DNA of 64,000 nt from Serratia sp. FDAARGOS_506 (GTDB lineage: Bacteria > Pseudomonadota > Gammaproteobacteria > Enterobacterales > Enterobacteriaceae): NCBI RefSeq assembly GCF_003812745.1, contig NZ_CP033831.1, positions 2,666,001 through 2,730,000 of the forward strand, read 5' to 3'. Within the stretch, counting starts at the first letter, position 1; the number at the start of each line of letters is the position of its first letter. This document shows positions 1 through 64,000 of the stretch, piece by piece. The notes under the pieces are model-generated. The model saw nothing but the letters and a program-made list of their open reading frames with translations, was not told the DNA's origin and searched no databases. The translations under genes and the position numbers were made by a program.

Positions 1-2
1 AG

Positions 3-461
3 ATCAAAAGCGCCACCGCCGGCCGTTTGCTGATCGTCTATCTGTTCGTGCGTGAGATTACCGCGGCGATGGGGCTGACCAGCCTGGGCGGGCATCCGCA
101 GATGGTGCGGCCGCTGTTGGCACCGATGGCGGAAGGGGCGACGGAAAACCGCTACGGCGAGTTGCCGGAGCGCACGCGTCACCGCCTGCGCGCCATGTCG
201 GCCGCGACCGACAACGTCGGGCTGTTCTTCGGCGAAGATATCTTCGTGGCCTTCGGTGCGATCATCTTCATGCACAACTTTATGCTGGAGTCCGGCGGCA
301 TTCAGACCGAGCCGCTGCATATCGCGCTGTGGGGCATTCCGACCGCCATTTTCGCTTTCCTGATCCACGCGTTCCGGCTGTATCGAATGGATAAACAGCT
401 GAGCGCCGAACTGGCGCAGCTGAATCAGGCGGCGCTGCAGGCGAAGGGGGGAGCACGATGA
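3..461 (+). CDS. DUF969 family membrane protein (5' partial)
   Basis: This is the C-terminal part of a DUF969 inner-membrane protein. The open frame continues through the left edge of the window, so the true start lies outside; the internal ATG at 27 is not the start. Hydrophobic stretches are visible near the beginning, around IFVAFGAIIFMHNFML and in the last third, followed by a short polar tail. The stop overlaps the next start by four bases (ATGA), so it is translationally coupled to the DUF979 gene. DUF969 and DUF979 proteins normally occur as neighbours and look like two halves of one membrane transporter. The adjacent pyroglutamyl peptidase suggests a pyroglutamate or peptide substrate. 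Family assignment is good; function is inference. Confidence 0.8.
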   Translation: MKSATAGRLLIVYLFVREITAAMGLTSLGGHPQMVRPLLAPMAEGATENRYGELPERTRHRLRAMSAATDNVGLFFGEDIFVAFGAIIFMHNFMLESGGIQTEPLHIALWGIPTAIFAFLIHAFRLYRMDKQLSAELAQLNQAALQAKGGAR

Positions 462-1477
462 ACTTCCAGCAACAATACCTTTATTGGCTGGCCGGTGCGG
501 TGCTGCTGATCGTGGCGGTGATGTCCTTCCGCGATCGTGCCAACCCGCGCCGCATCACTACCGGGTTGTTTTGGGGGCTGTACGGCCTGGTGTTCCTGGT
601 CGGCGACTGGACTTACCGCCTGCTGGGCGACGTGCTGGGCGAGGGCAGCAACGAAAAACGCATGCTGCATATCATCGTTGGCGGGGTAGTGGTGGTGATG
701 GCCCTGATTGCCGGCTTCGGCGGCGTGCGCCTCGGCAGCTATCACCAGCGGACGCCGCAGGAGCGCGAAGCCAGCGCCAAACGTTTGGGCAACAAGCTGT
801 TTATCCCCGCGCTGGCGATCCCGGTGGTGACGGTGATCGGCGTGCTGCTGTTCAACAACGTGCCGGCGTTGCAAACTGCGGTGTTCGGCAGCGGCAACCA
901 TGCGACGCTGATTACCCTGTTCTCGATGACCGTCGGCTGCCTGATTGGCTTGGCGATCGCGGTGAAAATGACCCACGAGAAGGCGCTGCAGCCGGTGCAG
1001 GAAGCGCGGCGCTTGCTGGATTCGATCGGCTGGGCGTTTATTTTGCCGCAGATCCTCGCCACGCTGGGGCTGCTGTTTACCGTCGCCGGTGTCGGCACCG
1101 CGATTTCGCATTTGACCCAGGAGTATCTGGCGGTCGATAACCGCTTTATCGCCGTGGCGGTCTACGCTATCGGTATGGCGGTGCTGACCATGGTGATGGG
1201 TAACGCCTTCGCCGCTTTCCCGATCGTCACCGCCGGCATCGGCATTCCGATCCTGGTGTTGCAGCACGGCGGCAACCCGGCGGTGATGGCGGCGATCGGC
1301 ATGTTCTCCGGCTATTGCGGCACCCTGATGACGCCGATGGCGGCGAACTTCAACATCGTGCCGGCGGCGCTGCTGGAGCTGCCGGACAAGAATGCGGTGA
1401 TCAAGGCGCAGGTGCCGACCGGCGTGCTGCTGCTGTTGGTTAACGTGTTCCTGCTGTATTTCCTGATGTTCCTGTAG
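458..1477 (+). CDS. DUF979 family membrane protein
   Basis: A 339-residue polytopic membrane protein of the DUF979 family. About nine to ten hydrophobic segments are visible, starting with [18 protein letters not shown] and ending with [18 protein letters not shown] glycine-rich stretch ([27 protein letters not shown]) in the last quarter resembles the re-entrant regions of secondary transporters. It starts inside the stop of the DUF969 gene, and pcp begins eight bases after its stop, so the three genes form one operon. It is probably the larger partner of a two-component permease. Coupling to a pyroglutamyl peptidase suggests import or export of 5-oxoproline or pyroglutamyl peptides, which is inference only. 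Confidence 0.82.
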
Positions 1478-1485
1478 GAGTAAGG

Positions 1486-2130
1486 ATGCAAAAAGTATTG
1501 ATTACCGGCTTCGAGCCGTTTGGCGGCGAGCGCCTCAATCCCTCCTGGGAAGTGGTGAAGCAGCTCAATGATATGGAGCTGGTCGGCACGCGCATCGTGG
1601 CGCGCCAGCTGCCGTGCGTGTTCGGCGCGGCGTTGGACGCGCTCAATGCGGCGATCGACGAAGTGCAGCCGGTGATGGTGCTGGCTATCGGCCAGGCCGG
1701 CGGCCGCACCGACATCACGATTGAACGGGTGGCGATCAACGTCGACGATGCGCGTATCCCCGACAATCAGGGGCAGCAACCGGTGGACGAGCCGATCGTC
1801 GCCGGTGGCCCGGCGGCCTATTTCAGCACCCTGCCGATCAAAGCGATGGTCAGTTCGATGCGCGAGGCCGGCATTCCGGCCACCGTTTCGCAGACCGCCG
1901 GCACCTACGTGTGCAACCATGTGATGTATGGGCTGCTGCACCGGTTGAGCGGCCAGCGCGAGGTGAAGGGCGGGTTTATCCATATCCCGTATCTGCCTGA
2001 GCAGGCGGCGGCACACCCCGGTGCGCCGAGCATGGCGGCCTCGACGGTGCTGTTTGCATTGGAGCTGGCCGTTTCCATCGCTTTGCAGGTGGAGCACGAT
2101 CTGAAGGTGGTGGGCGGCGCCACGCATTAA
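1486..2130 (+). CDS. pcp: Pyrrolidone-carboxylate peptidase (pyroglutamyl peptidase I)
   Basis: A 214-residue cytoplasmic cysteine peptidase of family C15 that removes N-terminal pyroglutamate from peptides. The family catalytic triad is visible: Glu80 in [11 protein letters not shown], Cys143 in [11 protein letters not shown] and His166 in [11 protein letters not shown]. The N-terminus [12 protein letters not shown] is the typical start of the family and the length is normal. A Shine-Dalgarno sequence (AGGAGTAAGG) lies just before the ATG. It is the last gene of the DUF969-DUF979-pcp operon. The free pyroglutamate it releases would be a substrate for a 5-oxoprolinase. In E. coli pxpBCA lies just upstream of nei, so such genes may sit left of the window; that is not visible here. 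Confidence 0.97.
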
Positions 2131-2183
2131 TCATGTCATCCCCGGCGTAGCGCGCTGCGCCGGGTCACTGCAAGGAGTGATCT

Positions 2184-2975
2184 ATGCCGGAAGGACCGGA
2201 GATTCGCCGGGCGGCGGACAAACTGGCGGCGGCGGTGATCGACCAGCCGCTGACCGCCGTCGATTTCGCTTTTCCCCAGCTGAAACACTACCGTCAGCGT
2301 CTGCTCGGCGAGCGCATCGTCGCCATCGAGCCGCGCGGCAAGGCGCTGCTGACCCATTTTTCCAATGGGTTGACGATGTACAGCCATAACCAGCTGTACG
2401 GCGTGTGGAAAGTGGCGGCGGCCGGGGAAACGCCGGAGACCAGGCGCGATCTGCGGGTGCGGCTGGAAACCGCCAGCAACGCGATATTGCTCTACAGCGC
2501 TTCAGACATTACCGTCGGGCCGCGCGAGGAAATAGAGCAACACCCGTTTTTGCAACGCATCGGCCCCGACGTGTTGGACATGTCGTTGACGGTAGACGAT
2601 GTGGCGAAGCGGTTGCTGACGCCGCGTTTTCGCCGCAGGCAATTGGGGGGCATGCTGCTCGATCAGGCGTTTCTTGCCGGATTAGGCAATTATCTGCGCG
2701 CCGAAATCCTGTGGCAGGCTGAACTGGCGCCGCAGCACAAACCGCAGGACCTGACGCCAGAAGCGCTGCGCCGCTTGGCGAAGGCGTTGCTGGCTGTGCC
2801 GCGTCTTTCTTACCAAACGCGCGGGCAGGCAGATGACAACCGGCATCACGGCGCGCTGTTTCGCTTCAAGGTATTTCATCGCAGTGGCGAGCCCTGTGAG
2901 CGCTGCGGTGGGATGATCGTGCGTACCGAACTGTCGTCGCGGCCGTTTTATTGGTGCCCGGGCTGCCAGAAATAA
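2184..2975 (+). CDS. nei: Endonuclease VIII (oxidised pyrimidine DNA glycosylase/AP lyase)
   Basis: A 263-residue base-excision repair enzyme of the Fpg/Nei family that removes oxidised pyrimidines and cleaves the abasic site. The mature N-terminus PEGPEIRR carries the catalytic Pro2 and Glu3, and a conserved Lys lies in [11 protein letters not shown]. The H2TH region contains [19 protein letters not shown]. The C-terminal zinc finger has four cysteines (CERCGG...CPGC) and ends at the stop, as in E. coli Nei. An AAGGAG ribosome site precedes the ATG by six bases. It stands alone between pcp and the convergent gltA, the conserved enterobacterial position of nei. Confidence 0.97.
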
Positions 2976-2977
2976 GC

Positions 2978-3005
2978 AAAAAAAACGCCGCCCGAAGGGG
3001 CGGCG
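2978..3005 (-). terminator. Rho-independent terminator of gltA
   Basis: A perfect 8-bp stem (CGCCGCCC / GGGCGGCG) with a four-base loop. An A-run lies on its left on the + strand, so the leftward gltA transcript ends in a U-tract after the hairpin. On the + strand no T-run follows, so it mainly serves gltA. Confidence 0.85.
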
Positions 3006-3032
3006 CTGTGCGGTTTCAGCCGGGAAAGCGGC

Positions 3033-4325
3033 TTACTTGGTTTTCAGCTGGGATTTGAAATCACGCTCGGCATAGCCGGTGTACAGCTGACGCGGACGGG
3101 CAATTTTGATGCCTTCGTCGTGCATTTCGTTCCAGTGGGCGATCCAGCCGATGGTACGCGCGATGGCGAAGATCACGGTGAACATGGAAGAAGGAATGCC
3201 CATCGCCTTCAAGATGATGCCGGAGTAGAAGTCGACGTTCGGGTACAGTTTCTTCTCGATGAAGTACGGGTCGTTCAGCGCGATGTGTTCCAGCTCCATC
3301 GCCACCTGCAGCAGGTTGTCGTCCTTCTTGTTCAGCTCTTTCAGCACTTCGTGACAGGTTTCACGCATCACGGTAGCACGCGGATCGTAGTTCTTGTAAA
3401 CGCGGTGGCCGAAGCCCATCAGGCGGAAGGAGTCGTTCTTGTCCTTGGCACGCTTGATGAATTCCGGAATGTGGTCGACGGTCTTGATCTCTTCCAGCAT
3501 TTTCAGCGCCGCTTCGTTGGCGCCGCCGTGCGCCGGTCCCCACAGGGAGGCGATGCCGGCCGCGATGCAGGCGAACGGGTTGGCACCGGAAGAGCCGGCG
3601 GTGCGCACGGTAGAGGTAGAGGCGTTCTGCTCATGGTCGGCGTGCAGGATCAGGATGCGATCCATGGCACGTTCCAGCACCGGGTTCACCACATACTCTT
3701 CGCACGGGGTGGCGAACATCATGTGCAGGAAGTTGCCGGCGTAGGACAGATCGTTGCGCGGGTAAACGAACGGCTGGCCCAGGGAATATTTGTAGCACAT
3801 CGCCGCCACGGTCGGCATTTTGGACAGCAGGCGGAACGCGGTGATTTCACGGTGACGCTCGTTGTTGACGTCGAGCGCATCATGGTAGAACGCCGCCAGC
3901 GCGCCGGTCACGCCGCACAGTACCGCCATCGGGTGCGAGTCGCGACGGAAGCCACGGAACAGATGGGTGATCTGGTCGTGGATCATGGTGTGGCGGGTGA
4001 CGGTGGTTTTGAAGGTTTCGAATTCTTCCGGCGTTGGGGTCTCGCCGTACAGCAGGATGTAGCACACTTCCAGATAGGAAGATTCTTTCGCCAGCTGCTC
4101 GATAGGGAAGCCGCGGTGCAGCAGCACGCCTTTGTCGCCGTCGATGAAGGTAATCTTGGATTCGCAAGAAGCGGTGGAGGTAAAGCCGGGATCAAATGTG
4201 AAATAACCTTTGGAACCCAGAGCGCGGACATCGAGGACATCGGGGCCCAGTGTCGGTGTCAATACGCCCAGTTCGATCGGAGCTTCGCTGTCGTTAATGA
4301 TTAGCGTCGCTTTCTTATCAGTCAT
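3033..4325 (-). CDS. gltA: Citrate synthase, type II
   Basis: A 430-residue citrate synthase that condenses acetyl-CoA and oxaloacetate at the entry to the TCA cycle. Length and sequence match the hexameric, NADH-inhibited type of enterobacteria. Visible landmarks are the N-terminal regulatory part ([17 protein letters not shown]), the histidine in [15 protein letters not shown], the active-site region [14 protein letters not shown], and the C-terminal [14 protein letters not shown]. The gene reads leftward, divergent from sdhC across 730 bases, with AGGAG before its start. The divergent arrangement with sdhCDAB-sucABCD is the same as in E. coli and allows joint control by CRP and redox regulators. 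Confidence 0.98.
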
Positions 4326-4562
4326 TTACTGTCTCCTTAGCGCCTTATTTTAAAAACCACTAACAACTGAAATACCTTAAATCTCTGCAGGTTGCCCGCA
4401 AAAAAATGGTGCGGACGCTAACTCTGTGAGCGACTGCGCAACTGTGCGCGGGTAGGGTACAGAGTGCTGACCAGGCGAACGAGACGGGTGACCAGTTGTT
4501 AACGATTCATAGTAATTCGTTATAGTCTGTTAATCTTACCTATGAGCTGTTCGAAGAGATGT

Positions 4563-4654
4563 GAACCTATCCCAATAATCTGTTTTTATTTGCTTTATTT
4601 GCTTTTTGACGCCGGCAAAATCGAGCGGGAAACAACGGCTATTGGGATAGGTTC
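4563..4654. repeat. 92-bp element with perfect 15-bp terminal inverted repeats
   Basis: GAACCTATCCCAATA at 4563-4577 is repeated in exact reverse complement at 4640-4654. The interior is T-rich (TTTATTTGCTTTATTTGC) and then GC-richer. No open frame is inside. It could be a miniature mobile or palindromic repeat, or a long RNA stem-loop in the gltA-sdhC region. Repetition elsewhere in the genome cannot be tested from this window. It shares the terminal letters GAACCT with the hairpin at 8340-8411. Confidence 0.7.
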
Positions 4655-4803
4655 GTCAAATACACTGTTGCATAACTCGAACCCGGGGGGAAGTGTATCT
4701 GCTGACCCATAGCGCATCATAGGACCGTTTGTGCCCCTATATGTAATGGAAATGTTGATCTCTTGTCAAATCAGATAATTAATTTTGCACTAATTGTGAA
4801 ATC

Positions 4804-4819
4804 CGTGATCTGAATCACT
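4804..4819. promoter_or_regulatory. CRP-binding site candidate
   Basis: CGTGA-TCTGAA-TCACT matches the CRP consensus TGTGA-N6-TCACA at eight of ten core positions. It lies about 60 bases upstream of the sdhC -35 element, a plausible activating position. CRP control of sdh and gltA is known in E. coli. Confidence 0.55.
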
Positions 4820-4856
4820 GTTCGGGGGAAATGTTATCAAAGCGGTTGTATGAGAA

Positions 4857-4885
4857 TTGTAATCAGAATGTGATCCTCCTATACT
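4857..4885 (+). promoter_or_regulatory. sdhC promoter
   Basis: TTGTAA (-35) and TATACT (-10) are separated by exactly 17 bases. The sequence resembles the known E. coli sdh promoter, including the following TGCCGCCAG. Transcription would start near 4891 and leave a leader of about 165 bases before the sdhC start. Confidence 0.75.
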
Positions 4886-5055
4886 GCCGCCAGGTCTCCG
4901 GATTACCCTGAAGTAGGAGCACCCAGCGTTATAAATGCGCGCCGTTTGAGCACAGAGGATGTTGATGTTTGAGCGCGTGACGTGTAAGGGTTTTAGGCTC
5001 TTAACGCTGTCTGATCCCCGCCCAGGCCCGGAGGAAGGAAAATAATAAGAGCTGT

Positions 5056-5445
5056 GTGGGCAAATACGTGAAAAAACAACGACCTGTCAACTTGGATCTG
5101 CAAACGATCCGGTTCCCCGTAACTGCGATAGCGTCTATCTTACACCGAGTCTCTGGCGTAATTACCTTCGTTGCCGTGGGTATCCTCCTCTGGCTGCTGG
5201 GCCTGTCACTCTCTTCCCAAGAGGGATTCCTGCAGGCGGCCGCCATCATGAATAGCTTCATCGTCAAATTCATATTCTGGGGCATCCTCACTGCGCTGGC
5301 CTATCACATTTGCGGTGGCATCCGTCACTTGTTAATGGATTTTGGCTACATCGAAGAGAGTTTGGCCGCCGGTACCCGTTCCGCCCAGGTGGCGATCGGT
5401 CTGACCGTCGTGCTGTCAGTTCTGGCTGGAGTCCTCGTATGGTAA
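5056..5445 (+). CDS. sdhC: Succinate dehydrogenase cytochrome b556 subunit
   Basis: A 129-residue membrane anchor of succinate:quinone oxidoreductase (complex II) that helps bind heme b and ubiquinone. Three transmembrane segments are visible. The quinone-site residues Ser27 and Arg31 in ASILHRVSG fall at the same numbers as in E. coli, which supports the GTG start at 5056 even though the first four residues differ. The heme-ligand histidine lies in [12 protein letters not shown]. The stop overlaps the sdhD start (ATGGTAA). It is the first gene of sdhCDAB-sucABCD. Confidence 0.96.
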
Positions 5446-5786
5446 ACAACGTTTCTGCATTAGGGCGCAACGGCGTGCACGATTGGCTGCTGCTGCGCGC
5501 TTCCGCTATCATCATCACCCTGTACGTCTTGTATATCCTGGGCTTCTTCGTCACGGCTCCGGAACTCACTTATGACATCTGGCGCGGTTTCTTCGCCACT
5601 TCCATTACGAAAGTGTTCACTCTGCTGACCTTGCTGTCGATTCTGGTACACGCCTGGATCGGGCTGTGGCAGGTGCTGACGGACTACGTCAAGCCACTGG
5701 CGGTTCGCCTGGTGTTGCAGCTGGCTGTCGTGGTCGCGTTGCTGGTCTATTTACTGTACGGAACAATCGTAGTGTGGGGTGCTTAA
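5439..5786 (+). CDS. sdhD: Succinate dehydrogenase membrane anchor subunit
   Basis: A 115-residue second anchor of complex II with three transmembrane helices. His71 (heme region), Asp82 and Tyr83 (quinone site) fall at the same positions as in E. coli SdhD. The ATG at 5439 lies inside the end of sdhC, and the gene ends immediately before the sdhA start. A longer in-frame open stretch begins upstream at 5310, but the homologous N-terminus [15 protein letters not shown] fixes the start. Confidence 0.96.
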
Positions 5787-7553
5787 ATGAAACTGCCAGT
5801 CAGAGAGTTTGATGCCGTCGTAATCGGCGCCGGCGGTGCGGGCATGCGTGCCGCGCTGCAAATTTCCCAAGCGGGCTCGACCTGTGCCCTGCTGTCCAAA
5901 GTTTTCCCGACCCGTTCCCATACCGTGTCCGCACAGGGCGGCATCACCGTCGCGCTGGGCAACAGCCACGAGGACAACTGGGAATGGCATATGTACGATA
6001 CGGTGAAAGGTTCCGACTATATCGGTGACCAGGACGCCATCGAATATATGTGTAAAACCGGCCCGGAAGCGATTCTGGAACTGGAACACATGGGCCTGCC
6101 GTTCTCTCGTCTGGACGACGGCCGCATCTATCAGCGCCCGTTCGGCGGCCAGTCGCTGAACTTCGGCGGCGAGCAGGCGGCGCGTACCGCGGCCGCAGCC
6201 GACCGTACCGGCCATGCGCTGCTGCACACCCTGTACCAACAGAACCTGAAAAACCACACCACCATCTTCTCCGAGTGGTATGCGCTTGATCTGGTGAAAA
6301 ACCAGGACGGCGCGGTGGTCGGCACCACGGCTATCTGCATCGAAACCGGTGAAGTGGTTTATTTCAAAGCCAAGGCCACCGTGCTGGCGACCGGCGGCGC
6401 AGGCCGTATTTACCAGTCCACTACCAACGCCCACATCAACACCGGTGACGGTGTCGGCATGGCGCTGCGCGCCGGCGTGCCGGTGCAGGACATGGAAATG
6501 TGGCAGTTCCACCCGACCGGCATCGCCGGCGCGGGCGTGCTGGTGACCGAAGGCTGCCGCGGCGAAGGCGGTTACCTGCTGAACAAACACGGCGAGCGCT
6601 TCATGGAGCGTTATGCGCCGAACGCCAAAGATCTGGCGGGTCGCGACGTGGTTGCCCGTTCGATCATGATCGAAATCCGCGAAGGCCGCGGCTGTGACGG
6701 TCCTTGGGGCCCACACGCCAAGCTGAAGCTGGATCACCTGGGTAAAGAGGTGCTGGAATCCCGCCTGCCGGGCATTCTGGAACTGTCGCGCACCTTCGCG
6801 CACGTCGATCCGGTGAAAGAGCCGATCCCGGTTATCCCGACCTGTCACTATATGATGGGCGGTATTCCGACCAAGGTGACCGGCCAGGCGTTGACCGTGA
6901 ACGAGAAAGGCGAAGACGTGGTGATCCCGGGGCTGTTCGCCGTGGGCGAAATCGCCTGCGTATCGGTGCACGGCGCCAACCGCTTGGGCGGCAACTCGCT
7001 GCTCGACCTGGTGGTGTTCGGCCGTTCTGCCGGCATGCACCTGCAGGAATCGCTGGAAGAGCAGGGCGTGAGCCGTGACGCCAGTGACTCCGACGTGGAA
7101 GCCTCGCTGGACCGCCTGAACCGTTGGAACAACACCCGTTCCGGCGAAGACCCTGTCGAGATTCGCAAAGCGCTGCAGTCTTGCATGCAGCACAACTTCT
7201 CGGTGTTCCGCGAAGGCGATGCGATGGCCAAGGGCCTGGAAGAACTGAAAGTGATCCGTGAACGTCTGAAGAACGCACGCCTGGACGATACCTCCAGCGA
7301 GTTCAACACCCAGCGCATCGAGTGCCTGGAGTTGGATAACCTGATGGAGACCGCGTATTCCACCGCCGTGTCGGCCAACTTCCGTACCGAGAGCCGTGGC
7401 GCACACAGCCGATTCGACTACCCGGAACGCGATGATGCCAACTGGCTGTGCCATTCGCTGTATCTGCCGCAATCGGAAAGCATGACGCGTCGTGAAGTGA
7501 ACATGCAACCGAAGCTGCGCCCGGCATTCCCGCCGAAAGTGCGTTCTTACTAA
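5787..7553 (+). CDS. sdhA: Succinate dehydrogenase flavoprotein subunit
   Basis: The 588-residue catalytic subunit oxidises succinate to fumarate on the cytoplasmic face of the inner membrane and passes electrons to SdhB. The N-terminal FAD dinucleotide fold ([16 protein letters not shown]) is followed by the covalent FAD-attachment histidine in [11 protein letters not shown]. The active-site region includes [21 protein letters not shown] and the conserved arginine of the [19 protein letters not shown] stretch. Length is normal. It starts directly after the sdhD stop, and sdhB follows after 16 bases. Confidence 0.98.
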
Positions 7554-7569
7554 TTGCGGAGATCGACAG

Positions 7570-8286
7570 ATGAAACTCGAATTTTCCATTTATCGCTACA
7601 ACCCGGATGTCGATGACGCACCGCACATGCAGGATTACACCCTGGAAGCGGAAGAAGGTCGCGACATGATGCTGCTGGATGCGTTGATCCAGCTGAAAGA
7701 AAAAGATCCGACCCTGTCGTTCCGTCGCTCATGCCGCGAAGGCGTCTGCGGTTCCGATGGCCTGAACATGAACGGTAAAAACGGCCTGGCGTGCATCACC
7801 CCGATTTCTTCGCTGCGCAAAGGCAACGGCAAGATCGTGATCCGTCCGCTGCCGGGCCTGCCGGTGGTGCGCGATCTGGTGGTGGATATGGGCCAGTTCT
7901 ATACCCAGTATGAAAAGATCAAGCCATACCTGCTGAACGACGGCAAGAACCCGCCGGCGCGCGAGCACCTGCAGTCGCCGGAGCAGCGCGCCAAGCTGGA
8001 CGGCCTGTACGAGTGCATTCTGTGCGCCTGCTGCTCGACCTCTTGCCCATCGTTCTGGTGGAACCCGGACAAGTTCATCGGGCCTGCCGGTCTGTTGGCG
8101 GCGTATCGCTTCCTGATCGACAGCCGTGACACGGAAACGCAAGAACGTTTAGATGATCTGGACGACGCTTTTAGTGTTTTCCGCTGCCATAGCATTATGA
8201 ATTGTGTCAGTGTATGTCCTAAAGGCTTGAACCCGACGCGTGCTATCGGGCATATCAAGTCCATGCTGCTGCAACGCGGCGCATAA
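7570..8286 (+). CDS. sdhB: Succinate dehydrogenase iron-sulfur subunit
   Basis: A 238-residue electron-transfer subunit of complex II carrying three Fe-S clusters. The [2Fe-2S] ligands are seen at Cys55, Cys60 and Cys75, with Asp63 in place of a fourth Cys as in E. coli. The C-terminal ferredoxin-like part holds CILCACCSTSCPSFWW and CHSIMNCVSVCPKGLNP for the [4Fe-4S] and [3Fe-4S] clusters. A GGAG ribosome site precedes the start. sucA follows after a 275-base gap with two hairpins. Confidence 0.98.
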   Translation: MKLEFSIYRYNPDVDDAPHMQDYTLEAEEGRDMMLLDALIQLKEKDPTLSFRRSCREGVCGSDGLNMNGKNGLACITPISSLRKGNGKIVIRPLPGLPVVRDLVVDMGQFYTQYEKIKPYLLNDGKNPPAREHLQSPEQRAKLDGLYECILCACCSTSCPSFWWNPDKFIGPAGLLAAYRFLIDSRDTETQERLDDLDDAFSVFRCHSIMNCVSVCPKGLNPTRAIGHIKSMLLQRGA

Positions 8287-8300
8287 ACGGAATGAGATGC

Positions 8301-8324
8301 TGCGCCGGGCTCTTTTCCGGCGCA
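8301..8324. repeat. Hairpin after sdhB
   Basis: TGCGCCGG and CCGGCGCA form a perfect 8-bp stem with an eight-base loop starting 15 bases after the sdhB stop. No U-tract follows, so it is more likely an mRNA-stability or processing element between sdhB and sucA than a strong terminator. Confidence 0.5.
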
Positions 8325-8339
8325 CATCCCATAGGGGAG

Positions 8340-8411
8340 GGAACCTCTAAAAACTGACCCGCGGCTGCGGCGCTATGCAGCCTGGTTCTTCCGCCGGTTT
8401 TTAGAGGTTCC
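8340..8411. repeat. 72-bp inverted-repeat element in the sdhB-sucA gap
   Basis: GGAACCTCTAAAAAC (8340-8354) is repeated as its exact reverse complement at 8397-8411, enclosing a 42-base GC-rich interior. It would fold into a long stem-loop in the sdh-suc transcript and could be a small repeat insertion. The GAACCT ends resemble those of the element at 4563-4654. Nothing coding is seen in the rest of the gap (8287-8558). Confidence 0.65.
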
Positions 8412-8561
8412 TTGTAAGGGACCGCAAGGTCCATAACAGAACGTATCGGGCCGTCATGGCCGCAAGTACGTCGAGTGAACCGTTTTACGGCAAACCGTAT
8501 TCATCACGGTAATTATGTTAACCACGGCGAAAACTAAAGCTTCAAAGCTTAAGGGATCATG

Positions 8562-11369
8562 ATGCAGAACGGCGCAATGAAGGCCTGGCTGGATTCCTCC
8601 TATCTGGCGGGCGCGAACCAGTCTTACATAGAGCAGCTCTATGAAGACTTCTTAACCGATCCGGGTTCCGTTGAAGATAGCTGGCGTTCCATTTTTCAAC
8701 AGCTACCAACCGCGGGTGTCAAACCCGATCAGCTTCACTCTCAAACGCGCGATTACTTCCGCCGCCTGGCGAAAGACTCCGCGCGCTATAACACCACCAT
8801 CACCGATCCGGAAACCGACGCCAAACAGGTCAAGGTACTGCAGCTGATCAACGCCTTCCGCTTCCGCGGGCATCAGCATGCCAACCTCGACCCGCTCGGC
8901 CTGTGGCAGCGCGAGCAAGTTCCTGACCTTGATCCCGCTTACCACAACCTGACCGAAGCCGATTTCCAGGAAACCTTCAACGTGGGCTCTTTCGCCATCG
9001 GCAAAGAAACCATGAAGCTGGGCGATCTGTACGCCGCGCTGAAGCAGACCTACTGCGGGTCGATCGGCGCTGAGTACATGCACATCACCAACACCGAAGA
9101 GAAACGCTGGATCCAGCAGCGCATTGAGTCGGTGGTGGGGCGCGCCAGCTTTACCGCCGACGAAAAACGCCGTTTCCTGAACGAGCTGACCGCGGCGGAA
9201 GGCCTGGAACGTTACCTGGGCGCCAAATTCCCGGGCGCTAAACGCTTCTCGCTGGAAGGCGGCGACGCGCTGGTGCCGATGCTGAAAGAAATGGTGCGCC
9301 ACGCCGGTAAGAACGGTACGCGCGAAGTGGTGTTGGGCATGGCCCACCGCGGCCGTCTGAACGTGTTGATCAACGTGCTGGGCAAAAAGCCGGCCGATCT
9401 GTTCGACGAATTCGCCGGCAAGCATAAAGAACACCTCGGCACCGGTGACGTGAAATATCACCAGGGCTTCTCTTCCGACGTGGAAACCGAAGGCGGCATG
9501 GTTCACCTGGCGCTGGCGTTCAACCCGTCGCACCTGGAGATCGTCAGCCCGGTGGTCATGGGCTCGGTACGCGCTCGTCGCGATCGTCTGGACGAAGCGC
9601 GCAGCAACATGGTGCTGCCGATCACCATCCACGGTGACGCGGCCATCACCGGCCAGGGCGTGGTTCAGGAAACCCTGAACATGTCTCAGGCTCGCGGCTA
9701 CGAAGTGGGCGGCACCGTGCGCATCGTCATCAACAACCAGGTTGGTTTCACCACCTCCAACCCGCAGGATGCGCGTTCTACCGAATATTGCACCGACATC
9801 GCCAAAATGGTTCAGGCGCCGATCTTCCACGTTAATGCGGACGATCCGGAGGCCGTGGCCTTTGTCACCCGCCTGGCGTTGGATTTCCGTAACACCTTTA
9901 AGCGTGACGTGATGATCGATCTGGTCTGCTACCGCCGCCATGGGCACAACGAGGCCGATGAGCCGAGCGCTACCCAGCCGGTGATGTATCAGAAGATCAA
10001 GAAACACCCTACGCCGCGCAAAATCTACGCTGACGTTCTGACCGAGCAGAAAGTGGCCAGCCTGGAAGATGCCACGGAAATGGTCAACCTGTACCGCGAC
10101 GCGCTTGATCGCGGTGATTGCGTGGTTGAAGAGTGGCGTCCGATGAACCTGCACTCCTTCACCTGGTCGCCGTACCTGAACCACGAGTGGGACGAAGAGT
10201 ACCCGAGCAAGGTTGAGATGAAGCGCCTGCAGGAGCTGGGCCGCCGCATCAGCACCGTGCCGGAAGCGATCGAAATGCAGTCGCGCGTGGCGAAAATCTA
10301 CGCGGACCGCGCCGAGATGGCCGCGGGCAACAAGCCGTTCGACTGGGGCGCCGCCGAAACGCTGGCCTACGCCACCATGGCGGATGAAGGCATTCCAATC
10401 CGCATCTCCGGCGAAGACGCCGGCCGCGGCACCTTCTTCCACCGTCACGCGGTCGTGCACAACCAGAAAAATGGTTCGGTCTACGTTCCGCTGGCGAATA
10501 TCCACAGCGGCCAGGGTGAATTCAAGGTCTGGGACTCCGTGCTGTCCGAAGAAGCGGTGCTGGCGTTCGAATACGGCTACGCTACGGCGGAACCGCGCAC
10601 GCTGACCATCTGGGAAGCGCAGTTCGGTGACTTCGCCAACGGCGCTCAGGTCGTTATCGACCAGTTCATCAGCTCCGGTGAGCAAAAATGGGGCCGTATG
10701 TGCGGCCTGGTGATGCTGCTGCCGCACGGCTATGAAGGCCAGGGTCCTGAGCACTCTTCCGCGCGTCTGGAACGCTATCTGCAGCTGTGCGCAGAGCAGA
10801 ACATGCAGGTGTGCGTCCCGTCCACGCCGGCGCAGGTTTACCATATGCTGCGTCGTCAGGCGCTGCGCGGTATGCGCCGTCCGCTGGTGGTGATGTCGCC
10901 GAAGTCGCTGCTGCGTCACCCGCTGGCGATTTCTTCGCTGGACGAACTGGCCAACGGTACCTTCCTGCCTGCGATCGGCGAGATCGACGACTTGGATCCG
11001 AAAGCGGTCAAGCGCGTCGTGCTGTGCTCCGGCAAGGTCTACTACGACCTGCTGGAACAGCGTCGCAAGAACGAGCAGAAAGACGTGGCCATCGTGCGTA
11101 TCGAGCAGCTGTATCCGTTCCCGCATCAGGCCGTGCAGGCCGTGCTGGAGCAATACTCGCACGTGCATGATTTCGTCTGGTGTCAGGAAGAGCCGCTGAA
11201 CCAGGGCGCCTGGTACTGCAGCCAACACAACTTCCGTGAAGTGGTGCCGTTCGGGGCTTCTTTACGTTACGCAGGACGTCCGGCTTCCGCTTCTCCGGCG
11301 GTGGGCTATATGTCCGTACACCAGAAGCAGCAGCAGGCTCTGGTGAACGACGCGCTGAATATTGACTAA
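8562..11369 (+). CDS. sucA: 2-oxoglutarate dehydrogenase E1 component
   Basis: A 935-residue thiamine-diphosphate enzyme that decarboxylates 2-oxoglutarate and transfers the succinyl group to SucB lipoamide. Recognisable parts are the N-terminal MQNGAMKAWLDSSYL, the substrate region FRFRGHQHANLDPLG, the active-site histidines in GMAHRGRLNVL and FNPSHLEIV, and the TPP motif ending in the INNQVGFTTS region. Two ATGs are adjacent at 8559 and 8562; the second matches the E. coli start. AAGGGATC serves as ribosome site. It is part of the sdh-suc operon, with sucB 64 bases downstream. Confidence 0.97.
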   Translation: MQNGAMKAWLDSSYLAGANQSYIEQLYEDFLTDPGSVEDSWRSIFQQLPTAGVKPDQLHSQTRDYFRRLAKDSARYNTTITDPETDAKQVKVLQLINAFRFRGHQHANLDPLGLWQREQVPDLDPAYHNLTEADFQETFNVGSFAIGKETMKLGDLYAALKQTYCGSIGAEYMHITNTEEKRWIQQRIESVVGRASFTADEKRRFLNELTAAEGLERYLGAKFPGAKRFSLEGGDALVPMLKEMVRHAGKNGTREVVLGMAHRGRLNVLINVLGKKPADLFDEFAGKHKEHLGTGDVKYHQGFSSDVETEGGMVHLALAFNPSHLEIVSPVVMGSVRARRDRLDEARSNMVLPITIHGDAAITGQGVVQETLNMSQARGYEVGGTVRIVINNQVGFTTSNPQDARSTEYCTDIAKMVQAPIFHVNADDPEAVAFVTRLALDFRNTFKRDVMIDLVCYRRHGHNEADEPSATQPVMYQKIKKHPTPRKIYADVLTEQKVASLEDATEMVNLYRDALDRGDCVVEEWRPMNLHSFTWSPYLNHEWDEEYPSKVEMKRLQELGRRISTVPEAIEMQSRVAKIYADRAEMAAGNKPFDWGAAETLAYATMADEGIPIRISGEDAGRGTFFHRHAVVHNQKNGSVYVPLANIHSGQGEFKVWDSVLSEEAVLAFEYGYATAEPRTLTIWEAQFGDFANGAQVVIDQFISSGEQKWGRMCGLVMLLPHGYEGQGPEHSSARLERYLQLCAEQNMQVCVPSTPAQVYHMLRRQALRGMRRPLVVMSPKSLLRHPLAISSLDELANGTFLPAIGEIDDLDPKAVKRVVLCSGKVYYDLLEQRRKNEQKDVAIVRIEQLYPFPHQAVQAVLEQYSHVHDFVWCQEEPLNQGAWYCSQHNFREVVPFGASLRYAGRPASASPAVGYMSVHQKQQQALVNDALNID

Positions 11370-11379
11370 TGTTCGCTCG

Positions 11380-11403
11380 CTTGCCGGCCGAGGGGCCGGC
11401 AAG
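11380..11403 (+). repeat. sucA-sucB intercistronic hairpin
   Basis: CTTGCCGGCC and GGCCGGCAAG form a perfect 10-bp stem with a four-base loop and no U-tract. It is probably an mRNA processing or stability structure between sucA and sucB, not a full terminator, since sucBCD need readthrough. Confidence 0.55.
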
Positions 11404-11433
11404 CAGATGATAAAAAACTTAAGGGAAAGCTAA

Positions 11434-12651
11434 ATGAGTAGCGTAGATATTCTGGTTCCTGACCTTCCTGAATCGGTTGCCGATGCGACCGTAGCCACCT
11501 GGCACAAAAAACCGGGCGACAGTGTGCAGCGTGATGAAGTCCTGGTTGAAATCGAAACCGACAAAGTAGTGTTGGAAGTGCCGGCCAGTGAAGCGGGTAT
11601 TCTCGATGCTATCGTGGAAGAAGAGGGCGCGACCGTGCTGTCTCGCCAGCTGCTCGGCCGCATCCGTCCGGGCGACAGCTCCGGCAAGCCGACCGCTGAG
11701 AAGAGCCAGGAGAAAGAGGCCACGCCTGCACAGCGCGCTACCGCGAGCCTGGAAGAAGAAAGCAATGACGCGCTCAGCCCGGCGATTCGCCGCCTGATTG
11801 CCGAGCACGATCTCGATGCCGGCGCCATCAAAGGCACCGGCGTGGGTGGCCGCATCACGCGTGAAGACGTGGAAGCGCACCTGGCCAAAGGTGGCGCTGC
11901 TGCCAAACCGGCCGCTGCCGCTGAAGCCGCACCGCAGCCAGCTCTGGCCGGCCGCTCCGAAAAACGCGTGCCGATGACCCGCCTGCGCAAACGCGTCGCT
12001 GAGCGTCTGCTGGAAGCGAAGAACAGCACCGCGATGCTGACCACCTTCAACGAAATCAACATGCAGCCGATCATGGACCTGCGCAAGCAGTACGGCGAAG
12101 CCTTCGAGAAGCGCCACGGCGTGCGTCTGGGCTTCATGTCCTTCTACATCAAGGCGGTGGTTGAAGCGCTGAAGCGCTTCCCGGAAGTGAACGCGTCGAT
12201 CGACGGTTCCGACGTGGTTTACCACAACTACTTCGACATCAGCATCGCGGTTTCTACCCCGCGCGGCCTGGTGACGCCGGTACTGCGTGATGTGGACGCC
12301 ATGAGCATGGCTGACATCGAGAAGAAAATCAAAGAGCTGGCCGTTAAGGGCCGCGACGGCAAACTGACCGTTGAAGAGCTGACTGGCGGTAACTTCACCA
12401 TTACCAACGGCGGCGTATTCGGCTCGCTGATGTCCACCCCGATCATCAACCCACCGCAGAGCGCCATCCTGGGCATGCACGCCATCAAAGATCGCCCAAT
12501 GGCGGTCAATGGTCAGGTGGTGATCCAGCCGATGATGTATCTGGCGCTGTCTTATGACCACCGCCTGATCGACGGTAAAGAATCCGTCGGTTATCTGGTG
12601 ACGGTCAAAGAGATGCTGGAAGATCCGGCTCGTCTGCTGCTGGACGTCTAG
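11434..12651 (+). CDS. sucB: Dihydrolipoyllysine succinyltransferase (2-oxoglutarate dehydrogenase E2)
   Basis: A 405-residue core enzyme of the 2-oxoglutarate dehydrogenase complex. The N-terminal lipoyl domain has the lipoylated Lys44 in [11 protein letters not shown]. An Ala/Glu-rich linker leads to the peripheral-subunit-binding domain (about residues 112-150, [14 protein letters not shown]). The C-terminal acyltransferase domain has the catalytic His375 and Asp379 in SYDHRLIDG. Length equals E. coli SucB. AAGGGAAAG lies before the ATG. It is co-transcribed with sucA and sucCD. Confidence 0.98.
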
Positions 12652-12662
12652 TAACCCTTGCC

Positions 12663-12682
12663 GGGCGCGGCATGCCGCGCCC
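12663..12682 (+). repeat. sucB-sucC intercistronic palindrome
   Basis: A perfect 20-bp palindrome, GGGCGCGG-CATG-CCGCGCCC, 11 bases after the sucB stop and without a following T-run. It is probably a stability or attenuation hairpin in the suc mRNA. Confidence 0.5.
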
Positions 12683-12773
12683 GCACTCTGTGCTATGTGG
12701 CCGGAAAACCATGCGGTTTACCGCGTAATAATGGTCCGGCTAAAAACCTTCAGAACTGAATGGATAGAACATC

Positions 12774-13940
12774 ATGAATTTACACGAATATCAGGCAAAA
12801 CAGCTGTTTGCTCGGTATGGCATGCCGGCACCAACCGGTTACGCCTGTACCACTCCGCGTGAAGCAGAAGAAGCCGCATCCAAAATCGGCTCCGGCCCGT
12901 GGGTGGTGAAATGTCAGGTTCATGCTGGCGGCCGCGGTAAAGCGGGCGGCGTTAAAGTCGTCAACAGCAAAGAAGATATCCGTGCTTTCGCGGAAGCCTG
13001 GTTGGGCAAGCGTCTGGTGACTTACCAGACTGACGCGCTGGGCCAGCCGGTTAACCAGATCCTGGTTGAAGCGGCGACCGACATCGATAAGGAACTGTAT
13101 CTGGGCGCCGTCGTAGACCGCGCGACCCGTCGTATCGTGTTCATGGCGTCTACCGAAGGCGGCGTGGAAATCGAGAAAGTGGCGGAAGAAACCCCTGAAC
13201 TGATCCACAAAATGACCATCGATCCGCTGGCGGGCCCACAGCCTTATCAGGGCCGTGAGCTGGCCTTCAAACTGGGCCTGACCGGTAAGCAAGTCAGCCA
13301 GTTCGCCAAGATCTTCATGGGCCTGGCGACGCTGTTCCTGGAGCGCGATCTGGCGATGGTTGAGATCAACCCGCTGGTGATCACCAAGCAGGGCGATCTG
13401 GTATGCCTGGACGGCAAACTGGGCGCCGACGGCAACGCCCTGTTCCGCCAGCCGGAACTGCGTGAAATGCGTGACCCTTCCCAGGAAGACGAGCGCGAAT
13501 CCCGTGCGGCTCAGTGGGAACTGAACTACGTTGCCCTCGACGGTAACATCGGCTGCATGGTTAACGGCGCCGGTCTGGCGATGGGTACCATGGACATCGT
13601 TAAACTGCACGGCGGCGAACCGGCCAACTTCCTGGACGTTGGCGGCGGCGCGACCAAAGAGCGCGTGACCGAAGCGTTCAAAATCATCCTGTCTGACGAC
13701 AAGGTGAAAGCAGTTCTGGTTAACATCTTCGGTGGTATCGTACGTTGCGATCTGATCGCCGACGGCATCATCGGCGCAGTGGCCGAAGTGGGCGTTAACG
13801 TCCCGGTGGTGGTGCGCTTGGAAGGGAACAACGCCGAACTGGGCGCCAAGAAACTGGCGGACAGCGGCCTGAATATCATTGCTGCGACCAGCCTGACTGA
13901 TGCGGCTCAGCAAGTTGTTGCAGCAGTGGAGGGTAAATAA
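12774..13940 (+). CDS. sucC: Succinyl-CoA synthetase beta subunit
   Basis: A 388-residue ADP-forming subunit that binds nucleotide and, with SucD, converts succinyl-CoA to succinate with ATP synthesis. The N-terminal ATP-grasp part begins [15 protein letters not shown] and includes the Gly-rich [14 protein letters not shown]. The C-terminal ligase domain has the succinate/CoA region GGGATKERV and [10 protein letters not shown]. Its stop overlaps the sucD start by one base (TAATG), coupling the two subunits 1:1. Confidence 0.98.
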
Positions 13941-14812
13941 TGTCCATTTTAATCGATAAGAACACCAAAGTAATTTGCCAGGGCTTCACCGGTAGCCAGG
14001 GGACTTTCCACTCCGAACAAGCTATCGCTTACGGCACCAAAATGGTTGGCGGCGTCACCCCGGGCAAAGGCGGCACTCAGCACCTGGGTCTGCCGGTGTT
14101 CAACACCGTGCGCGAAGCGGTTGAAGCGACTGGCGCTACCGCCTCCGTCATCTACGTTCCAGCACCGTTCTGCAAAGACTCCATTCTGGAAGCGATCGAT
14201 GCCGGTATCAAACTGATCATCACCATCACCGAAGGCATCCCGACCCTGGACATGCTGACCGTGAAAGTGAAGCTGGACGAAGCCGGCGTGCGCATGATCG
14301 GGCCGAACTGCCCAGGCGTGATCACCCCAGGCGAGTGCAAAATCGGCATCATGCCTGGCCACATCCACCTGCCGGGCAAAGTGGGCATCGTTTCCCGCTC
14401 CGGTACCCTGACCTATGAAGCGGTGAAACAAACTACCGATGCCGGTCTGGGCCAGTCCACCTGCGTGGGTATCGGCGGCGACCCGATCCCGGGCTCCAAC
14501 TTCATCGATATCCTGAAGATGTTCCAGCAGGATCCGCAGACCGAAGCGATCGTGATGATCGGCGAGATCGGCGGCAGCGCTGAAGAAGAAGCGGCAGCTT
14601 ACATCAAAGAACACGTTACCAAACCGGTTGTCGGCTACATCGCCGGCGTGACCGCGCCGAAAGGCAAGCGTATGGGCCACGCGGGCGCCATCATCGCAGG
14701 CGGCAAAGGCACGGCGGACGAGAAGTTCGCTGCGCTGGAAGCAGCCGGCGTGAAAACCGTTCGCAGCCTGGCGGACATCGGCGACGCGGTAAAAGCGGTG
14801 CTGAAGCGCTAA
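13940..14812 (+). CDS. sucD: Succinyl-CoA synthetase alpha subunit
   Basis: A 290-residue subunit that carries CoA binding and the phosphohistidine intermediate. The N-terminal Rossmann-type CoA domain begins [20 protein letters not shown]. The phosphorylated histidine lies in [12 protein letters not shown], near residue 246. Length matches E. coli. It is the last gene of the sdh-suc operon and is followed after 36 bases by a strong terminator. Confidence 0.98.
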
Positions 14813-14848
14813 GAATTTAGTACGAAATAACAATATCTCGACATGTTT

Positions 14849-14873
14849 GGCCACCCATTGGGTGGCCTTTTTT
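14849..14873 (+). terminator. Rho-independent terminator of the sdh-suc operon
   Basis: GGCCACCC-ATT-GGGTGGCC followed by six T residues. A perfect 8-bp stem ends rightward transcription before the convergent nucleotidase gene. Confidence 0.9.
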
Positions 14874-14885
14874 ATGGGGCGAAGA

Positions 14886-16784
14886 TCAGAAGTCGTTGAG
14901 CGCCTTGATCAATACGATCCGATCCTGCAGGCGACGCTGTTGCACCGGATCCCTAGCGGCTTGGCGCTGTTGCTCCAGCGAGGTGAGGGCGGTGCGATAA
15001 TCGTCGGTGTTGCGGAACAGCGCGTCTTTGACGTTGATCGATGCGACGTTGGTGTAGCGGCCGTCGTCGGTGGTCGGCACCTGGATAGCGCCCTCATTGA
15101 GCAGCCGTTTGACGATCGCCCGCTGCGGTTCGTAACCTTCCATGCCGATCAGCTTCCAGCGCTGCGGTGGCACGCCCTGATAGTGGCCGTGTTTGACCTC
15201 CGTCAGGTAGCGAAGAGTCAGGTGGCGAATGGTGCCTTCTTCTTCACCGTATTGCGCTTTGCTGTCGAACAGCACCGGGAAGGATTGCCCCTCCAGCGCG
15301 CCACCCTGTTGCGTCAGGTGGCCCATGCGATAACTGTTCATGCCCAGACGGATCGGCATATCGTCGGTGACCGGCGTGCCGTCAGCCAGGCGCAGATCGA
15401 CGATGCGCGAGCCGGCGGGTTGGCGCAGGTCGATGGTGTAAGTGACGCCGTCGAAGAAATCGTTGGTGGAATATTTGGACGAACGTCGCGCCGGGTTAAA
15501 GCTGTAGGTGACATCGCCCGGCTGCAGCTGATTGAAGTAGCCGGCGGACCACTCCATGTAGCGTTTAAGCGCTTTGCCGTTGAGCTGATACACGGTGATC
15601 TCGCCGCCGGCGTATTGATAGTTAAAGGCAATATCCTTGGCCTTGATGTCGCCAACGTCCAGCTTGGCGCGATCGTTGTCGATCTGCAGGGCGATCACCT
15701 GCGCCAGCGGCGCATAGTGGCGGGCGGCCTGCTGGAACAGCGCGCTGATGCCGGTATCCTGCACGTGCACCTGAGGAATGCCGCGGAATTCGTCGGCGGG
15801 CACCAGATCGCTGCCGCTCAGCTTCGCCACGACCCGGTTGGCGTTGGCGCGCAAAATGTCATGGTACGGCCGGTAGAGCGCTTGCATGGCGCTGTCCGGC
15901 GCCAGCTCTTTGATCGGATAGGTGTAGCTGTTTTTGTCAATCAGCGTGAATTTGCCGTCGCGGCGTTCAAACTGAAGATCGATACGCGACAGCGCGCGGC
16001 CGTATTTATCCGGCTCGGTGATGATGACACCGTTAACCACCGCTTTGTCGATCTTCACATGCATGTGCCCCGCGACGATCGCCGCCAGCTCCGGGTTGGC
16101 GTTGGCGATGTCGGCCACGCCGGTGCCGGGGCGCTGGTTTTCGTTGTCGATGCCCATATGCGCCACCAGCACGATGGCGTCGACCTGGCCGTCGATTTGC
16201 CTGATGACCTGTTTCACCGCCTGCACCGGATCGGTGAAATTCAGTCCTTTGATGCGGTCGGTGCCCTTGGCGAATTCGGCGGTCATCGGCGTGTCCATGC
16301 CGATAATGCCAATTTTCACGCCCTGGCGTTCGACGATGGTGTAGGCGGGCAGATAGGGTTTACCGTTGTCCCAAACGATATTACCCGCCAACGCCGCGCC
16401 TTTGAACTGCTTGAGCGGGGTGGCCAGCACCGGCAGGCCGAAGTCGAACTCGTGGTTGCCCATCACCCAGACATCGTAATTGAGCGCGTTGAGGCCCAGC
16501 ATCATCGGGCTGACGGCCTCATGTTTGAAGGTTTCGACAAAGTTGCCCTGAATGGTGTCGCCGGCGTCCACCAGGATTAGGTTGGGCTGCTCGGCCCGTA
16601 CCTTTTTGACCTGAGTGGCTATCTGGCTCAGGCTGCCCGCCAGATTTTCCGTGTCGCTGGCGTAGTCCCAGGGCACGAAGGTGCCGTGCAGATCGGAGGT
16701 GCCCAGCAGGGTGATATTAACCGTTTCGGCGGCCATGACGTTTCCCGAGAGTCCCAAAACAGAGGCAAAGATGATTTTTTTCAT
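14886..16784 (-). CDS. Periplasmic bifunctional metallophosphatase/5'-nucleotidase (UshA/CpdB-type)
   Basis: A 632-residue secreted protein with a clear Sec signal peptide (MKKIIFASVLGLSGNVMAAE). The N-terminal calcineurin-like metallophosphatase domain shows the metal motifs GTSDLHG, DAGDTIQGNF, GNHEFD and VAGHMHVKI. The second half is the 5'-nucleotidase C-terminal domain, with FNYQYAGGEITVYQLNGK and TYTIDLRQP. It should hydrolyse nucleotides or 2',3'-cyclic nucleotides in the periplasm to feed nucleoside and phosphate uptake. It stands alone, reading leftward between sucD and cydA; E. coli has no such gene at this spot. Exact substrate (5'-nucleotide or cyclic nucleotide) cannot be decided by eye. 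Confidence 0.88.
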   Translation of the reverse strand: MKKIIFASVLGLSGNVMAAETVNITLLGTSDLHGTFVPWDYASDTENLAGSLSQIATQVKKVRAEQPNLILVDAGDTIQGNFVETFKHEAVSPMMLGLNALNYDVWVMGNHEFDFGLPVLATPLKQFKGAALAGNIVWDNGKPYLPAYTIVERQGVKIGIIGMDTPMTAEFAKGTDRIKGLNFTDPVQAVKQVIRQIDGQVDAIVLVAHMGIDNENQRPGTGVADIANANPELAAIVAGHMHVKIDKAVVNGVIITEPDKYGRALSRIDLQFERRDGKFTLIDKNSYTYPIKELAPDSAMQALYRPYHDILRANANRVVAKLSGSDLVPADEFRGIPQVHVQDTGISALFQQAARHYAPLAQVIALQIDNDRAKLDVGDIKAKDIAFNYQYAGGEITVYQLNGKALKRYMEWSAGYFNQLQPGDVTYSFNPARRSSKYSTNDFFDGVTYTIDLRQPAGSRIVDLRLADGTPVTDDMPIRLGMNSYRMGHLTQQGGALEGQSFPVLFDSKAQYGEEEGTIRHLTLRYLTEVKHGHYQGVPPQRWKLIGMEGYEPQRAIVKRLLNEGAIQVPTTDDGRYTNVASINVKDALFRNTDDYRTALTSLEQQRQAARDPVQQRRLQDRIVLIKALNDF

Positions 16785-17467
16785 AAGTTATTGTCACTCA
16801 ATGCAATTTTAACATAAGTGGTCATTTTGCTACAAAATAGCAACCTTTACGATCCCATCGCGAGAAATAGACTAATATTGGAGAGAGATTTGTTGTTTTG
16901 TGACTGCTATCACTGTCACGGCTTATTGGAAATAAAAGGTTAATTATGTCGCATAATAAGCGCGTAATAATACAATGGCGGCTCTTTTAAATTACATTTA
17001 TTTAACACAAAAATATCATTAAAAAACAATTAAACCATTGCGCAACATACCCCTAAGAAAATTATGCGAAATGTGCTGATGAATATGGAAATAAGATGCG
17101 GATAGGCTTAAATTGTCTCAGATCAAATTAGCCCGAAGTACCTCTTTCGGCTAAGATTTGACCTGTAACCAAAAGTCTAACCCACGTCACGTAAAAACCT
17201 ATTTATTGTGTGGGATTGGGCGAGTATCATCCATGTTGTGATTATGGATGGTTGATCTTGTTGCATTTGTTACCCGTTGTCGGTTTTCAGTGGCGTGCTT
17301 GTCGGCGGCCCGAGGGGCTATTGGCCGAGTGTGCGGTTGAAAGCGGAGAAGCTGGATCAAATTTGTTGTGTTTAAGGGCATTCACTGCGGGGCGTTACTG
17401 GCGGCTTTGAAAGAAGCGTGCCGATAACCGCGTGTCGGAGTCTTCCTGCGAGGAGCAAGGAGTCAAG
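16785..17467. promoter_or_regulatory. cydA upstream region (683 bases, no gene)
   Basis: AT-rich, divergent between the nucleotidase gene and cydA. Nothing coding is convincing. A half-conserved FNR-like site (TTGTC-TCAG-ATCAA) lies at 17113-17126, and a GTTAATTA stretch near 16938 resembles part of an ArcA box. A small hairpin (CATCCAT / ATGGATG) lies at 17228-17250. In E. coli the long cydAB leader holds several promoters controlled by ArcA, FNR and H-NS; the same is likely here, but individual sites are weak matches. Confidence 0.5.
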
Positions 17468-19036
17468 ATGTTTGATATTGTCGAACTGTCGCGCTTACAG
17501 TTTGCTTTAACGGCGATGTACCATTTCTTATTTGTCCCATTAACGCTCGGTATGGCGTTCTTGCTGGCAATTATGGAAACGGTATATGTCCTGTCTGGCA
17601 AACAAATCTATAAAGACATGACCAAATTCTGGGGAAAGTTATTTGCGATTAACTTTGCTCTGGGTGTGGCCACCGGTTTGACCATGGAGTTCCAGTTCGG
17701 GACTAACTGGTCGTATTTCTCTCACTACGTCGGCGATATCTTCGGGGCCCCACTGGCTATCGAAGGTCTGATGGCGTTCTTCCTTGAATCGACGCTGGTC
17801 GGCCTGTTCTTCTTCGGCTGGGATCGTCTGAGCAAGGTGCAGCACATGGCGGTAACCTGGTTCGTGGCCCTCGGCTCCAACCTGTCCGCACTGTGGATCC
17901 TGGTCGCCAACGGCTGGATGCAGAACCCGATCGCTTCGGATTTCAACTTCGAAACCATGCGCATGGAGATGGTCAGCTTCTCCGAGCTGGTGCTTAACCC
18001 GGTTGCGCAGGTGAAATTCGTTCACACCGTGGCTGCGGGCTACACCACCGGCGCCATGTTCGTGCTGGGCATCAGCGCTTACTACCTGCTGAAAGGCCGC
18101 GACATCGCTTTCGCCAAACGCTCCTTTGCCATCGCCGCCAGCTTCGGTATGGCTGCGGTGCTGTCCGTGATCGTGCTGGGTGACGAATCCGGCTACGAAA
18201 TGGGCGACGTACAGAAAACCAAACTGGCCGCCATCGAAGCGGAGTGGGACACCCAGCCGGCGCCGGCATCCTTCACCCTGTTCGGCATTCCCGATCAGGA
18301 CAAGATGGAAAACTCCTTCTCTATTCAGATCCCGTATGCGCTTGGCCTGATCGCCACCCGCTCCACGGACACTCAGGTTACCGGCCTGAAAGATCTGCTG
18401 GCGCAGCATGAAGTGCGCATCCGCAACGGCATGAAAGCCTACCAGCTGCTGGAAGAGCTGCGCGGCGGCAATACCGATCCTGCGGTGCGTGCGGAATTCA
18501 ATAAAACCAAGCAAGACCTGGGCTACGGCATGCTGCTGAAGCGCTATACCCCGAACGTCAGCGACGCGACGGAAGCGCAGATCCAGCAGGCGACCAAGGA
18601 CTCTATCCCACGCGTGGCACCGCTGTACTTCGCCTTCCGCATCATGGTGGCCTGTGGCGTGCTGATGCTGCTGATTATCGGCCTGTCCTTCCTGAGCGTG
18701 GTGCGCGGTCGCATCGGCCAGAAAAAATGGCTGTTGCGTGCGGCGCTGTATGGCCTGCCGCTGCCGTGGATCGCGGTGGAAGCCGGCTGGTTCGTAGCAG
18801 AATACGGCCGTCAACCGTGGGCGATTGGTGAGGTGCTGCCGACCGCAGTCGCCAACTCTTCGCTGACCGCGGGCGACATTCTGTTCTCGATGGGGCTGAT
18901 TTGCGGCTTGTACACCCTGTTCCTGGTGGCTGAAATGTACCTGATGTTCAAGTTTGCGCGTCTGGGTCCAAGCAGCCTGAAAACCGGCCGCTACCACTTT
19001 GAACAACCGACTGCCGCCGTGCAGGAAGCGCGCTAA
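17468..19036 (+). CDS. cydA: Cytochrome bd-I ubiquinol oxidase subunit I
   Basis: A 522-residue quinol-oxidising subunit of the high-affinity bd oxidase in the inner membrane. It carries hemes b558, b595 and d. The N-terminus [19 protein letters not shown] puts the heme ligand His19 at the E. coli position, and total length is identical, so the start at 17468 is preferred over an in-frame upstream extension. AAGGAG lies eight bases before it. About nine transmembrane helices and a large periplasmic quinol loop (around residues 250-380, [20 protein letters not shown]) are visible. It is first in cydABX-ybgE. Confidence 0.98.
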
Positions 19037-19050
19037 ACAGGAGTCCACGT

Positions 19051-20190
19051 ATGTTTGACTATGAAGTACTGCGATTTATCTGGTGGGTGCTGGTTGGCGT
19101 GTTGCTGATCGGCTTCGCCGTCACCGACGGTTTCGACATGGGCGTCGGCATCCTGGTGCGCATCATCGGTAAAACCGATACCGAGCGCCGGGTGATGATT
19201 AACTCCATCGCCCCGCATTGGGACGGTAACCAGGTGTGGCTGATCACCGCCGGCGGCGCGTTGTTCGCCGCCTGGCCGATGGTGTACGCAGCGGCCTTCT
19301 CCGGCTTCTACGTCGCCATGATCCTGGTGCTGGCCGCCTTGTTCTTCCGCCCGGTCGGTTTTGACTACCGTTCCAAGCTGGAGAGCAGCCGCTGGCGCAA
19401 CATGTGGGACTGGGGCATCTTCATCGGTTCCTTCGTGCCTGCGTTGGTGTTCGGCGTGGCGTTCGGCAACCTGCTGCAGGGCGTGCCGTTCCATGTGGAC
19501 GAGTACCTGCGCCTGTTCTACACCGGCAACTTCTTCCAATTGCTGAATCCGTTCGGTCTGTTGGCTGGCGTAGTCAGTCTGACCATGCTGGTCACGCAGG
19601 GCGCGACCTACCTGCAGATGCGTACCACCGGCGAGATCCACCTGCGGTCACGCGCCGCGGCGCAAATTGCAACGCTGATCATGGCGGTGTGCTTCCTGCT
19701 GGCGGGCGTGTGGCTTGTTAAAGGCATCGATGGCTACGTGATCACTTCGGCGCTGGATACCATGGCGGAATCCAACCCGCTGCGCAAAGAAGTGGCGCAT
19801 CAGGCCGGCGCATGGCTGATCAACTTCAACAAGTATCCGCTGCTGTGGGCATTGCCTGCGCTGGGCGTGGTGCTGCCGTTGTTCACCATCCTGTTCTCGC
19901 GTCTGGAGAAAGGCGCGCTGGCGTTCGTCACCTCGTCGCTGACCATCGCCTGCGTCATCCTCACTGCCGGGGTCACCATGTTCCCGTTCGTGATGCCGTC
20001 CAGCACCGTGCCTAACGTCAGTCTGACCATGTGGGACGCGACCTCGAGCCTGTTGACGCTGAAAGTGATGACCGTCGTGGCGGCGATCTTCGTACCTATC
20101 GTTTTGGCGTACACCAGCTGGTCGTACTACAAAATGTTCGGTCGTCTCGACAAGAACTACATCGAAAACAACAAGCATTCGCTGTACTAA
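19051..20190 (+). CDS. cydB: Cytochrome bd-I ubiquinol oxidase subunit II
   Basis: A 379-residue inner-membrane subunit that pairs with CydA and is needed to assemble the heme b595/d site. The protein begins MFDYEVLRFIWWVLVGVLLIGFAVTDGFDMGVG, the family signature, and has about eight hydrophobic helices. Length matches E. coli. CAGGAG lies eight bases before the start. cydX follows 17 bases after the stop. Confidence 0.98.
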   Translation: MFDYEVLRFIWWVLVGVLLIGFAVTDGFDMGVGILVRIIGKTDTERRVMINSIAPHWDGNQVWLITAGGALFAAWPMVYAAAFSGFYVAMILVLAALFFRPVGFDYRSKLESSRWRNMWDWGIFIGSFVPALVFGVAFGNLLQGVPFHVDEYLRLFYTGNFFQLLNPFGLLAGVVSLTMLVTQGATYLQMRTTGEIHLRSRAAAQIATLIMAVCFLLAGVWLVKGIDGYVITSALDTMAESNPLRKEVAHQAGAWLINFNKYPLLWALPALGVVLPLFTILFSRLEKGALAFVTSSLTIACVILTAGVTMFPFVMPSSTVPNVSLTMWDATSSLLTLKVMTVVAAIFVPIVLAYTSWSYYKMFGRLDKNYIENNKHSLY

Positions 20191-20207
20191 GGATAAGGAG
20201 CTAAACC

Positions 20208-20321
20208 ATGTGGTATTTTGCCTGGATTCTCGGAACGCTTCTTGCCTGCGCCTTCGGCATCATCACGGCGCTGGCGCTTGAGCAGAGCGAAGCGACCAAA
20301 GCTCAACAAGACGGTAAGTGA
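20208..20321 (+). CDS. cydX: Cytochrome bd-I oxidase small subunit CydX
   Basis: A 37-residue single-pass membrane protein read directly from the sequence. It begins MWYFAWILGTLLACAFGI, the conserved CydX signature, and ends with a polar tail (EQSEATKAQQDGK). It is required for stability and activity of bd oxidase in E. coli. AAGGAG lies eight bases upstream. Its TGA overlaps the ybgE ATG by one base. Confidence 0.95.
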   Translation: MWYFAWILGTLLACAFGIITALALEQSEATKAQQDGK

Positions 20322-20617
20322 TGAGCTCTTCCGTGATTGACAAGCTGTACGCTGTCACTGACAAGGGCCCGATCCGGGCCCTTTCCCTGGTGCTGGCGTT
20401 GATTTTGGCGGGGTGCGTGTTCTGGGATCCGACGCGTTTCGCCGCCAAAACCAGCTCGTTGGAGATTTGGGAAGGACTGTTACTGATTTGGGCGGTGTGC
20501 GCCGGGGTGATCCACGGTTTTGGATTCCGCCCGCAGCGCAGCGTCTGGCGCGCTTTTTTCGCGCCACTTCCCGCAATTGTGATCCTGTGCGCAGGATTAC
20601 TTTACGTTTCTTTATAA
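20321..20617 (+). CDS. ybgE: Cyd operon protein YbgE
   Basis: A 98-residue inner-membrane protein with three hydrophobic segments, always found behind cydABX in enterobacteria. Function is unknown. The conserved block GCVFWDPTRFAAKTSSLEIWEGLLLIWAVCAGVIHG matches E. coli YbgE. The ATG at 20321 is coupled to the cydX stop (TGATG); a GTG one codon earlier is less likely. A terminator follows. Confidence 0.93.
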   Translation: MSSSVIDKLYAVTDKGPIRALSLVLALILAGCVFWDPTRFAAKTSSLEIWEGLLLIWAVCAGVIHGFGFRPQRSVWRAFFAPLPAIVILCAGLLYVSL

Positions 20618-20636
20618 TCTCCCCGATGTCCCCACG

Positions 20637-20666
20637 TTATGGGCCCTCACGGCCCATAATTATTTT
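20637..20666 (+). terminator. Terminator of the cyd operon
   Basis: TTATGGGCC-CTCAC-GGCCCATAA followed by TTATTTT: a perfect 9-bp stem with a U-rich tail, 20 bases after ybgE. Confidence 0.85.
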
Positions 20667-20747
20667 CATTCCCATCTTGTAACCCATTCCCAACCCGATC
20701 CGTCTTGCGTATAGTAGCAGCGTTAAATTGCATTGCTGGGAAGTAGA

Positions 20748-21832
<1,085 letters not shown>

Positions 21833-21844
21833 GTAGGAGGTAGC

Positions 21845-22273
21845 ATGGCGAGAGTACGTGGACGTAGTCGGCGCGAGCTGAAGTCCGAAATTAACATCGT
21901 TCCGCTGCTCGACGTGTTGCTGGTGCTGCTGCTGATCTTTATGGCAACCGCGCCAATCATCACGCAGAGCGTGGAGGTTGACCTGCCGGACGCCACCGAT
22001 TCCAAAACGGTGTCCAGCGATGACAATCCGCCGGTGATCCTCGAGGTTTCCGGCGTAGGTCAATACACCCTGGTGGTGGATCACAACCGTATGGAGCTGC
22101 TGCCGCCAGAGCAAGTCGCGGCCGAAGCCAAGTCGCGTTTGGCGGCTAACCCGAAAACGGTCTTTTTGATCGGCGGTGCGAAGGAAGTCCCTTACGATGA
22201 GATTATCAAGGCATTGAATATTCTCCATCAGGCGGGCGTGGCTTCCGTGGGGCTGATGACCCAGCCGATCTGA
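21845..22273 (+). CDS. tolR: Tol-Pal system protein TolR
   Basis: A 142-residue single-span inner-membrane protein of the ExbD/TolR family. The single helix (VPLLDVLLVLLLIFMATAPI) carries the proton-responsive Asp in PLLDVLL, and the periplasmic domain follows with VDLPDATDSK. It works with TolQ to drive TolA at the division site. Preceded by AGGAGG; it is separated from tolA by 81 bases that contain a hairpin. Confidence 0.97.
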   Translation: MARVRGRSRRELKSEINIVPLLDVLLVLLLIFMATAPIITQSVEVDLPDATDSKTVSSDDNPPVILEVSGVGQYTLVVDHNRMELLPPEQVAAEAKSRLAANPKTVFLIGGAKEVPYDEIIKALNILHQAGVASVGLMTQPI

Positions 22274-22294
22274 CCGTAAGGCGAACGGCAACCC

Positions 22295-22320
22295 GGTTCC
22301 TGCGCTGCGGCCCAGGAACC
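22295..22320 (+). repeat. tolR-tolA intercistronic hairpin
   Basis: GGTTCCTG and CAGGAACC form a perfect 8-bp stem with a ten-base loop. No U-tract follows. It may modulate readthrough or stability between tolR and tolA. Confidence 0.4.
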
Positions 22321-22354
22321 CCGTATAAGCAACACCAGTTTTTGGGAATCTATT

Positions 22355-23578
22355 TTGGTAAAGGCAACTGAGCAAAACGATAAGCTGAACCGCGCCGTTA
22401 TTGTTTCGGTCGTTCTGCACTTCATATTGATTGCCCTGCTGATTTGGGGATCGCTGCAGGAAAAGGTCGACATGAGCGCCGGTGGCGGTGGCGACGGTTC
22501 CGTAGTGGGCGCGGTGATGGTCGATCCCGGCGCCGTGGTGGAGCAGTACAACCGCCAGCAGCAGCAGAGCAACGATGCGCAGCGTGCCGAGAAGCAGCGC
22601 CAGAAAAAAGCGGAGCAACAGGCCGAAGAGCTTCAGCAGAAGCAGGCGGAGCAGCAGCAGCGCCTGAAAGAGCTGGAGAAAGAGCGTTTGGCGGCGCAGG
22701 AGAAAGCGGCGCAGCAAGCTAAAACGCAGGCGGAGCAACAGCAGAAGGCGGCAGAGCAGCAGAAACAGGCCGCCGAGCAGCAAAAAGCGGCGGAAGCTGC
22801 CGCCGCCAAGGCCAAAGAGCAACAAAAAGTCGCCGAAGCCGCTGCCGCCAAGGCGAAGGCCGAAGCGGACAAGATAGCCAAGGCGCAGGCGGACGCGCAG
22901 AAGAAAGCCGAAGCGGAAGCCAAAAAAGAAGCGGCCGCCGCTGCCGCCGCCAAGAAACAGGCGGAAGAGGCGAAGAAAGCCGCGGCTGCCGCCGCAGAGC
23001 AAAAAGCCGCAGAGGCCGCGGAGAAGAAAGCGGCCGCTGAAGCCGAGAAAAAAGCCGCAGCGGAAGCCGAGAAGAAGGCTGCCGCTGAGGCAGAGAAGAA
23101 AGCCGCCGCCGCTGAGAAAGCTGCGGCAGCCAAAAAAGCTGCAGCAGAGAAGAAGAAGGCCGCTGCCGATGCCGCGAAGCAATCGGCGGAAGTCGACGAT
23201 CTGTTTGGCGGCCTGGCGGACGGCAAGAACGCGCCGAAAGGCGGCGGTAAGCAGAAGGGCGACGGCAAACCGGCTGGGCAAGGCAACGCCAAGACGGCTG
23301 GCGCCAGCGGGGCGGAAATCAATGGCTATCTTGGCCAGATTACCGCTGCGATTCAAAGCAAGTTCTACGATGCGGATCTGTACAAGGGCCGTAAATGTGA
23401 CCTGCGAATCAAGCTGGCGCCGGACGGTTTACTGATAGACGTGAAATCTGAAGGGGGCGATCCGGCACTGTGTCAGGCGGCGATAGCCGCAGCGAAACAG
23501 GCGAGGATCCCGAAACCGCCAAGTCAGGCGGTGTATGAGGTGTTTAAGAATGCTCCCCTTACGTTCAAGCCGCAATAA
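22355..23578 (+). CDS. tolA: Tol-Pal system energy-transducing protein TolA
   Basis: A 407-residue protein anchored in the inner membrane by one N-terminal helix (IVSVVLHFILIALLIWG). A long Ala/Lys/Glu/Gln-rich helical domain (about residues 60-275) spans the periplasm, and a globular C-terminal domain with CDLRIKLAPDGLLIDVKSEGGDPALCQ contacts TolB and Pal. The start is TTG at 22355: the next residues VKATEQNDKLNRA match the E. coli start and no ATG or GTG fits. The rare start and the preceding hairpin may lower TolA synthesis relative to TolQR. The coding repeat region produces long spurious frames on the other strand. Confidence 0.96.
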   Translation: MVKATEQNDKLNRAVIVSVVLHFILIALLIWGSLQEKVDMSAGGGGDGSVVGAVMVDPGAVVEQYNRQQQQSNDAQRAEKQRQKKAEQQAEELQQKQAEQQQRLKELEKERLAAQEKAAQQAKTQAEQQQKAAEQQKQAAEQQKAAEAAAAKAKEQQKVAEAAAAKAKAEADKIAKAQADAQKKAEAEAKKEAAAAAAAKKQAEEAKKAAAAAAEQKAAEAAEKKAAAEAEKKAAAEAEKKAAAEAEKKAAAAEKAAAAKKAAAEKKKAAADAAKQSAEVDDLFGGLADGKNAPKGGGKQKGDGKPAGQGNAKTAGASGAEINGYLGQITAAIQSKFYDADLYKGRKCDLRIKLAPDGLLIDVKSEGGDPALCQAAIAAAKQARIPKPPSQAVYEVFKNAPLTFKPQ

Positions 23579-23711
23579 TGGTTGTTTGAGCTGAGTAATA
23601 TCACAGGGATGTACTAAGGTAACCAACAGGGATTATGTAGTTTTACGTAAGTTGGTTTGTTAAAATTCTGCTAATTTATCGCAGGCATCCCGCCTGGATA
23701 AGGGAGATGAG

Positions 23712-25004
23712 ATGAAGCAGGCATTTCGAGTAGCGCTAGGTTTTTTAATTCTGTGGGCGTCCGTGCTGCACGCGGAAGTTCGCATTGAAATCACCCAGGG
23801 GGTCGACTCCGCTCGTCCGATTGGCGTGGTGCCGTTTAAATGGGCGGGCCCAGGCACGCCGCCGGAAGATATCGGCAAGATTGTCGGTGCGGATCTGCGC
23901 AACAGCGGCAAATTCAACCCGATCGACGTGGCGCGCATGCCGCAGCAACCGACCTCTGCGTCTGAAGTGACGCCGGCGGCCTGGACTGCGCTGGGCATCG
24001 ACGCCGTGGTTGTCGGCCAGGTTCAACCTGGCGCAGACGGCAGCTACCTGATCTCCTACCAGCTGGTGGACACCTCGGGTTCGCCGGGCACCGTATTGGC
24101 GCAGAACCAGTATAAAGTGACCAAACAGTGGTTGCGTTATTCTGCCCATACCGCCAGCGACGAAGTGTTCGAGAAGCTGACCGGCATCAAGGGCGCGTTC
24201 CGTACCCGTATCGCCTACGTAGTGCAGACCAACGGCGGGAAATTCCCGTATGAGCTGCGCGTAGCGGATTACGACGGTTACAACCAATTCACGGTGCACC
24301 GTTCGCCTGAGCCGCTGATGTCGCCGGCCTGGTCGCCGGACGGCAGCAAACTGGCTTACGTGACCTTCGAGAGCGGCCGTTCCGCGCTGGTGGTGCAGAC
24401 CCTGGCTAACGGCGCTATCCGCCAGATCGCCTCGTTCCCGCGCCACAACGGTGCGCCGGCGTTCTCGCCGGACGGCAGCAAGCTGGCGTTCGCGCTGTCC
24501 AAGAGCGGCAGCCTGAACCTGTACGTGATGAACCTCGGATCCGGCCAGATCACGCAGCTGACCGATGGGCGCAACAACAATACCGAACCGACCTGGTTCC
24601 CGGATGGCCAGTCTCTGGCGTTTACCTCCGACCAGGGCGGGCGTCCACAGATTTATAAAATCAGCGCCAGCGGCGGTGCCGCACAACGTCTGACGTGGGA
24701 AGGCTCTCAGAACCAGGATTCTGAAGTCAGCTCCGATGGTAAATTCCTGGTGATGGTGAGCACCAACAGTGGTGCACAACACATCGCCAAACAAGATCTT
24801 GGATCGGGCGCCGTTCAGGTTTTGACCGGCACCTTCCTGGATGAAACGCCTAGTATTGCGCCAAACGGCACCATGGTGATCTATAGCTCCACGCAAGGTA
24901 TGGGCTCCGTGTTGCAGTTGGTGTCAACTGATGGGCGTTTCAAAGCGCGTCTTCCGGCAACTGATGGACAGGTCAAATTCCCTGCCTGGTCGCCGTATCT
25001 GTGA
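23712..25004 (+). CDS. tolB: Tol-Pal system beta-propeller protein TolB
   Basis: A 430-residue periplasmic protein with a signal peptide ([21 protein letters not shown]). The mature N-terminus EVRIEI is the region that contacts TolA in E. coli. A small alpha/beta domain (to about residue 160) is followed by a six-bladed propeller with repeated [15 protein letters not shown]-type blades that bind Pal. A GGGAGATGAG ribosome site precedes the ATG. A 133-base gap separates it from tolA, so a separate promoter is possible, as reported for E. coli tolB-pal. Confidence 0.97.
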
Positions 25005-25048
25005 TGCATGTGTAAATATGTATGGCAAACTATAAAAGGATCAAAGAA

Positions 25049-25558
25049 ATGCAACTGAACAAAGTGCTGAAAGGGCTTCTGCTGGCACTGCCAGTTCTGG
25101 CTGTAGCAGCTTGTAGTTCTAACAAAAGCGCAAACAACGACCAATCTGGTATGGGCGCTGGCACTGGTATGGAAAACGGCAGCAGCAACCTGTCTTCCGA
25201 AGAACAAGCTCGTCTGCAGATGCAAGAACTGCAGAAGAACAACATCGTTTACTTCGGCCTGGACAAGTATGACGTAAGCTCCGAATTCGCTCAGATGCTG
25301 GACGCGCACGCTGCATTCCTGCGTAACAACCCGTCTTACAAAGTGACTGTTGAAGGCCACGCTGACGAACGCGGCACGCCGGAATACAACATCGCTCTGG
25401 GTGAGCGCCGTGCTAACGCCGTTAAAATGTACCTGCAGGGTAAAGGCGTTTCCGCTGACCAGATCTCTATCGTTTCTTACGGTAAAGAAAAACCAGCAGT
25501 ACTGGGCCACGACGAAGCGGCTTATGCTAAAAACCGTCGTGCCGTTCTGGTTTACTAA
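25049..25558 (+). CDS. pal: Peptidoglycan-associated lipoprotein Pal
   Basis: A 169-residue outer-membrane lipoprotein that links the outer membrane to peptidoglycan. The signal peptide ends in a lipobox (VAAC, lipid-modified Cys22). A Ser/Asn/Gly-rich linker leads to the OmpA-like domain with [21 protein letters not shown], whose Asp and Arg contact diaminopimelate in the family. The ATG at 25049 preceded by AAAGGATCAAAG gives the E. coli N-terminus MQLNKVLKG; an in-frame ATG nine codons earlier is rejected. cpoB follows after nine bases. Confidence 0.98.
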
Positions 25559-25567
25559 GAGAATCGC

Positions 25568-26362
25568 ATGAACAGTAACTTCAGACGTCACCTGTTGAGT
25601 CTGTCGTTACTGGTTGGCGTAGCGGCCCCCTGGGCCGCTACTGCCCAAGCGCCAATCAGTAATGTCGGCTCCGGCTCGGTCGAAGACCGCGTCACCTCGC
25701 TTGAGCGCATCAGCAATGCTCAAGGCCAGCTTTTAAACCAACTCCAGCAGCAACTCTCTGATAACCAACGCGACATTGATTCTCTCCGTGGGCAAATCCA
25801 GGAAAGCCAGTATCAGTTGAATCAGGTGGTTGAACGCCAAAAGCAAATCTATCAGCAGATGGATAGCCTCAGCCAGGGCGGCGCTCAGAGCGCTTCTGCG
25901 GCCGCGGGTGCTGCCGGTGGGGCTACCGCAGGCGCATCTTCCGATGCGGGCGGCAGCGCTCCTGCAGCCGCTTCTGCAACGCCGAGCGGCGGTGATGAGA
26001 ACAGTGACTACAACGCCGCTGTTTCTCTGGCGCTGGAAAAAAAACAGTATGACCAGGCGATTTCCGCCTTTCAGTCCTTCGTAAAACAGTATCCGAAGTC
26101 TACCTACCAGCCCAATGCCAACTATTGGCTGGGGCAGTTGTTCTACAACAAGGGTAAAAAAGACGACGCGGCCTACTATTTTGCGGTGGTGGTGAAGAAT
26201 TACGCTAAATCACCGAAGGCGCCGGACGCCATGTACAAGGTGGGCATCATCATGCAGGAGAAAGGGCAGGCCGATAAAGCCAAAGCCGTGTTCCAGCAGG
26301 TGATTAAACAGTACCCAACCAGTGCGGCGGCCAAACAGGCGAAAAGTCGCGTAGGCGGTTAA
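25568..26362 (+). CDS. cpoB: Cell division coordinator CpoB (YbgF)
   Basis: A 264-residue periplasmic protein with a signal peptide ending at ATAQA. An N-terminal coiled coil (about residues 35-100, Gln-rich heptads) drives trimerisation and TolA binding in the family. An Ala/Gly/Ser linker follows, then a TPR domain with DYNAAVSLALEKKQYDQAISAFQSF and two further repeats. In E. coli it coordinates PBP1B with Tol constriction. It ends the tol-pal operon and is followed by a stem-loop. Confidence 0.95.
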   Translation: MNSNFRRHLLSLSLLVGVAAPWAATAQAPISNVGSGSVEDRVTSLERISNAQGQLLNQLQQQLSDNQRDIDSLRGQIQESQYQLNQVVERQKQIYQQMDSLSQGGAQSASAAAGAAGGATAGASSDAGGSAPAAASATPSGGDENSDYNAAVSLALEKKQYDQAISAFQSFVKQYPKSTYQPNANYWLGQLFYNKGKKDDAAYYFAVVVKNYAKSPKAPDAMYKVGIIMQEKGQADKAKAVFQQVIKQYPTSAAAKQAKSRVGG

Positions 26363-26373
26363 CAGTCAGAAAA

Positions 26374-26416
26374 ATGAGCCCAGAAGTTAGTCTATTTGAC
26401 CGATTTCTGGGCTCAT
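26374..26416 (+). terminator. Stem-loop after cpoB
   Basis: ATGAGCCCAGAA and TTCTGGGCTCAT form a perfect 12-bp stem with a 19-base loop, 12 bases after the cpoB stop. No clear U-tract follows, so it may be an mRNA 3'-end protecting or Rho-assisted end of the tol-pal transcript. Confidence 0.55.
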
Positions 26417-26461
26417 TCGCGTGAAGAACAAGCAGTTGAACGTATCAGTAAAAAATTTAGG

Positions 26462-26489
26462 TTGCGCTGCCAAGATAAATTAGTAATAT
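26462..26489 (+). promoter_or_regulatory. Promoter of the Lys/Val tRNA operon
   Basis: TTGCGC (-35) and TAATAT (-10) are 16 bases apart, followed by a GC-rich discriminator (GCCGCCG) of the kind linked to stringent control of stable RNA. The first tRNA begins about 50 bases downstream. Confidence 0.6.
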
Positions 26490-26540
26490 ATGCCGCCGTT
26501 GCCAAGACATCTTGCAAGATGTTAAAGCGGCAGGGAAATT

Positions 26541-26616
26541 GGGTCGTTAGCTCAGTTGGTAGAGCAGTTGACTTTTAATCAATTGGTCGCAGGTTCGAAT
26601 CCTGCACGACCCACCA
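26541..26616 (+). tRNA. tRNA-Lys (anticodon TTT), copy 1
   Basis: 76 bases including encoded CCA. Acceptor stem GGGTCGT/ACGACCC, anticodon loop CTTTTAA, and T-loop GGTTCGAATCC. Identical to the other three tRNA-Lys copies here. First of the array; it corresponds to lysT of E. coli by position. Confidence 0.97.
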
Positions 26617-26653
26617 ATTTTGAAGCAAGAAATGAAGTGGAATCGGGAAGGAT

Positions 26654-26720
26654 AACATCACGAAGTGATGGCCCGTTAGGGCGAGGCCAAAGGCCGAGTC
26701 ATCCTGCACGACCCACCAAT
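26654..26720 (+). repeat. Spacer repeat A ending in a tRNA-Lys 3' remnant
   Basis: A stretch containing CATCAC-GAA-GTGATG and GGCC-AAA-GGCC short hairpins, ending in TCCTGCACGACCCACCA (26702-26718). That end equals the last 17 bases of tRNA-Lys including CCA, without the rest of the gene. A near copy lies at 27402-27469. This resembles the tRNA-terminus repeats of the E. coli tyrT operon. Confidence 0.75.
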
Positions 26721-26747
26721 TTCTGAAGTAGCAGTAACCACAACAGT

Positions 26748-26823
26748 GGGTGATTAGCTCAGTTGGTAGAGCATCTCCTTTACACGGAGGGGGTCGGCGG
26801 TTCGAGCCCGTCATCACCCACCA
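26748..26823 (+). tRNA. tRNA-Val (anticodon TAC), copy 1
   Basis: 76 bases with encoded CCA. Acceptor GGGTGAT/ATCACCC, anticodon loop TTTACAC, and T-arm CGGTTCGAGCCCG. Identical to the second Val copy at 27170. Confidence 0.97.
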
Positions 26824-26830
26824 CTGTTAT

Positions 26831-26906
26831 GGGTCGTTAGCTCAGTTGGTAGAGCAGTTGACTTTTAATCAATTGGTCGCAGGTTCGAATCCTGCACGAC
26901 CCACCA
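26831..26906 (+). tRNA. tRNA-Lys (anticodon TTT), copy 2
   Basis: Identical in all 76 bases to copy 1. It starts seven bases after the preceding tRNA-Val, so both are cut from one precursor. Confidence 0.97.
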
Positions 26907-27057
26907 TTCTTTAAGAATGGCAGCTTCAGAATCGGTTTGATGTGGCAAAGTAAAGGTCCGAGTCGAGTACCCGTCGAGTTGTCCTGAACATCCCCATCCT
27001 TGTTTTCCGCGAGTCGGTCCAATAGCCTATTCGCCATCAGCAGTAAACCACATCAGT

Positions 27058-27133
27058 GGGTCGTTAGCTCAGTTGGTAGAGCAGTTGACTTTTAATCAAT
27101 TGGTCGCAGGTTCGAATCCTGCACGACCCACCA
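27058..27133 (+). tRNA. tRNA-Lys (anticodon TTT), copy 3
   Basis: Identical to copies 1 and 2. It follows a 151-base spacer (26907-27057) in which nothing else is recognised. Confidence 0.97.
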
Positions 27134-27169
27134 CTCTTTGAGAGTGAAAAATAGCAGTACCACAGCAGT

Positions 27170-27245
27170 GGGTGATTAGCTCAGTTGGTAGAGCATCTCC
27201 TTTACACGGAGGGGGTCGGCGGTTCGAGCCCGTCATCACCCACCA
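27170..27245 (+). tRNA. tRNA-Val (anticodon TAC), copy 2
   Basis: Identical to the first tRNA-Val. The spacer on each side is short, consistent with one polycistronic precursor. Confidence 0.97.
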
Positions 27246-27251
27246 CACTGC

Positions 27252-27327
27252 GGGTCGTTAGCTCAGTTGGTAGAGCAGTTGACTTTTAATCAATTGGTCG
27301 CAGGTTCGAATCCTGCACGACCCACCA
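27252..27327 (+). tRNA. tRNA-Lys (anticodon TTT), copy 4
   Basis: Identical to the other tRNA-Lys copies and the last complete tRNA of the array. Its 3' flank (ATTCTTTAAGAATGG) matches the flank of copy 2, which points to block duplication. Confidence 0.97.
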
Positions 27328-27401
27328 TTCTTTAAGAATGGCTGCGATAGAGAATCGTAAAGGATGAGAACCTTAAAGGTTCGAGTCTCGCGAAGCGAGA
27401 C

Positions 27402-27469
27402 AACATCACTCCGGTGATGGCCCGCAAGGGCGAGGCCAAAGGCCGAGTTATCCTGCACGACCCACCAAT
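27402..27469 (+). repeat. Spacer repeat B ending in a tRNA-Lys 3' remnant
   Basis: Near-identical to 26654-26720: hairpin CATCAC-TCCG-GTGATG, then GGCGAGGCCAAAGGCCGAGT, then TCCTGCACGACCCACCA (27451-27467), the 3' end of tRNA-Lys. Differences between copies are few and lie mainly in hairpin loops. Confidence 0.75.
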
Positions 27470-27475
27470 TCAGAG

Positions 27476-27499
27476 AAAAGCGCCTTTTGGCGCTTTTTT
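27476..27499 (+). terminator. Rho-independent terminator of the tRNA operon
   Basis: AAAAGCGCC-TTTT-GGCGCTTTTTT: a strong stem with T-tract directly after the last tRNA remnant. Confidence 0.92.
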
Positions 27500-27708
27500 C
27501 GCATCTGCAGCACCGTAATCTACATTGGTGCTTTCTCGTTTCAACACCGCACCGATCAGCATCCCGCTCTTATCTGTACGTAATAAACCCTTACCAAGCC
27601 ATTATCCGTTGTGTTCTGTGAGGTTAATGTCTGTGTTTTTAATCCATTAAACACTAAGTGCGCAAATATGAAAATATCAGCGGACTTTTCGCGCAGTTTT
27701 AGGTATTT

Positions 27709-27726
27709 TGTTTAGTATATAAAACG
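27709..27726. promoter_or_regulatory. NadR-box candidate upstream of nadA
   Basis: TGTTTA-GTATAT-AAAACG matches the NadR consensus TGTTTA-N6-TAAACA at ten of twelve positions. It lies about 62 bases before the nadA start. NadR repression of nadA is established in E. coli and Salmonella. Confidence 0.55.
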
Positions 27727-27788
27727 AAGGGCGTTGCGGCAGGCGATATTCACGCGGCAGGCGCCCAGCCTAGCATGAGATTGCAGCG

Positions 27789-28850
27789 ATGAGTGAAATG
27801 TTTGATGTCAACGCGGCGGTGTATCCCTTCCCGCCTAAACCGGTACCGCTGGACGTAGCCGAAAAAGCCTTTTATCGCGAGAAGATCAAAACCCTGCTCA
27901 AGCAGCGCAATGCGGTGATGGTCGCCCACTATTATACCGATCCGGAAATCCAGGCGCTGGCGGAAGAAACCGGCGGCTGCGTGGCGGATTCGCTGGAAAT
28001 GGCGCGCTTCGGCAGCGCCCATCCGGCTTCCACGCTGTTGGTGGCCGGCGTACGCTTCATGGGAGAAACCGCCAAGATCCTCAGCCCGGAAAAGCAGGTG
28101 CTGATGCCGACGCTGTTTGCCGAATGTTCGCTGGATCTGGGCTGCCCGGAAGAGGAATTTCATGCGTTTTGCGACAGCCATCCCGATCGCACCGTGGTGG
28201 TCTATGCGAACACCTCGGCGGCGGTCAAAGCGCGCGCCGACTGGGTGGTCACTTCCAGCATCGCCGTTGAGCTGATTGAACACCTGGACAGCCTGGGCGA
28301 GAAGATCATTTGGGCACCGGATCGCCATCTGGGCAGCTACGTGCAAAAGCAGACCGGTGCCGACGTGCTGTGCTGGCAAGGCGCCTGCATTGTGCATGAC
28401 GAGTTTAAGACTCAGGCGCTGCGGCGCATGAAGGCGCTTTATCCGCAGGCGGCCATCCTGGTGCATCCCGAATCGCCTCAGGCGGTGGTCGAGCTGGCGG
28501 ATGCGGTGGGGTCTACCAGCCAACTGATTCAGGCGGCGAAAACATTGCCGCATCAACAGCTGATTGTCGCCACCGATCGCGGTATCTTTTATAAGATGCA
28601 GCAGGCCTGTCCGGAAAAGGAGCTGTTCGAGGCACCGACCGCCGGAGAAGGGGCGACCTGCCGCAGTTGCGCGCATTGCCCGTGGATGGCGATGAATGGC
28701 CTGAAGGCGATTGCCGAAGGGCTGGAGCAGGGGGGAGCGCAGCATGAAATTCATGTGGACGCCGCGCTACGCGAGAAGGCGCTGGTGCCGCTGAACCGCA
28801 TGCTGGATTTCGCCGCTCAGCTTAAGATGCAGGTTAAAGGCAACGCTTAA
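27789..28850 (+). CDS. nadA: Quinolinate synthase A
   Basis: A 353-residue [4Fe-4S] enzyme that condenses iminoaspartate with dihydroxyacetone phosphate to quinolinate in NAD synthesis. Candidate cluster cysteines are in [24 protein letters not shown] and the C-terminal [16 protein letters not shown]. The N-terminal [21 protein letters not shown] motif is typical. Length is as in E. coli. It is followed after 20 bases by pnuC, so NAD synthesis and precursor uptake are in one transcript. Confidence 0.97.
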
Positions 28851-28870
28851 CCGTTCAAAAGGATGACCTC

Positions 28871-29596
28871 ATGAGTTTCTTCAGTACCAGCAATATTCTG
28901 GTGCATATTCCGCTTGGCGCGGGCGGTTACGATCTGTCGTGGATCGAAGCCATCGGCACGTTATTCGGGTTGCTGTGCATCTGGTACGCCAGCAAGGAAA
29001 AAATCATCAACTACCTGTTCGGCCTGATCAACGTCACGCTGTTCGCGGTGATTTTCTTCCAGATCCAGCTGTACGCCAGCCTGCTGCTGCAGCTGTTCTT
29101 TTTCGGCGCCAACATTTACGGTTGGTATGCCTGGAGCCGACAAACCCAGGATAATCAGGCTGAACTGCAGATCCGCTGGCTGCCGCTGCCGAAGGCGTTG
29201 GCCTGGGCGGCGGTCTGCGTTATCGGTATCGGCCTGATGACCTTCAATATCGACCGCGTATTCGCTTGGTTGACGCAGGTTGCGGTAACGGTGATGCAAG
29301 GGCTGGGACTGAACGTCCGGATGCCTGAGCTGCAGCCGGACGCGTTCCCGTTCTGGGATTCGGCGATGATGGTGCTCTCCATCGTGGCGATGATTCTGAT
29401 GACGCGCAAATACGTGGAAAACTGGCTGCTGTGGGTGGTTATCGATGTCATCAGCGTGGCGATCTTCGCCTACCAGGGCGTGTACGCGATGGCGCTGGAA
29501 TACGTCATTCTGACGCTGATCGCCCTGAACGGCTCTTGGTTGTGGATCAAGAGCGCCGGGCGCAACCGTTCCAACCCGCTCTCTTCCGCACCGTAA
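28871..29596 (+). CDS. pnuC: Nicotinamide riboside transporter PnuC
   Basis: A 241-residue inner-membrane protein with seven hydrophobic helices of the PnuC family, which imports nicotinamide riboside for NAD salvage. Family motifs are EAIGTLFGLLCIWYASKEKIINYLFG near the N-terminus and the conserved YGWYAWSR. AAAAGGATGACC before the ATG is the ribosome site. It is in operon with nadA, as in E. coli, and ends 35 bases before the convergent zitB. Confidence 0.95.
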   Translation: MSFFSTSNILVHIPLGAGGYDLSWIEAIGTLFGLLCIWYASKEKIINYLFGLINVTLFAVIFFQIQLYASLLLQLFFFGANIYGWYAWSRQTQDNQAELQIRWLPLPKALAWAAVCVIGIGLMTFNIDRVFAWLTQVAVTVMQGLGLNVRMPELQPDAFPFWDSAMMVLSIVAMILMTRKYVENWLLWVVIDVISVAIFAYQGVYAMALEYVILTLIALNGSWLWIKSAGRNRSNPLSSAP

Positions 29597-29602
29597 CAAT
29601 GC

Positions 29603-29627
29603 AGAGGGCGCCGTGGTGGCGCCCTCT
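29603..29627. terminator. Hairpin between convergent pnuC and zitB
   Basis: AGAGGGCGCC and GGCGCCCTCT form a perfect 10-bp stem with a five-base loop. It lies within the 35-base gap of two convergent genes. T-tracts are poor on both sides, but stem and position suggest a shared terminator. Confidence 0.6.
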
Positions 29628-29631
29628 TGGC

Positions 29632-30594
29632 TTAGTGGCGATGTCCCAGATGGGAGTGCGCTTCGGCATGTGAGTGTTCACTCGGCTCCGGCGCCCGGTT
29701 AATACCGCAGTCCGGCGTTTCGCAGTGCTGGTACTCCATTTGAATGGTCACGTGGCCAATCTTGTAGTGTTCCAACAGATAAGCCTGAATGCGTTGCAAC
29801 AACCCATCGTGGTCATGCGGCGGGATCACCTGCGCATGCAGCGTCATCAGCTTCTGTTCGCCGATCTGCCAGACATGCACGTGATGGATGTTGCGCACTT
29901 CCGGGATATTCAGGCACAGGTCTTTTTGCAGCTTGGCGATATCGACCTCCTGCGGCGTGCCTTCCAACAGCTCGTGGAAACTCTCCTTCAGCAGCCGCCA
30001 GGCGCTGCGCAGCACCAGACAGGAGACCAGCACAGACAGGATCGGATCAATCGGGGTCCAGCCGGTGGCAAGAATGACGATGGCGGCGACGATGGCGCCC
30101 ACTGAACCGAGCAGGTCGCCCAGCACATGCAGTGCGGCGGCGCGCACGTTGATATTCTTCTCTTCACTGCCGCGATGGAGCAGCCAGAAGGCGAACAGGT
30201 TCGCCAGCAGCCCCGCTATGGCGATGATCAGCATTGGGGTACCCATCACCGGCTGCGGTTCGAAGAAACGCCGTATCGCCTCCCACAGGATGAATACCAC
30301 GATCACCAGCAGCGCCGCAGCGTTGAGGAAGGCCGCCAGGGTGGTCAGGCGCAGATAGCCGAAGGTGTGGCGCGCGTTGGGCTTGCGCTGGGAGAAGTGT
30401 ACCGCCATCAGTGCCACCAGCAGCGCGGCGGCATCGGTCAGCATGTGGCCGGCATCGGCCAACAGCGCCAGCGAGCCGGACAACAGGCCGCCGACCACTT
30501 CGGCCACCATGAAGACTGCGGTGACTAAAAAAGCGGTCAGTAGGCGTTTACTATTACTGTCTTTCGGCAGGTGTATGTGTGGAGTGTCCGACAT
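29632..30594 (-). CDS. zitB: Zinc efflux cation-diffusion-facilitator ZitB
   Basis: A 320-residue CDF exporter with six transmembrane helices and a cytoplasmic C-terminal domain. Metal-site motifs are in helix 2 ([19 protein letters not shown]) and helix 5 ([15 protein letters not shown]). The C-terminus is His-rich ([14 protein letters not shown]), and the N-terminus HIHL also has His. It should export Zn2+ in exchange for protons. Its ATG overlaps the stop of the upstream hybrid kinase by one base (TAATG), so it is the third gene of the regulator-kinase operon. In E. coli zitB sits alone between pnuC and ybgS. Confidence 0.93.
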
Positions 30595-33500
30595 TATTCA
30601 TCCTTATGCATTGCGAAAGAGGGGGCGGCGGCGAGCAGAGCGTCCAGCTCCGGCACTATCTGCGCCATTAACGCCTTTAATTTAGTATAAGCGGCGGCAG
30701 CAAACTCGCCCCGACGTGCGGTTTCTACCAGTTGCTGGCACAGCTGCGCGGCTTCCGGCAGCTGCAGCATCAGCAGGCTGCCTTTGATGCGGTGCGCCGC
30801 CTGCTCCAGGCGCGGCCAGTCGCTTGCAGCGACGGCATCCGCGAGCCGCTGCCGGTCTTGCTGCAGCGTATCGCTGAGCGTCTGCGCCAACCGCTGTACC
30901 ATGGCGCGATCGCCACCCGCCATTTCGGCCAGCGTTTGTCGCAGGTCAGTAAGGACTGACTTTTCTTCCTGAACCTGCGGTTGCTGAGCCAATACCTGGC
31001 CGATCGCCGCCAGTGAAATCGGTTTGGTCAGGAAGTGATCGATCGCCACCAACCCCGGCGGAATGCGAGTAAACTCCTGCACGTCCGCCGAACAGAGCAC
31101 AATGCGGCAAGGTTGTCGCTGCAACCGTTGTTCGTCGCGGCGGATCAGCCTGGCCAGCGTCAGGCCGTCCGGCCGTGGCATGTTATAGTCGATAAACAGC
31201 AGATCGAACGGTTGCCGGCGCTGGGCCTTCAACAACGCATAGCCTTGTTCAAACCGCGCGGGCTGCAGCCCGAAGTGGCGCAGCTGGCGTTCCATCAGCA
31301 ACAGGTTGGTGGGGTGATCGTCGATCAGCGCGGTGCGCAAGGCGGAAGGCGGCAGAGCAAAGGTGTGTTCTTCCGAGGCGACAGCCGGCGCCGCGCCGCT
31401 TAGCTCGACCGGTATCGTGACCTCGACGCGGGTGCCGATGCCCGGCTGCGATTGCAGCTCAATGCGGCCGCCCATTTGTTCGACGATCTCTTTGCAGATA
31501 GACAGCCCCAAACCGGTGCCTTGCACCGAGATGCGTTGCGCGCCGCGCGCACGGTAAAACGGTTGGAACAGCTTGCCTATCTCATCGGCGGCGATGCCGC
31601 AGCCGCTGTCGTTCACCGTTAATCGCAATTCCCCCTGCCGCTCATCCTGCGCGCGCCAGCCGATCTCGACCTGAATAGTGCCGCGCGGCGTAAACTTTAT
31701 CGCGTTGTTTATCAGGTTGTTAGCTACCTGAAGTAAACGCTCACCATCAATAATCACCGCCTCAGGCAGCGCCGGATCCGCCACCACGCTCAGCGTCAAC
31801 GGCCGTTCGCCGATCAGCGGCCGGTAGAGGGCGTCGATACGCGCCACCCAAGGGCGCAGCGCTACCGGTTTCGGTGCCAGCGTCAGCGAACCGGTTTCCA
31901 GTCGGGCGTGATCCTGCAGGTCGTTGAGCAGGTTGAGCAGCGAAGAGGCTGAGCTGTAAATCACCGGCAGGCTTTCCGGCGCGGGTTGGTGTTTGAGCTC
32001 CAGCTCCAGCAGGCCGAGGATGGCGTGCATCGGCGTGCGCAGCTCGTGGCTGACGGTGGCGAGGAATTTGCTCTTCATGCGGTTTTCCGCTTCGGCGCGG
32101 CGGCGCGCGTGTTCGAGCTCTTCGCGTTCGCGTTTTTCACGGCGCTGCAGCATGAAACGGCGCAGCGTCAGCGCCAGCAGCAACACGGTGGCGGCGGCCA
32201 GCAGTGCCAGCAGCCAGGTGGTCTGCGGCGGCATGCGGTTGTCGTTCACGGCGTCGATCAGGTTGCTGCGATCGACGATCCACTCGTCGCGCAGCGATTG
32301 CAGGGTGTCCGCCGGGATCTGCATCAGGTTCTTATCGAGGATTGCCAACAGAAGAGGTTGATCGCGGCGCACGCCGAAGGCTACCGGATAGGGGATGTTG
32401 TTGGCGGCAAAGGCCAGCTTGATGGCGCCGGAATAGCGCGACAGCGCCAAAAAGTTGGCGGAGATGACGTTATCCACCAAGGCATCCAGCTGGCCGTTGG
32501 CCAGCGCGTCGTACATGGATTTGCTGTCGTCGAAGCTGATGGTCTGTTCCTGTTCCGGCACCAGCCCCTGCGCCAAGTCGCCCTGCAGCACGCCGATGCG
32601 CTTACCGGTCAGATCGCTCCAGGTGGAAATGCCGTTGGCATGCTGGCCGACGTAAACGCCCCACAGCGAACGATGGATCGGCATGCTGGCACCGTAGCGC
32701 GCCTTGACGCCGCGAGCCAGCGGCAGGGCGGCACGGAAGCTGGCCTGGCCGGATTGCACCAACCGATCGGCCTGCTCGGCGTTGCGTGCCCACAGCGGCG
32801 CAAAACGCAGCCCGGTGTTTTGTGCGATGATGTTGAGAATGTCGATGGCGTAGCCGCGCGGCTGGCCGTCGGAGCCGCGGTAGGCGAACGGGAAGTTGTT
32901 CTCGATGGCGGCGTAGTAAACCACGCGGTGGCTCGCCACCCAATTCTTCTCCATCGTCGTCAGATCGGCATTGCCGGTGTCGAGGTAGCTGGGGATCTTT
33001 TTACTCCAGCGGCTCTGCAGGGCATTCATCAGCTCCATCGGCGCGTCGGCGATGGCGGTGTCCAGCGTGTCTATCAGCCGTGAGTCGGCGGCGGCGAACA
33101 CGAAGGACAGGTTGCCCAGGTTCTCATTGCTTTCAATCTGATAGAGCTGACCGAGCTGCAGCTGGTCGATGATAAAGCTGGCGCTGGCCTCATCGGCAAT
33201 AAAGTAGTCGCTGCTGCCGTTGAGCAGCGAGTAAACCGCCTGCAGATTGTTGTCATAGCGCTGGATCTGCGACGCGACCGCTTGCAAAGCGCCGCCGGAC
33301 TGCATATCGGTCAGGGCGCCGATCGCGACGCGGGCGTTGGCGGAATTGAGCATTACCGGTCGATCGTTGCTGCGATCGCGCAATACGCGCAAGTTGCTGA
33401 CGTAGTAGGGCTGAGAGAGCGCCAATCCGTGCAGCGCTTCACTCTGCGGGATGCCGTACAGCAGATCGATCTTGCCGTCGTGCAGCGCCTGCTCCAGCTG

Positions 33501-33794
33501 CTTCAGATCGGCAAAGCCGTAAATGGCGAAGCGAATACCGGTCACCTGCTGGATATAGCCGAGGTAGTCGGCGTTCAGCCCATACAGATCGTCGTCCACG
33601 ATGATGTTGTACGGGCTGGTGTTCTCGCTGATGATACCGACGCGCAGCATACGGTCGCGCCAAGGGTTTTTCTCGCCGACGATCAGCATGTTCTCGGGCG
33701 TATTCAGGTTGCTGACCAGCTGGTAGCGCACCGGCTCCGCCGCCTGCGCCAGACCGCACCACAGGAGCAGCAGCAGCAGGGCGCGGCGCATCAT
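30594..33794 (-). CDS. BvgS/EvgS-like hybrid sensor histidine kinase
   Basis: A 1066-residue membrane sensor. Order: signal peptide (about 1-19); two periplasmic solute-binding (SBP_bac_3-like) domains at about 45-265 and 285-505; one transmembrane helix at about 525-545; a HisKA domain with His583 in [12 protein letters not shown]; an ATPase domain with N-box [13 protein letters not shown] and G-box [15 protein letters not shown]; a receiver domain with Asp869 in [13 protein letters not shown]; and an HPt domain with His1001 in AAHRIKGSL. All phosphorelay residues are present, so a four-step relay to the adjacent regulator is expected. It overlaps the regulator gene by four bases and zitB by one. 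The signal is unknown; coupling to zitB suggests metal or envelope stress, as inference. Confidence 0.92.
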
Positions 33795-34396
33795 GGCGCC
33801 AACTCTTTAAACACCGCCACCAGCTCCAGCAGGTTGCCGGCGCCGGTTTTGCGCTGGATGTTTTTCTTGTGCGTGCTGACGGTCTTGTTGCTGATGTGCA
33901 GCCGATCGGCGATCTGCAGGTTGGACAACCCCTGGCTCAGCAAGCCCAGCACCTCGAGTTCCTTGGGGGTGAGCAGCCCGCCTTCCGCCGTCGGCGCCTC
34001 TTCCGCCAGCGCGGCGGCGGGGAAGCTGGTTTCACCGTCCAGCACTTGCTCGATCGCCTGCACCAGCTGTGCCAGAGAGCTGCCTTTATTGACGAAACCG
34101 TTGGCACCGGCGGCATGCGCCATACGCGCATAGACCTCGGCTTCCTGCGCGGTATAGATCAGGATCGGCTGCTGCGGGTAGCGACGACGGATTTTTTTCA
34201 ACAGCTGCAGCCCGTCGACCTGCGGCAGACCGATATCCAGGATCACCAGGCCGAAAGTGGCCCCAGCCAACAGGGCCAGCGCCTGAATGTCGTCCTGCGC
34301 TGCCTGCAGACGGTAGGTGCGGGATGATTTCATTAGCGCCGCTTCCAGTGCGACATGAACCACCGGGTGGTCATCAACTAATAACAGAGAGGGCAT
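33791..34396 (-). CDS. BvgA/EvgA-like LuxR-type response regulator
   Basis: About 201 residues: a receiver domain (first 120) and a C-terminal NarL/LuxR helix-turn-helix (LTPKELEVLGLLSQGLSNLQ...KTVSTHKKNI). The phosphoacceptor Asp is in LVILDIGLPQVDG, with the acidic pair in LVDDHPVV. The first ATG (34396) is preferred; a TTG two codons earlier is an alternative. The gene heads the regulator-kinase-zitB operon and divides from aroG by about 210 bases. It should receive phosphate from the hybrid kinase and control genes not identifiable here, probably including its own operon. Confidence 0.9.
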   Translation of the reverse strand: MPSLLLVDDHPVVHVALEAALMKSSRTYRLQAAQDDIQALALLAGATFGLVILDIGLPQVDGLQLLKKIRRRYPQQPILIYTAQEAEVYARMAHAAGANGFVNKGSSLAQLVQAIEQVLDGETSFPAAALAEEAPTAEGGLLTPKELEVLGLLSQGLSNLQIADRLHISNKTVSTHKKNIQRKTGAGNLLELVAVFKELAP

Positions 34397-34608
34397 GTTC
34401 AACTCGTGTCACTTTATATTCCTATCGCTAGCATAGCGAAAAAGGAGGCTCTGCGCTCCCCTGATGAAACAGCACAATCTGCTGTTAATTTGGCGGTTCC
34501 AGAGGAGGGGGGTAAAGGTGATTTACAGCGCCATTCCCACAGGCTAGATTGTTTGGATCTACACCGTTACGCACTGCGAAATACCCCTCGATACCGAATG
34601 GAAAAGCT

Positions 34609-35661
34609 ATGAATTACCAAAACGACGATTTACGCATTAATGATATTAAGGAACTCCTGCCGCCAGTGGCTCTGCTGGAGAAATTCCCGGCCACTGAACG
34701 CGCAGCAAAGACGGTGTCCCAGGCCCGCAGCGCAATTCACAATATCCTCCGCGGCAGCGACGATCGCCTGCTGGTGGTGATTGGCCCTTGCTCTATCCAT
34801 GACACGAAAGCCGCCAAAGAGTACGCAGAGCGTCTGCTGGCGCTGCGTGAAGAACTGAAGGGCGAGCTGGAAGTAGTGATGCGCGTATACTTCGAAAAAC
34901 CGCGCACCACCGTGGGCTGGAAAGGCCTAATCAACGATCCGCAGATGGACAACAGCTTCAACATCAACGACGGTTTGCGTCTGGCGCGCAAGCTGCTGGT
35001 GGAGATCAACGACAGCGGCCTGCCGGCCGCCGGGGAATTCCTCGACATGATCACGCCGCAGTACCTGGCGGATCTGATGAGCTGGGGCGCCATCGGCGCG
35101 CGCACCACGGAATCGCAGGTTCACCGCGAGCTGGCCTCAGGCCTCTCTTGTCCGGTCGGCTTCAAGAACGGCACCGACGGCACCATCAAAGTGGCGATCG
35201 ACGCCATTAACGCCGCCGGTGCGCCGCACTGCTTCCTGTCGGTGACCAAGTGGGGCCATTCGGCGATCGTTAACACCAGCGGCAACGGCGACTGCCACAT
35301 TATCCTGCGCGGCGGCAAGGAGCCGAATTACAGTGCGGCGCACGTGAAAGACGTCAAAGCCGGCCTGAGCAAAGCCGGGCTGCCGGCGCAGGTGATGATC
35401 GACTTCAGCCATGCCAACAGCAGCAAACAGTTCAAAAAACAGATGGACGTGAGCGCTGACGTTTGCGGGCAGATTAGCGGCGGTGAAAAAGCGATTATCG
35501 GCGTGATGATTGAGAGTCACCTGGTCGAAGGCAACCAGAACCTCGAAAGCGGCGAACCGCTGGTTTATGGCAAGAGCGTGACCGACGGCTGCATCGGCTG
35601 GCAGGACACCGAAACCGTGCTGCGCGATCTGGCGGCGGCGGTGAAAGCGCGCCGCGGATAA
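34609..35661 (+). CDS. aroG: 3-deoxy-7-phosphoheptulonate synthase, Phe-sensitive
   Basis: A 350-residue DAHP synthase that joins phosphoenolpyruvate and erythrose-4-phosphate in the first step of the shikimate pathway. It resembles E. coli AroG (MNYQNDDLRI start, LLVVIGPCSIHD, EFLDMITPQYLADLMSWGAIGARTTESQVHRE) rather than AroF or AroH, so feedback by phenylalanine is expected. The ATG at 34609 gives the family N-terminus; a longer in-frame start is rejected. It stands alone and has a terminator. Confidence 0.97.
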   Translation: MNYQNDDLRINDIKELLPPVALLEKFPATERAAKTVSQARSAIHNILRGSDDRLLVVIGPCSIHDTKAAKEYAERLLALREELKGELEVVMRVYFEKPRTTVGWKGLINDPQMDNSFNINDGLRLARKLLVEINDSGLPAAGEFLDMITPQYLADLMSWGAIGARTTESQVHRELASGLSCPVGFKNGTDGTIKVAIDAINAAGAPHCFLSVTKWGHSAIVNTSGNGDCHIILRGGKEPNYSAAHVKDVKAGLSKAGLPAQVMIDFSHANSSKQFKKQMDVSADVCGQISGGEKAIIGVMIESHLVEGNQNLESGEPLVYGKSVTDGCIGWQDTETVLRDLAAAVKARRG

Positions 35662-35675
35662 TCGCAAAAATGAAC

Positions 35676-35700
35676 AGGGTCCGGCAGCGGGCCCTTGTTT
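35676..35700 (+). terminator. Terminator after aroG
   Basis: AGGGTCC and GGGCCCT (one G-U pair) form a 7-bp stem with a six-base loop, followed by TGTTT. It is a moderate Rho-independent terminator 15 bases after aroG. The remaining bases to 35898 are AT-rich and hold no seen gene. Confidence 0.6.
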
Positions 35701-35898
35701 ACTCCTTATCATTGCACTTCTCTATATCTATCCCGCTAATTTAAGGCTTACAATTAATAGGCCAATTAAATCATTAAGCGACCACCTTCGCACTATTCCT
35801 ATTTAATAAAAGAATAATTGTCACTGCTCGTGGCATTGTGCTTATATAAGACGCTTTTTTATTCCACAAACCGCGCATAACGAATAAGCGGGGGTGGT

Positions 35899-37119
35899 AT
35901 GACCTATTACTTTCAGGATGAAAGAATTATGACAAGCAATACCTCGCAGCCGCTGGGGCTGCACCGGCTTAAATTCCATGGGAAAGGTGGTGAGTACTTC
36001 GCGATTTGGTTGGTCAACGCATTATTGACCATCGTGACCCTGGGTATCTATTCCGCCTGGGCGACAGTACGTCGTCGTCGCTATTTTTACGGCAACACGG
36101 AATTGGACGGCGATCGTTTCGATTACCATGCGCAACCGCTGCAAATTCTGAAAGGGCGGCTGTTGGTGATCGGCGGCATCATCGTGTTTTATATCCTGTT
36201 AGCGGTAATGCCGCTGCTGGGGCTGCTGGCTTTACTGGTACTGCTGGCCCTGCTGCCGTGGATCGTTATTCGCAGCTGGCGCTACAATGCGATTATGTCG
36301 AGCTATCGCGGCGTGCGTTTTAATTATGTCTGCCGCACCGGACGCGCTTATTGGGCGTTACTGTTCTGCCCGCTATTACTGATTATTGGGCTTTATGTCG
36401 CCTTAATCATTTTGCTCAGCATTGGCAGCGGCTTAGGCAGCATCAACGCCATCAGCCTGATGGTGGTGTTAACGCTGATGTTGGCCGTGCCGGCATTTGC
36501 TGCCGTCAACGGTATTATTAGCGCGCTGCAGCACGATCTGTACGTCAATAATCTGTTCTTCGGCCGCACGCCGTTTATTGCCGAGCTGAAAAAGTCGGCC
36601 TTCATCAAATTTGCCTTGATCGGCCTGCTCATTTTCCTGCCGTTCATGTTGGCTGCGCTGGTGTGTATGGGGTCGTTTATCCTGTCACTGTACCAAATGG
36701 TATTAATGGGTATGTTGACGGATGAAACCGCCGATTTGCTGGTGCTGGAGAATATTGGCAGTTTGCTGCTGATGATGGTGATATTGCTGATTGGCGCCTT
36801 GATTTCCGGCAGCTATCAGATCGTCGCACAACGCAACTATCTGTTTAACCAGGCGACGCTGAACGGCAGCATCAAACTGCGTTCTTCCATGCAAACGCTG
36901 CCGTATATGGGACTGTTGATCACCAATACCCTGATCACGCTGTTCTCGTTCGGTTTCGCCGTACCGGTGGCGGAAGTGCGTCACGCCCGTTATCTGGCGG
37001 AGTGTACGTCGGTCGAAGGCGATCTGGCGTTGCTGGACATCGCGGCGCATCAGGAAACGGCCAACAGCGCGGTGGCCGAAGAAGCGGTACAGGCGCTGGA
37101 TCTGGGCGGCAGTTTCTGA
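35899..37119 (+). CDS. DUF898 (YjgN-like) membrane protein
   Basis: A polytopic inner-membrane protein of the YjgN/DUF898 family, 406 residues from the ATG at 35899 (GGGGGTGG upstream) or 396 from the ATG at 35929 (AGGATGAAAG upstream). The repeated family motif is visible twice: LHRLKFHGKGGEYFAIWLVN...GIYSAWATVRRRRYFYGNT, and a later YNAIMSSYRGVRFNYVCRTGRAYW. About nine hydrophobic segments follow. No function is established for the family. A zinc metallopeptidase gene starts seven bases after its stop, so the two are an operon. Confidence 0.85.
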   Translation: MTYYFQDERIMTSNTSQPLGLHRLKFHGKGGEYFAIWLVNALLTIVTLGIYSAWATVRRRRYFYGNTELDGDRFDYHAQPLQILKGRLLVIGGIIVFYILLAVMPLLGLLALLVLLALLPWIVIRSWRYNAIMSSYRGVRFNYVCRTGRAYWALLFCPLLLIIGLYVALIILLSIGSGLGSINAISLMVVLTLMLAVPAFAAVNGIISALQHDLYVNNLFFGRTPFIAELKKSAFIKFALIGLLIFLPFMLAALVCMGSFILSLYQMVLMGMLTDETADLLVLENIGSLLLMMVILLIGALISGSYQIVAQRNYLFNQATLNGSIKLRSSMQTLPYMGLLITNTLITLFSFGFAVPVAEVRHARYLAECTSVEGDLALLDIAAHQETANSAVAEEAVQALDLGGSF

Positions 37120-37126
37120 GGCGCCA

Positions 37127-38173
37127 ATGATCCTCGAGGGCGCCTATCAGTTGCCGGGGCGGGCCGCACGTGAAGCGGCCCGCCTGCTGGTGAACGAAAG
37201 CGGCGAGGGCGTGACGCTGCAGCGGCAGGATGAGCAGCGCTATATCCCATTGGCGGACATCACCGTCTCTGCTGCGTTGGGCAATATTCCACTGACGCTG
37301 ACTTTCAGCGACGGCGCGCGCTTTGTGCCGGATGACGACGCGGCCTTTCGTCGTTGGTTCTATCAGCGCCGTTCGCCGGGTTGGGTGCATCGCCTGGAAC
37401 GCCATAAACGCGGCGTCGCCCTGGCGCTGCTGATGACGCTGTTCACGGTCGTGGCTTACGTATATGTGGTATTGCCGTGGGCGAGCAGCGAGATCGCCAT
37501 GCGTATCCCCACGTCGGTGGAACAGACGCTGGGCGAACATACGCAGACGTTCTTGAGCCAGAGCGGTTTCGAGCCCTCGGCATTGCCGGCCGAGCGGCAG
37601 CAGGCGTTGCAGCGGCTGTTCCGGCAGGTGATGCCGGCCGAGATGCGTGAGGAGCGCACACCGCTGTCGCTGAAACTGATGGCGGTGCCTGGTGCGCCGA
37701 ACGCCTTTATGTTGCCAGATGGCACGCTGGTACTCAGCGATAGTCTGGTCGCCCTATCGAAAAACGACGACGCCCTGGCGGCAGTCATGTTGCATGAGAT
37801 GGGGCACCACGCTCATCGCCACCCGATGCGCATGCTGGTGCGTTCGTCACTGGTGGCGTTGACGCTGATGTGGATGACCGGCGACGTCAGTGGCATCGGC
37901 GACACACTGCTGCAGTCTGCGTCCTTCGTGAATGAGATGCAGTTTTCCCGCGGGATGGAGCGCGAGGCGGATGCGTTCGCCATTGCGCAAATGCAGCGCC
38001 AGGGGCGTTCGCTGGCGGAGATGGCGGCGATCTACCGTGCGTTGGCGCAGGCGCCTGAACGTGAAACGGCTGATGGCTGGACGCTGCCGGCCTGGCTCAG
38101 CACCCATCCGGCGATGCAAGAACGGCTGGAGGCGGTGAATGAGGCGATGGCGCAGCAGCCGCGACAGCAATAA
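37127..38173 (+). CDS. M48-family zinc metallopeptidase, membrane-anchored
   Basis: A 348-residue peptidase. An N-terminal region (1-90) contains a short beta-rich part, then one transmembrane helix (VALALLMTLFTVVAYVYVVLPW, about 97-118). The periplasmic M48 domain carries VPGAPNAFMLPDGTLVLSDSL, the zinc motif HEMGHHAHR (His223, Glu224, His227) and the third-ligand region MEREADAFA. It resembles BepA/LoiP-type envelope quality-control proteases in the catalytic core only. Directly behind the DUF898 gene; the pair probably acts together in the envelope, which is inference. Confidence 0.87.
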   Translation: MILEGAYQLPGRAAREAARLLVNESGEGVTLQRQDEQRYIPLADITVSAALGNIPLTLTFSDGARFVPDDDAAFRRWFYQRRSPGWVHRLERHKRGVALALLMTLFTVVAYVYVVLPWASSEIAMRIPTSVEQTLGEHTQTFLSQSGFEPSALPAERQQALQRLFRQVMPAEMREERTPLSLKLMAVPGAPNAFMLPDGTLVLSDSLVALSKNDDALAAVMLHEMGHHAHRHPMRMLVRSSLVALTLMWMTGDVSGIGDTLLQSASFVNEMQFSRGMEREADAFAIAQMQRQGRSLAEMAAIYRALAQAPERETADGWTLPAWLSTHPAMQERLEAVNEAMAQQPRQQ

Positions 38174-38175
38174 AA

Positions 38176-38203
38176 AAAGCCCCCGGTTTTCACCGGGGGC
38201 TTT
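38176..38203. terminator. Bidirectional terminator between the M48 gene and gpmA
   Basis: AAAGCCCCCGGT and ACCGGGGGCTTT form a perfect 12-bp stem with a four-base loop. A-run on the left and T-run on the right serve both convergent genes. Confidence 0.92.
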
Positions 38204-38220
38204 CTCGTTAACGGGCGAAA

Positions 38221-38973
38221 TTACTTCGCTTTACCCTGGTTTGCCACGGCCGCCGCTTTTGCAGCGATCTCGTCGGCGTTACCCAGGTAGTAACGTTTGG
38301 TCGGTTTGAAGTTCTCGTCGAATTCATATACCAACGGCACGCCAGTTGGGATGTTCAGTTCGAGGATTTCGTCTTCGCTCAGGTTATCCAGGTATTTCAC
38401 CAGTGCGCGCAGCGAGTTGCCGTGCGCCGCAACGATCACGCGCTCGCCGCTCTTGATGCGTGGCAGGATCTCTTCGTCCCAGTAAGGGATAACGCGATCG
38501 ATGGTCAGCGCCAGGCTTTCGGTCAGCGGCAGCTCTTGCTCGGTCAGAGAGGCGTAGCGCGGATCGTGGCCAGGGTAACGTTCGTCTTCTTTGGTCAGTT
38601 CTGGTGGGGTCACCGCGAAGCCGCGACGCCATTGTTTCACCTGCTCGTCGCCGTATTTTTCAGCGGTTTCCGCTTTGTTCAGACCCTGCAGCGCGCCGTA
38701 GTGACGTTCGTTCAGCTTCCAGGATTTTTCGGTCGGCAACCAGGCCTGATCCAGCTCGTCGAGGATGTTCCACAGGGTGTGGATCGCGCGCTTCAGTACG
38801 GAGGTGTAAGCGAAGTCGAAAGTGAAACCTTCTTCTTTCAACAGCTTGCCTGCTGCTTTCGCTTCGGTGCGGCCCTTGTCGGACAGATCAACATCATACC
38901 AACCGGTGAAGCGGTTTTCTTGGTTCCACTGGCTTTCGCCGTGACGCACCAGAACCAGCTTAGTTACAGCCAT
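38221..38973 (-). CDS. gpmA: 2,3-bisphosphoglycerate-dependent phosphoglycerate mutase
   Basis: A 250-residue glycolytic enzyme that interconverts 3- and 2-phosphoglycerate. The phosphohistidine motif [10 protein letters not shown] lies at the N-terminus, with [15 protein letters not shown] in the middle and the second histidine in [17 protein letters not shown]. Length and sequence match E. coli GpmA. TTAAGGAG lies before the start. A Fur-like box lies 30-50 bases upstream, in line with reported Fur control of gpmA in E. coli. Confidence 0.98.
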
Positions 38974-39005
38974 AGCTTAACTCCTTAATAATCTGACATT
39001 TCAAT

Positions 39006-39024
39006 GATAACGAAAATCATTATA
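39006..39024. promoter_or_regulatory. Fur box upstream of gpmA
   Basis: GATAACGAAAATCATTATA matches the 19-base Fur consensus GATAATGATAATCATTATC at 16 positions. It lies about 32 bases before the gpmA start codon, a promoter-proximal position. Confidence 0.6.
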
Positions 39025-39188
39025 TTGCCGCGGGCCAGGGCTCGGCAATCGATAGTGTCTAACCATAGCCAATTTCTTGCCGCAAAGTAAGGGCTGGCGA
39101 AAGGAAAAAGCTGAATCGTTCAGGCTGGCGCTGGGAGGGAGAAACGGCGCGCCGAAATCGCTTTGGCCGCGCCGTGGCGTGGGGCAAA

Positions 39189-39536
39189 TCAGGCCGATTT
39201 TTTCAGGCAGTTGCTCATGAAGGTTTTACGCGCGTCGCCCTTCAGATTCTTGGTCTTGGCGTCGGCGTTGCAGGTTTTCATTTTCTGCTGCTGCGGCGTC
39301 AGGGTTTTGCCCGTCGCGGCAGTGCCTTCGGATTTCAGGCAGGTGCTCATAAAGGTGGAGCGATCCGCACCTTTCAGCGACTTGGTGGATGCCTGTTGGT
39401 TACAATCGGTCATGCGTTTCTGCTGGGCCGTCTGCGCCGGCGAAGGCGTTTTCGTCGCCGTCGTCGCGTCGGCCGCCATCAGATTGGTGCTCAGCATTAA
39501 GCCCGCCAGCAATGGAAGTGCAGTAATCAGACGCAT
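39189..39536 (-). CDS. PsiF-repeat secreted protein
   Basis: A 115-residue small secreted protein. The signal peptide (MRLITALPLLAGLMLSTNLMAA) is followed by two PsiF repeats of the form QxxMxxCNxxAxxKxLKGxxRxxFMSxCLK. PsiF is induced by phosphate starvation in E. coli; its role is unknown. The ATG at 39536 with GGAAC upstream is chosen over an extended frame that would lack a signal peptide at its N-terminus. No Pho box is evident upstream. It stands alone between gpmA and galM. Confidence 0.85.
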   Translation of the reverse strand: MRLITALPLLAGLMLSTNLMAADATTATKTPSPAQTAQQKRMTDCNQQASTKSLKGADRSTFMSTCLKSEGTAATGKTLTPQQQKMKTCNADAKTKNLKGDARKTFMSNCLKKSA

Positions 39537-39733
39537 AGGTGTTCCTTCAGCTATTGATTGGCCGCCATCGGCCGAAAATTGTGACGTTGCACAAGGCGTT
39601 GTGCTTATCACGGTAGCCTGAGTGTAGTGCGCACTTTGGAATAAGGAAAGGTGAGCTCCGGCGGGGGGAGAGCGCTAAAAGGTAAGCATTTATAACAAAT
39701 CGCCCCCGGCCGCATGGCAAGGGGCGTGGCGGG

Positions 39734-40783
39734 TCAGATAGGATAAAACTGATAATGCGTGGCGCTGCGGTAGTAGCTCCCCGGTTGCAGCCAGCAGTTC
39801 GGCTGCGGCCACTCCGGATGGTGCGGGCTGTCCGGTAAAAATTCGCTTTCCAGCGCCACACCGGCATGATTGGCGTAGCTACCGCCACTGCGCGCGGGCG
39901 TGCCCGCCAGGTAATTGCCGCTGTAGAGTTGCAGCGCGGGTGCATCGGTGAATACGCTCATCTGAACTTGCCCGTCGGCGGACCACAAATGGGCCGCCGG
40001 GCTCTCCAACGCGCCGCAGGTGCGGTGCAGCAGGAAAGCGTGATCGTAGCCTTTCACCCGTTGCTGGTCGCGGTCGCGCAGAAAATCCTGCAGCAGCGTT
40101 TTCGGCTGGCGAAAATCCATGCCGCTGTCGTCCACCGGCGTCAGCTCGGCGCAGGGAATGCCCTCGGAATCGACGGGCAGATAGCGATCGGCGAACAACT
40201 GCAGGCGCTGGGCGCGGGCGTCACTGTCTGTGTCGGCGCTGTCCAGATTGAAATAGGCGTGGTTGGTCAGGTTGACCGGGCAGGGGCGGTCAACCCGTGC
40301 CAGATAGCTGATTTCCAGGCGATTGTCGTGGGTCAGATGATAGCAAACCTGCACCTCGAGATTACCGGGAAAGCCCTGATCGCCATCCGCCGAGTGCAGT
40401 GCATAGCAGACCTGCTGCGCATCATGCTGTACCCGGCGCCAGCGGCGGGCATGGAAACCGTCGGGGCCGCCGTGCAGCTGGTGGGCGCCCTGATTGGCGA
40501 TCAGCGCATGGGGTTTCCCGTCGATAGGCAGACTGGCGTTGGCGATACGGTTGGCGTAGCGGCCGACGGTAGCACCCAAATAGGCACTCTGGCGTTGGTA
40601 GTCCGCTGGGCTGCGGCATCCAAGCAGCAGCTCGCGCCTTTCACCGGATTTGAGCGGCAAGACGGCGGACAGCCAGGTGGCGCCCCAGTCCATCAGCGTC
40701 ACCGTCATGCCGCCGGCGTTTTGCAGTTGTGTCAGCTGGTAAGGCTGCCCATCGGGTGCGACTGCCGTCATTGACGTCAGCAT
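39734..40783 (-). CDS. galM: Galactose mutarotase (aldose 1-epimerase)
   Basis: A 349-residue cytoplasmic enzyme that interconverts alpha and beta galactose before GalK. Family blocks are [49 protein letters not shown] (catalytic region) and [10 protein letters not shown], and near the C-terminus [19 protein letters not shown]. The start overlaps the galK end by seven bases. It is the last gene of galTKM. A weak GC hairpin lies at 39693-39727. Confidence 0.96.
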
Positions 40784-41928
40784 AGGCCGGCACCTTGCGA
40801 AGCCTGGCAGACGTAGAACGTTTCCCGCAATCCATCGGTTTGCCGCGTATACTCGTGCGCCACGGCGGCACGCACCGTCTCCACGAGATCTTGCGGCATC
40901 AGTGCGACGATGCAGCCGCCAAAGCCGCCGCCGGTCATGCGCACGCCGCCGCGTGGGCCGATCGTCGCTTTGACGATCTCGACCAGCTTATCGATCGGCG
41001 GCACGGTAATTTCAAAGTCGTCGCGCATCGAGGCGTGCGACTCCGCCATCAGCCGGCCCATGCGCTGCAGATCGCCGGCCGCCAGCGCTTCGGCCGCCGC
41101 CAGCGTGCGGGCGTTCTCGCTGATGACATGGCGCGCGCGTTTGGCCACCAACGGATCGAGCTGGTGCTGACGCGCCTCAAACTGTTCGGGGCTGACGTCG
41201 CGCAGCGCCTTGACGCCGAAGAAACGCGCCGCTTCTTCGCACTGTTTGCGGCGGGTGTTGTATTCGCTGTCCACCAGCCCGCGTTGCACATTGGAGTTGA
41301 CGATCACCACCGCGATGTTGTCGGGCATCGGCACCGCACGGGTTTCCAGCGAGCGGCAGTCGATCAGCAGAGCGCTGTCGCGCCGGCCGAGCGCGGAGAT
41401 CAGCTGGTCCATAATGCCGCAGTTGCAGCCGACGAATTGGTTCTCCGCCTCCTGGCCGTTCAGCGCCAGCGTGACGCCGTCCAGCGGCAACTGATAGAGC
41501 GCCTGCAGCGCCTGGCCCACCGCCACTTCCAGTGCGGCGGAGGAGCTGAGCCCCGCCCCTTGCGGCACATTACCGGCGATCACCAGATCCGCGCCGCCGA
41601 AGTCGGCGTTGCGGCGCTGAAGGTGCTTCACCACACCGCGTACATAGTCGGACCAGCGCTGATCGGGATGGCTGACGATCGGCGCGTCGAGCGAGAATTG
41701 ATCCAGCTGATTCTGATAATCGGCGGCGAGTACGCGGATCTGGCGGTCATCGCGCTGGGCACAGGCGATGACGGTTTGATAATCGATGGCACAGGGCAGC
41801 ACGAAGCCGTCGTTGTAATCGGTGTGCTCGCCGATCAGGTTCACTCGCCCCGGCGCCTGGATGGTCAACGCCGGCGCGTAGCCGAAGTGTTCGGCAAACA
41901 GGGAATGGGTAAGCGGTTTCAGGCTCAT
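40777..41928 (-). CDS. galK: Galactokinase
   Basis: A 383-residue GHMP-family kinase that phosphorylates galactose at C1. Signatures are the galactose motif [19 protein letters not shown] at the N-terminus, the ATP-binding [18 protein letters not shown] in the middle and [17 protein letters not shown] near the C-terminus. Length equals E. coli GalK plus one. It overlaps galT by four bases (ATGA) and galM by seven, showing tight coupling in the Leloir operon. Confidence 0.97.
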
Positions 41929-42977
41929 GCTTGGGCTCCGGCTTCACGGTAATGAATATCGCTGACGGCGCGCAGACGCTCTGCGGCCTGTTCGGCGGTC
42001 AGGTCGCGCTGGGTTTCTGCCAGCATCTCGTAACCGACCATAAATTTGCGCACGCTGGCTGAACGCAGCAGCGGCGGGTAGAAATGGGCGTGCAGCTGCC
42101 AGTGCCGATTGTCGGCGCCGTTGAACGGCGCGCCGTGCCATCCCATCGAATAGGGGAAGGAGCACTGGAACAGGTTGTCGTAGCGGCTGGTCAGCTTTTT
42201 CAGCGCCAGTGCCAGATCGCGGCTTTGCGCCGCGTTGAGATCGGTGATGCGCTGCACCGCCGCTTTCGGCAGCAGCAGCGTTTCAAACGGCCAGGCGGCC
42301 CAGTAGGGCACTACCGCCAGCCAGTGTTCGGTGTTCACCACGATGCGTTCGCCAGCGGCCTGCTCGCGCTGTGCATAGTCCAGCAGTAGCGGGGAGGCGT
42401 GTTCCCGAAAATACTCGTGCTGCAGGCGATCTTCGCGCTCAGCTTCGTTCGGCAGAAAACTGTTGGCCCAGACCTGCCCGTGCGGGTGCGGGTTGGAGCA
42501 GCCCATCGCCGCGCCCTTGTTTTCGAACAGCTGCACCCAAGGGTAGTGCTTACCCAACTCATCGGTTTGCGCCTGCCAGGCGGCGACCACCTGCTCCAGC
42601 GCCGGCAGCGTCAATTCGGGCAGGGTCTTGCTGTGATCGGGAGAGAAACAGATCACCCGGCTGACGCCGCGTGCGCTCTGGCTGCGCATCAAAGGATCCT
42701 GGCTGTCGGGTGCCGGCGGCGTATCGCTCATCAGCGCGGCGAAATCGTTGGTGAAGACGTAGGTGCCGTGATAATCCGGATTGCGATCGCCGGTGACACG
42801 CGCGTTGCCGGGGCACAGGAAACAATCGGGATCGTGTGCCGGCAGCGTTTCCGTGGGGACGGCCTCTTGTTGGCCCTGCCAGGGGCGCTTGGCGCGGTGC
42901 GGTGAGACCAGCACCCACTGGCCGCTCAGCGGGTTGTAGCGGCGGTGTGGATGGTCGATAGGGTTAAATGCCGTCAT
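41925..42977 (-). CDS. galT: Galactose-1-phosphate uridylyltransferase
   Basis: A 350-residue Leloir enzyme that exchanges UMP between UDP-glucose and galactose-1-phosphate. The active-site [10 protein letters not shown] with the HPH nucleophile is present, as is the metal region with FLCPGN. The ATG at 42977 ([17 protein letters not shown]) preceded by AAGGAACC is the E. coli-like start; a longer frame is rejected. It is the first gene of the operon here: no galE lies upstream, in contrast to galETKM of E. coli, so UDP-glucose epimerase must be encoded elsewhere. Confidence 0.97.
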
Positions 42978-43114
42978 ACGGTTCCTTTCTTGGCGTCGAC
43001 GAGGTGTAATCGCTTTCATCCGCCGTCTTGATACGCTCGTTGCTGAAAAGGGAAAGTTCATTGCGCAAAAAGATAGCATGCCTGCGGCGATAAAAAGGTG
43101 ATCTAACGCGAAAA

Positions 43115-43130
43115 ATGGAATCGTTTACAC
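43115..43130. promoter_or_regulatory. GalR/GalS operator 1
   Basis: ATGGAATCGTTTACAC matches the gal operator consensus GTGNAANCGNTTNCAC at all but the first defined base. It lies about 140 bases upstream of the galT start. Confidence 0.75.
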
Positions 43131-43203
43131 TTGAGTGAAAAGCACCTGATTAGCGGAGAGAAAGATTCAACAGGGGAAAGTGAGGTGTTGCCGTGCGGTG
43201 TTG

Positions 43204-43219
43204 GTGATAGCGTTTTCAC
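43204..43219. promoter_or_regulatory. GalR/GalS operator 2
   Basis: GTGATAGCGTTTTCAC matches the gal operator core with one clear mismatch in the left arm. It is centred 89 bases from operator 1, a spacing suited to repression by DNA looping like OE/OI of E. coli. Confidence 0.6.
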
Positions 43220-43227
43220 CTTGACCA

Positions 43228-43256
43228 GCCGGCAGAGAGAGAGACTCTCTGCCGGC
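43228..43256 (-). terminator. Stem-loop after the CPBP gene
   Basis: GCCGGCAGAGAG and CTCTCTGCCGGC form a perfect 12-bp stem with a five-base loop, directly after the CPBP stop on the minus strand. A T-tract is lacking, so termination may be partial. Confidence 0.5.
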
Positions 43257-43264
43257 GTCAGCCG

Positions 43265-44083
43265 TTAGGCGTGCTGATACAGCGGGTAGGTGAAGAACAG
43301 CAGATGAGTCAGGTTAAGCCCGAAATGGAACAGAATCGGCACCCACAGGCGGCCGCTCCACATCCATGCCAGGCCGTAGATCACGCCGGCCAGCGTCGCG
43401 AAGATCACCATCAGCATCCCGCCGGCCAAATGCGCGGCGCCGAACACCAGGGCGGCGACGATCAGCGCCGGCCAGGCCCCCAGCCACTGACTGAGGCGCT
43501 GTTGCAGGTAGCCGCGAAACAGCGCCTCTTCGGCCATACAGACGAAGAACAGGTTAGCCATTACGAATGGCAGCATCCAGGCGGGGGCATGCAGCTCGAT
43601 TTTTAAGCCACCCAGCGCCACGGCCAGCAGCAACAGCGCCGGCACGGCCAGCACCAGCGCAATCCAGCCCGCTTTGCCGGCGTTGCCGCCGCGTTCGGCG
43701 GAAAACAGCGTGGGCAAGCAGGCGAACAGCAGAAAGGGCACCATCGCCTTGTCGAAGTTGTAATACATGGTGAACGGCGCGCTGAGCGGGCCGGCTTTTT
43801 CGCCGTCGATCATCAGCTGGTTGTGGATGCCCGGCACCAGGTGCAGGAGCAGCGCGACGCAGCCGGCGACCACCAACCCTTCGAACGCGATCGCCAGATT
43901 ACGCTGCTCACGAAAATGGTGACGCAGCCCCGCCAGCGCAACGATGGCCAACAGGCAACCCAGGCTGAGTGGCGTCAGTACCCCATGATAAAGCCCCATG
44001 CCCGCCGAGGCGGCCAGGATCACCCAGGCTATCAGCCGGTTAAACGGCAAGAAAAATAACGAAGCAGCCAGTACGCCCCACAT
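43265..44083 (-). CDS. CPBP-family intramembrane metalloprotease
   Basis: A 272-residue polytopic membrane protein with about eight hydrophobic segments. The CPBP (Abi/CAAX protease, Rce1-like) signature is visible: EEALFRGYLQQRLSQWLG, then AALVFGAAHLAGG and later PILFHFGLNLTHLLFF, giving the conserved Glu-Glu, Arg and two His. The ATG at 44083 with AAAGGGA eight bases upstream is preferred over an extension. Substrates of bacterial members are mostly unknown. It lies between galT and the isochorismatase-fold gene; E. coli has neither at this place. Confidence 0.87.
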   Translation of the reverse strand: MWGVLAASLFFLPFNRLIAWVILAASAGMGLYHGVLTPLSLGCLLAIVALAGLRHHFREQRNLAIAFEGLVVAGCVALLLHLVPGIHNQLMIDGEKAGPLSAPFTMYYNFDKAMVPFLLFACLPTLFSAERGGNAGKAGWIALVLAVPALLLLAVALGGLKIELHAPAWMLPFVMANLFFVCMAEEALFRGYLQQRLSQWLGAWPALIVAALVFGAAHLAGGMLMVIFATLAGVIYGLAWMWSGRLWVPILFHFGLNLTHLLFFTYPLYQHA

Positions 44084-44249
44084 AATATGTCCCTTTAAAA
44101 TATGTACACGGCGCTCAGCGCCTTTGCGGCGTGCGATGATGGCGAAATTGAGCGCTAAAGCGGATAGTAGCACACCAGAATGACGTTAAAGGTCGGTGCA
44201 GTGACGCATTCATGCATGGTGCCGGCCCACACGACCGGCGGTATTGAGC

Positions 44250-44822
44250 TCAGCCTTTCATCCAGGCCTGTGAACGGGTGATCTCGGCCAGGTTTTGCAG
44301 GGTGTCCAGGCTCTGCTGGTGGATCTCTTGCGTGGGGGCTGCGCACAGGTCGTGCAGCACGGTCACCTGAAAGCCGGCGTCGTGCGCCTGACGCGCGGTG
44401 CTCTCGATGGCCAGCGGCGTGCTGACGCCCGCCAGCAGCAGATGATGGCACCGATGCTGCCGTAGCCAGGCTAACAAATTGTTACCGGAGAAAGCGCTAA
44501 CCGCCGTTTTTTCAAACAGCAGATCGGTCTCTTCCTGATGCAGTTCGGGCATCCAGCGGCAGCCTGGGCTGTTAAGCCGCAGCGCGCCTATCTGTTTCAA
44601 ATGGTTGAACAGCGGCGAGTGGGGGGGAATATCATGATAATCGTCGGCGAATCCCACCCGCACCCAAATCACCGGGATTTTTCGTACCCGGGCGTAGGCT
44701 GCGGCGGCATTGACGTTGGCGATCAGGTGGGTTGCAAGCACCTGTTCGCGGCAGTGGTTGGCGCGCCCTTTGGGCCCGATCAGATCCTCGATCAGGTCGA
44801 TAATAATCAACGCAGCGGACAT
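44250..44822 (-). CDS. Isochorismatase-fold hydrolase lacking the usual cysteine
   Basis: A 190-residue protein with the isochorismatase/cysteine-hydrolase fold. Asp9 (LIIIDLIEDL) and Lys105 (LFEKTAVSAF) of the usual triad are present. The loop GVSTPLAIESTARQA aligns with the family motif G-V-x-T-x-x-C-V-x-x-T-A-R, but the nucleophile position is Ala138. True isochorismatases such as EntB also lack the Cys, so it could be a non-cysteine hydrolase or an inactive paralogue. It is transcribed leftward behind modF with 95 bases between. Confidence 0.82.
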   Translation of the reverse strand: MSAALIIIDLIEDLIGPKGRANHCREQVLATHLIANVNAAAAYARVRKIPVIWVRVGFADDYHDIPPHSPLFNHLKQIGALRLNSPGCRWMPELHQEETDLLFEKTAVSAFSGNNLLAWLRQHRCHHLLLAGVSTPLAIESTARQAHDAGFQVTVLHDLCAAPTQEIHQQSLDTLQNLAEITRSQAWMKG

Positions 44823-44917
44823 GGCGTCTCCAGAAAATGGCCTTCTTTCTTTCTATGATAAAAGGCCAAATGTGATGTGCTGCGGTGAAGTGTTGCCGGA
44901 TATGTTTACGCCGCGCT

Positions 44918-46405
44918 TCAGGCGGAGGCCGCCTCCAGTCGTTGCTGCTGGTAGCCGTAGCCGCCCTCGCCGTCGGGCACGAAGCTGAGGCGGTGAGTGA
45001 TGCACTGCGGCGCGTCTTCGGCATGGTGCGAGACGAACAGCAGCTGGGTGGCGCCCTGGCCGATCAACACGTCGATGAAGCGGCGCACCAGCTGGCGATT
45101 GATCGGATCCAGCCCTTGCAGCGGCTCGTCGAGGATCAGCAGCGCCGGGTGCTTCACCAGCGCGCGAGCGATCAGCGCCAGCCGCTGTTGCCCCCAGGAA
45201 AGGCTGTGGAACGGAGCGTCGCCGCGCGCGCCGTCGAGCCCGAGCAGCGCGAGCCATTGTTCGGTCAGCTGCCGCTGACGATCCGACACCGCCTGATAAA
45301 TGCCGATCGAGTCGAAGAACCCCGACAGCACCACGTTGCGCACGCTGGTGTTGACGCGATAGTCCAGATGCAGGCTGCTGCTGACGTAGCCGATATGGCG
45401 CTTGATCTCCCAGATGGTTTCTCCGCTGCCGCGGCGGCGGCCGAACAGCGTCAGATCGTTGCTGTAGCCCTGCGGATGATCGCCGGTGATCAAACTGAGC
45501 AGCGTGGATTTGCCGGCGCCGTTCGGGCCGACGATCTGCCAATGTTCACCGGGGTTAACCTGCCAGTCGAGATGATTGAGGATCGGCCGATCGTTATAGC
45601 TGACCACGCCGTCGCGCAGGACGATCAGCGGCCGATCCGCCGGCAGCGCCACCTTTTGCGTCGGATCCTCTGTCTCCGGCAGCGCCAACCCGCTGAGGTT
45701 TTCACTGTGCGCCAGCTGTGCCACCAGTGCGTCCGCCATCACCTGGCTGCGCGGCCCGCGGCTGGTCAAGGTGCAGTCCGCCAGCACGCCCACTTGCCGG
45801 ACAAAATCCGGGATTTCGTCGAACCGGTTGAGCACCAGCACCAGGGTCTGGCCCTGGGCGGAAAGCTCGCTCAGTAATGCGGCGAGCTGCGCGCGCGAGT
45901 GAATGTCCAGCCCGTCGAAGGGCTCGTCGAGGATCAGCAGGTCAGGCTCGGGCATCAGCGCCCGGCACAGCAGGGTTTTACGCGTTTCGCCGGTGGAGAG
46001 GTATTTGAAGCGGCGCGTCAGCAGGGCGGTGATGCCGAACTGCGCGGCCAGCCGCTCACAGCGCGCGGCGTCTTTCACTTCTTCCTGAATGATTTCCGCT
46101 GCGGTGCGGCCGGTGTCGTCTTCGTCCGCGCTGAGCAGATCGGTGTTGTTGCGTTGCCACTCGTCGCTGACCATTTTTTGCAGCTGTTCGAAGGAGATGC
46201 GCACCGCGTACTGAAAATCGCTGCGGCGTTCACCGCTCAGCAGAACCAGTTCGTCGGCCAGCGCGCGCGCCAGGGCGGATTTGCCGCTGCCGTTGGCGCC
46301 GACGAAGGCCCAGCTGTCGCCTGCCTGTATCGCGAGCGCTTCCAGCGTCAGGGTGCGGGTATCGCTTAAGCGGAATGAACCTTGCGAAATGTGCAACGAC
46401 GACAT
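44918..46405 (-). CDS. modF: Double ABC ATPase ModF
   Basis: A 495-residue soluble protein with two ABC ATPase domains. Domain 1 has Walker A GANGSGKSA, signature LSTGETRKTL and Walker B LLILDEPFDGLD. Domain 2 has GPNGAGKST, LSWGQQRLALI and LLILDEPLQGLD. It has no membrane part. It is close to E. coli ModF, a photorepair-protein-like ATPase of unknown role in the molybdate region. The start MSSLHISQGSFRLSDT at 46405 with AAGGAACAGG upstream is chosen. It is downstream of modE in the same direction. Confidence 0.95.
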   Translation of the reverse strand: MSSLHISQGSFRLSDTRTLTLEALAIQAGDSWAFVGANGSGKSALARALADELVLLSGERRSDFQYAVRISFEQLQKMVSDEWQRNNTDLLSADEDDTGRTAAEIIQEEVKDAARCERLAAQFGITALLTRRFKYLSTGETRKTLLCRALMPEPDLLILDEPFDGLDIHSRAQLAALLSELSAQGQTLVLVLNRFDEIPDFVRQVGVLADCTLTSRGPRSQVMADALVAQLAHSENLSGLALPETEDPTQKVALPADRPLIVLRDGVVSYNDRPILNHLDWQVNPGEHWQIVGPNGAGKSTLLSLITGDHPQGYSNDLTLFGRRRGSGETIWEIKRHIGYVSSSLHLDYRVNTSVRNVVLSGFFDSIGIYQAVSDRQRQLTEQWLALLGLDGARGDAPFHSLSWGQQRLALIARALVKHPALLILDEPLQGLDPINRQLVRRFIDVLIGQGATQLLFVSHHAEDAPQCITHRLSFVPDGEGGYGYQQQRLEAASA

Positions 46406-46495
46406 CACCTGTTCCTTTTTTTGCAATTATTTGCCTTAGAAATAGGCGTATTGCAGGGGGATGTCAATCAACAAAAACGCAACGTCACGTTGCGC

Positions 46496-47287
46496 TTAAC
46501 ACAACGTGGCAACAATCACGCGATCGGCGTTGAACAGGGCGTGTACGGCGGTGCCGACGCTCAGCTGCAGACGCTGCAACTCCGCCGTCGTCAGGGTGGC
46601 GCACAGGGTTTCGCCGCCCGCCAGCGTCACCAGCACCTCGCTGTGTTCGGCACCCGGCTGAATGCCGGCCACCACGCCCGCCAGTACGTTATCCGCGCCG
46701 GCATGTTCTGCCGTATCGACGCTTAACCGCACCCAGGGCGCCTTGATCAGCGCCAACACCTCTTTGCCCGGCGTCAGCTGCAGTCGGTCGGCGCTTTGCT
46801 GGGTGATGGCCGCCGTCAGGCGAGTAGTGCCGTCGTTCAGCAAAATCGCCAGGTGTTGCTGCACCTGCTGATGATCGCGTTCGATGACGGTGCCGAAAAA
46901 CTGATTGCGCGCGCTGGTTTGCAGCGAGAAGCGCGAGATGGCCGCCAGCAGGCTGTCGAGCGGCAGATCGTCCTGCTGCAACACGTCGAAAGCTTTTTGC
47001 TGCACCTGGCCCAGCAGGTCATACAGCTGGATCAACCGCTGGCCATAGTGCGTCAGCTGCGCGCCGCCGCCGCCTTTACCGCCGGTGGCGCGTTCCACCA
47101 CCGTTTGTTCCGCCAGCTGGTTCATTTCATTGATGGCGTCCCAGGCGCTTTTATAGCTGATGCCCGCCAGTTTGGCGCCCTGGCTGATGGAGCCGGTGTG
47201 CTGCACCTGTTTCAGCAGCGCGATGCGGCGCGGATCGGCGAACAGCTTTTGCTGGAGTTTAAGAGTAAGAAGAATTTCGGCCTGCAT
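46496..47287 (-). CDS. modE: Molybdate-responsive transcriptional regulator ModE
   Basis: A 263-residue regulator that binds molybdate or tungstate and represses modABC while activating molybdoenzyme genes. An N-terminal winged-helix domain (AKLAGISYKSAWDAINEMNQL) has the family block VERATGGKGGGGAQLTHYGQRL, and two C-terminal MOP-like domains (TSARNQFFGTV; LIKAPWVRLSVD) follow. The start MQAEILLTLKLQQKLFADPRR matches E. coli. It is divergent from the TonB-receptor gene; the 188-base region between them may hold shared control sites. Its target box is seen before modA. Confidence 0.97.
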   Translation of the reverse strand: MQAEILLTLKLQQKLFADPRRIALLKQVQHTGSISQGAKLAGISYKSAWDAINEMNQLAEQTVVERATGGKGGGGAQLTHYGQRLIQLYDLLGQVQQKAFDVLQQDDLPLDSLLAAISRFSLQTSARNQFFGTVIERDHQQVQQHLAILLNDGTTRLTAAITQQSADRLQLTPGKEVLALIKAPWVRLSVDTAEHAGADNVLAGVVAGIQPGAEHSEVLVTLAGGETLCATLTTAELQRLQLSVGTAVHALFNADRVIVATLC

Positions 47288-47392
47288 AGCGCATCCTGTC
47301 GGCAGCAAAAATCTTATTGTCGCCGATTTGGCGGCAAAGCGCCAAACGCACTGCGGTGGAGCGCGGGGCAATAAAGACTGGTATTGCTTTAT

Positions 47393-47412
47393 TGTTATAA
47401 TATAACATAACA
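47393..47412. promoter_or_regulatory. ModE-like inverted repeat upstream of the TonB-receptor operon
   Basis: TGTTAT and ATAACA arms flank eight bases, and an inner ATATAAC half-site is also present. The arms match the ModE half-site GTTAT/ATAAC, but the spacing is eight instead of the 12 found in the box before modA. It could be a ModE site of unusual spacing or a site of another regulator. Confidence 0.3.
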
Positions 47413-47475
47413 GAAAAACGATAAGGCTTTACGCCGGCTGCGGCCGGTTTTTATTTCACCACAGGGATGCTCCAC

Positions 47476-49635
47476 ATGAGTACGACACACCGGCGTTTTG
47501 GCACGCCCAGAAAATCTTTATGCCTTGCCGCCTGGGTCGGCGGCGCACTGACGGCGCCGCTGGCTTTCGCCGCCGACTGCGATAAAGCTCGCAATGCTAC
47601 GGGATGCGAAGAACAGCTCACCGTGGAGGCGGTGGCCCCCGCCGGGCGCTACGATGCGTTGAGCGCCGTGAGCCGCAGTGCTTCGCAGCTCGGGCTGAGC
47701 GCTCGGGAGACGCCGCGCAGCGTCGATATCATCAGCGCACGGGCGATTCAACAGCGGGGCGATCGCTCGCTGGCCGCCGCCGTCGAGCACGCCACCGGTC
47801 TGTCCGGCGTCGCTTCGCCAACGTTGTCCAACAACTTTTCCGCGCGCGGTTTCCGGCCTATCGCCTGGCTGTATAACGGCGTAGAGATGCCTGGCAGCAC
47901 GCTGCAGCTGGGCGATCCGGCGCATTACGACAGCATCGAGATACTGCGCGGGCCGGGATCGGCCTTGAACGGCCTGAGCGCCGCAGGCGGCAGCGTCAAC
48001 CTGATTTCGCGGCGGCCGACCTTCAGCCGCCAGCCGCTCGAGCTCGATTATGGCTTCGGCAGCTACCGCAGCCAGCGTCTGCATCTGGGGGCCGGCGGCG
48101 CGCTGGTGGACGATGCGGTGGCGTACCGGTTGGACGTCAGCGGCAACGACAGCGGCAGCAACGTGCAGTATGAACGCGATCGGCAGAAGCGGGTTTCCGG
48201 CTCGCTGCTGTTTAAGCTGACGGACGATGCGTTGTTGACGCTGAGCCTGGACCGCATGCTCAACCGCACCAACAATCCTTACTACGGCACGCCGCTGCTG
48301 GACGGGCGTATTGCCGGCGAGCTGCGCGATATCAATTACAACAACCTGACCGACAGCCGCATCCAGAGCAACGCCACCGCATTTCAGGCCAGCCTGGACT
48401 GGTTTATGACGCCCGAAGTGGAATGGCATAACCAATTCTATTACTACAGCGGCTTTCGCGAATGGCGTAACGTCGAGCGCTTCCGCGTCGCGGCGGCGGC
48501 CCGGCCCGGCGACGTCAATCGCGACTCCTTCGGCGCCCTGGCGCACGACGACGATCTGATCGGCAACCGCAGTTCGCTGGTGTTCGACCGCGCCATCGCC
48601 GGTTTTGATAACCGGTTGCTGGTCGGCCTCGATCTGAGCAAGCGGCATTTTCAGTATTATTCCAACGGTTTCCCCGGCTCGGAAGACGTACCGCTTGGCG
48701 CGCCGCCCAGAGAGCCGTTCGCCCAGGGTACCGACCGCCAACGCGCGCCGGTGCGCCACGTCACCCAGAACCAGTACGCCGCCTTTCTCGAGGATCGCTT
48801 CAGCCTGACCGAGCGTTTAGCGTTGCTGGGCCAGCTGCGCTACAACCATATGAACATGGACTGGCGCTTCCAGGGGCCGCAGGAAGAGAGCCGCGCGCAC
48901 ACCTACGTTTTCAGCACCTGGAGCCTGGGCCCCAGCTATGCATTGACCGATAACCTCACGCTCTACGCCAACTACACCACCGGCCAGGAGCCTGGCAACG
49001 ATCTGTTCTTCCTCAGCCCAACGCAGACCGATCTGCCGCTGACACGAGCGCGCCAGTGGGAGGCCGGCGCCAAAGGGCAGTTCTGGGGTAACAAGGGCGA
49101 GGCGACGCTGGCGCTGTATGAACTGCGCAAGGACAACCTGTTTGTGCCCGACGCGCAGCGGCCGGATGCGTTGAACGCGGTAGGCAGGCAGACGTCGCGC
49201 GGCATTGAGCTTGGCGTGGTGCTGCGTCCCGACGAGCGCTGGGAGCTGGCCGGCAACGCCGCCTACACGCATGCCCGCTACGACGACTACCGCGGCGGCA
49301 GCCCGCTGCGCAGCTACAACGGCAATCTCCCGGCCTATATCCCGGACTGGACCGCCAACCTCAGCGTGCATTATCAGGCGACGGAACGCCTGGGGCTGGC
49401 TTCTTCACTGCGCTACGTCGGCAGCAGTTACAACGACGACGCCAATCAGCGCAAGATGCGCGCGTACACCACGCTCGATCTGGCGGCGGACTATCAGTTG
49501 ACGCCGATCGTTGATGTCGGTTTTCGCATTCGCAACGCTACCAACCAGCTGTACGCCTATCAGCGCACCTACCCGGACCAGGCGCTGATCGCGCCGCCGC
49601 GCAGCTATGAAACCTTCGTATCGGTCAGGTTCTGA
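47476..49635 (+). CDS. TonB-dependent outer-membrane receptor (siderophore/metal-chelate type)
   Basis: A 719-residue outer-membrane receptor. Signal peptide (about 1-36, ending PLAFA), a short N-terminal part with two Cys (ADCDKARNATGC) and a TonB-box-like EEQLTVEAV. The plug domain carries SARETPRSVDIISARAI and LRGPGSALNGLSAAGGSVNLISRRP, and a 22-strand-type barrel ends in the terminal Phe (YETFVSVRF). ATG 47476 has AGGG nine bases upstream; an in-frame ATG lies three codons earlier. It heads a five-gene operon with the binding protein five bases downstream. The ligand is unknown; the plug type is of the ferri-siderophore class, while the mod context suggests a molybdenum or tungsten chelate. 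Confidence 0.9.
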   Translation: MSTTHRRFGTPRKSLCLAAWVGGALTAPLAFAADCDKARNATGCEEQLTVEAVAPAGRYDALSAVSRSASQLGLSARETPRSVDIISARAIQQRGDRSLAAAVEHATGLSGVASPTLSNNFSARGFRPIAWLYNGVEMPGSTLQLGDPAHYDSIEILRGPGSALNGLSAAGGSVNLISRRPTFSRQPLELDYGFGSYRSQRLHLGAGGALVDDAVAYRLDVSGNDSGSNVQYERDRQKRVSGSLLFKLTDDALLTLSLDRMLNRTNNPYYGTPLLDGRIAGELRDINYNNLTDSRIQSNATAFQASLDWFMTPEVEWHNQFYYYSGFREWRNVERFRVAAAARPGDVNRDSFGALAHDDDLIGNRSSLVFDRAIAGFDNRLLVGLDLSKRHFQYYSNGFPGSEDVPLGAPPREPFAQGTDRQRAPVRHVTQNQYAAFLEDRFSLTERLALLGQLRYNHMNMDWRFQGPQEESRAHTYVFSTWSLGPSYALTDNLTLYANYTTGQEPGNDLFFLSPTQTDLPLTRARQWEAGAKGQFWGNKGEATLALYELRKDNLFVPDAQRPDALNAVGRQTSRGIELGVVLRPDERWELAGNAAYTHARYDDYRGGSPLRSYNGNLPAYIPDWTANLSVHYQATERLGLASSLRYVGSSYNDDANQRKMRAYTTLDLAADYQLTPIVDVGFRIRNATNQLYAYQRTYPDQALIAPPRSYETFVSVRF

Positions 49636-49639
49636 CGGC

Positions 49640-50635
49640 GTGAAGCGCTGGCTTGCTCTGCTGTTGTGCGCCCTGGGATTGGGCGGGGGCGTGCCGCTGC
49701 ATGCTGAGGCCGTCGGCCTGCAAAATTGCGGGCTGACGCGCGATTACCCGCAGCCGCCGCAGCGGGTGCTGGTTTACGCCAACCCGGCGCTGGAAAACCT
49801 GCTGGCGCTGGGGCTGGCTGACCGCGCAATCGGCGTGGTCGGGTATGACCGCACGCGCGATCCCGCCCCGACGGCGTCGGCCGATGTGCTGCAGGCGCCC
49901 ACCAGCCCGGCACCGCCCACGGCGGAAGCGTTGTTGCTGATGCGGCCGGATTTTGTTTATTCGGCCAGCTATTACTGGCTGCACAGCTCGGAAACGCCCG
50001 ATCGGGCGCGGCTGGAGGAATGGGGCATCGGCACTTATCTCTCTCCCGGCGCCTGCAGCGGCCAGCAAAGCGCGATCGCCGCGGCGCTGACGTTCGAGGA
50101 TATTTTCACCGAGCTGCGGGAACTGGCGCGCATTTTCAACGTCAGCCGCGCCGGTGAAGCGCTGATCGAACGGCTGCGCGGGCAGCTGAGGGCGCTTGAG
50201 CCGCAGCGCGCTCAATTGCCGCATTGGCGTCTGCTGTGGTGGTATGCCGGCGTGCAGACGCCCTATGTGGCGGGGTGCTGCGGCGCGCCAGGCTTGCTGA
50301 GCCGCAGCGTCGGCAGCGAGAACCTGTTCGGCGATCGGCCCGAGCTGTGGCCGACGGTGTCCTGGGAAACCATCGCCGCCCGCGATCCGGATGCGATCGT
50401 GCTTGGCGATCTGCCGCGCGGCGGCTTTGGCGACAGCGCGGCGGACAAGATCGCCTTTCTGGAGCATCACCCGCTGACCGCTACGCTGCGCGCCGTGCGT
50501 CAGCGGCGCTACGTGATCCTCCCCGGTTACGACATGGACCCTTCCGCCCGCACCGTGGCGGCGATGGGCCGTTTGATTCGAGGCCTGGCGGCTTTGCCGC
50601 CGCAGGCTCCGACATTTTTCAACAAGGAACCTTGA
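49640..50635 (+). CDS. Periplasmic substrate-binding protein (BtuF/MolA/FepB-type)
   Basis: A 331-residue protein starting at GTG 49640. A Sec signal peptide (KRWLALLLCALGLGGGVPLHAEA) lacks a proper lipobox. The mature part is a class-III (BtuF-like) binding protein: PQRVLVYANPALENLLALGLADRAIGVVGYD, then LLLMRPDFVYSASYY, and at the end DPDAIVLGDLPRGGFGDSAADK. It has four notable cysteines, in LQNCGLTRDY, SPGACSGQQ and AGCCGAPG. The NCG...PQRV start recalls binding proteins often annotated as cobalamin, iron-chelate or F420-0 binders. Ligand unknown. Five bases after the receptor and one before the methyltransferase. Confidence 0.85.
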   Translation: MKRWLALLLCALGLGGGVPLHAEAVGLQNCGLTRDYPQPPQRVLVYANPALENLLALGLADRAIGVVGYDRTRDPAPTASADVLQAPTSPAPPTAEALLLMRPDFVYSASYYWLHSSETPDRARLEEWGIGTYLSPGACSGQQSAIAAALTFEDIFTELRELARIFNVSRAGEALIERLRGQLRALEPQRAQLPHWRLLWWYAGVQTPYVAGCCGAPGLLSRSVGSENLFGDRPELWPTVSWETIAARDPDAIVLGDLPRGGFGDSAADKIAFLEHHPLTATLRAVRQRRYVILPGYDMDPSARTVAAMGRLIRGLAALPPQAPTFFNKEP

Positions 50636-50636
50636 T

Positions 50637-51392
50637 ATGACTGCCGTTTCATTCTCCTCGCTGCTGGACTCCTGGGATCGCCAGCAGGCGGCCTACATCG
50701 CCGAACGGGAAGCGCGTTTTAACGCCCAGCTGGACGTGCTGGCGCTGGCCGCCGGCCAGGATTTTCACGTGGTGGATTTGGCCTGTGGCCCAGGCTCGCT
50801 GAGCCTGCGCATTTTGCAGCGCTTTCCGCAGGCCAGGGTGACCGCCATCGATCTCGATCCGCTGCTGCTGGCGGTGGCGCGCGGCGCGCTGGCGGAGTAC
50901 GGTGATCGGATCCGCATTCTGCAGGCCGATCTGGCGGATCCCGCCTGTTTTTCCGCGCTGTCCGGCCCCGCGCCGCAGGCGGCGGTGTCCAGCACGGCGC
51001 TGCACTGGCTGATGCCCGAGCAGCAGCTGGCGCTGTACCGCAACGTTGCCGGGCTGCTGGCCGACGGCGGCGTGTTCCTGAACGCCGATCATCAGCGTTA
51101 TGACCAGCGCCAGCCGCGGCTGAAAGCATTGGCAGAGCGGCATGATGGGCAGACCCAACAGCGGGCTTGGGACGACGGCGTCGAGGATTGGGATCGCTGG
51201 TTTGCGGGCGCGCTGCAATCGCCGGCGCTGGCCGCTTATCAGGCCGAGCGTGAAGCGCTGTTTGCCGGCCGCCCGGTGCCGCCGCCGACGCCGGTGGATT
51301 TCCAGCTCGCGGCCCTCAGGCAAGCTGGTTTCAGCGAGGCGGGGACGGTGTGGCAGCTGTTGGACGACTATGTGATCGCAGGCTGGAAATAG
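50637..51392 (+). CDS. Class I SAM-dependent methyltransferase in the importer operon
   Basis: A 251-residue Rossmann-fold methyltransferase without signal peptide. Motif I is VVDLACGPGSLSL, the acidic residue after strand 2 is in VTAIDLDPLLLAVA, and further motifs are ILQADLAD and VSSTALHWL. The C-terminal part is variable. It starts one base after the binding-protein stop and the permease follows after one base, so it is clearly co-translated with the importer. It may modify the imported chelate in the cytoplasm. Substrate unknown. Confidence 0.85.
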   Translation: MTAVSFSSLLDSWDRQQAAYIAEREARFNAQLDVLALAAGQDFHVVDLACGPGSLSLRILQRFPQARVTAIDLDPLLLAVARGALAEYGDRIRILQADLADPACFSALSGPAPQAAVSSTALHWLMPEQQLALYRNVAGLLADGGVFLNADHQRYDQRQPRLKALAERHDGQTQQRAWDDGVEDWDRWFAGALQSPALAAYQAEREALFAGRPVPPPTPVDFQLAALRQAGFSEAGTVWQLLDDYVIAGWK

Positions 51393-51393
51393 C

Positions 51394-52419
51394 ATGATCC
51401 GGCGGTTACTGCCCGGCCGTGAGGCCGGCTGGCTGCTGTTGCTGGCGGCGGCGCTGCCGCTGGCCCTGCTGGGTGCCACCCTGTCGGGGCCAGCGCCGAT
51501 CGCGTGGCATGACGCCTGGCGTATCGTTTTCGGCGTCAGCGGCAGCGCGGCGACCGACGCCGAGGTGTATCAGCGCATCATCTGGTCGCTGCGGATGCCG
51601 CGCGCGCTGTTGGCGGCGCTGGCCGGCGCCGGGCTGGCGCTGGCGGGCACCGTGCTGCAGTCGCTTACCCGCAATCCGCTGGCCGATCCCTGGGTGCTGG
51701 GTATCTCCTCCGGCGCCGGCGTGGGGGCGGTAACGGTACTGGTATTGGGGCTGGGGGGCGGCCTGTTGTCGGTGTCCGGCGGCGCGTTTATCGGCGCGCT
51801 GGGAGCGTTTGCGTTGGTGATGCTGCTGGCCGGGCGTTCGCTGCAGGGGGAGTCCACGCTGTTTATTCTGGCCGGGGTGGCGGTGACGCAGTTGCTCTCT
51901 GCGCTGACTTCGCTGATCACCCTCTGGCAGGCGGATGCCAACGCCACGCGCGGCGTGATGTTCTGGCTGCTGGGATCGTTCAGCGACGCGCGCTGGCCGC
52001 AGGTCGGGCTGTGCGGGCTGGCGCTGGCGGCGGCGCTGCTGCTTTGTTGGCTGCGGGCGGGTGAACTGGACGCGCTGGCGTTCGGCGGCGTGACCGCCGC
52101 GTCGCTGGGGGTGGCGGTGGCTCCGCTGAAGCTGCTGCTGTATGTGGTGACCACCGCGCTGACGGCCGCGATCGTCGCGTTCAGCGGCGCGGTGGGATTT
52201 ATCGGGCTGACGGTGCCGCATGTCGCCCGGCGGCTGGTCGGCTCGCGGCATCGGCTGCTGTTGCCGGCCAGCGCGCTATGCGGCGCTCTGTTCGCCGTGG
52301 CGGCGGACACCCTGGCCAGAACGCTGTTTGCCCCGCGCGAGCTGCCGGTCGGCGTGCTGACGGCGCTGCTGGGGGTGCCGGTATTCCTGCTGTTGCTGTA
52401 TCGAAAGGTCAATGCATGA
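51394..52419 (+). CDS. FecCD-family ABC permease
   Basis: A 341-residue inner-membrane permease with about ten helices of the BtuC/FecCD/MolB type. Family motifs are LRMPRALLAALAGAGLALAGTVLQSLTRNPLADPWVLGISSGAGVG and the later FSGAVGFIGLTVPHVARRLVGSRHR with the coupling region to the ATPase. It would act as a homodimer. The ATPase start overlaps its stop (ATGA). Co-transcribed with the receptor, binding protein and methyltransferase. Confidence 0.92.
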   Translation: MIRRLLPGREAGWLLLLAAALPLALLGATLSGPAPIAWHDAWRIVFGVSGSAATDAEVYQRIIWSLRMPRALLAALAGAGLALAGTVLQSLTRNPLADPWVLGISSGAGVGAVTVLVLGLGGGLLSVSGGAFIGALGAFALVMLLAGRSLQGESTLFILAGVAVTQLLSALTSLITLWQADANATRGVMFWLLGSFSDARWPQVGLCGLALAAALLLCWLRAGELDALAFGGVTAASLGVAVAPLKLLLYVVTTALTAAIVAFSGAVGFIGLTVPHVARRLVGSRHRLLLPASALCGALFAVAADTLARTLFAPRELPVGVLTALLGVPVFLLLLYRKVNA

Positions 52420-53204
52420 CGATTGAAAAAGCGCGATCCGGCCTGTGCGCCGAAGCGGTGAGCTGGCGCGCGGGTACGCGCACGGTGCTGGAAAACCTTA
52501 GTTTCTGCGCCTTGCCCGGTGAGATCACCGGCGTGCTCGGCGTCAACGGCAGCGGTAAATCCACGCTGCTCAAGCTGCTGGCCGGGTTGCAGCCTGCCAC
52601 CGGGGGCCGCGTTTGGCTCGAAGGGCGCGAAATCGCCGCGTTTTCCGGGCGGGAGCGCGCCAGGCGTATCGCCTTTCTCGAGCAATCTGCCCCCGGCGCC
52701 TTCGCGCTGCCGGTGAAGGAGGCGGTGCTGCTGGGGCGCCTGGCTCATGTCGGCCGCTGGCGCAGTTTCGGCCCCGAAGATCGACGCCTCGCCGGGCGGG
52801 CGATGGAGCAAGTGGGCATCAGCCACCTGGCCGATCGCGATTGGCAACGGCTGTCCGGCGGCGAACGGCAGCGGGTGCACCTGGCGCGCGCGTTGGCGCA
52901 GCAAACGCCGTGGCTGCTGCTGGATGAGCCAGCCAACCATCTGGATATCGCCCATCAGCAGCAGTTTATGGCCTTGCTGCGGCGGCTGAAGCTCAGCGTG
53001 GTGGTGACGCTGCACGATCTGAATCTGGCGGCCTGCTATTGCGATCGGGTGGCGCTGCTGCAGCGGGGCGGGATCTGCGCGGCGGGCGCGCCGCGACAGG
53101 CGCTGACGCCGGAGAACATTCGCGCAGTGTACGGGGTAGAGGCCCGGCTGGCGGCGCCCGCCGGCTATGCGCCGCCGCTGATCTATTACCCCGCACCGGC
53201 ATGA
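52416..53204 (+). CDS. ABC importer ATPase (BtuD/FepC-type)
   Basis: A 262-residue ATPase with Walker A GVNGSGKSTLL, Q-loop region FLEQSAPGAF, signature LSGGERQRVHLARALAQ, Walker B WLLLDEPANHLD and the switch His in VVTLHDLNLAA. It is of the siderophore/cobalamin importer class. The ATG at 52416 overlaps the permease stop; a longer in-frame stretch upstream is noise inside the permease gene. It ends the five-gene operon; no clear terminator follows before acrZ 144 bases downstream. Confidence 0.92.
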   Translation: MTIEKARSGLCAEAVSWRAGTRTVLENLSFCALPGEITGVLGVNGSGKSTLLKLLAGLQPATGGRVWLEGREIAAFSGRERARRIAFLEQSAPGAFALPVKEAVLLGRLAHVGRWRSFGPEDRRLAGRAMEQVGISHLADRDWQRLSGGERQRVHLARALAQQTPWLLLDEPANHLDIAHQQQFMALLRRLKLSVVVTLHDLNLAACYCDRVALLQRGGICAAGAPRQALTPENIRAVYGVEARLAAPAGYAPPLIYYPAPA

Positions 53205-53348
53205 TCCCGGTGGAAAGGGCACGTTTAGCCGATCACAATTTCGCCCCGCTGGCTAAAATAACTCCGGTTTTGCCGATTTTTTGGGTTAGAATAACCCCTA
53301 TGCGGTGAAAGGCATTTGCCGCTCAATGGGCAGTTAAGCGAGGCTATC

Positions 53349-53498
53349 ATGTTGGAATTATTGAAAAGTCTGTTGTTTGCCGTGGTAATGGTGCCGGTGG
53401 TCATGGCGCTGATCCTCGGCCTGATCTACGGTTTTGGCGAAGTGTTCAACGTCTTCTCCAAAGTGGGCCGTTCGAAAGAAAACCGCACCCAGCACTGA
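53349..53498 (+). CDS. acrZ: AcrAB-TolC efflux pump accessory protein AcrZ
   Basis: A 49-residue single-helix inner-membrane protein ([21 protein letters not shown]...) almost identical to E. coli AcrZ, which binds AcrB and widens its drug range. The ATG at 53349 gives the exact family length. It lies between the importer operon and modA, the same neighbour (modA) as in E. coli. A GC hairpin at 53517-53538 follows. Confidence 0.93.
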
Positions 53499-53516
53499 CC
53501 GTTCCCCATCCCGATA

Positions 53517-53538
53517 CCCGCCGGCATCACCCGGCGGG
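53517..53538 (+). terminator. Hairpin after acrZ
   Basis: CCCGCCGG and CCGGCGGG with a six-base loop, followed by a short pyrimidine-rich stretch. A moderate terminator that may separate acrZ from modABC. Confidence 0.5.
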
Positions 53539-53595
53539 CATTCCTCAAGTTATCTCACGCTTTGCCGATAAACCGCATGACAAGCTTTCGCGCAA

Positions 53596-53619
53596 CGTTA
53601 TATTATTTTTTATATAACG
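53596..53619. promoter_or_regulatory. ModE box upstream of modA
   Basis: CGTTATAT and ATATAACG form a perfect inverted repeat with an eight-base spacer, about 37 bases before the modA start. The GTTAT/ATAAC spacing of 12 matches the known E. coli modA operator. Molybdate-bound ModE should repress here. Confidence 0.88.
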
Positions 53620-53656
53620 AAGAGTGATAATGCACGTTAACTTGCGGAGAAAAACA

Positions 53657-54430
53657 ATGAAACAGCAATGGACCAAATGGGTTGGCGGGATCGTGTTGGC
53701 ATCGGGCCTGGTGGCTCAGGCTTCTGCGGCGGAAAAGATCACCGTGTTCGCCGCCGCGTCGCTGACCAACGCGCTGCAGGACATCGCCACTCAGTATCAA
53801 AAAGGCAAGGACGTGCAGGTGGTTTCCTCCTTCGCGTCCTCCTCGACGCTGGCGCGCCAAATTGAGCAGGGCGCCCCGGCCGATCTGTTTATCTCCGCCG
53901 ATCAACAGTGGATGGATTACGCCATCGACAAGCAGCAGATGGTGAAAGACACCCGCTACACGCTGCTGGGTAACGAACTGGTGCTGATCGCCGCCAAAAG
54001 CGATAAGCAAGATAAGATCGCCATCGACAAGCAGACCGACTGGGCCAAGCTGCTGAATGGCGGCCGCCTGGCGGTGGGCGATCCGGATCACGTGCCGGCC
54101 GGCATCTACGCCAAAGAAGCGCTGGAACACCTGGGTGCCTGGAACGCATTGGAACCGAAACTGGCGCGTGCCAACAACGTACGCAGCGCGATGGCGCTGG
54201 TGGAGCGCGGTGAAGCGCCGCTCGGCATCGTTTACGGTTCCGACGCGGTCGCCAGCGACAAGGTGAAAGTGGTGGGCGTATTCCCGGAAGACAGCCACAA
54301 ACCGGTTGAATATCCGATGGCGATTGTGAAAGATCGTCAAAATCCGACGGTCAGCGCTTTCTATACCTATCTGAAGAGCCCGGAAGCGGCCGCTATTTTT
54401 GAACATTATGGATTCACCCCGCGTAAATGA
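53657..54430 (+). CDS. modA: Molybdate-binding periplasmic protein ModA
   Basis: A 257-residue periplasmic oxyanion-binding protein with a signal peptide (about 1-24, ending QASA). The mature start KITVFAAASLTNALQDI contains molybdate-coordinating Ser, with further ligands in VVSSFASSSTLARQIEQGAPADLFISAD. Length equals E. coli. The start with GGAG upstream is chosen over an in-frame ATG 11 codons earlier. Stop overlaps modB (ATGA). First gene of modABC under the ModE box. Confidence 0.97.
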   Translation: MKQQWTKWVGGIVLASGLVAQASAAEKITVFAAASLTNALQDIATQYQKGKDVQVVSSFASSSTLARQIEQGAPADLFISADQQWMDYAIDKQQMVKDTRYTLLGNELVLIAAKSDKQDKIAIDKQTDWAKLLNGGRLAVGDPDHVPAGIYAKEALEHLGAWNALEPKLARANNVRSAMALVERGEAPLGIVYGSDAVASDKVKVVGVFPEDSHKPVEYPMAIVKDRQNPTVSAFYTYLKSPEAAAIFEHYGFTPRK

Positions 54431-55116
54431 TTCTGAGTGAGTACGAGTGGCAGGCGGTTGAGCTGAGCCTGAAAGTCTCCGGTTTGGCGGTGGTCTGCAG
54501 CCTGCCGTTCGGCATTCTTATGGCCTGGGTGCTGGTGCGTTGCCGCTTTCCCGGCAAGGCGCTGCTGGACGGCATCATTCACCTGCCGTTGGTGCTGCCG
54601 CCGGTGGTGGTCGGCTATTTGCTGCTGATCGCCATGGGGCGGCGCGGCGTCATCGGCGAGCGGCTGTACGATTGGTTCGGTTTCAGCTTTAGCTTTAGCT
54701 GGCGCGGCGCCGCGTTGGCGTCGGCGGTGGTGGCGTTTCCGCTGATGGTGCGCGCTATCCGACTGGCGTTGGAGGCGGTGGACACTCGGCTGGAGCAGGC
54801 GGCTCGCACGCTGGGCGCCAACCCGTGGCGGGTGTTTTTCACCATCACGCTGCCGCTGTCGCTGCCCGGCGTCATTGTCGGCGTGGTGCTGGCCTTCGCC
54901 CGTTCGCTGGGGGAGTTTGGCGCCACCATCACCTTCGTCTCCAACATTCCGGGGGAAACCCGCACCATTCCGCTGGCGATGTATACGCTGATCGAAACGC
55001 CGGGGGCGGAGGCCGCCGCCGCGCGCCTGTGTGTGATCGCCATCGTGCTGTCGCTGGCTTCGCTGATGGTGTCCGAATGGCTGGCCCGCTGGGGCCGCAA
55101 ACGGATGGGGGTGTAA
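54427..55116 (+). CDS. modB: Molybdate ABC transporter permease ModB
   Basis: A 229-residue inner-membrane permease with about five to six helices. The EAA-type loop EQAARTLGANPWRVFFTITLPLSLPG couples to ModC, and the family pattern RSLGEFGATITFVSNIPGETRTIPLAMY is present. It starts within the modA stop and modC begins directly after its own stop. Confidence 0.97.
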   Translation: MILSEYEWQAVELSLKVSGLAVVCSLPFGILMAWVLVRCRFPGKALLDGIIHLPLVLPPVVVGYLLLIAMGRRGVIGERLYDWFGFSFSFSWRGAALASAVVAFPLMVRAIRLALEAVDTRLEQAARTLGANPWRVFFTITLPLSLPGVIVGVVLAFARSLGEFGATITFVSNIPGETRTIPLAMYTLIETPGAEAAAARLCVIAIVLSLASLMVSEWLARWGRKRMGV

Positions 55117-56184
55117 ATGCTGGAGCTGGATTTCTCGCAGCAGCTGGGCGACCTTAATCTCAACGTCCGCGCCGATTTGCCGGCGCAGGGCATCACCGCG
55201 ATTTTTGGCCTGTCCGGCGCGGGCAAAACTTCCCTGATCAACGCCATCGGTGGCCTGACCCGTTTGCAGCAGGGGCGCATCTCGCTCAACGGCCGCACGC
55301 TGGTGGATACCGCCAGCGGTCTCTGCCTGCCGCCGGAAAAGCGCCGTATCGGCTACGTGTTTCAAGATGCGCGACTGTTCCCGCACTATCGGGTGCGCGG
55401 CAACCTGCAGTACGGCATGGCGGCCGGCATGCGCGCGCAGTTCAACACTATCGTCGAGCTGCTGGGCATCGGGCCGTTGCTCAATCGGCTGCCGCTGACG
55501 CTGTCAGGCGGTGAAAAACAGCGGGTGGCGATCGGCCGCGCGCTGCTGACCGCGCCGGAACTGCTGTTGATGGATGAACCGCTGGCCTCGCTCGATCTGC
55601 CGCGCAAACGCGAGCTGCTGCCGTATCTGGAACGGTTGGCGCAGGACGTCAACATCCCTATCCTCTACGTCAGCCACAGCCTGGACGAGATCCTGCGCCT
55701 GGCCGAGCAGGTGATGGTACTGGATCGCGGCGAGGTGCGCGCGTTCGGCGGGTTGGAAGCTGTCTGGGCCAGCAGCGCGCTGCGGCCATGGCTGCAGAGA
55801 GAAGATCAGAGCAGCGTGCTGCGCGTCAGCGTGATTGAGCATCATCAACGTTATGCCATGACCGCGCTGGCGCTCGGCGATCAAAGGCTGTGGGTCAGCG
55901 GCATCGGCGCCGAACTGGGCACTCAGCTGCGCATTCGCATCAACGCCGCCGACGTTTCGCTGGTGCTGCAGCCGCCGGTCAACAGCAGCATTCGCAACGT
56001 GTTGCCGGCCAAGGTGAGCGAGTGTCTGGACGTGGACGGGCAGGTGGAAGTGAAGCTGGCGGTCGGGGAGCATGTGCTGTGGGCGCGGATCACGCCCTGG
56101 GCGCGCGACGAACTGGCGATCCGCCCCGGGCAGTGGCTGTACGCGCAGGTGAAGAGCGTGTCGATCAGCCGCGAGAGCAGCTAA
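55117..56184 (+). CDS. modC: Molybdate ABC transporter ATPase ModC
   Basis: A 355-residue ATPase: ABC domain (1-230) with Walker [10 protein letters not shown], signature [16 protein letters not shown] and Walker [13 protein letters not shown], then a C-terminal MOP/TOBE domain (about 290-352) with [15 protein letters not shown] that can bind molybdate. Powers ModAB. It ends modABC and is followed by a hairpin shared with ybhA. Confidence 0.97.
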
Positions 56185-56189
56185 GACAG

Positions 56190-56208
56190 GCCCTCCCGGC
56201 GGGAGGGC
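56190..56208. terminator. Hairpin between convergent modC and ybhA
   Basis: GCCCTCCC-GGC-GGGAGGGC is a perfect 8-bp stem in the 31-base gap of two convergent genes. No strong T-run; it is probably a weak terminator. Confidence 0.55.
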
Positions 56209-56215
56209 GCAAAAA

Positions 56216-57034
56216 CTACAGCACGCGGGTGCGGATCAGCTCGGCGATGCCCGGCTGCAGGTTATCGGCGATCACCAGATCGGCGCGTTCCTTGATCGCG
56301 TCATCGGCGTTGCCCATCGCCACGCCCAACCCGACCGCTTCCAACATGCTGATGTCGTTGTAGTTGTCGCCAAACGCCACCACCTGATCCATGCTCAGCT
56401 CCTGCGACTCCACCCATTGGCGCAGGCGCTTGCCTTTACTGTTGCCGCCTTTGGCGATATCCACCTGATCGTGCCAGGACCATTCGCACGCCAGCCCCAG
56501 CTCTTTCTCCACCGTGTCGGCAAACTCGCGCAGCGCCAGGGTATCGGCGTGCGAGGTGGCGAATTTCCAGATCGCCTGTGCGTCGTCGGCCGCCTGCGCC
56601 AGGCTGGCGACCTGCAGCAGCGTCGGACGCTGCGCCACCGGCAGGGTTTCGGCCCAGGCCAGCGAACGGGTCACGTGGCCGCTGGGCTCCTGGTAGAGCA
56701 TGGCGTCGTCAACGTACATCAGCCCGTGAATGTCGGTTTGCTTGAGCATCTGCAGCACCTGCTTGGCCTGATCTTTCGCCAGCGGATCGGCCGCCAGCAC
56801 CTTCTTCTGCTGAAAATCATACAGGTAGGTACCGTTGCAGCAGATGGCCGGAGTGTCTATCTGCAGCGCCTGGTAAAACGGATGGATGGCGACGTGGTGA
56901 CGGCCGGTGACCACCACCACCTGGATGCCGGCGGCGCGCGCCTGCGCCAGCGCTTCCAGCGATTGCGGTAAGATGCGTTTTTGGTTGTCAAGCAGGGTGC
57001 CGTCAAGATCGAGGGCGATGACGCGGTAGCTCAT
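56216..57034 (-). CDS. ybhA: HAD-family phosphatase YbhA (pyridoxal phosphate/sugar phosphate)
   Basis: A 272-residue Cof-type HAD phosphatase. The nucleophile motif is VIALDLDGTLL, cap-domain motifs include VVTGRHHVAIHPFYQAL, and the C-terminal GDNYNDISMLEAVGLGVAMGNA holds the Mg2+ acidic residues. E. coli YbhA acts on pyridoxal 5'-phosphate and fructose bisphosphate. The ATG at 57034 (MSYRVIALD) fits homologues best; an ATG eight codons earlier is an alternative. Divergent from pgl. Confidence 0.93.
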   Translation of the reverse strand: MSYRVIALDLDGTLLDNQKRILPQSLEALAQARAAGIQVVVVTGRHHVAIHPFYQALQIDTPAICCNGTYLYDFQQKKVLAADPLAKDQAKQVLQMLKQTDIHGLMYVDDAMLYQEPSGHVTRSLAWAETLPVAQRPTLLQVASLAQAADDAQAIWKFATSHADTLALREFADTVEKELGLACEWSWHDQVDIAKGGNSKGKRLRQWVESQELSMDQVVAFGDNYNDISMLEAVGLGVAMGNADDAIKERADLVIADNLQPGIAELIRTRVL

Positions 57035-57213
57035 AGGGTTCTCGTTATCGTTAGCCATAAAATTAATCCGATGGTACACCGGATAGCCAACGGAGAAAAC
57101 CGCGTGAGCTTACGGTGCTAAGCGGGGTTGCCATGCGGCGGATGTGCGGTAAGCTAGGGGCAATCGAACGGCCTGAAACCGGTTCCTCTTTATACCCTTT
57201 GCAAGGAGAACAC

Positions 57214-58209
57214 ATGAAGCAAATCGTTTATGTCGCCAGCCCGGAGAGCCAGCAGATCCACGTCTGGCAGTTGGACGACGCCGGCGCGCTGACGCTGTTG
57301 CAAACCGTTGATGTGCCGGGCCAGGTGCAGCCGATGACCCTTCATCCGGACAAGACCCACCTGTATGTCGGCGTGCGTCCGGCGTTCGGCATCGTCAGCT
57401 ACCGCATCGAGGCGGACGGCACGCTGCAGCAGGCCGGCATGGCGCCGCTGCCGGGCAGCCCAACCCATATCTCCACCGATTTGCAGGGGCGTTACCTGTT
57501 CTCCGCTTCCTACAGCGGCAACTGCGCCAGCATCAGCCCGATCGGCCACGACGGCGTGGTGACGGCGCCGATTCAACAGATCGACGGCCTGAGCGCACCG
57601 CACTCGGCGAACATCGACCCGACTAACCAACTGGTGCTGGTACCGTGCCTGAAAGAAGACCGCATCCGCCTGTTTAACCTCAGCCTGGCGGGCCAGTTGA
57701 CGCCGCACGCGCAGGAAGCGGTGGATATCGCCGCCGGCGCCGGCCCGCGTCATATGGCGTTCCACCACAATGACAAATTCGCCTACTGCGTCAATGAGCT
57801 GGACGGTACGGTGGACGTGCTGGCCATTTCGGAAAACGGCGGCAAATACACCGTGACGCAGACGCTGGATATCATGCCGGCCGACTTCGACGGCACCCGC
57901 TGGGCGGCGGACATCCATATCACGCCGAATGGCCGCTTCCTGTACACCAGCGATCGCACAGCCAGCATTCTGACCATCTTCAGCGTTTCCGAAGACGGCG
58001 GCACGCTGAGCGTGGTTGGCTATCACCCAACCGAAGCGCAGCCGCGCGGTTTCAACATCGATCACAGCGGCCGCTTCGTGATTTCCTCCGGCCAGAAATC
58101 CGATCACATCGCGGTGCATGAGATTGACCAGAGCAGCGGTGAGCTGACCACGCTGGCGCGCTATCCGGTAGGCAAAGGCCCGATGTGGGTGAGCGTGTTG
58201 GCGAAGTGA
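57214..58209 (+). CDS. pgl: 6-phosphogluconolactonase (beta-propeller type)
   Basis: A 331-residue seven-bladed propeller that hydrolyses 6-phosphogluconolactone in the oxidative pentose phosphate pathway. The start [24 protein letters not shown] and the repeated blade pattern ([49 protein letters not shown]) match E. coli Pgl, and the length is identical. CAAGGAG precedes the ATG at 57214. It stands alone and has a shared terminator with ybhB. Confidence 0.96.
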
Positions 58210-58234
58210 TTCGGCAGCCTGGAAAATAGGGAAA

Positions 58235-58264
58235 AGCGCGGTTCGGTTGAGCCGCGCTTTTTTT
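58235..58264. terminator. Bidirectional terminator between pgl and ybhB
   Basis: AGCGCGGTTC and GAGCCGCGCT (one G-U pair) form a 10-bp stem with A residues before it and seven T residues after it. Confidence 0.88.
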
Positions 58265-58276
58265 ACTGGCGGGGGA

Positions 58277-58759
58277 TCAGTTGAACGTCACCGTCAGCGT
58301 GGCGCTGCCGAGGCTGTGGAAATGGACGTTGAAGCCCACCAGCGCGCCGCTGGCCCCCTCATCAACCTCGATACGTTCCACGTCCAGCGCATGCACGGTG
58401 AACTGGTAGCGGTGGCTCTCGCCCTCTGGCGGCGCCGCGCCGCCGTAGCCGGCCGAGCCGAAGTCGGTGCGGGTCTGCAGTGCGCCGGCGGGCAGCGGGG
58501 CTTTGCCGGAGCCCGCGCCCTGCGGCAGCTCGCGCACGTCGGCGGGAATGTTGGCCACGATCCAGTGCCACCAGCCGGAGCCGGTCGGGGCATCGGGATC
58601 GTAAACGGCGATCACGAAGCTCTTGGTACCGGCCGGCACGCCGTCCCAGGCCAGGTGGGGCGACAGGTTATCGCCGTGGTAGCCCATGCCGTTGAAGACC
58701 TGCGCCTGCGGCAGCTTGCCGCCGTCCTGCAGATCGTTGCTGTACAAACGAAAAGCCAT
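58277..58759 (-). CDS. ybhB: YbhB/YbcL-type PEBP-family (Raf kinase inhibitor-like) protein
   Basis: A 160-residue phosphatidylethanolamine-binding-protein fold. Family motifs are ISPHLAW-like (LSPHLAWDGVPAGTKSFVIAVYDPDAPTG), GWWHWIVANIP and the histidine of HRYQFTVHALD. E. coli YbhB has no firm role. The ATG at 58759 (MAFRLYSNDLQDG) is preferred over an extension. It lies upstream of the bio cluster as in E. coli. Confidence 0.92.
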   Translation of the reverse strand: MAFRLYSNDLQDGGKLPQAQVFNGMGYHGDNLSPHLAWDGVPAGTKSFVIAVYDPDAPTGSGWWHWIVANIPADVRELPQGAGSGKAPLPAGALQTRTDFGSAGYGGAAPPEGESHRYQFTVHALDVERIEVDEGASGALVGFNVHFHSLGSATLTVTFN

Positions 58760-58915
58760 AGTGACTCCCAGTTGTCGATAAACGCGGACCCTTAAGCTAG
58801 ATCGTTTCGCCGTGACAATACAAGTGGGATTGCCATTCGCCAACGGCGGCGCGGATCGGTTACCATGGCCGCATCTTCCTTTCTACAGACCGCCGGATAG
58901 CCAAACAACGCCACC

Positions 58916-59317
58916 ATGATCTCACTGAAAAAACGCACGCCGTGGTTCGGCTGGCTACGCCGTTGGGCCAAAAGCATCAAGCGCGATATTTACGCGCTGT
59001 GGCTGGCCGCCCGTGATAAGCGCACCCCGTGGTACGCCAAACTGATCGCGCTGCTGGTGGCCGGCTATGCGATCTCGCCGATCGATCTGATCCCGGACTT
59101 CATTCCGGTGCTGGGCTATCTGGATGACGTAATCATCGTGCCGTTGGGCATCATGCTGGCGGTGCGCCTGATCCCCAAGCCGCTGATGGCCGAGCTGCGC
59201 GAGAAGGCGCAAAAGCGCGTCGATAACCCCACCGGCCGCATGGCGGCGGCGATGATCATTTTACTTTGGCTGCTGTGCCTGGGGTTGCTGGCCCGCTATC
59301 TGGACCAGCATTGGTAA
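58916..59317 (+). CDS. DUF1232 (YkvA-like) membrane protein
   Basis: A 133-residue membrane protein of the YkvA/DUF1232 family. The signature WYAKLIALLVAGYAISPIDLIPDFIPVLGYLDDVIIVPLGI covers two helices, and a third hydrophobic segment lies at the C-terminus (AAAMIILLWLLCLGLLARYL). The N-terminus is strongly basic. Function unknown. It faces bioA, whose stop is four bases away, with no clear terminator between. Confidence 0.85.
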   Translation: MISLKKRTPWFGWLRRWAKSIKRDIYALWLAARDKRTPWYAKLIALLVAGYAISPIDLIPDFIPVLGYLDDVIIVPLGIMLAVRLIPKPLMAELREKAQKRVDNPTGRMAAAMIILLWLLCLGLLARYLDQHW

Positions 59318-59321
59318 GGCA

Positions 59322-60596
59322 TTAACGCGCGGCGGCGGCGACGGCGGCCGTCAGGCGGGTGAGCTGCTCCGCTTCGATGATGTAAGGCGGCATCAGGTAA
59401 ATCAGCTTGCCGAACGGCCGGATCCATACCCCACGCTCGACGAACCCGCGCTGCAGCTCGGCGACATCCACCGGTTCACGCATCTCCACCACCCCAATCG
59501 CGCCCAGCACCCGCACGTCCGCCACCTTCGGCAGCGCCGCGAGCGGCAGCAGTTCCCGCTTCAGCTGAGCTTCGATGGCGTTCACCTGCGCCTGCCAGCG
59601 ATTTTCCGCCAGCAGCGCCAGGCTGGCGTCCGCCACCGCACAGGCCAGCGGGTTGCCCATAAAGGTCGGCCCGTGCATAAAGCAGCCGGCCGCGCCGTTA
59701 CTGATGGTTTCCGCCACGTGGCGGGTGGTCAGAGTGGCCGAGAGGGTCATGTAGCCGCCGGTCAGCGCCTTGCCCAGGCAGAGAATGTCCGGTACCACCT
59801 GTGCGTGCTCGCAGGCGAACAGTTTGCCGGTGCGGCCGAAGCCGGTAGCGATCTCGTCGGCGATCAGCAGTACCTGATGGCGATCGCACAGCTCGCGCAC
59901 CCGCTTGAGGTAGGTCGGGTGGTAGATGCGCATGCCGCCGGCGCCTTGCACCACCGGTTCCAGGATCACCGCCGCCACTTCACCGGCGTGCTGCTCCAGC
60001 AGCGCGGCGAACGGCACGATGTCTTCTTCACGCCATTCCTCGTCGAAGCGGCACTGCGGCGCGGTGGCGAACAGGTGCGGCGCCAGGTAGCCCTGATAGA
60101 GGCTGTGCATCGAGTTGTCCGGATCGCAGACCGACATCGCGCCGAAGGTATCGCCGTGATAGCCGTGGCGCAGCGTCAGGATGCGCTGCCGCCGCTCACC
60201 GCGCGCCTGCCAATACTGCAGCGCCATTTTCAGCGACACTTCCACCGCCACCGAACCAGAATCCGCCAGGAACACGCACTGTAGTGCTTCCGGCGTCATC
60301 TCCACCAGCCGACGGCACAGCGAGATGGCGGCCGGATGGGTAATGCCGCCGAACATCACGTGCGACATCTTCTCCAGCTGCTGGCTGGCGGCCTGATTCA
60401 GATGCGGATGGTTGTAACCGTGGATCGCCGCCCACCAGGAGGACATGCCGTCCACCAGACGCCGGCCGTCCGCCATCTGCAGCTCGACGCCGCTGGCCGA
60501 CTCGATCGGATAACAGGGTAACGGGCGGCTCATGGAGGTGTAGGGGTGCCAGATATGACGTTGGTCAAACGCCAGGTCGGAAGCGGTGACAGACAT
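59322..60596 (-). CDS. bioA: Adenosylmethionine-8-amino-7-oxononanoate aminotransferase
   Basis: A 424-residue PLP enzyme that aminates KAPA to DAPA in biotin synthesis using SAM as amino donor. Motifs are [15 protein letters not shown] at the N-terminus, [15 protein letters not shown], the PLP aspartate in [15 protein letters not shown] and the Schiff-base lysine in [17 protein letters not shown]. The start [14 protein letters not shown] at 60596 is chosen. Divergent from bioBFCD over a BirA operator, as in E. coli. Confidence 0.97.
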
Positions 60597-60598
60597 AC

Positions 60599-60632
60599 TT
60601 GTAAACCAAATTGGATTAAGATTGGTTGACAG
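60599..60632. promoter_or_regulatory. BirA (biotin) operator between bioA and bioB
   Basis: TTGTAAACC, 16 bases, GGTTGACAG: arms and spacing match the E. coli bioO (TTGTAAACC-N16-GGTTTACAA) at 16 of 18 arm positions. The right arm overlaps a TTGACA -35 (60626-60631) with TAAACT (-10) 16 bases further, the likely bioB promoter. Biotinoyl-AMP-bound BirA should repress both directions. Confidence 0.88.
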
Positions 60633-60684
60633 TATATCCACAATATTTAAACTGGCGACACTTTTTCGTTTTGGAGACGCCATG

Positions 60685-61722
60685 ATGGCTGACCGCATTC
60701 ACTGGACTGTAGGGCAAGCCCAGGCCCTGTTTGATAAACCTTTGCTTGAACTGCTGTTCGAAGCGCAAACCGTACACCGCCAGCACTTCGATCCGCGTCA
60801 GGTGCAGGTCAGCACGCTGCTGTCGATCAAAACCGGCGCTTGCCCGGAAGATTGCAAATACTGCCCGCAAAGCTCGCGCTACAAGACCGGCCTGGAGTCG
60901 GAGCGATTGATGCAGGTCGAGCAGGTGCTGGAATCGGCGCGCAAGGCCAAGGCGAACGGTTCGACCCGTTTTTGCATGGGGGCGGCGTGGAAGAACCCGC
61001 ACGAGCGCGATATGCCTTATCTGCAGCAGATGGTGCAGGGCGTGAAAGCGATGGGCATGGAAACCTGCATGACGCTGGGCACGCTGGACGGCACTCAGGC
61101 CGAGCGCCTGGCGGAGGCCGGGCTGGATTATTACAACCATAACCTCGATACCTCGCCGGAGTTCTACGGCAGCATCATCACCACCCGCAGCTACCAGGAA
61201 CGCCTGGATACGCTCGACAAGGTGCGCGACGCCGGCATCAAAGTGTGCTCCGGCGGCATCGTCGGGCTGGGTGAAACCGTGCGCGACCGCGCCGGGCTGC
61301 TGGTGCAGCTGGCCAACCTGCCGAAGCCGCCGGAGAGCGTGCCGATCAACATGCTGGTGAAGGTAAAAGGCACGCCGTTGGCGGATAACGACGACGTCGA
61401 TCCATTCGATTTCATCCGCACCATCGCGGTGGCGCGCATCATGATGCCGTCTTCTTATGTCCGCCTCTCCGCAGGCCGTGAACAGATGAACGAACAGACG
61501 CAGGCGATGTGCTTTATGGCCGGCGCCAACTCGATCTTCTACGGCTGCAAGCTGCTGACCACGCCGAACCCGGAAGAAGACAAAGACCTGCAGCTGTTCC
61601 GCAAGCTGGGGCTAAATCCGCAGCAGACCGCTACTGAACACGGCGACAACCAGCAACAACAGGTGCTGGCCAAGCAACTGCTGAACGCCGATACCGCCGA
61701 GTTTTACAACGCGGCGCCGTGA
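60685..61722 (+). CDS. bioB: Biotin synthase
   Basis: A 345-residue radical-SAM enzyme that inserts sulfur into dethiobiotin. The radical-SAM motif [14 protein letters not shown] (CxxxCxxC) follows [11 protein letters not shown]; other blocks are [18 protein letters not shown] and [25 protein letters not shown]. Two ATGs (60682 and 60685) lie close together; the second gives MADRIHW, the usual Serratia-type start. GGAG lies eight bases upstream. Stop overlaps bioF start (TGATG). Confidence 0.97.
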
Positions 61723-62873
61723 TGAGCTGGCAACAACGCATCGAGCAGGCGCTGGCAGAGCGGCGCCTGAACGCCGCCTACCGTCGGCGACAGACCACCG
61801 AGGGCGGCAATGGCCGCCAGATCCGGCTCGGTGAGCGTCTCTACCTGAACTTCTCCGGTAACGACTACCTGGGGTTGAGCCAGGATGCGCGGGTGATCGC
61901 TGCCTGGCAGCAGGGCGCGCAGCGTTACGGCGTCGGCAGCGGCGGTTCGGGCCACGTGACCGGTTTTAGCGCGGCGCATCAGGCGCTGGAAGAACAACTG
62001 GCGGAGTGGCTCGGCTATCCGCGCGCGCTGCTGTTCATCTCAGGCTACGCCGCCAACCAGGCGGTGCTGGCGGCGTTGATGCAGAAAGGCGATCGCATTT
62101 TGTCCGATCGCCTCAGCCACGCTTCGCTGCTGGAGGCGGCGGCGCAGTCGCCGGCCGAGCTGCGCCGCTTCCAGCACAATCAGCCGCAGGCGCTGGCGGA
62201 TCTGCTGGCCAAACCCTGCGACGGGCAGCGGCTGGCGGTGACCGAAGGGGTGTTCAGCATGGATGGCGACGGCGCGCCGTTGGCGGAACTGCATCGCTTA
62301 ACCCGTGCGGCGGGCGCCTGGCTGATGGTGGACGACGCCCACGGCATCGGCGTGCGCGGCGAGCAAGGCCGCGGCAGCTGCTGGCAGCAGGGCGTGCGCC
62401 CTGAACTGCTGGTGGCGACCTTCGGCAAGGCGTTCGGCGTCAGCGGCGCGGCGGTGCTGTGCGATGAGGCGACCGCCGAGTATCTGCTGCAGTTCGCCCG
62501 CCATCTGATCTACAGCACCGCGATGCCGCCGGCGCAGGCCTGCGCGCTGCAGGCAGCGCTGGCCTGCATTCGAGAGGGCGATGACCTGCGCGCCCGGCTG
62601 CAGGACAATATTCGCCGTTTCCGCCAGGGCGCGGCACCGTTGGCGCTGACCCTGACGGACTCCGACACCGCCATCCAGCCGCTGCTGGTGGGGGACAATC
62701 AACGCGCGCTCGATCTGGCAACCCGCCTGCGCGAGCGCGGGCTGTGGGTAAGCGCCATCCGCCCACCAACGGTGCCGCCGGGCGGCGCGCGGCTGCGCAT
62801 CACTCTGACGGCGGCGCATCAGCCGCAGGACATCGATCGCCTGCTGGAGGTATTGCATGACGTCAGCCAATGA
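61722..62873 (+). CDS. bioF: 8-amino-7-oxononanoate synthase
   Basis: A 383-residue PLP enzyme that condenses pimeloyl-ACP (or -CoA) with alanine to KAPA. Landmarks are [34 protein letters not shown], the DDAHGIG region, and the Schiff-base lysine in [17 protein letters not shown]. It is coupled to bioB by TGATG and overlaps bioC by 17 bases. Length is normal. Confidence 0.97.
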
Positions 62874-63624
62874 CGCGGTGAACAAACAGGCGGTCGCTTC
62901 GGCCTTCAGCCGTGCCGCCGGCAGCTACGATGCCGCCGCCGCGCTGCAGCGTGACGTTGGCGAGCGCTTACTGGGGATGGGGAGTACTCATCCGGGCGAA
63001 CGGCTGCTGGATGCCGGCTGCGGCACCGGCTATTTCAGCCGCCTGTGGCGCGAGCGCGGCAAGCAGGTAACCGCGCTCGATCTGGCGCCGGGCATGCTGG
63101 ATGTCGCCCGCCAACGGCAGGCGGCGCATCATTATTTGCTGGGGGATATCGAACAGGTGCCGCTGCCCGATGCGGCGATGGACATCTGTTTCAGCAGCCT
63201 GGTGGTGCAGTGGTGCAGCGATCTGCCCGCCGCGCTGGCGGAGTTGTATCGTGTGACCCGGCCCGGTGGCGCGATCCTGTTTTCCACGCTGGCGGCGGGA
63301 TCGCTGCAGGAACTGGGGGACGCCTGGCAGCAGGTGGACGGCGAGCGCCACGTTAATGCCTTCCTGCCGCTGGCGCAGATCCGCGCCGCTTGTGCTGAAT
63401 ACCGACACGAGCTGGTCACGGAGTTACGCATCCTGAACTACCCGGACGTGATGACGCTGATGCGTTCGCTCAAGGGCATCGGGGCGACGCACCTGCATCA
63501 GGGGCGCGAGGGCGGCCTGATGTCGCGTGGCCGTCTCGCCGCGCTGCAGGCGGCTTACCCGTGCCGGCAGGGGGAATTCCCGCTCAGCTATCATCTGGTT
63601 TATGGAGTGATTTATCGTGATTAA
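62857..63624 (+). CDS. bioC: Malonyl-ACP O-methyltransferase
   Basis: A 255-residue SAM methyltransferase that makes the malonyl-ACP methyl ester that primes pimeloyl synthesis. Motif I is [15 protein letters not shown], then [16 protein letters not shown], and the C-terminal family block [21 protein letters not shown]. It starts within the bioF end and overlaps the bioD start by eight bases. Confidence 0.96.
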
Positions 63625-64000
63625 ACGTTGGTTCGTGACCGGTACCGACACCGAAGTCGGAAAAACCGTCGCCAGCAGCGCTTTGCTGCAGGCTGCCAAC
63701 CGGGCGGGCTACCGCAGCGCCGGTTATAAGCCGGTGGCTTCCGGCAGCGAGATGACCACCGAGGGGCTGCGCAACGGCGACGCGCTGGCACTGCAGGCCA
63801 ACAGCGGCGTGGCGCTTCGCTACGACGAAGTGAACCCTTACGTTTTTGCTGAACCGACCTCGCCGCATATCGTCAGCGCCGATGAAGGCCGACCGATCGA
63901 CGCGGCGCGGCTGTCCGACGGCCTGCGCCGGCTGGAGCAGCGCGCCGACTGGGTGCTGGTCGAGGGGGCCGGCGGGTGGTTTACCCCGTTGTCGGCGCAG
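63617..64000 (+). CDS. bioD: Dethiobiotin synthase (3' partial)
   Basis: The first 128 residues of BioD, starting at GTG 63617 within the end of bioC and running off the window. The P-loop GTDTEVGKTVASSALL is at the N-terminus, with YKPVASGSE and the FAEPTSPHIVSADEGRPI and WVLVEGAGGWFTPLSAQ blocks as in E. coli. It closes the ureido ring of dethiobiotin with CO2 and ATP. Last gene of bioBFCD. Confidence 0.95.
   Translation, partial: MIKRWFVTGTDTEVGKTVASSALLQAANRAGYRSAGYKPVASGSEMTTEGLRNGDALALQANSGVALRYDEVNPYVFAEPTSPHIVSADEGRPIDAARLSDGLRRLEQRADWVLVEGAGGWFTPLSAQ

What the first reader, a model, noticed from the sequence alone, without database searches (positions are those of the whole stretch)
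47476..53204. Five-gene receptor-ABC-methyltransferase importer placed between modEF and acrZ-modABC
In E. coli modE is followed directly by acrZ-modABC on the other strand. Here a complete outer- and inner-membrane import path (TonB receptor, BtuF-type binding protein, methyltransferase, FecCD permease, ATPase) sits between them with almost no intergenic space. FecCD-type importers can carry molybdate (MolBCA of Haemophilus influenzae), so an outer-membrane-dependent route for a molybdenum, tungsten or other metal chelate is plausible. The whole system has no recognised name.
Basis: partly seen in the sequence, partly recalled or inferred. Interest (0 to 1): 0.8.

Follow-up and report, generated by a model that had tools for sequence, protein, structure and literature searches.

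The report
Zinc-controlled metal-chelate importer with methyltransferase
Many Serratia and some other enterobacteria carry a gene cassette that looks built to pull a metal bound to a small molecule across both membranes when zinc is scarce, with an unexplained methyltransferase inside it; its place beside the molybdate genes was seen only in Serratia and says little about its job.

Summary
The five genes are real: TonB receptor, Peripla_BP_2 binding protein, SAM methyltransferase, FecCD permease, ATPase, packed between modE and acrZ-modABC. The molybdenum reading fails. An exact Zur-type (zinc-repressor) core lies about 64 bp before the receptor; no ModE- or Fur-type site lies there within three mismatches. 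A matrix from seven other Zur-type sites of the genome puts the receptor-upstream stretch first in 19 of 19 loci from eight genera. The eight non-Serratia genomes checked carry a four-gene version without ATPase, none beside mod genes; one lies about 5 kb from znuA-znuC. Six Serratia genomes lacking the cassette show an empty 189-191 bp modE-acrZ gap without the box. Nonomuraea, an actinomycete, keeps binding protein-methyltransferase-permease-ATPase in this order at 38-59% identity. Best reading: a horizontally spread, Zur-controlled importer of a metal chelate (zinc, or cobalt as substitute) whose methyltransferase acts on the carrier. It resembles Pseudomonas PA2911-PA2914 but has the extra methyltransferase. 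Ligand, Zur binding and enzyme activity are inferred, not shown.

The parts
47350..53218 (+). inserted cassette, approximate limits, between modE and acrZ
   Evidence: flanks match the unbroken 189-191 bp modE-acrZ gap of Serratia genomes without the cassette; limits read by eye
47389..47411 (.). Zur-type box TTATTGTTATAATATAACATAAC (15-base core 47393-47407, no mismatch to TGTTATANTATAACA)
   Evidence: highest-scoring place of the whole window (30.5 bits; the next place that does not overlap it scores 7.5)
47467..49635 (+). TonB-dependent receptor (start probably 47476)
   Evidence: Pfam PF07715 and PF00593; nearest solved sequence CrtA, 9rvq
49607..50635 (+). periplasmic binding protein, Peripla_BP_2 family
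   Evidence: PF01497; nearest solved sequence 4mlz
50637..51392 (+). class I SAM-dependent methyltransferase, no signal peptide by eye
   Evidence: PF13649; CGPGS and D72, D74 invariant in the 9 copies aligned
51394..52419 (+). FecCD-type permease
   Evidence: PF01032, 290.6 bits
52416..53204 (+). ABC ATPase; found with the cassette in the Serratia copies only
   Evidence: PF00005; in 8 of 8 non-Serratia carriers not in the stretch read and no match above 46% identity
46496..47287 (-). modE, left neighbour, not judged part of the system
   Evidence: NCBIfam NF007957
53597..53618 (.). ModE-type palindrome before modA, not part of the system
   Evidence: GTTATAT-N8-ATATAAC, the only exact match in the window; the pattern was taken from this very site

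Best explanation
The five genes form one Zur-repressed operon for taking up a metal held by a small chelator when zinc is short. Steps, with status. (1) Zinc-loaded Zur sits on the box before the receptor and lets go when zinc falls: inferred from the site, not shown. (2) The TonB-dependent receptor takes the metal chelate through the outer membrane: inferred from family. (3) The binding protein hands it to the FecCD permease and ATPase: inferred from family; in the four-gene versions the ATPase would have to come from another importer of the cell. (4) In the cytoplasm the methyltransferase alters the imported chelator, or a partner of it, so that the metal is released or the chelator cannot rebind: weakest step. 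The cargo is most likely zinc, with cobalt as a zinc substitute the close second. The chelator is probably made by other organisms, since the window's genome has no staphylopine-type dehydrogenase and no biosynthetic genes were seen beside the cassette. The unit spreads horizontally; its seat beside mod in Serratia is a chance landing place.
For: Exact Zur-type core about 64 bp before the receptor start at 47476; chance expectation for up to 2 mismatches in the window is 0.02. The same pattern finds 13 places in the genome (12 sites, two overlap at folE2) against 4 for the reversed control; among them I read rpmE2, znuA/znuC and zinT (labels recalled from the sequences), and Pfam confirms folE2, a DksA and an amidase. 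A matrix from seven of these sites, ours left out, gives the receptor-upstream stretch the top place in 19 of 19 loci (15.6-30.5; the best other stretch apart from a znu box is 11.9; 940 stretches). The 6 empty sites have no such box. In G469 the cassette lies about 5 kb from znuA-znuC, which has its own box. The receptor's nearest solved relative is CrtA, an importer of chelated copper, with E337 and H358 kept. The methyltransferase keeps its SAM motif in the 9 copies aligned and stands with the same transporter in Nonomuraea and behind a different ABC importer in Streptomyces.
Against: No expression, binding or uptake data. The Zur pattern was typed from recalled consensus after I had seen the site, and the seven training sites were picked with that pattern; left out in turn, six score 20.5-25.2 but the znu site only 7.5. 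The reversed control still finds 4 places against 13. In L084 the site is about 0.7 kb before the receptor, and in L087 the receptor is broken. Zur control says when the operon works, not what it carries. No biosynthetic gene for a chelator was seen beside it. The ATPase is missing from 8 of 8 non-Serratia copies. No structure model could be made.
Confidence: 0.72

Rival explanations
1. The same Zur-controlled importer, but carrying cobalt (as a metallophore complex) to replace zinc, as proposed for PA2911-PA2914 and cobalt-pyochelin in P. aeruginosa. This overlaps with the best explanation and differs only in the main cargo.
For: Same gene kinds and Zur control; the paper reports lower cobalt in the PA2914 mutant (PMC11481552, abstract and passages).
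Against: I did not have the PA2911-PA2914 sequences, so homology beyond family is untested; that operon as described has no methyltransferase.
Confidence: 0.17
2. Copper-chelate importer like CrtA.
For: Best solved match of the receptor is CrtA of Bordetella, E = 7.9e-64; CrtA E337 and the essential H358 align with E337 and H360, both invariant in 11 cassette receptors.
Against: Only 2 of the 6 CrtA site residues are kept by my hand reading; a binding protein, not the PepSY gene usual for crtA, follows the receptor; the box is of the Zur kind.
Confidence: 0.04
3. Ferric xenosiderophore importer that also happens to be under Zur.
For: The receptor scores near the siderophore-receptor subfamily (210.3 bits, cut-off 223.5); many FecCD transporters carry ferric chelates (my knowledge).
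Against: No Fur-type site within three mismatches at the operon (weaker Fur sites would be missed); Zur-type box in 19 of 19 loci.
Confidence: 0.04
4. Molybdenum or tungsten chelate importer in a mod regulon.
For: Position between modE and modABC in the Serratia copies read.
Against: Cassette away from mod genes in 8 of 8 non-Serratia genomes; no ModE-type site within three mismatches at the operon; MolA (entry codes recalled) not among the 20 solved relatives of the binding protein at E 1e-5; the empty sites fit a simple insertion.
Confidence: 0.02
5. Corrinoid (B12-type) importer under zinc control.
For: BtuF and BtuC are distant relatives; a Zur-linked cobN operon exists in P. aeruginosa (PMC4542158, passages).
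Against: BtuF 29.6 bits against a cut-off of 234, BtuC models 233.9 against 461 and 208 against 334; no cobalamin riboswitch at gathering score in the window.
Confidence: 0.03

Closest known systems
PA2911-PA2914 of Pseudomonas aeruginosa
   Same: TonB receptor plus ATPase, binding protein and permease of the siderophore/B12 kind; Zur box; zinc-repressed (PMC4542158 passages; PMC11481552 abstract and passages)
   Different: no methyltransferase in the operon as described; gene order receptor-ATPase-binding protein-permease; sequence comparison not done here
Binding protein-methyltransferase-FecCD-ATPase unit of Nonomuraea gerenzanensis (L148)
   Same: same four inner parts in the same order, 38, 48, 59 and 47% identity
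   Different: no receptor match in the 32.7 kb read; a different, actinobacterial Zur-like palindrome at the start of the binding protein, a lead only
CrtA copper-chelate transporter (9rvq)
   Same: receptor family and the site residues E337 and H358
   Different: four of six site residues differ by hand reading; other neighbours; other regulator
Opine-type zincophore clusters with FecCD importers
   Same: FecCD importer; some clusters carry an extra PF13649 methyltransferase (PMC7438024 passages)
   Different: no staphylopine-type dehydrogenase in the window's genome; 2 of the 18 carriers tested have one
MolBCA of Haemophilus influenzae
   Same: FecCD-type importer (recalled)
   Different: MolA not among the 20 solved relatives found; no mod link in the 8 non-Serratia copies

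Membership tests
Zur regulon | Zur-type box before the first gene, kept in relatives | tested here: met
   19 of 19 loci, 17 of them within 100 bp of the receptor start used
Zur regulon | zinc-dependent repression and Zur binding | not testable with these tools
   needs bench work
ModE regulon | ModE-type palindrome at the operon | tested here: not met
   three matches within 3 mismatches in the window, at 27702, 44039 and (exact) before modA at 53597; none at the receptor
ModE regulon | linkage to mod genes across genera | tested here: not met
   0 of 8 non-Serratia genomes in the stretches read
Fur regulon | Fur box at the operon | tested here: not met
   one site within 3 mismatches in the window, at 39006; weaker sites not sought
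FecCD/BtuCD-type ABC importer | PF01497, PF01032 and PF00005 proteins encoded together | tested here: met
   ATPase absent in the four-gene versions
TonB-dependent transporter | plug and barrel domains | tested here: met
   PF07715 and PF00593
TIGR01783 siderophore receptors | curated score 223.5 | tested here: not met
   210.3
CrtA copper transporters | six conserved site residues | tested here: not met
   2 of 6 by hand reading
BtuFCD vitamin B12 importer | curated scores of BtuF and BtuC | tested here: not met
   29.6/234; 233.9/461 and 208/334
F420-0 ABC importer (TIGR03868/03869/03873) | curated scores | tested here: not met
   182.0/392.4, 286.3/437.35, 279.6/372.4
Opine zincophore system | staphylopine-type dehydrogenase PF10100 in the genome | tested here: not met
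   absent in G000; present in 2 of 18 carriers tested (of 28 carriers known) and 0 of 6 non-carriers
MolBCA | binding protein like MolA | tested here: inconclusive
   MolA (entry codes recalled) not among 20 hits at E 1e-5; no direct comparison made
PA2911-PA2914 type | homologous receptor and importer | not tested
   sequences not at hand

The most novel reading that the evidence does not exclude
The methyltransferase is a working part of metal acquisition: it methylates the imported metallophore in the cytoplasm to free the metal or to mark the spent carrier, a release step other than reduction, hydrolysis or exchange. It stands with this transporter in an actinomycete and in enterobacteria, and its relative behind an Opp-type importer in Streptomyces suggests that it follows the ligand rather than the transporter.
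Probability: 0.3. Interest if true: 0.78.

Novelty: new variant of a known kind. Interest (0 to 1): 0.55.

Why it matters
To my knowledge, active outer-membrane routes for zinc are little known in enterobacteria. A mobile, Zur-controlled importer in Serratia and seven further genera would help to explain how some strains cope with zinc shortage, and its methyltransferase makes a new question testable: whether bacteria methylate metal carriers to use their cargo. It also warns against reading function from a mod neighbourhood.

Tried and rejected
Thiamine: in L080 and L082 a TenA-ThiZXY-like set follows the permease, but a TPP riboswitch lies between, so it is a separate unit. Own opine zincophore: rejected for 16 of the 18 carriers tested. 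Plasmid-borne spread: no match of 60% identity or more to binding protein, methyltransferase or receptor in 72,556 plasmid records. Methyltransferase elsewhere in gammaproteobacteria: besides G000 itself only weak matches, at most 52.8 bits, in 4 of 369 genomes (that sample held no other carrier of the cassette). Leader hairpin as attenuator: a terminator-like stem at 47433-47448 (7 such sites found, 6.1 expected), and the consensus fold of 11 Serratia leaders did not support it. Actinobacterial Zur boxes: best matches to a recalled palindrome have 2 mismatches in L148 (the same place as in L146) and L151, 3 in L147 and 4, which shuffles often reach, in L145, L149, L150 and L152; in L148 one strand fits a looser pattern exactly, but the total of 3 matches there is within chance (13 of 100 shuffles). 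A lead only. Molybdate, Fur and B12 readings: see rivals. Descriptions in print were sought (listings, passages of six papers, the abstract of two and one section of one); nothing seen describes this cassette.
Full report
OBSERVATION. They run head to tail with gaps of one base or overlaps. modF-modE lie to the left on the other strand; acrZ (53349-53498) and modABC follow on the same strand. modF-modE / cassette / modABC was seen in 10 of 10 named Serratia loci (S. marcescens twice, nevei, ureilytica, bockelmannii, grimesii, quinivorans, liquefaciens, proteamaculans and one unnamed species) and in G447. The window belongs near the S. marcescens group: its binding protein is 91-92% identical there.

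DISTRIBUTION. The binding protein was the marker. In the genus, 20 of 30 genomes have it at E 1e-60 or better; of the 10 without, six have modE and four (1.5-3.6 Mb) have no modE match. In a sample of the family, 11 of 246 genomes match at E 1e-90 or better and the next best is at 7.9e-46: three Serratia (the window's genome included) and eight genomes of seven other genera. In an order-wide sample 24 of 295 genomes match at E 1e-10, but none besides the window's own genome above 32% identity. mod linkage was read for 11 Serratia loci besides the window, not for all 20 genomes.

NOT A MOD SYSTEM. Stretches of 16-19.5 kb around the eight non-Serratia copies hold receptor, binding protein, methyltransferase and permease in the same order but no match to ModE, ModF, ModA, ModB or AcrZ; one 29% ModC match in L081 I take for another ABC ATPase (in L081 the contig begins 2.2 kb before the receptor). 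By eye the neighbours differ from genome to genome, except between the two genomes of one genus (L080, L082). In six Serratia genomes without the cassette, modE and acrZ are 189-191 bp apart, and the sequences on both sides reappear at about 47349 and 53219 of the window (by eye). The cassette was therefore inserted there, or cleanly lost from the others. The exact ModE-type palindrome in the window is at modA (53597-53618); none lies at the receptor within three mismatches.

A ZUR-TYPE BOX. The 179 bp between modE and the receptor ORF hold TGTTATAATATAACA at 47393-47407, an exact match to the core pattern I used (0.02 expected in the window for up to two mismatches). The published E. coli motif TRWNAYRWTATAWYRTNWCA is quoted in PMC6103462 (passages). 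Across the own genome the pattern has 13 places with up to two mismatches, two of them overlapping, and the reversed control 4, so some of the 13 may be chance. Reading the genes beside them (labels recalled from the protein starts) gives rpmE2, zinT, znuA/znuC, a ZnuA-like ABC set, a DUF1007 protein and cysS; Pfam confirms folE2, a DksA protein and an amidase. Two 2-mismatch places, by a leuO-like and a secretion-system-like gene, look like noise. A 23-column matrix from seven sites, the receptor site excluded, was run over 940 stretches of 400 bases from 19 loci (11 Serratia, 8 others; the window not counted). The 20 best stretches are the receptor-upstream stretch of all 19 loci and the znuA/znuC box of L085; the 21st scores 11.9 against 15.6 or more. 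In 17 of 19 the site is 14-96 bp before the start used; in L084 it is about 0.7 kb away (by eye); L087 has a broken receptor. The six empty sites have no such site (best scores -5.9 to 4.0). Limits: the pattern was recalled, the training sites were chosen with it, and the znu site scores only 7.5 when left out. No Fur-type site within three mismatches is near.

PARTS. Receptor: nearest solved sequence is CrtA (9rvq), an importer of chelated copper (PMC12914433 abstract, one section and passages). Of the six CrtA ligand-site residues two align as identical (E337 with E337, H358 with H360), both invariant among 11 cassette receptors; W265 aligns with Y273, R395 with Y397, Y130 with G143 and Q356 with a gap. 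These were read by hand. Binding protein: related to BtuF, heme and siderophore binders, best solved match 4mlz; C41 and C150 are invariant in the 11 copies aligned, possibly a disulphide. Methyltransferase: CGPGS and D72, D74 invariant in the nine copies aligned (L082 and L087 not included). Its nearest solved relatives are assorted methyltransferases. ATPase: 71% identity in the S. proteamaculans-type genome G313, but only 34-46% in the eight non-Serratia carriers, best match per genome 40-44% (in G347 and G370 only 150 of 167 and of 220 candidates were scored). Those copies would have to share an ATPase with another importer; this is inference.

ORIGIN. The methyltransferase has only 4 weak matches in a sample of 369 gammaproteobacterial genomes besides the own one, but 48% identity in Nonomuraea gerenzanensis, where binding protein, methyltransferase, permease and ATPase stand in the same order without a receptor. 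A palindrome of the actinobacterial Zur kind overlaps the start of that binding protein (pattern recalled; evidence mixed across the other actinobacterial loci, see Tried and rejected). In Streptomyces NBC_01201 a 39% relative follows an Opp-type importer, about 8 kb from a gene annotated as a heavy-metal P-type ATPase, and in NBC_01717 a 34% relative stands among ATP-grasp and decarboxylase genes. Nearer actinobacterial binding proteins on plasmids (L145, L147) have no methyltransferase match beside them. I infer an inner-membrane module shared with actinomycetes that gained a receptor in enterobacteria; no tree was built.

MECHANISM. Best supported: release of Zur at low zinc, uptake of a metal chelate by receptor, binding protein and ABC importer, then methylation of the carrier. 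Regulation is strongly indicated by sequence, transport inferred from families, cargo inferred from regulation, methylation target a guess. PA2911-PA2914 is the nearest described system: Zur-controlled (PMC4542158, passages), proposed to import cobalt-pyochelin (PMC11481552, abstract and passages). For that reason cobalt is the main rival cargo. PMC7438024 (passages) reports that actinomycetes with FecCD-only zincophore clusters also carry an extra methyltransferase, which fits but proves nothing; 16 of the 18 carriers tested here lack an opine dehydrogenase.

VERDICT. Real, and more interesting for its zinc control and methyltransferase than for its mod neighbours. A new variant of a known kind (Zur-controlled TonB/FecCD importers). 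No description of it was seen, which cover open-licence papers only and of which I read listings, the abstract of two papers, one section of one and passages of six (PMC4542158, PMC11481552, PMC12914433, PMC7438024, PMC6103462, PMC3852070).

Noticed in passing
window 47433-47448: Terminator-like stem and a T run between the Zur-type box and the receptor start; the T run is invariant in 11 Serratia leaders but the stem letters differ and the consensus fold gave no support.
   Followed up: partly
window 39006-39024: Fur-like site (3 mismatches) just before an ORF that I read as phosphoglycerate mutase gpmA (38221-38973, label recalled).
   Followed up: no
L123 about 4906 (own genome C2:2576905): Exact Zur-type core before a gene that I read as cysS (label recalled).
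   Followed up: no
L124 about 8156 (own genome C2:4600655): Exact Zur-type core between an amidase-porin pair and an opposite operon of MFS exporter, binding protein, FecCD permease and ATPase, perhaps a second Zur-linked importer.
   Followed up: partly
L080 7206-7308 and L082 7400-7500: TPP riboswitch and TenA-ThiZXY-like genes directly after the four-gene cassette in two genomes of one genus.
   Followed up: partly
L085 514-2290: znuC and znuA (labels recalled) with a Zur-type box about 5 kb from the cassette in G469.
   Followed up: yes
L087 (G396): Cassette in decay: receptor in several pieces and a stop inside the binding-protein match, in a 3.6 Mb genome.
   Followed up: no
L149 9113-14771: Relative of the methyltransferase placed behind an Opp-type ABC importer in Streptomyces, about 8 kb from an annotated heavy-metal P-type ATPase.
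   Followed up: partly
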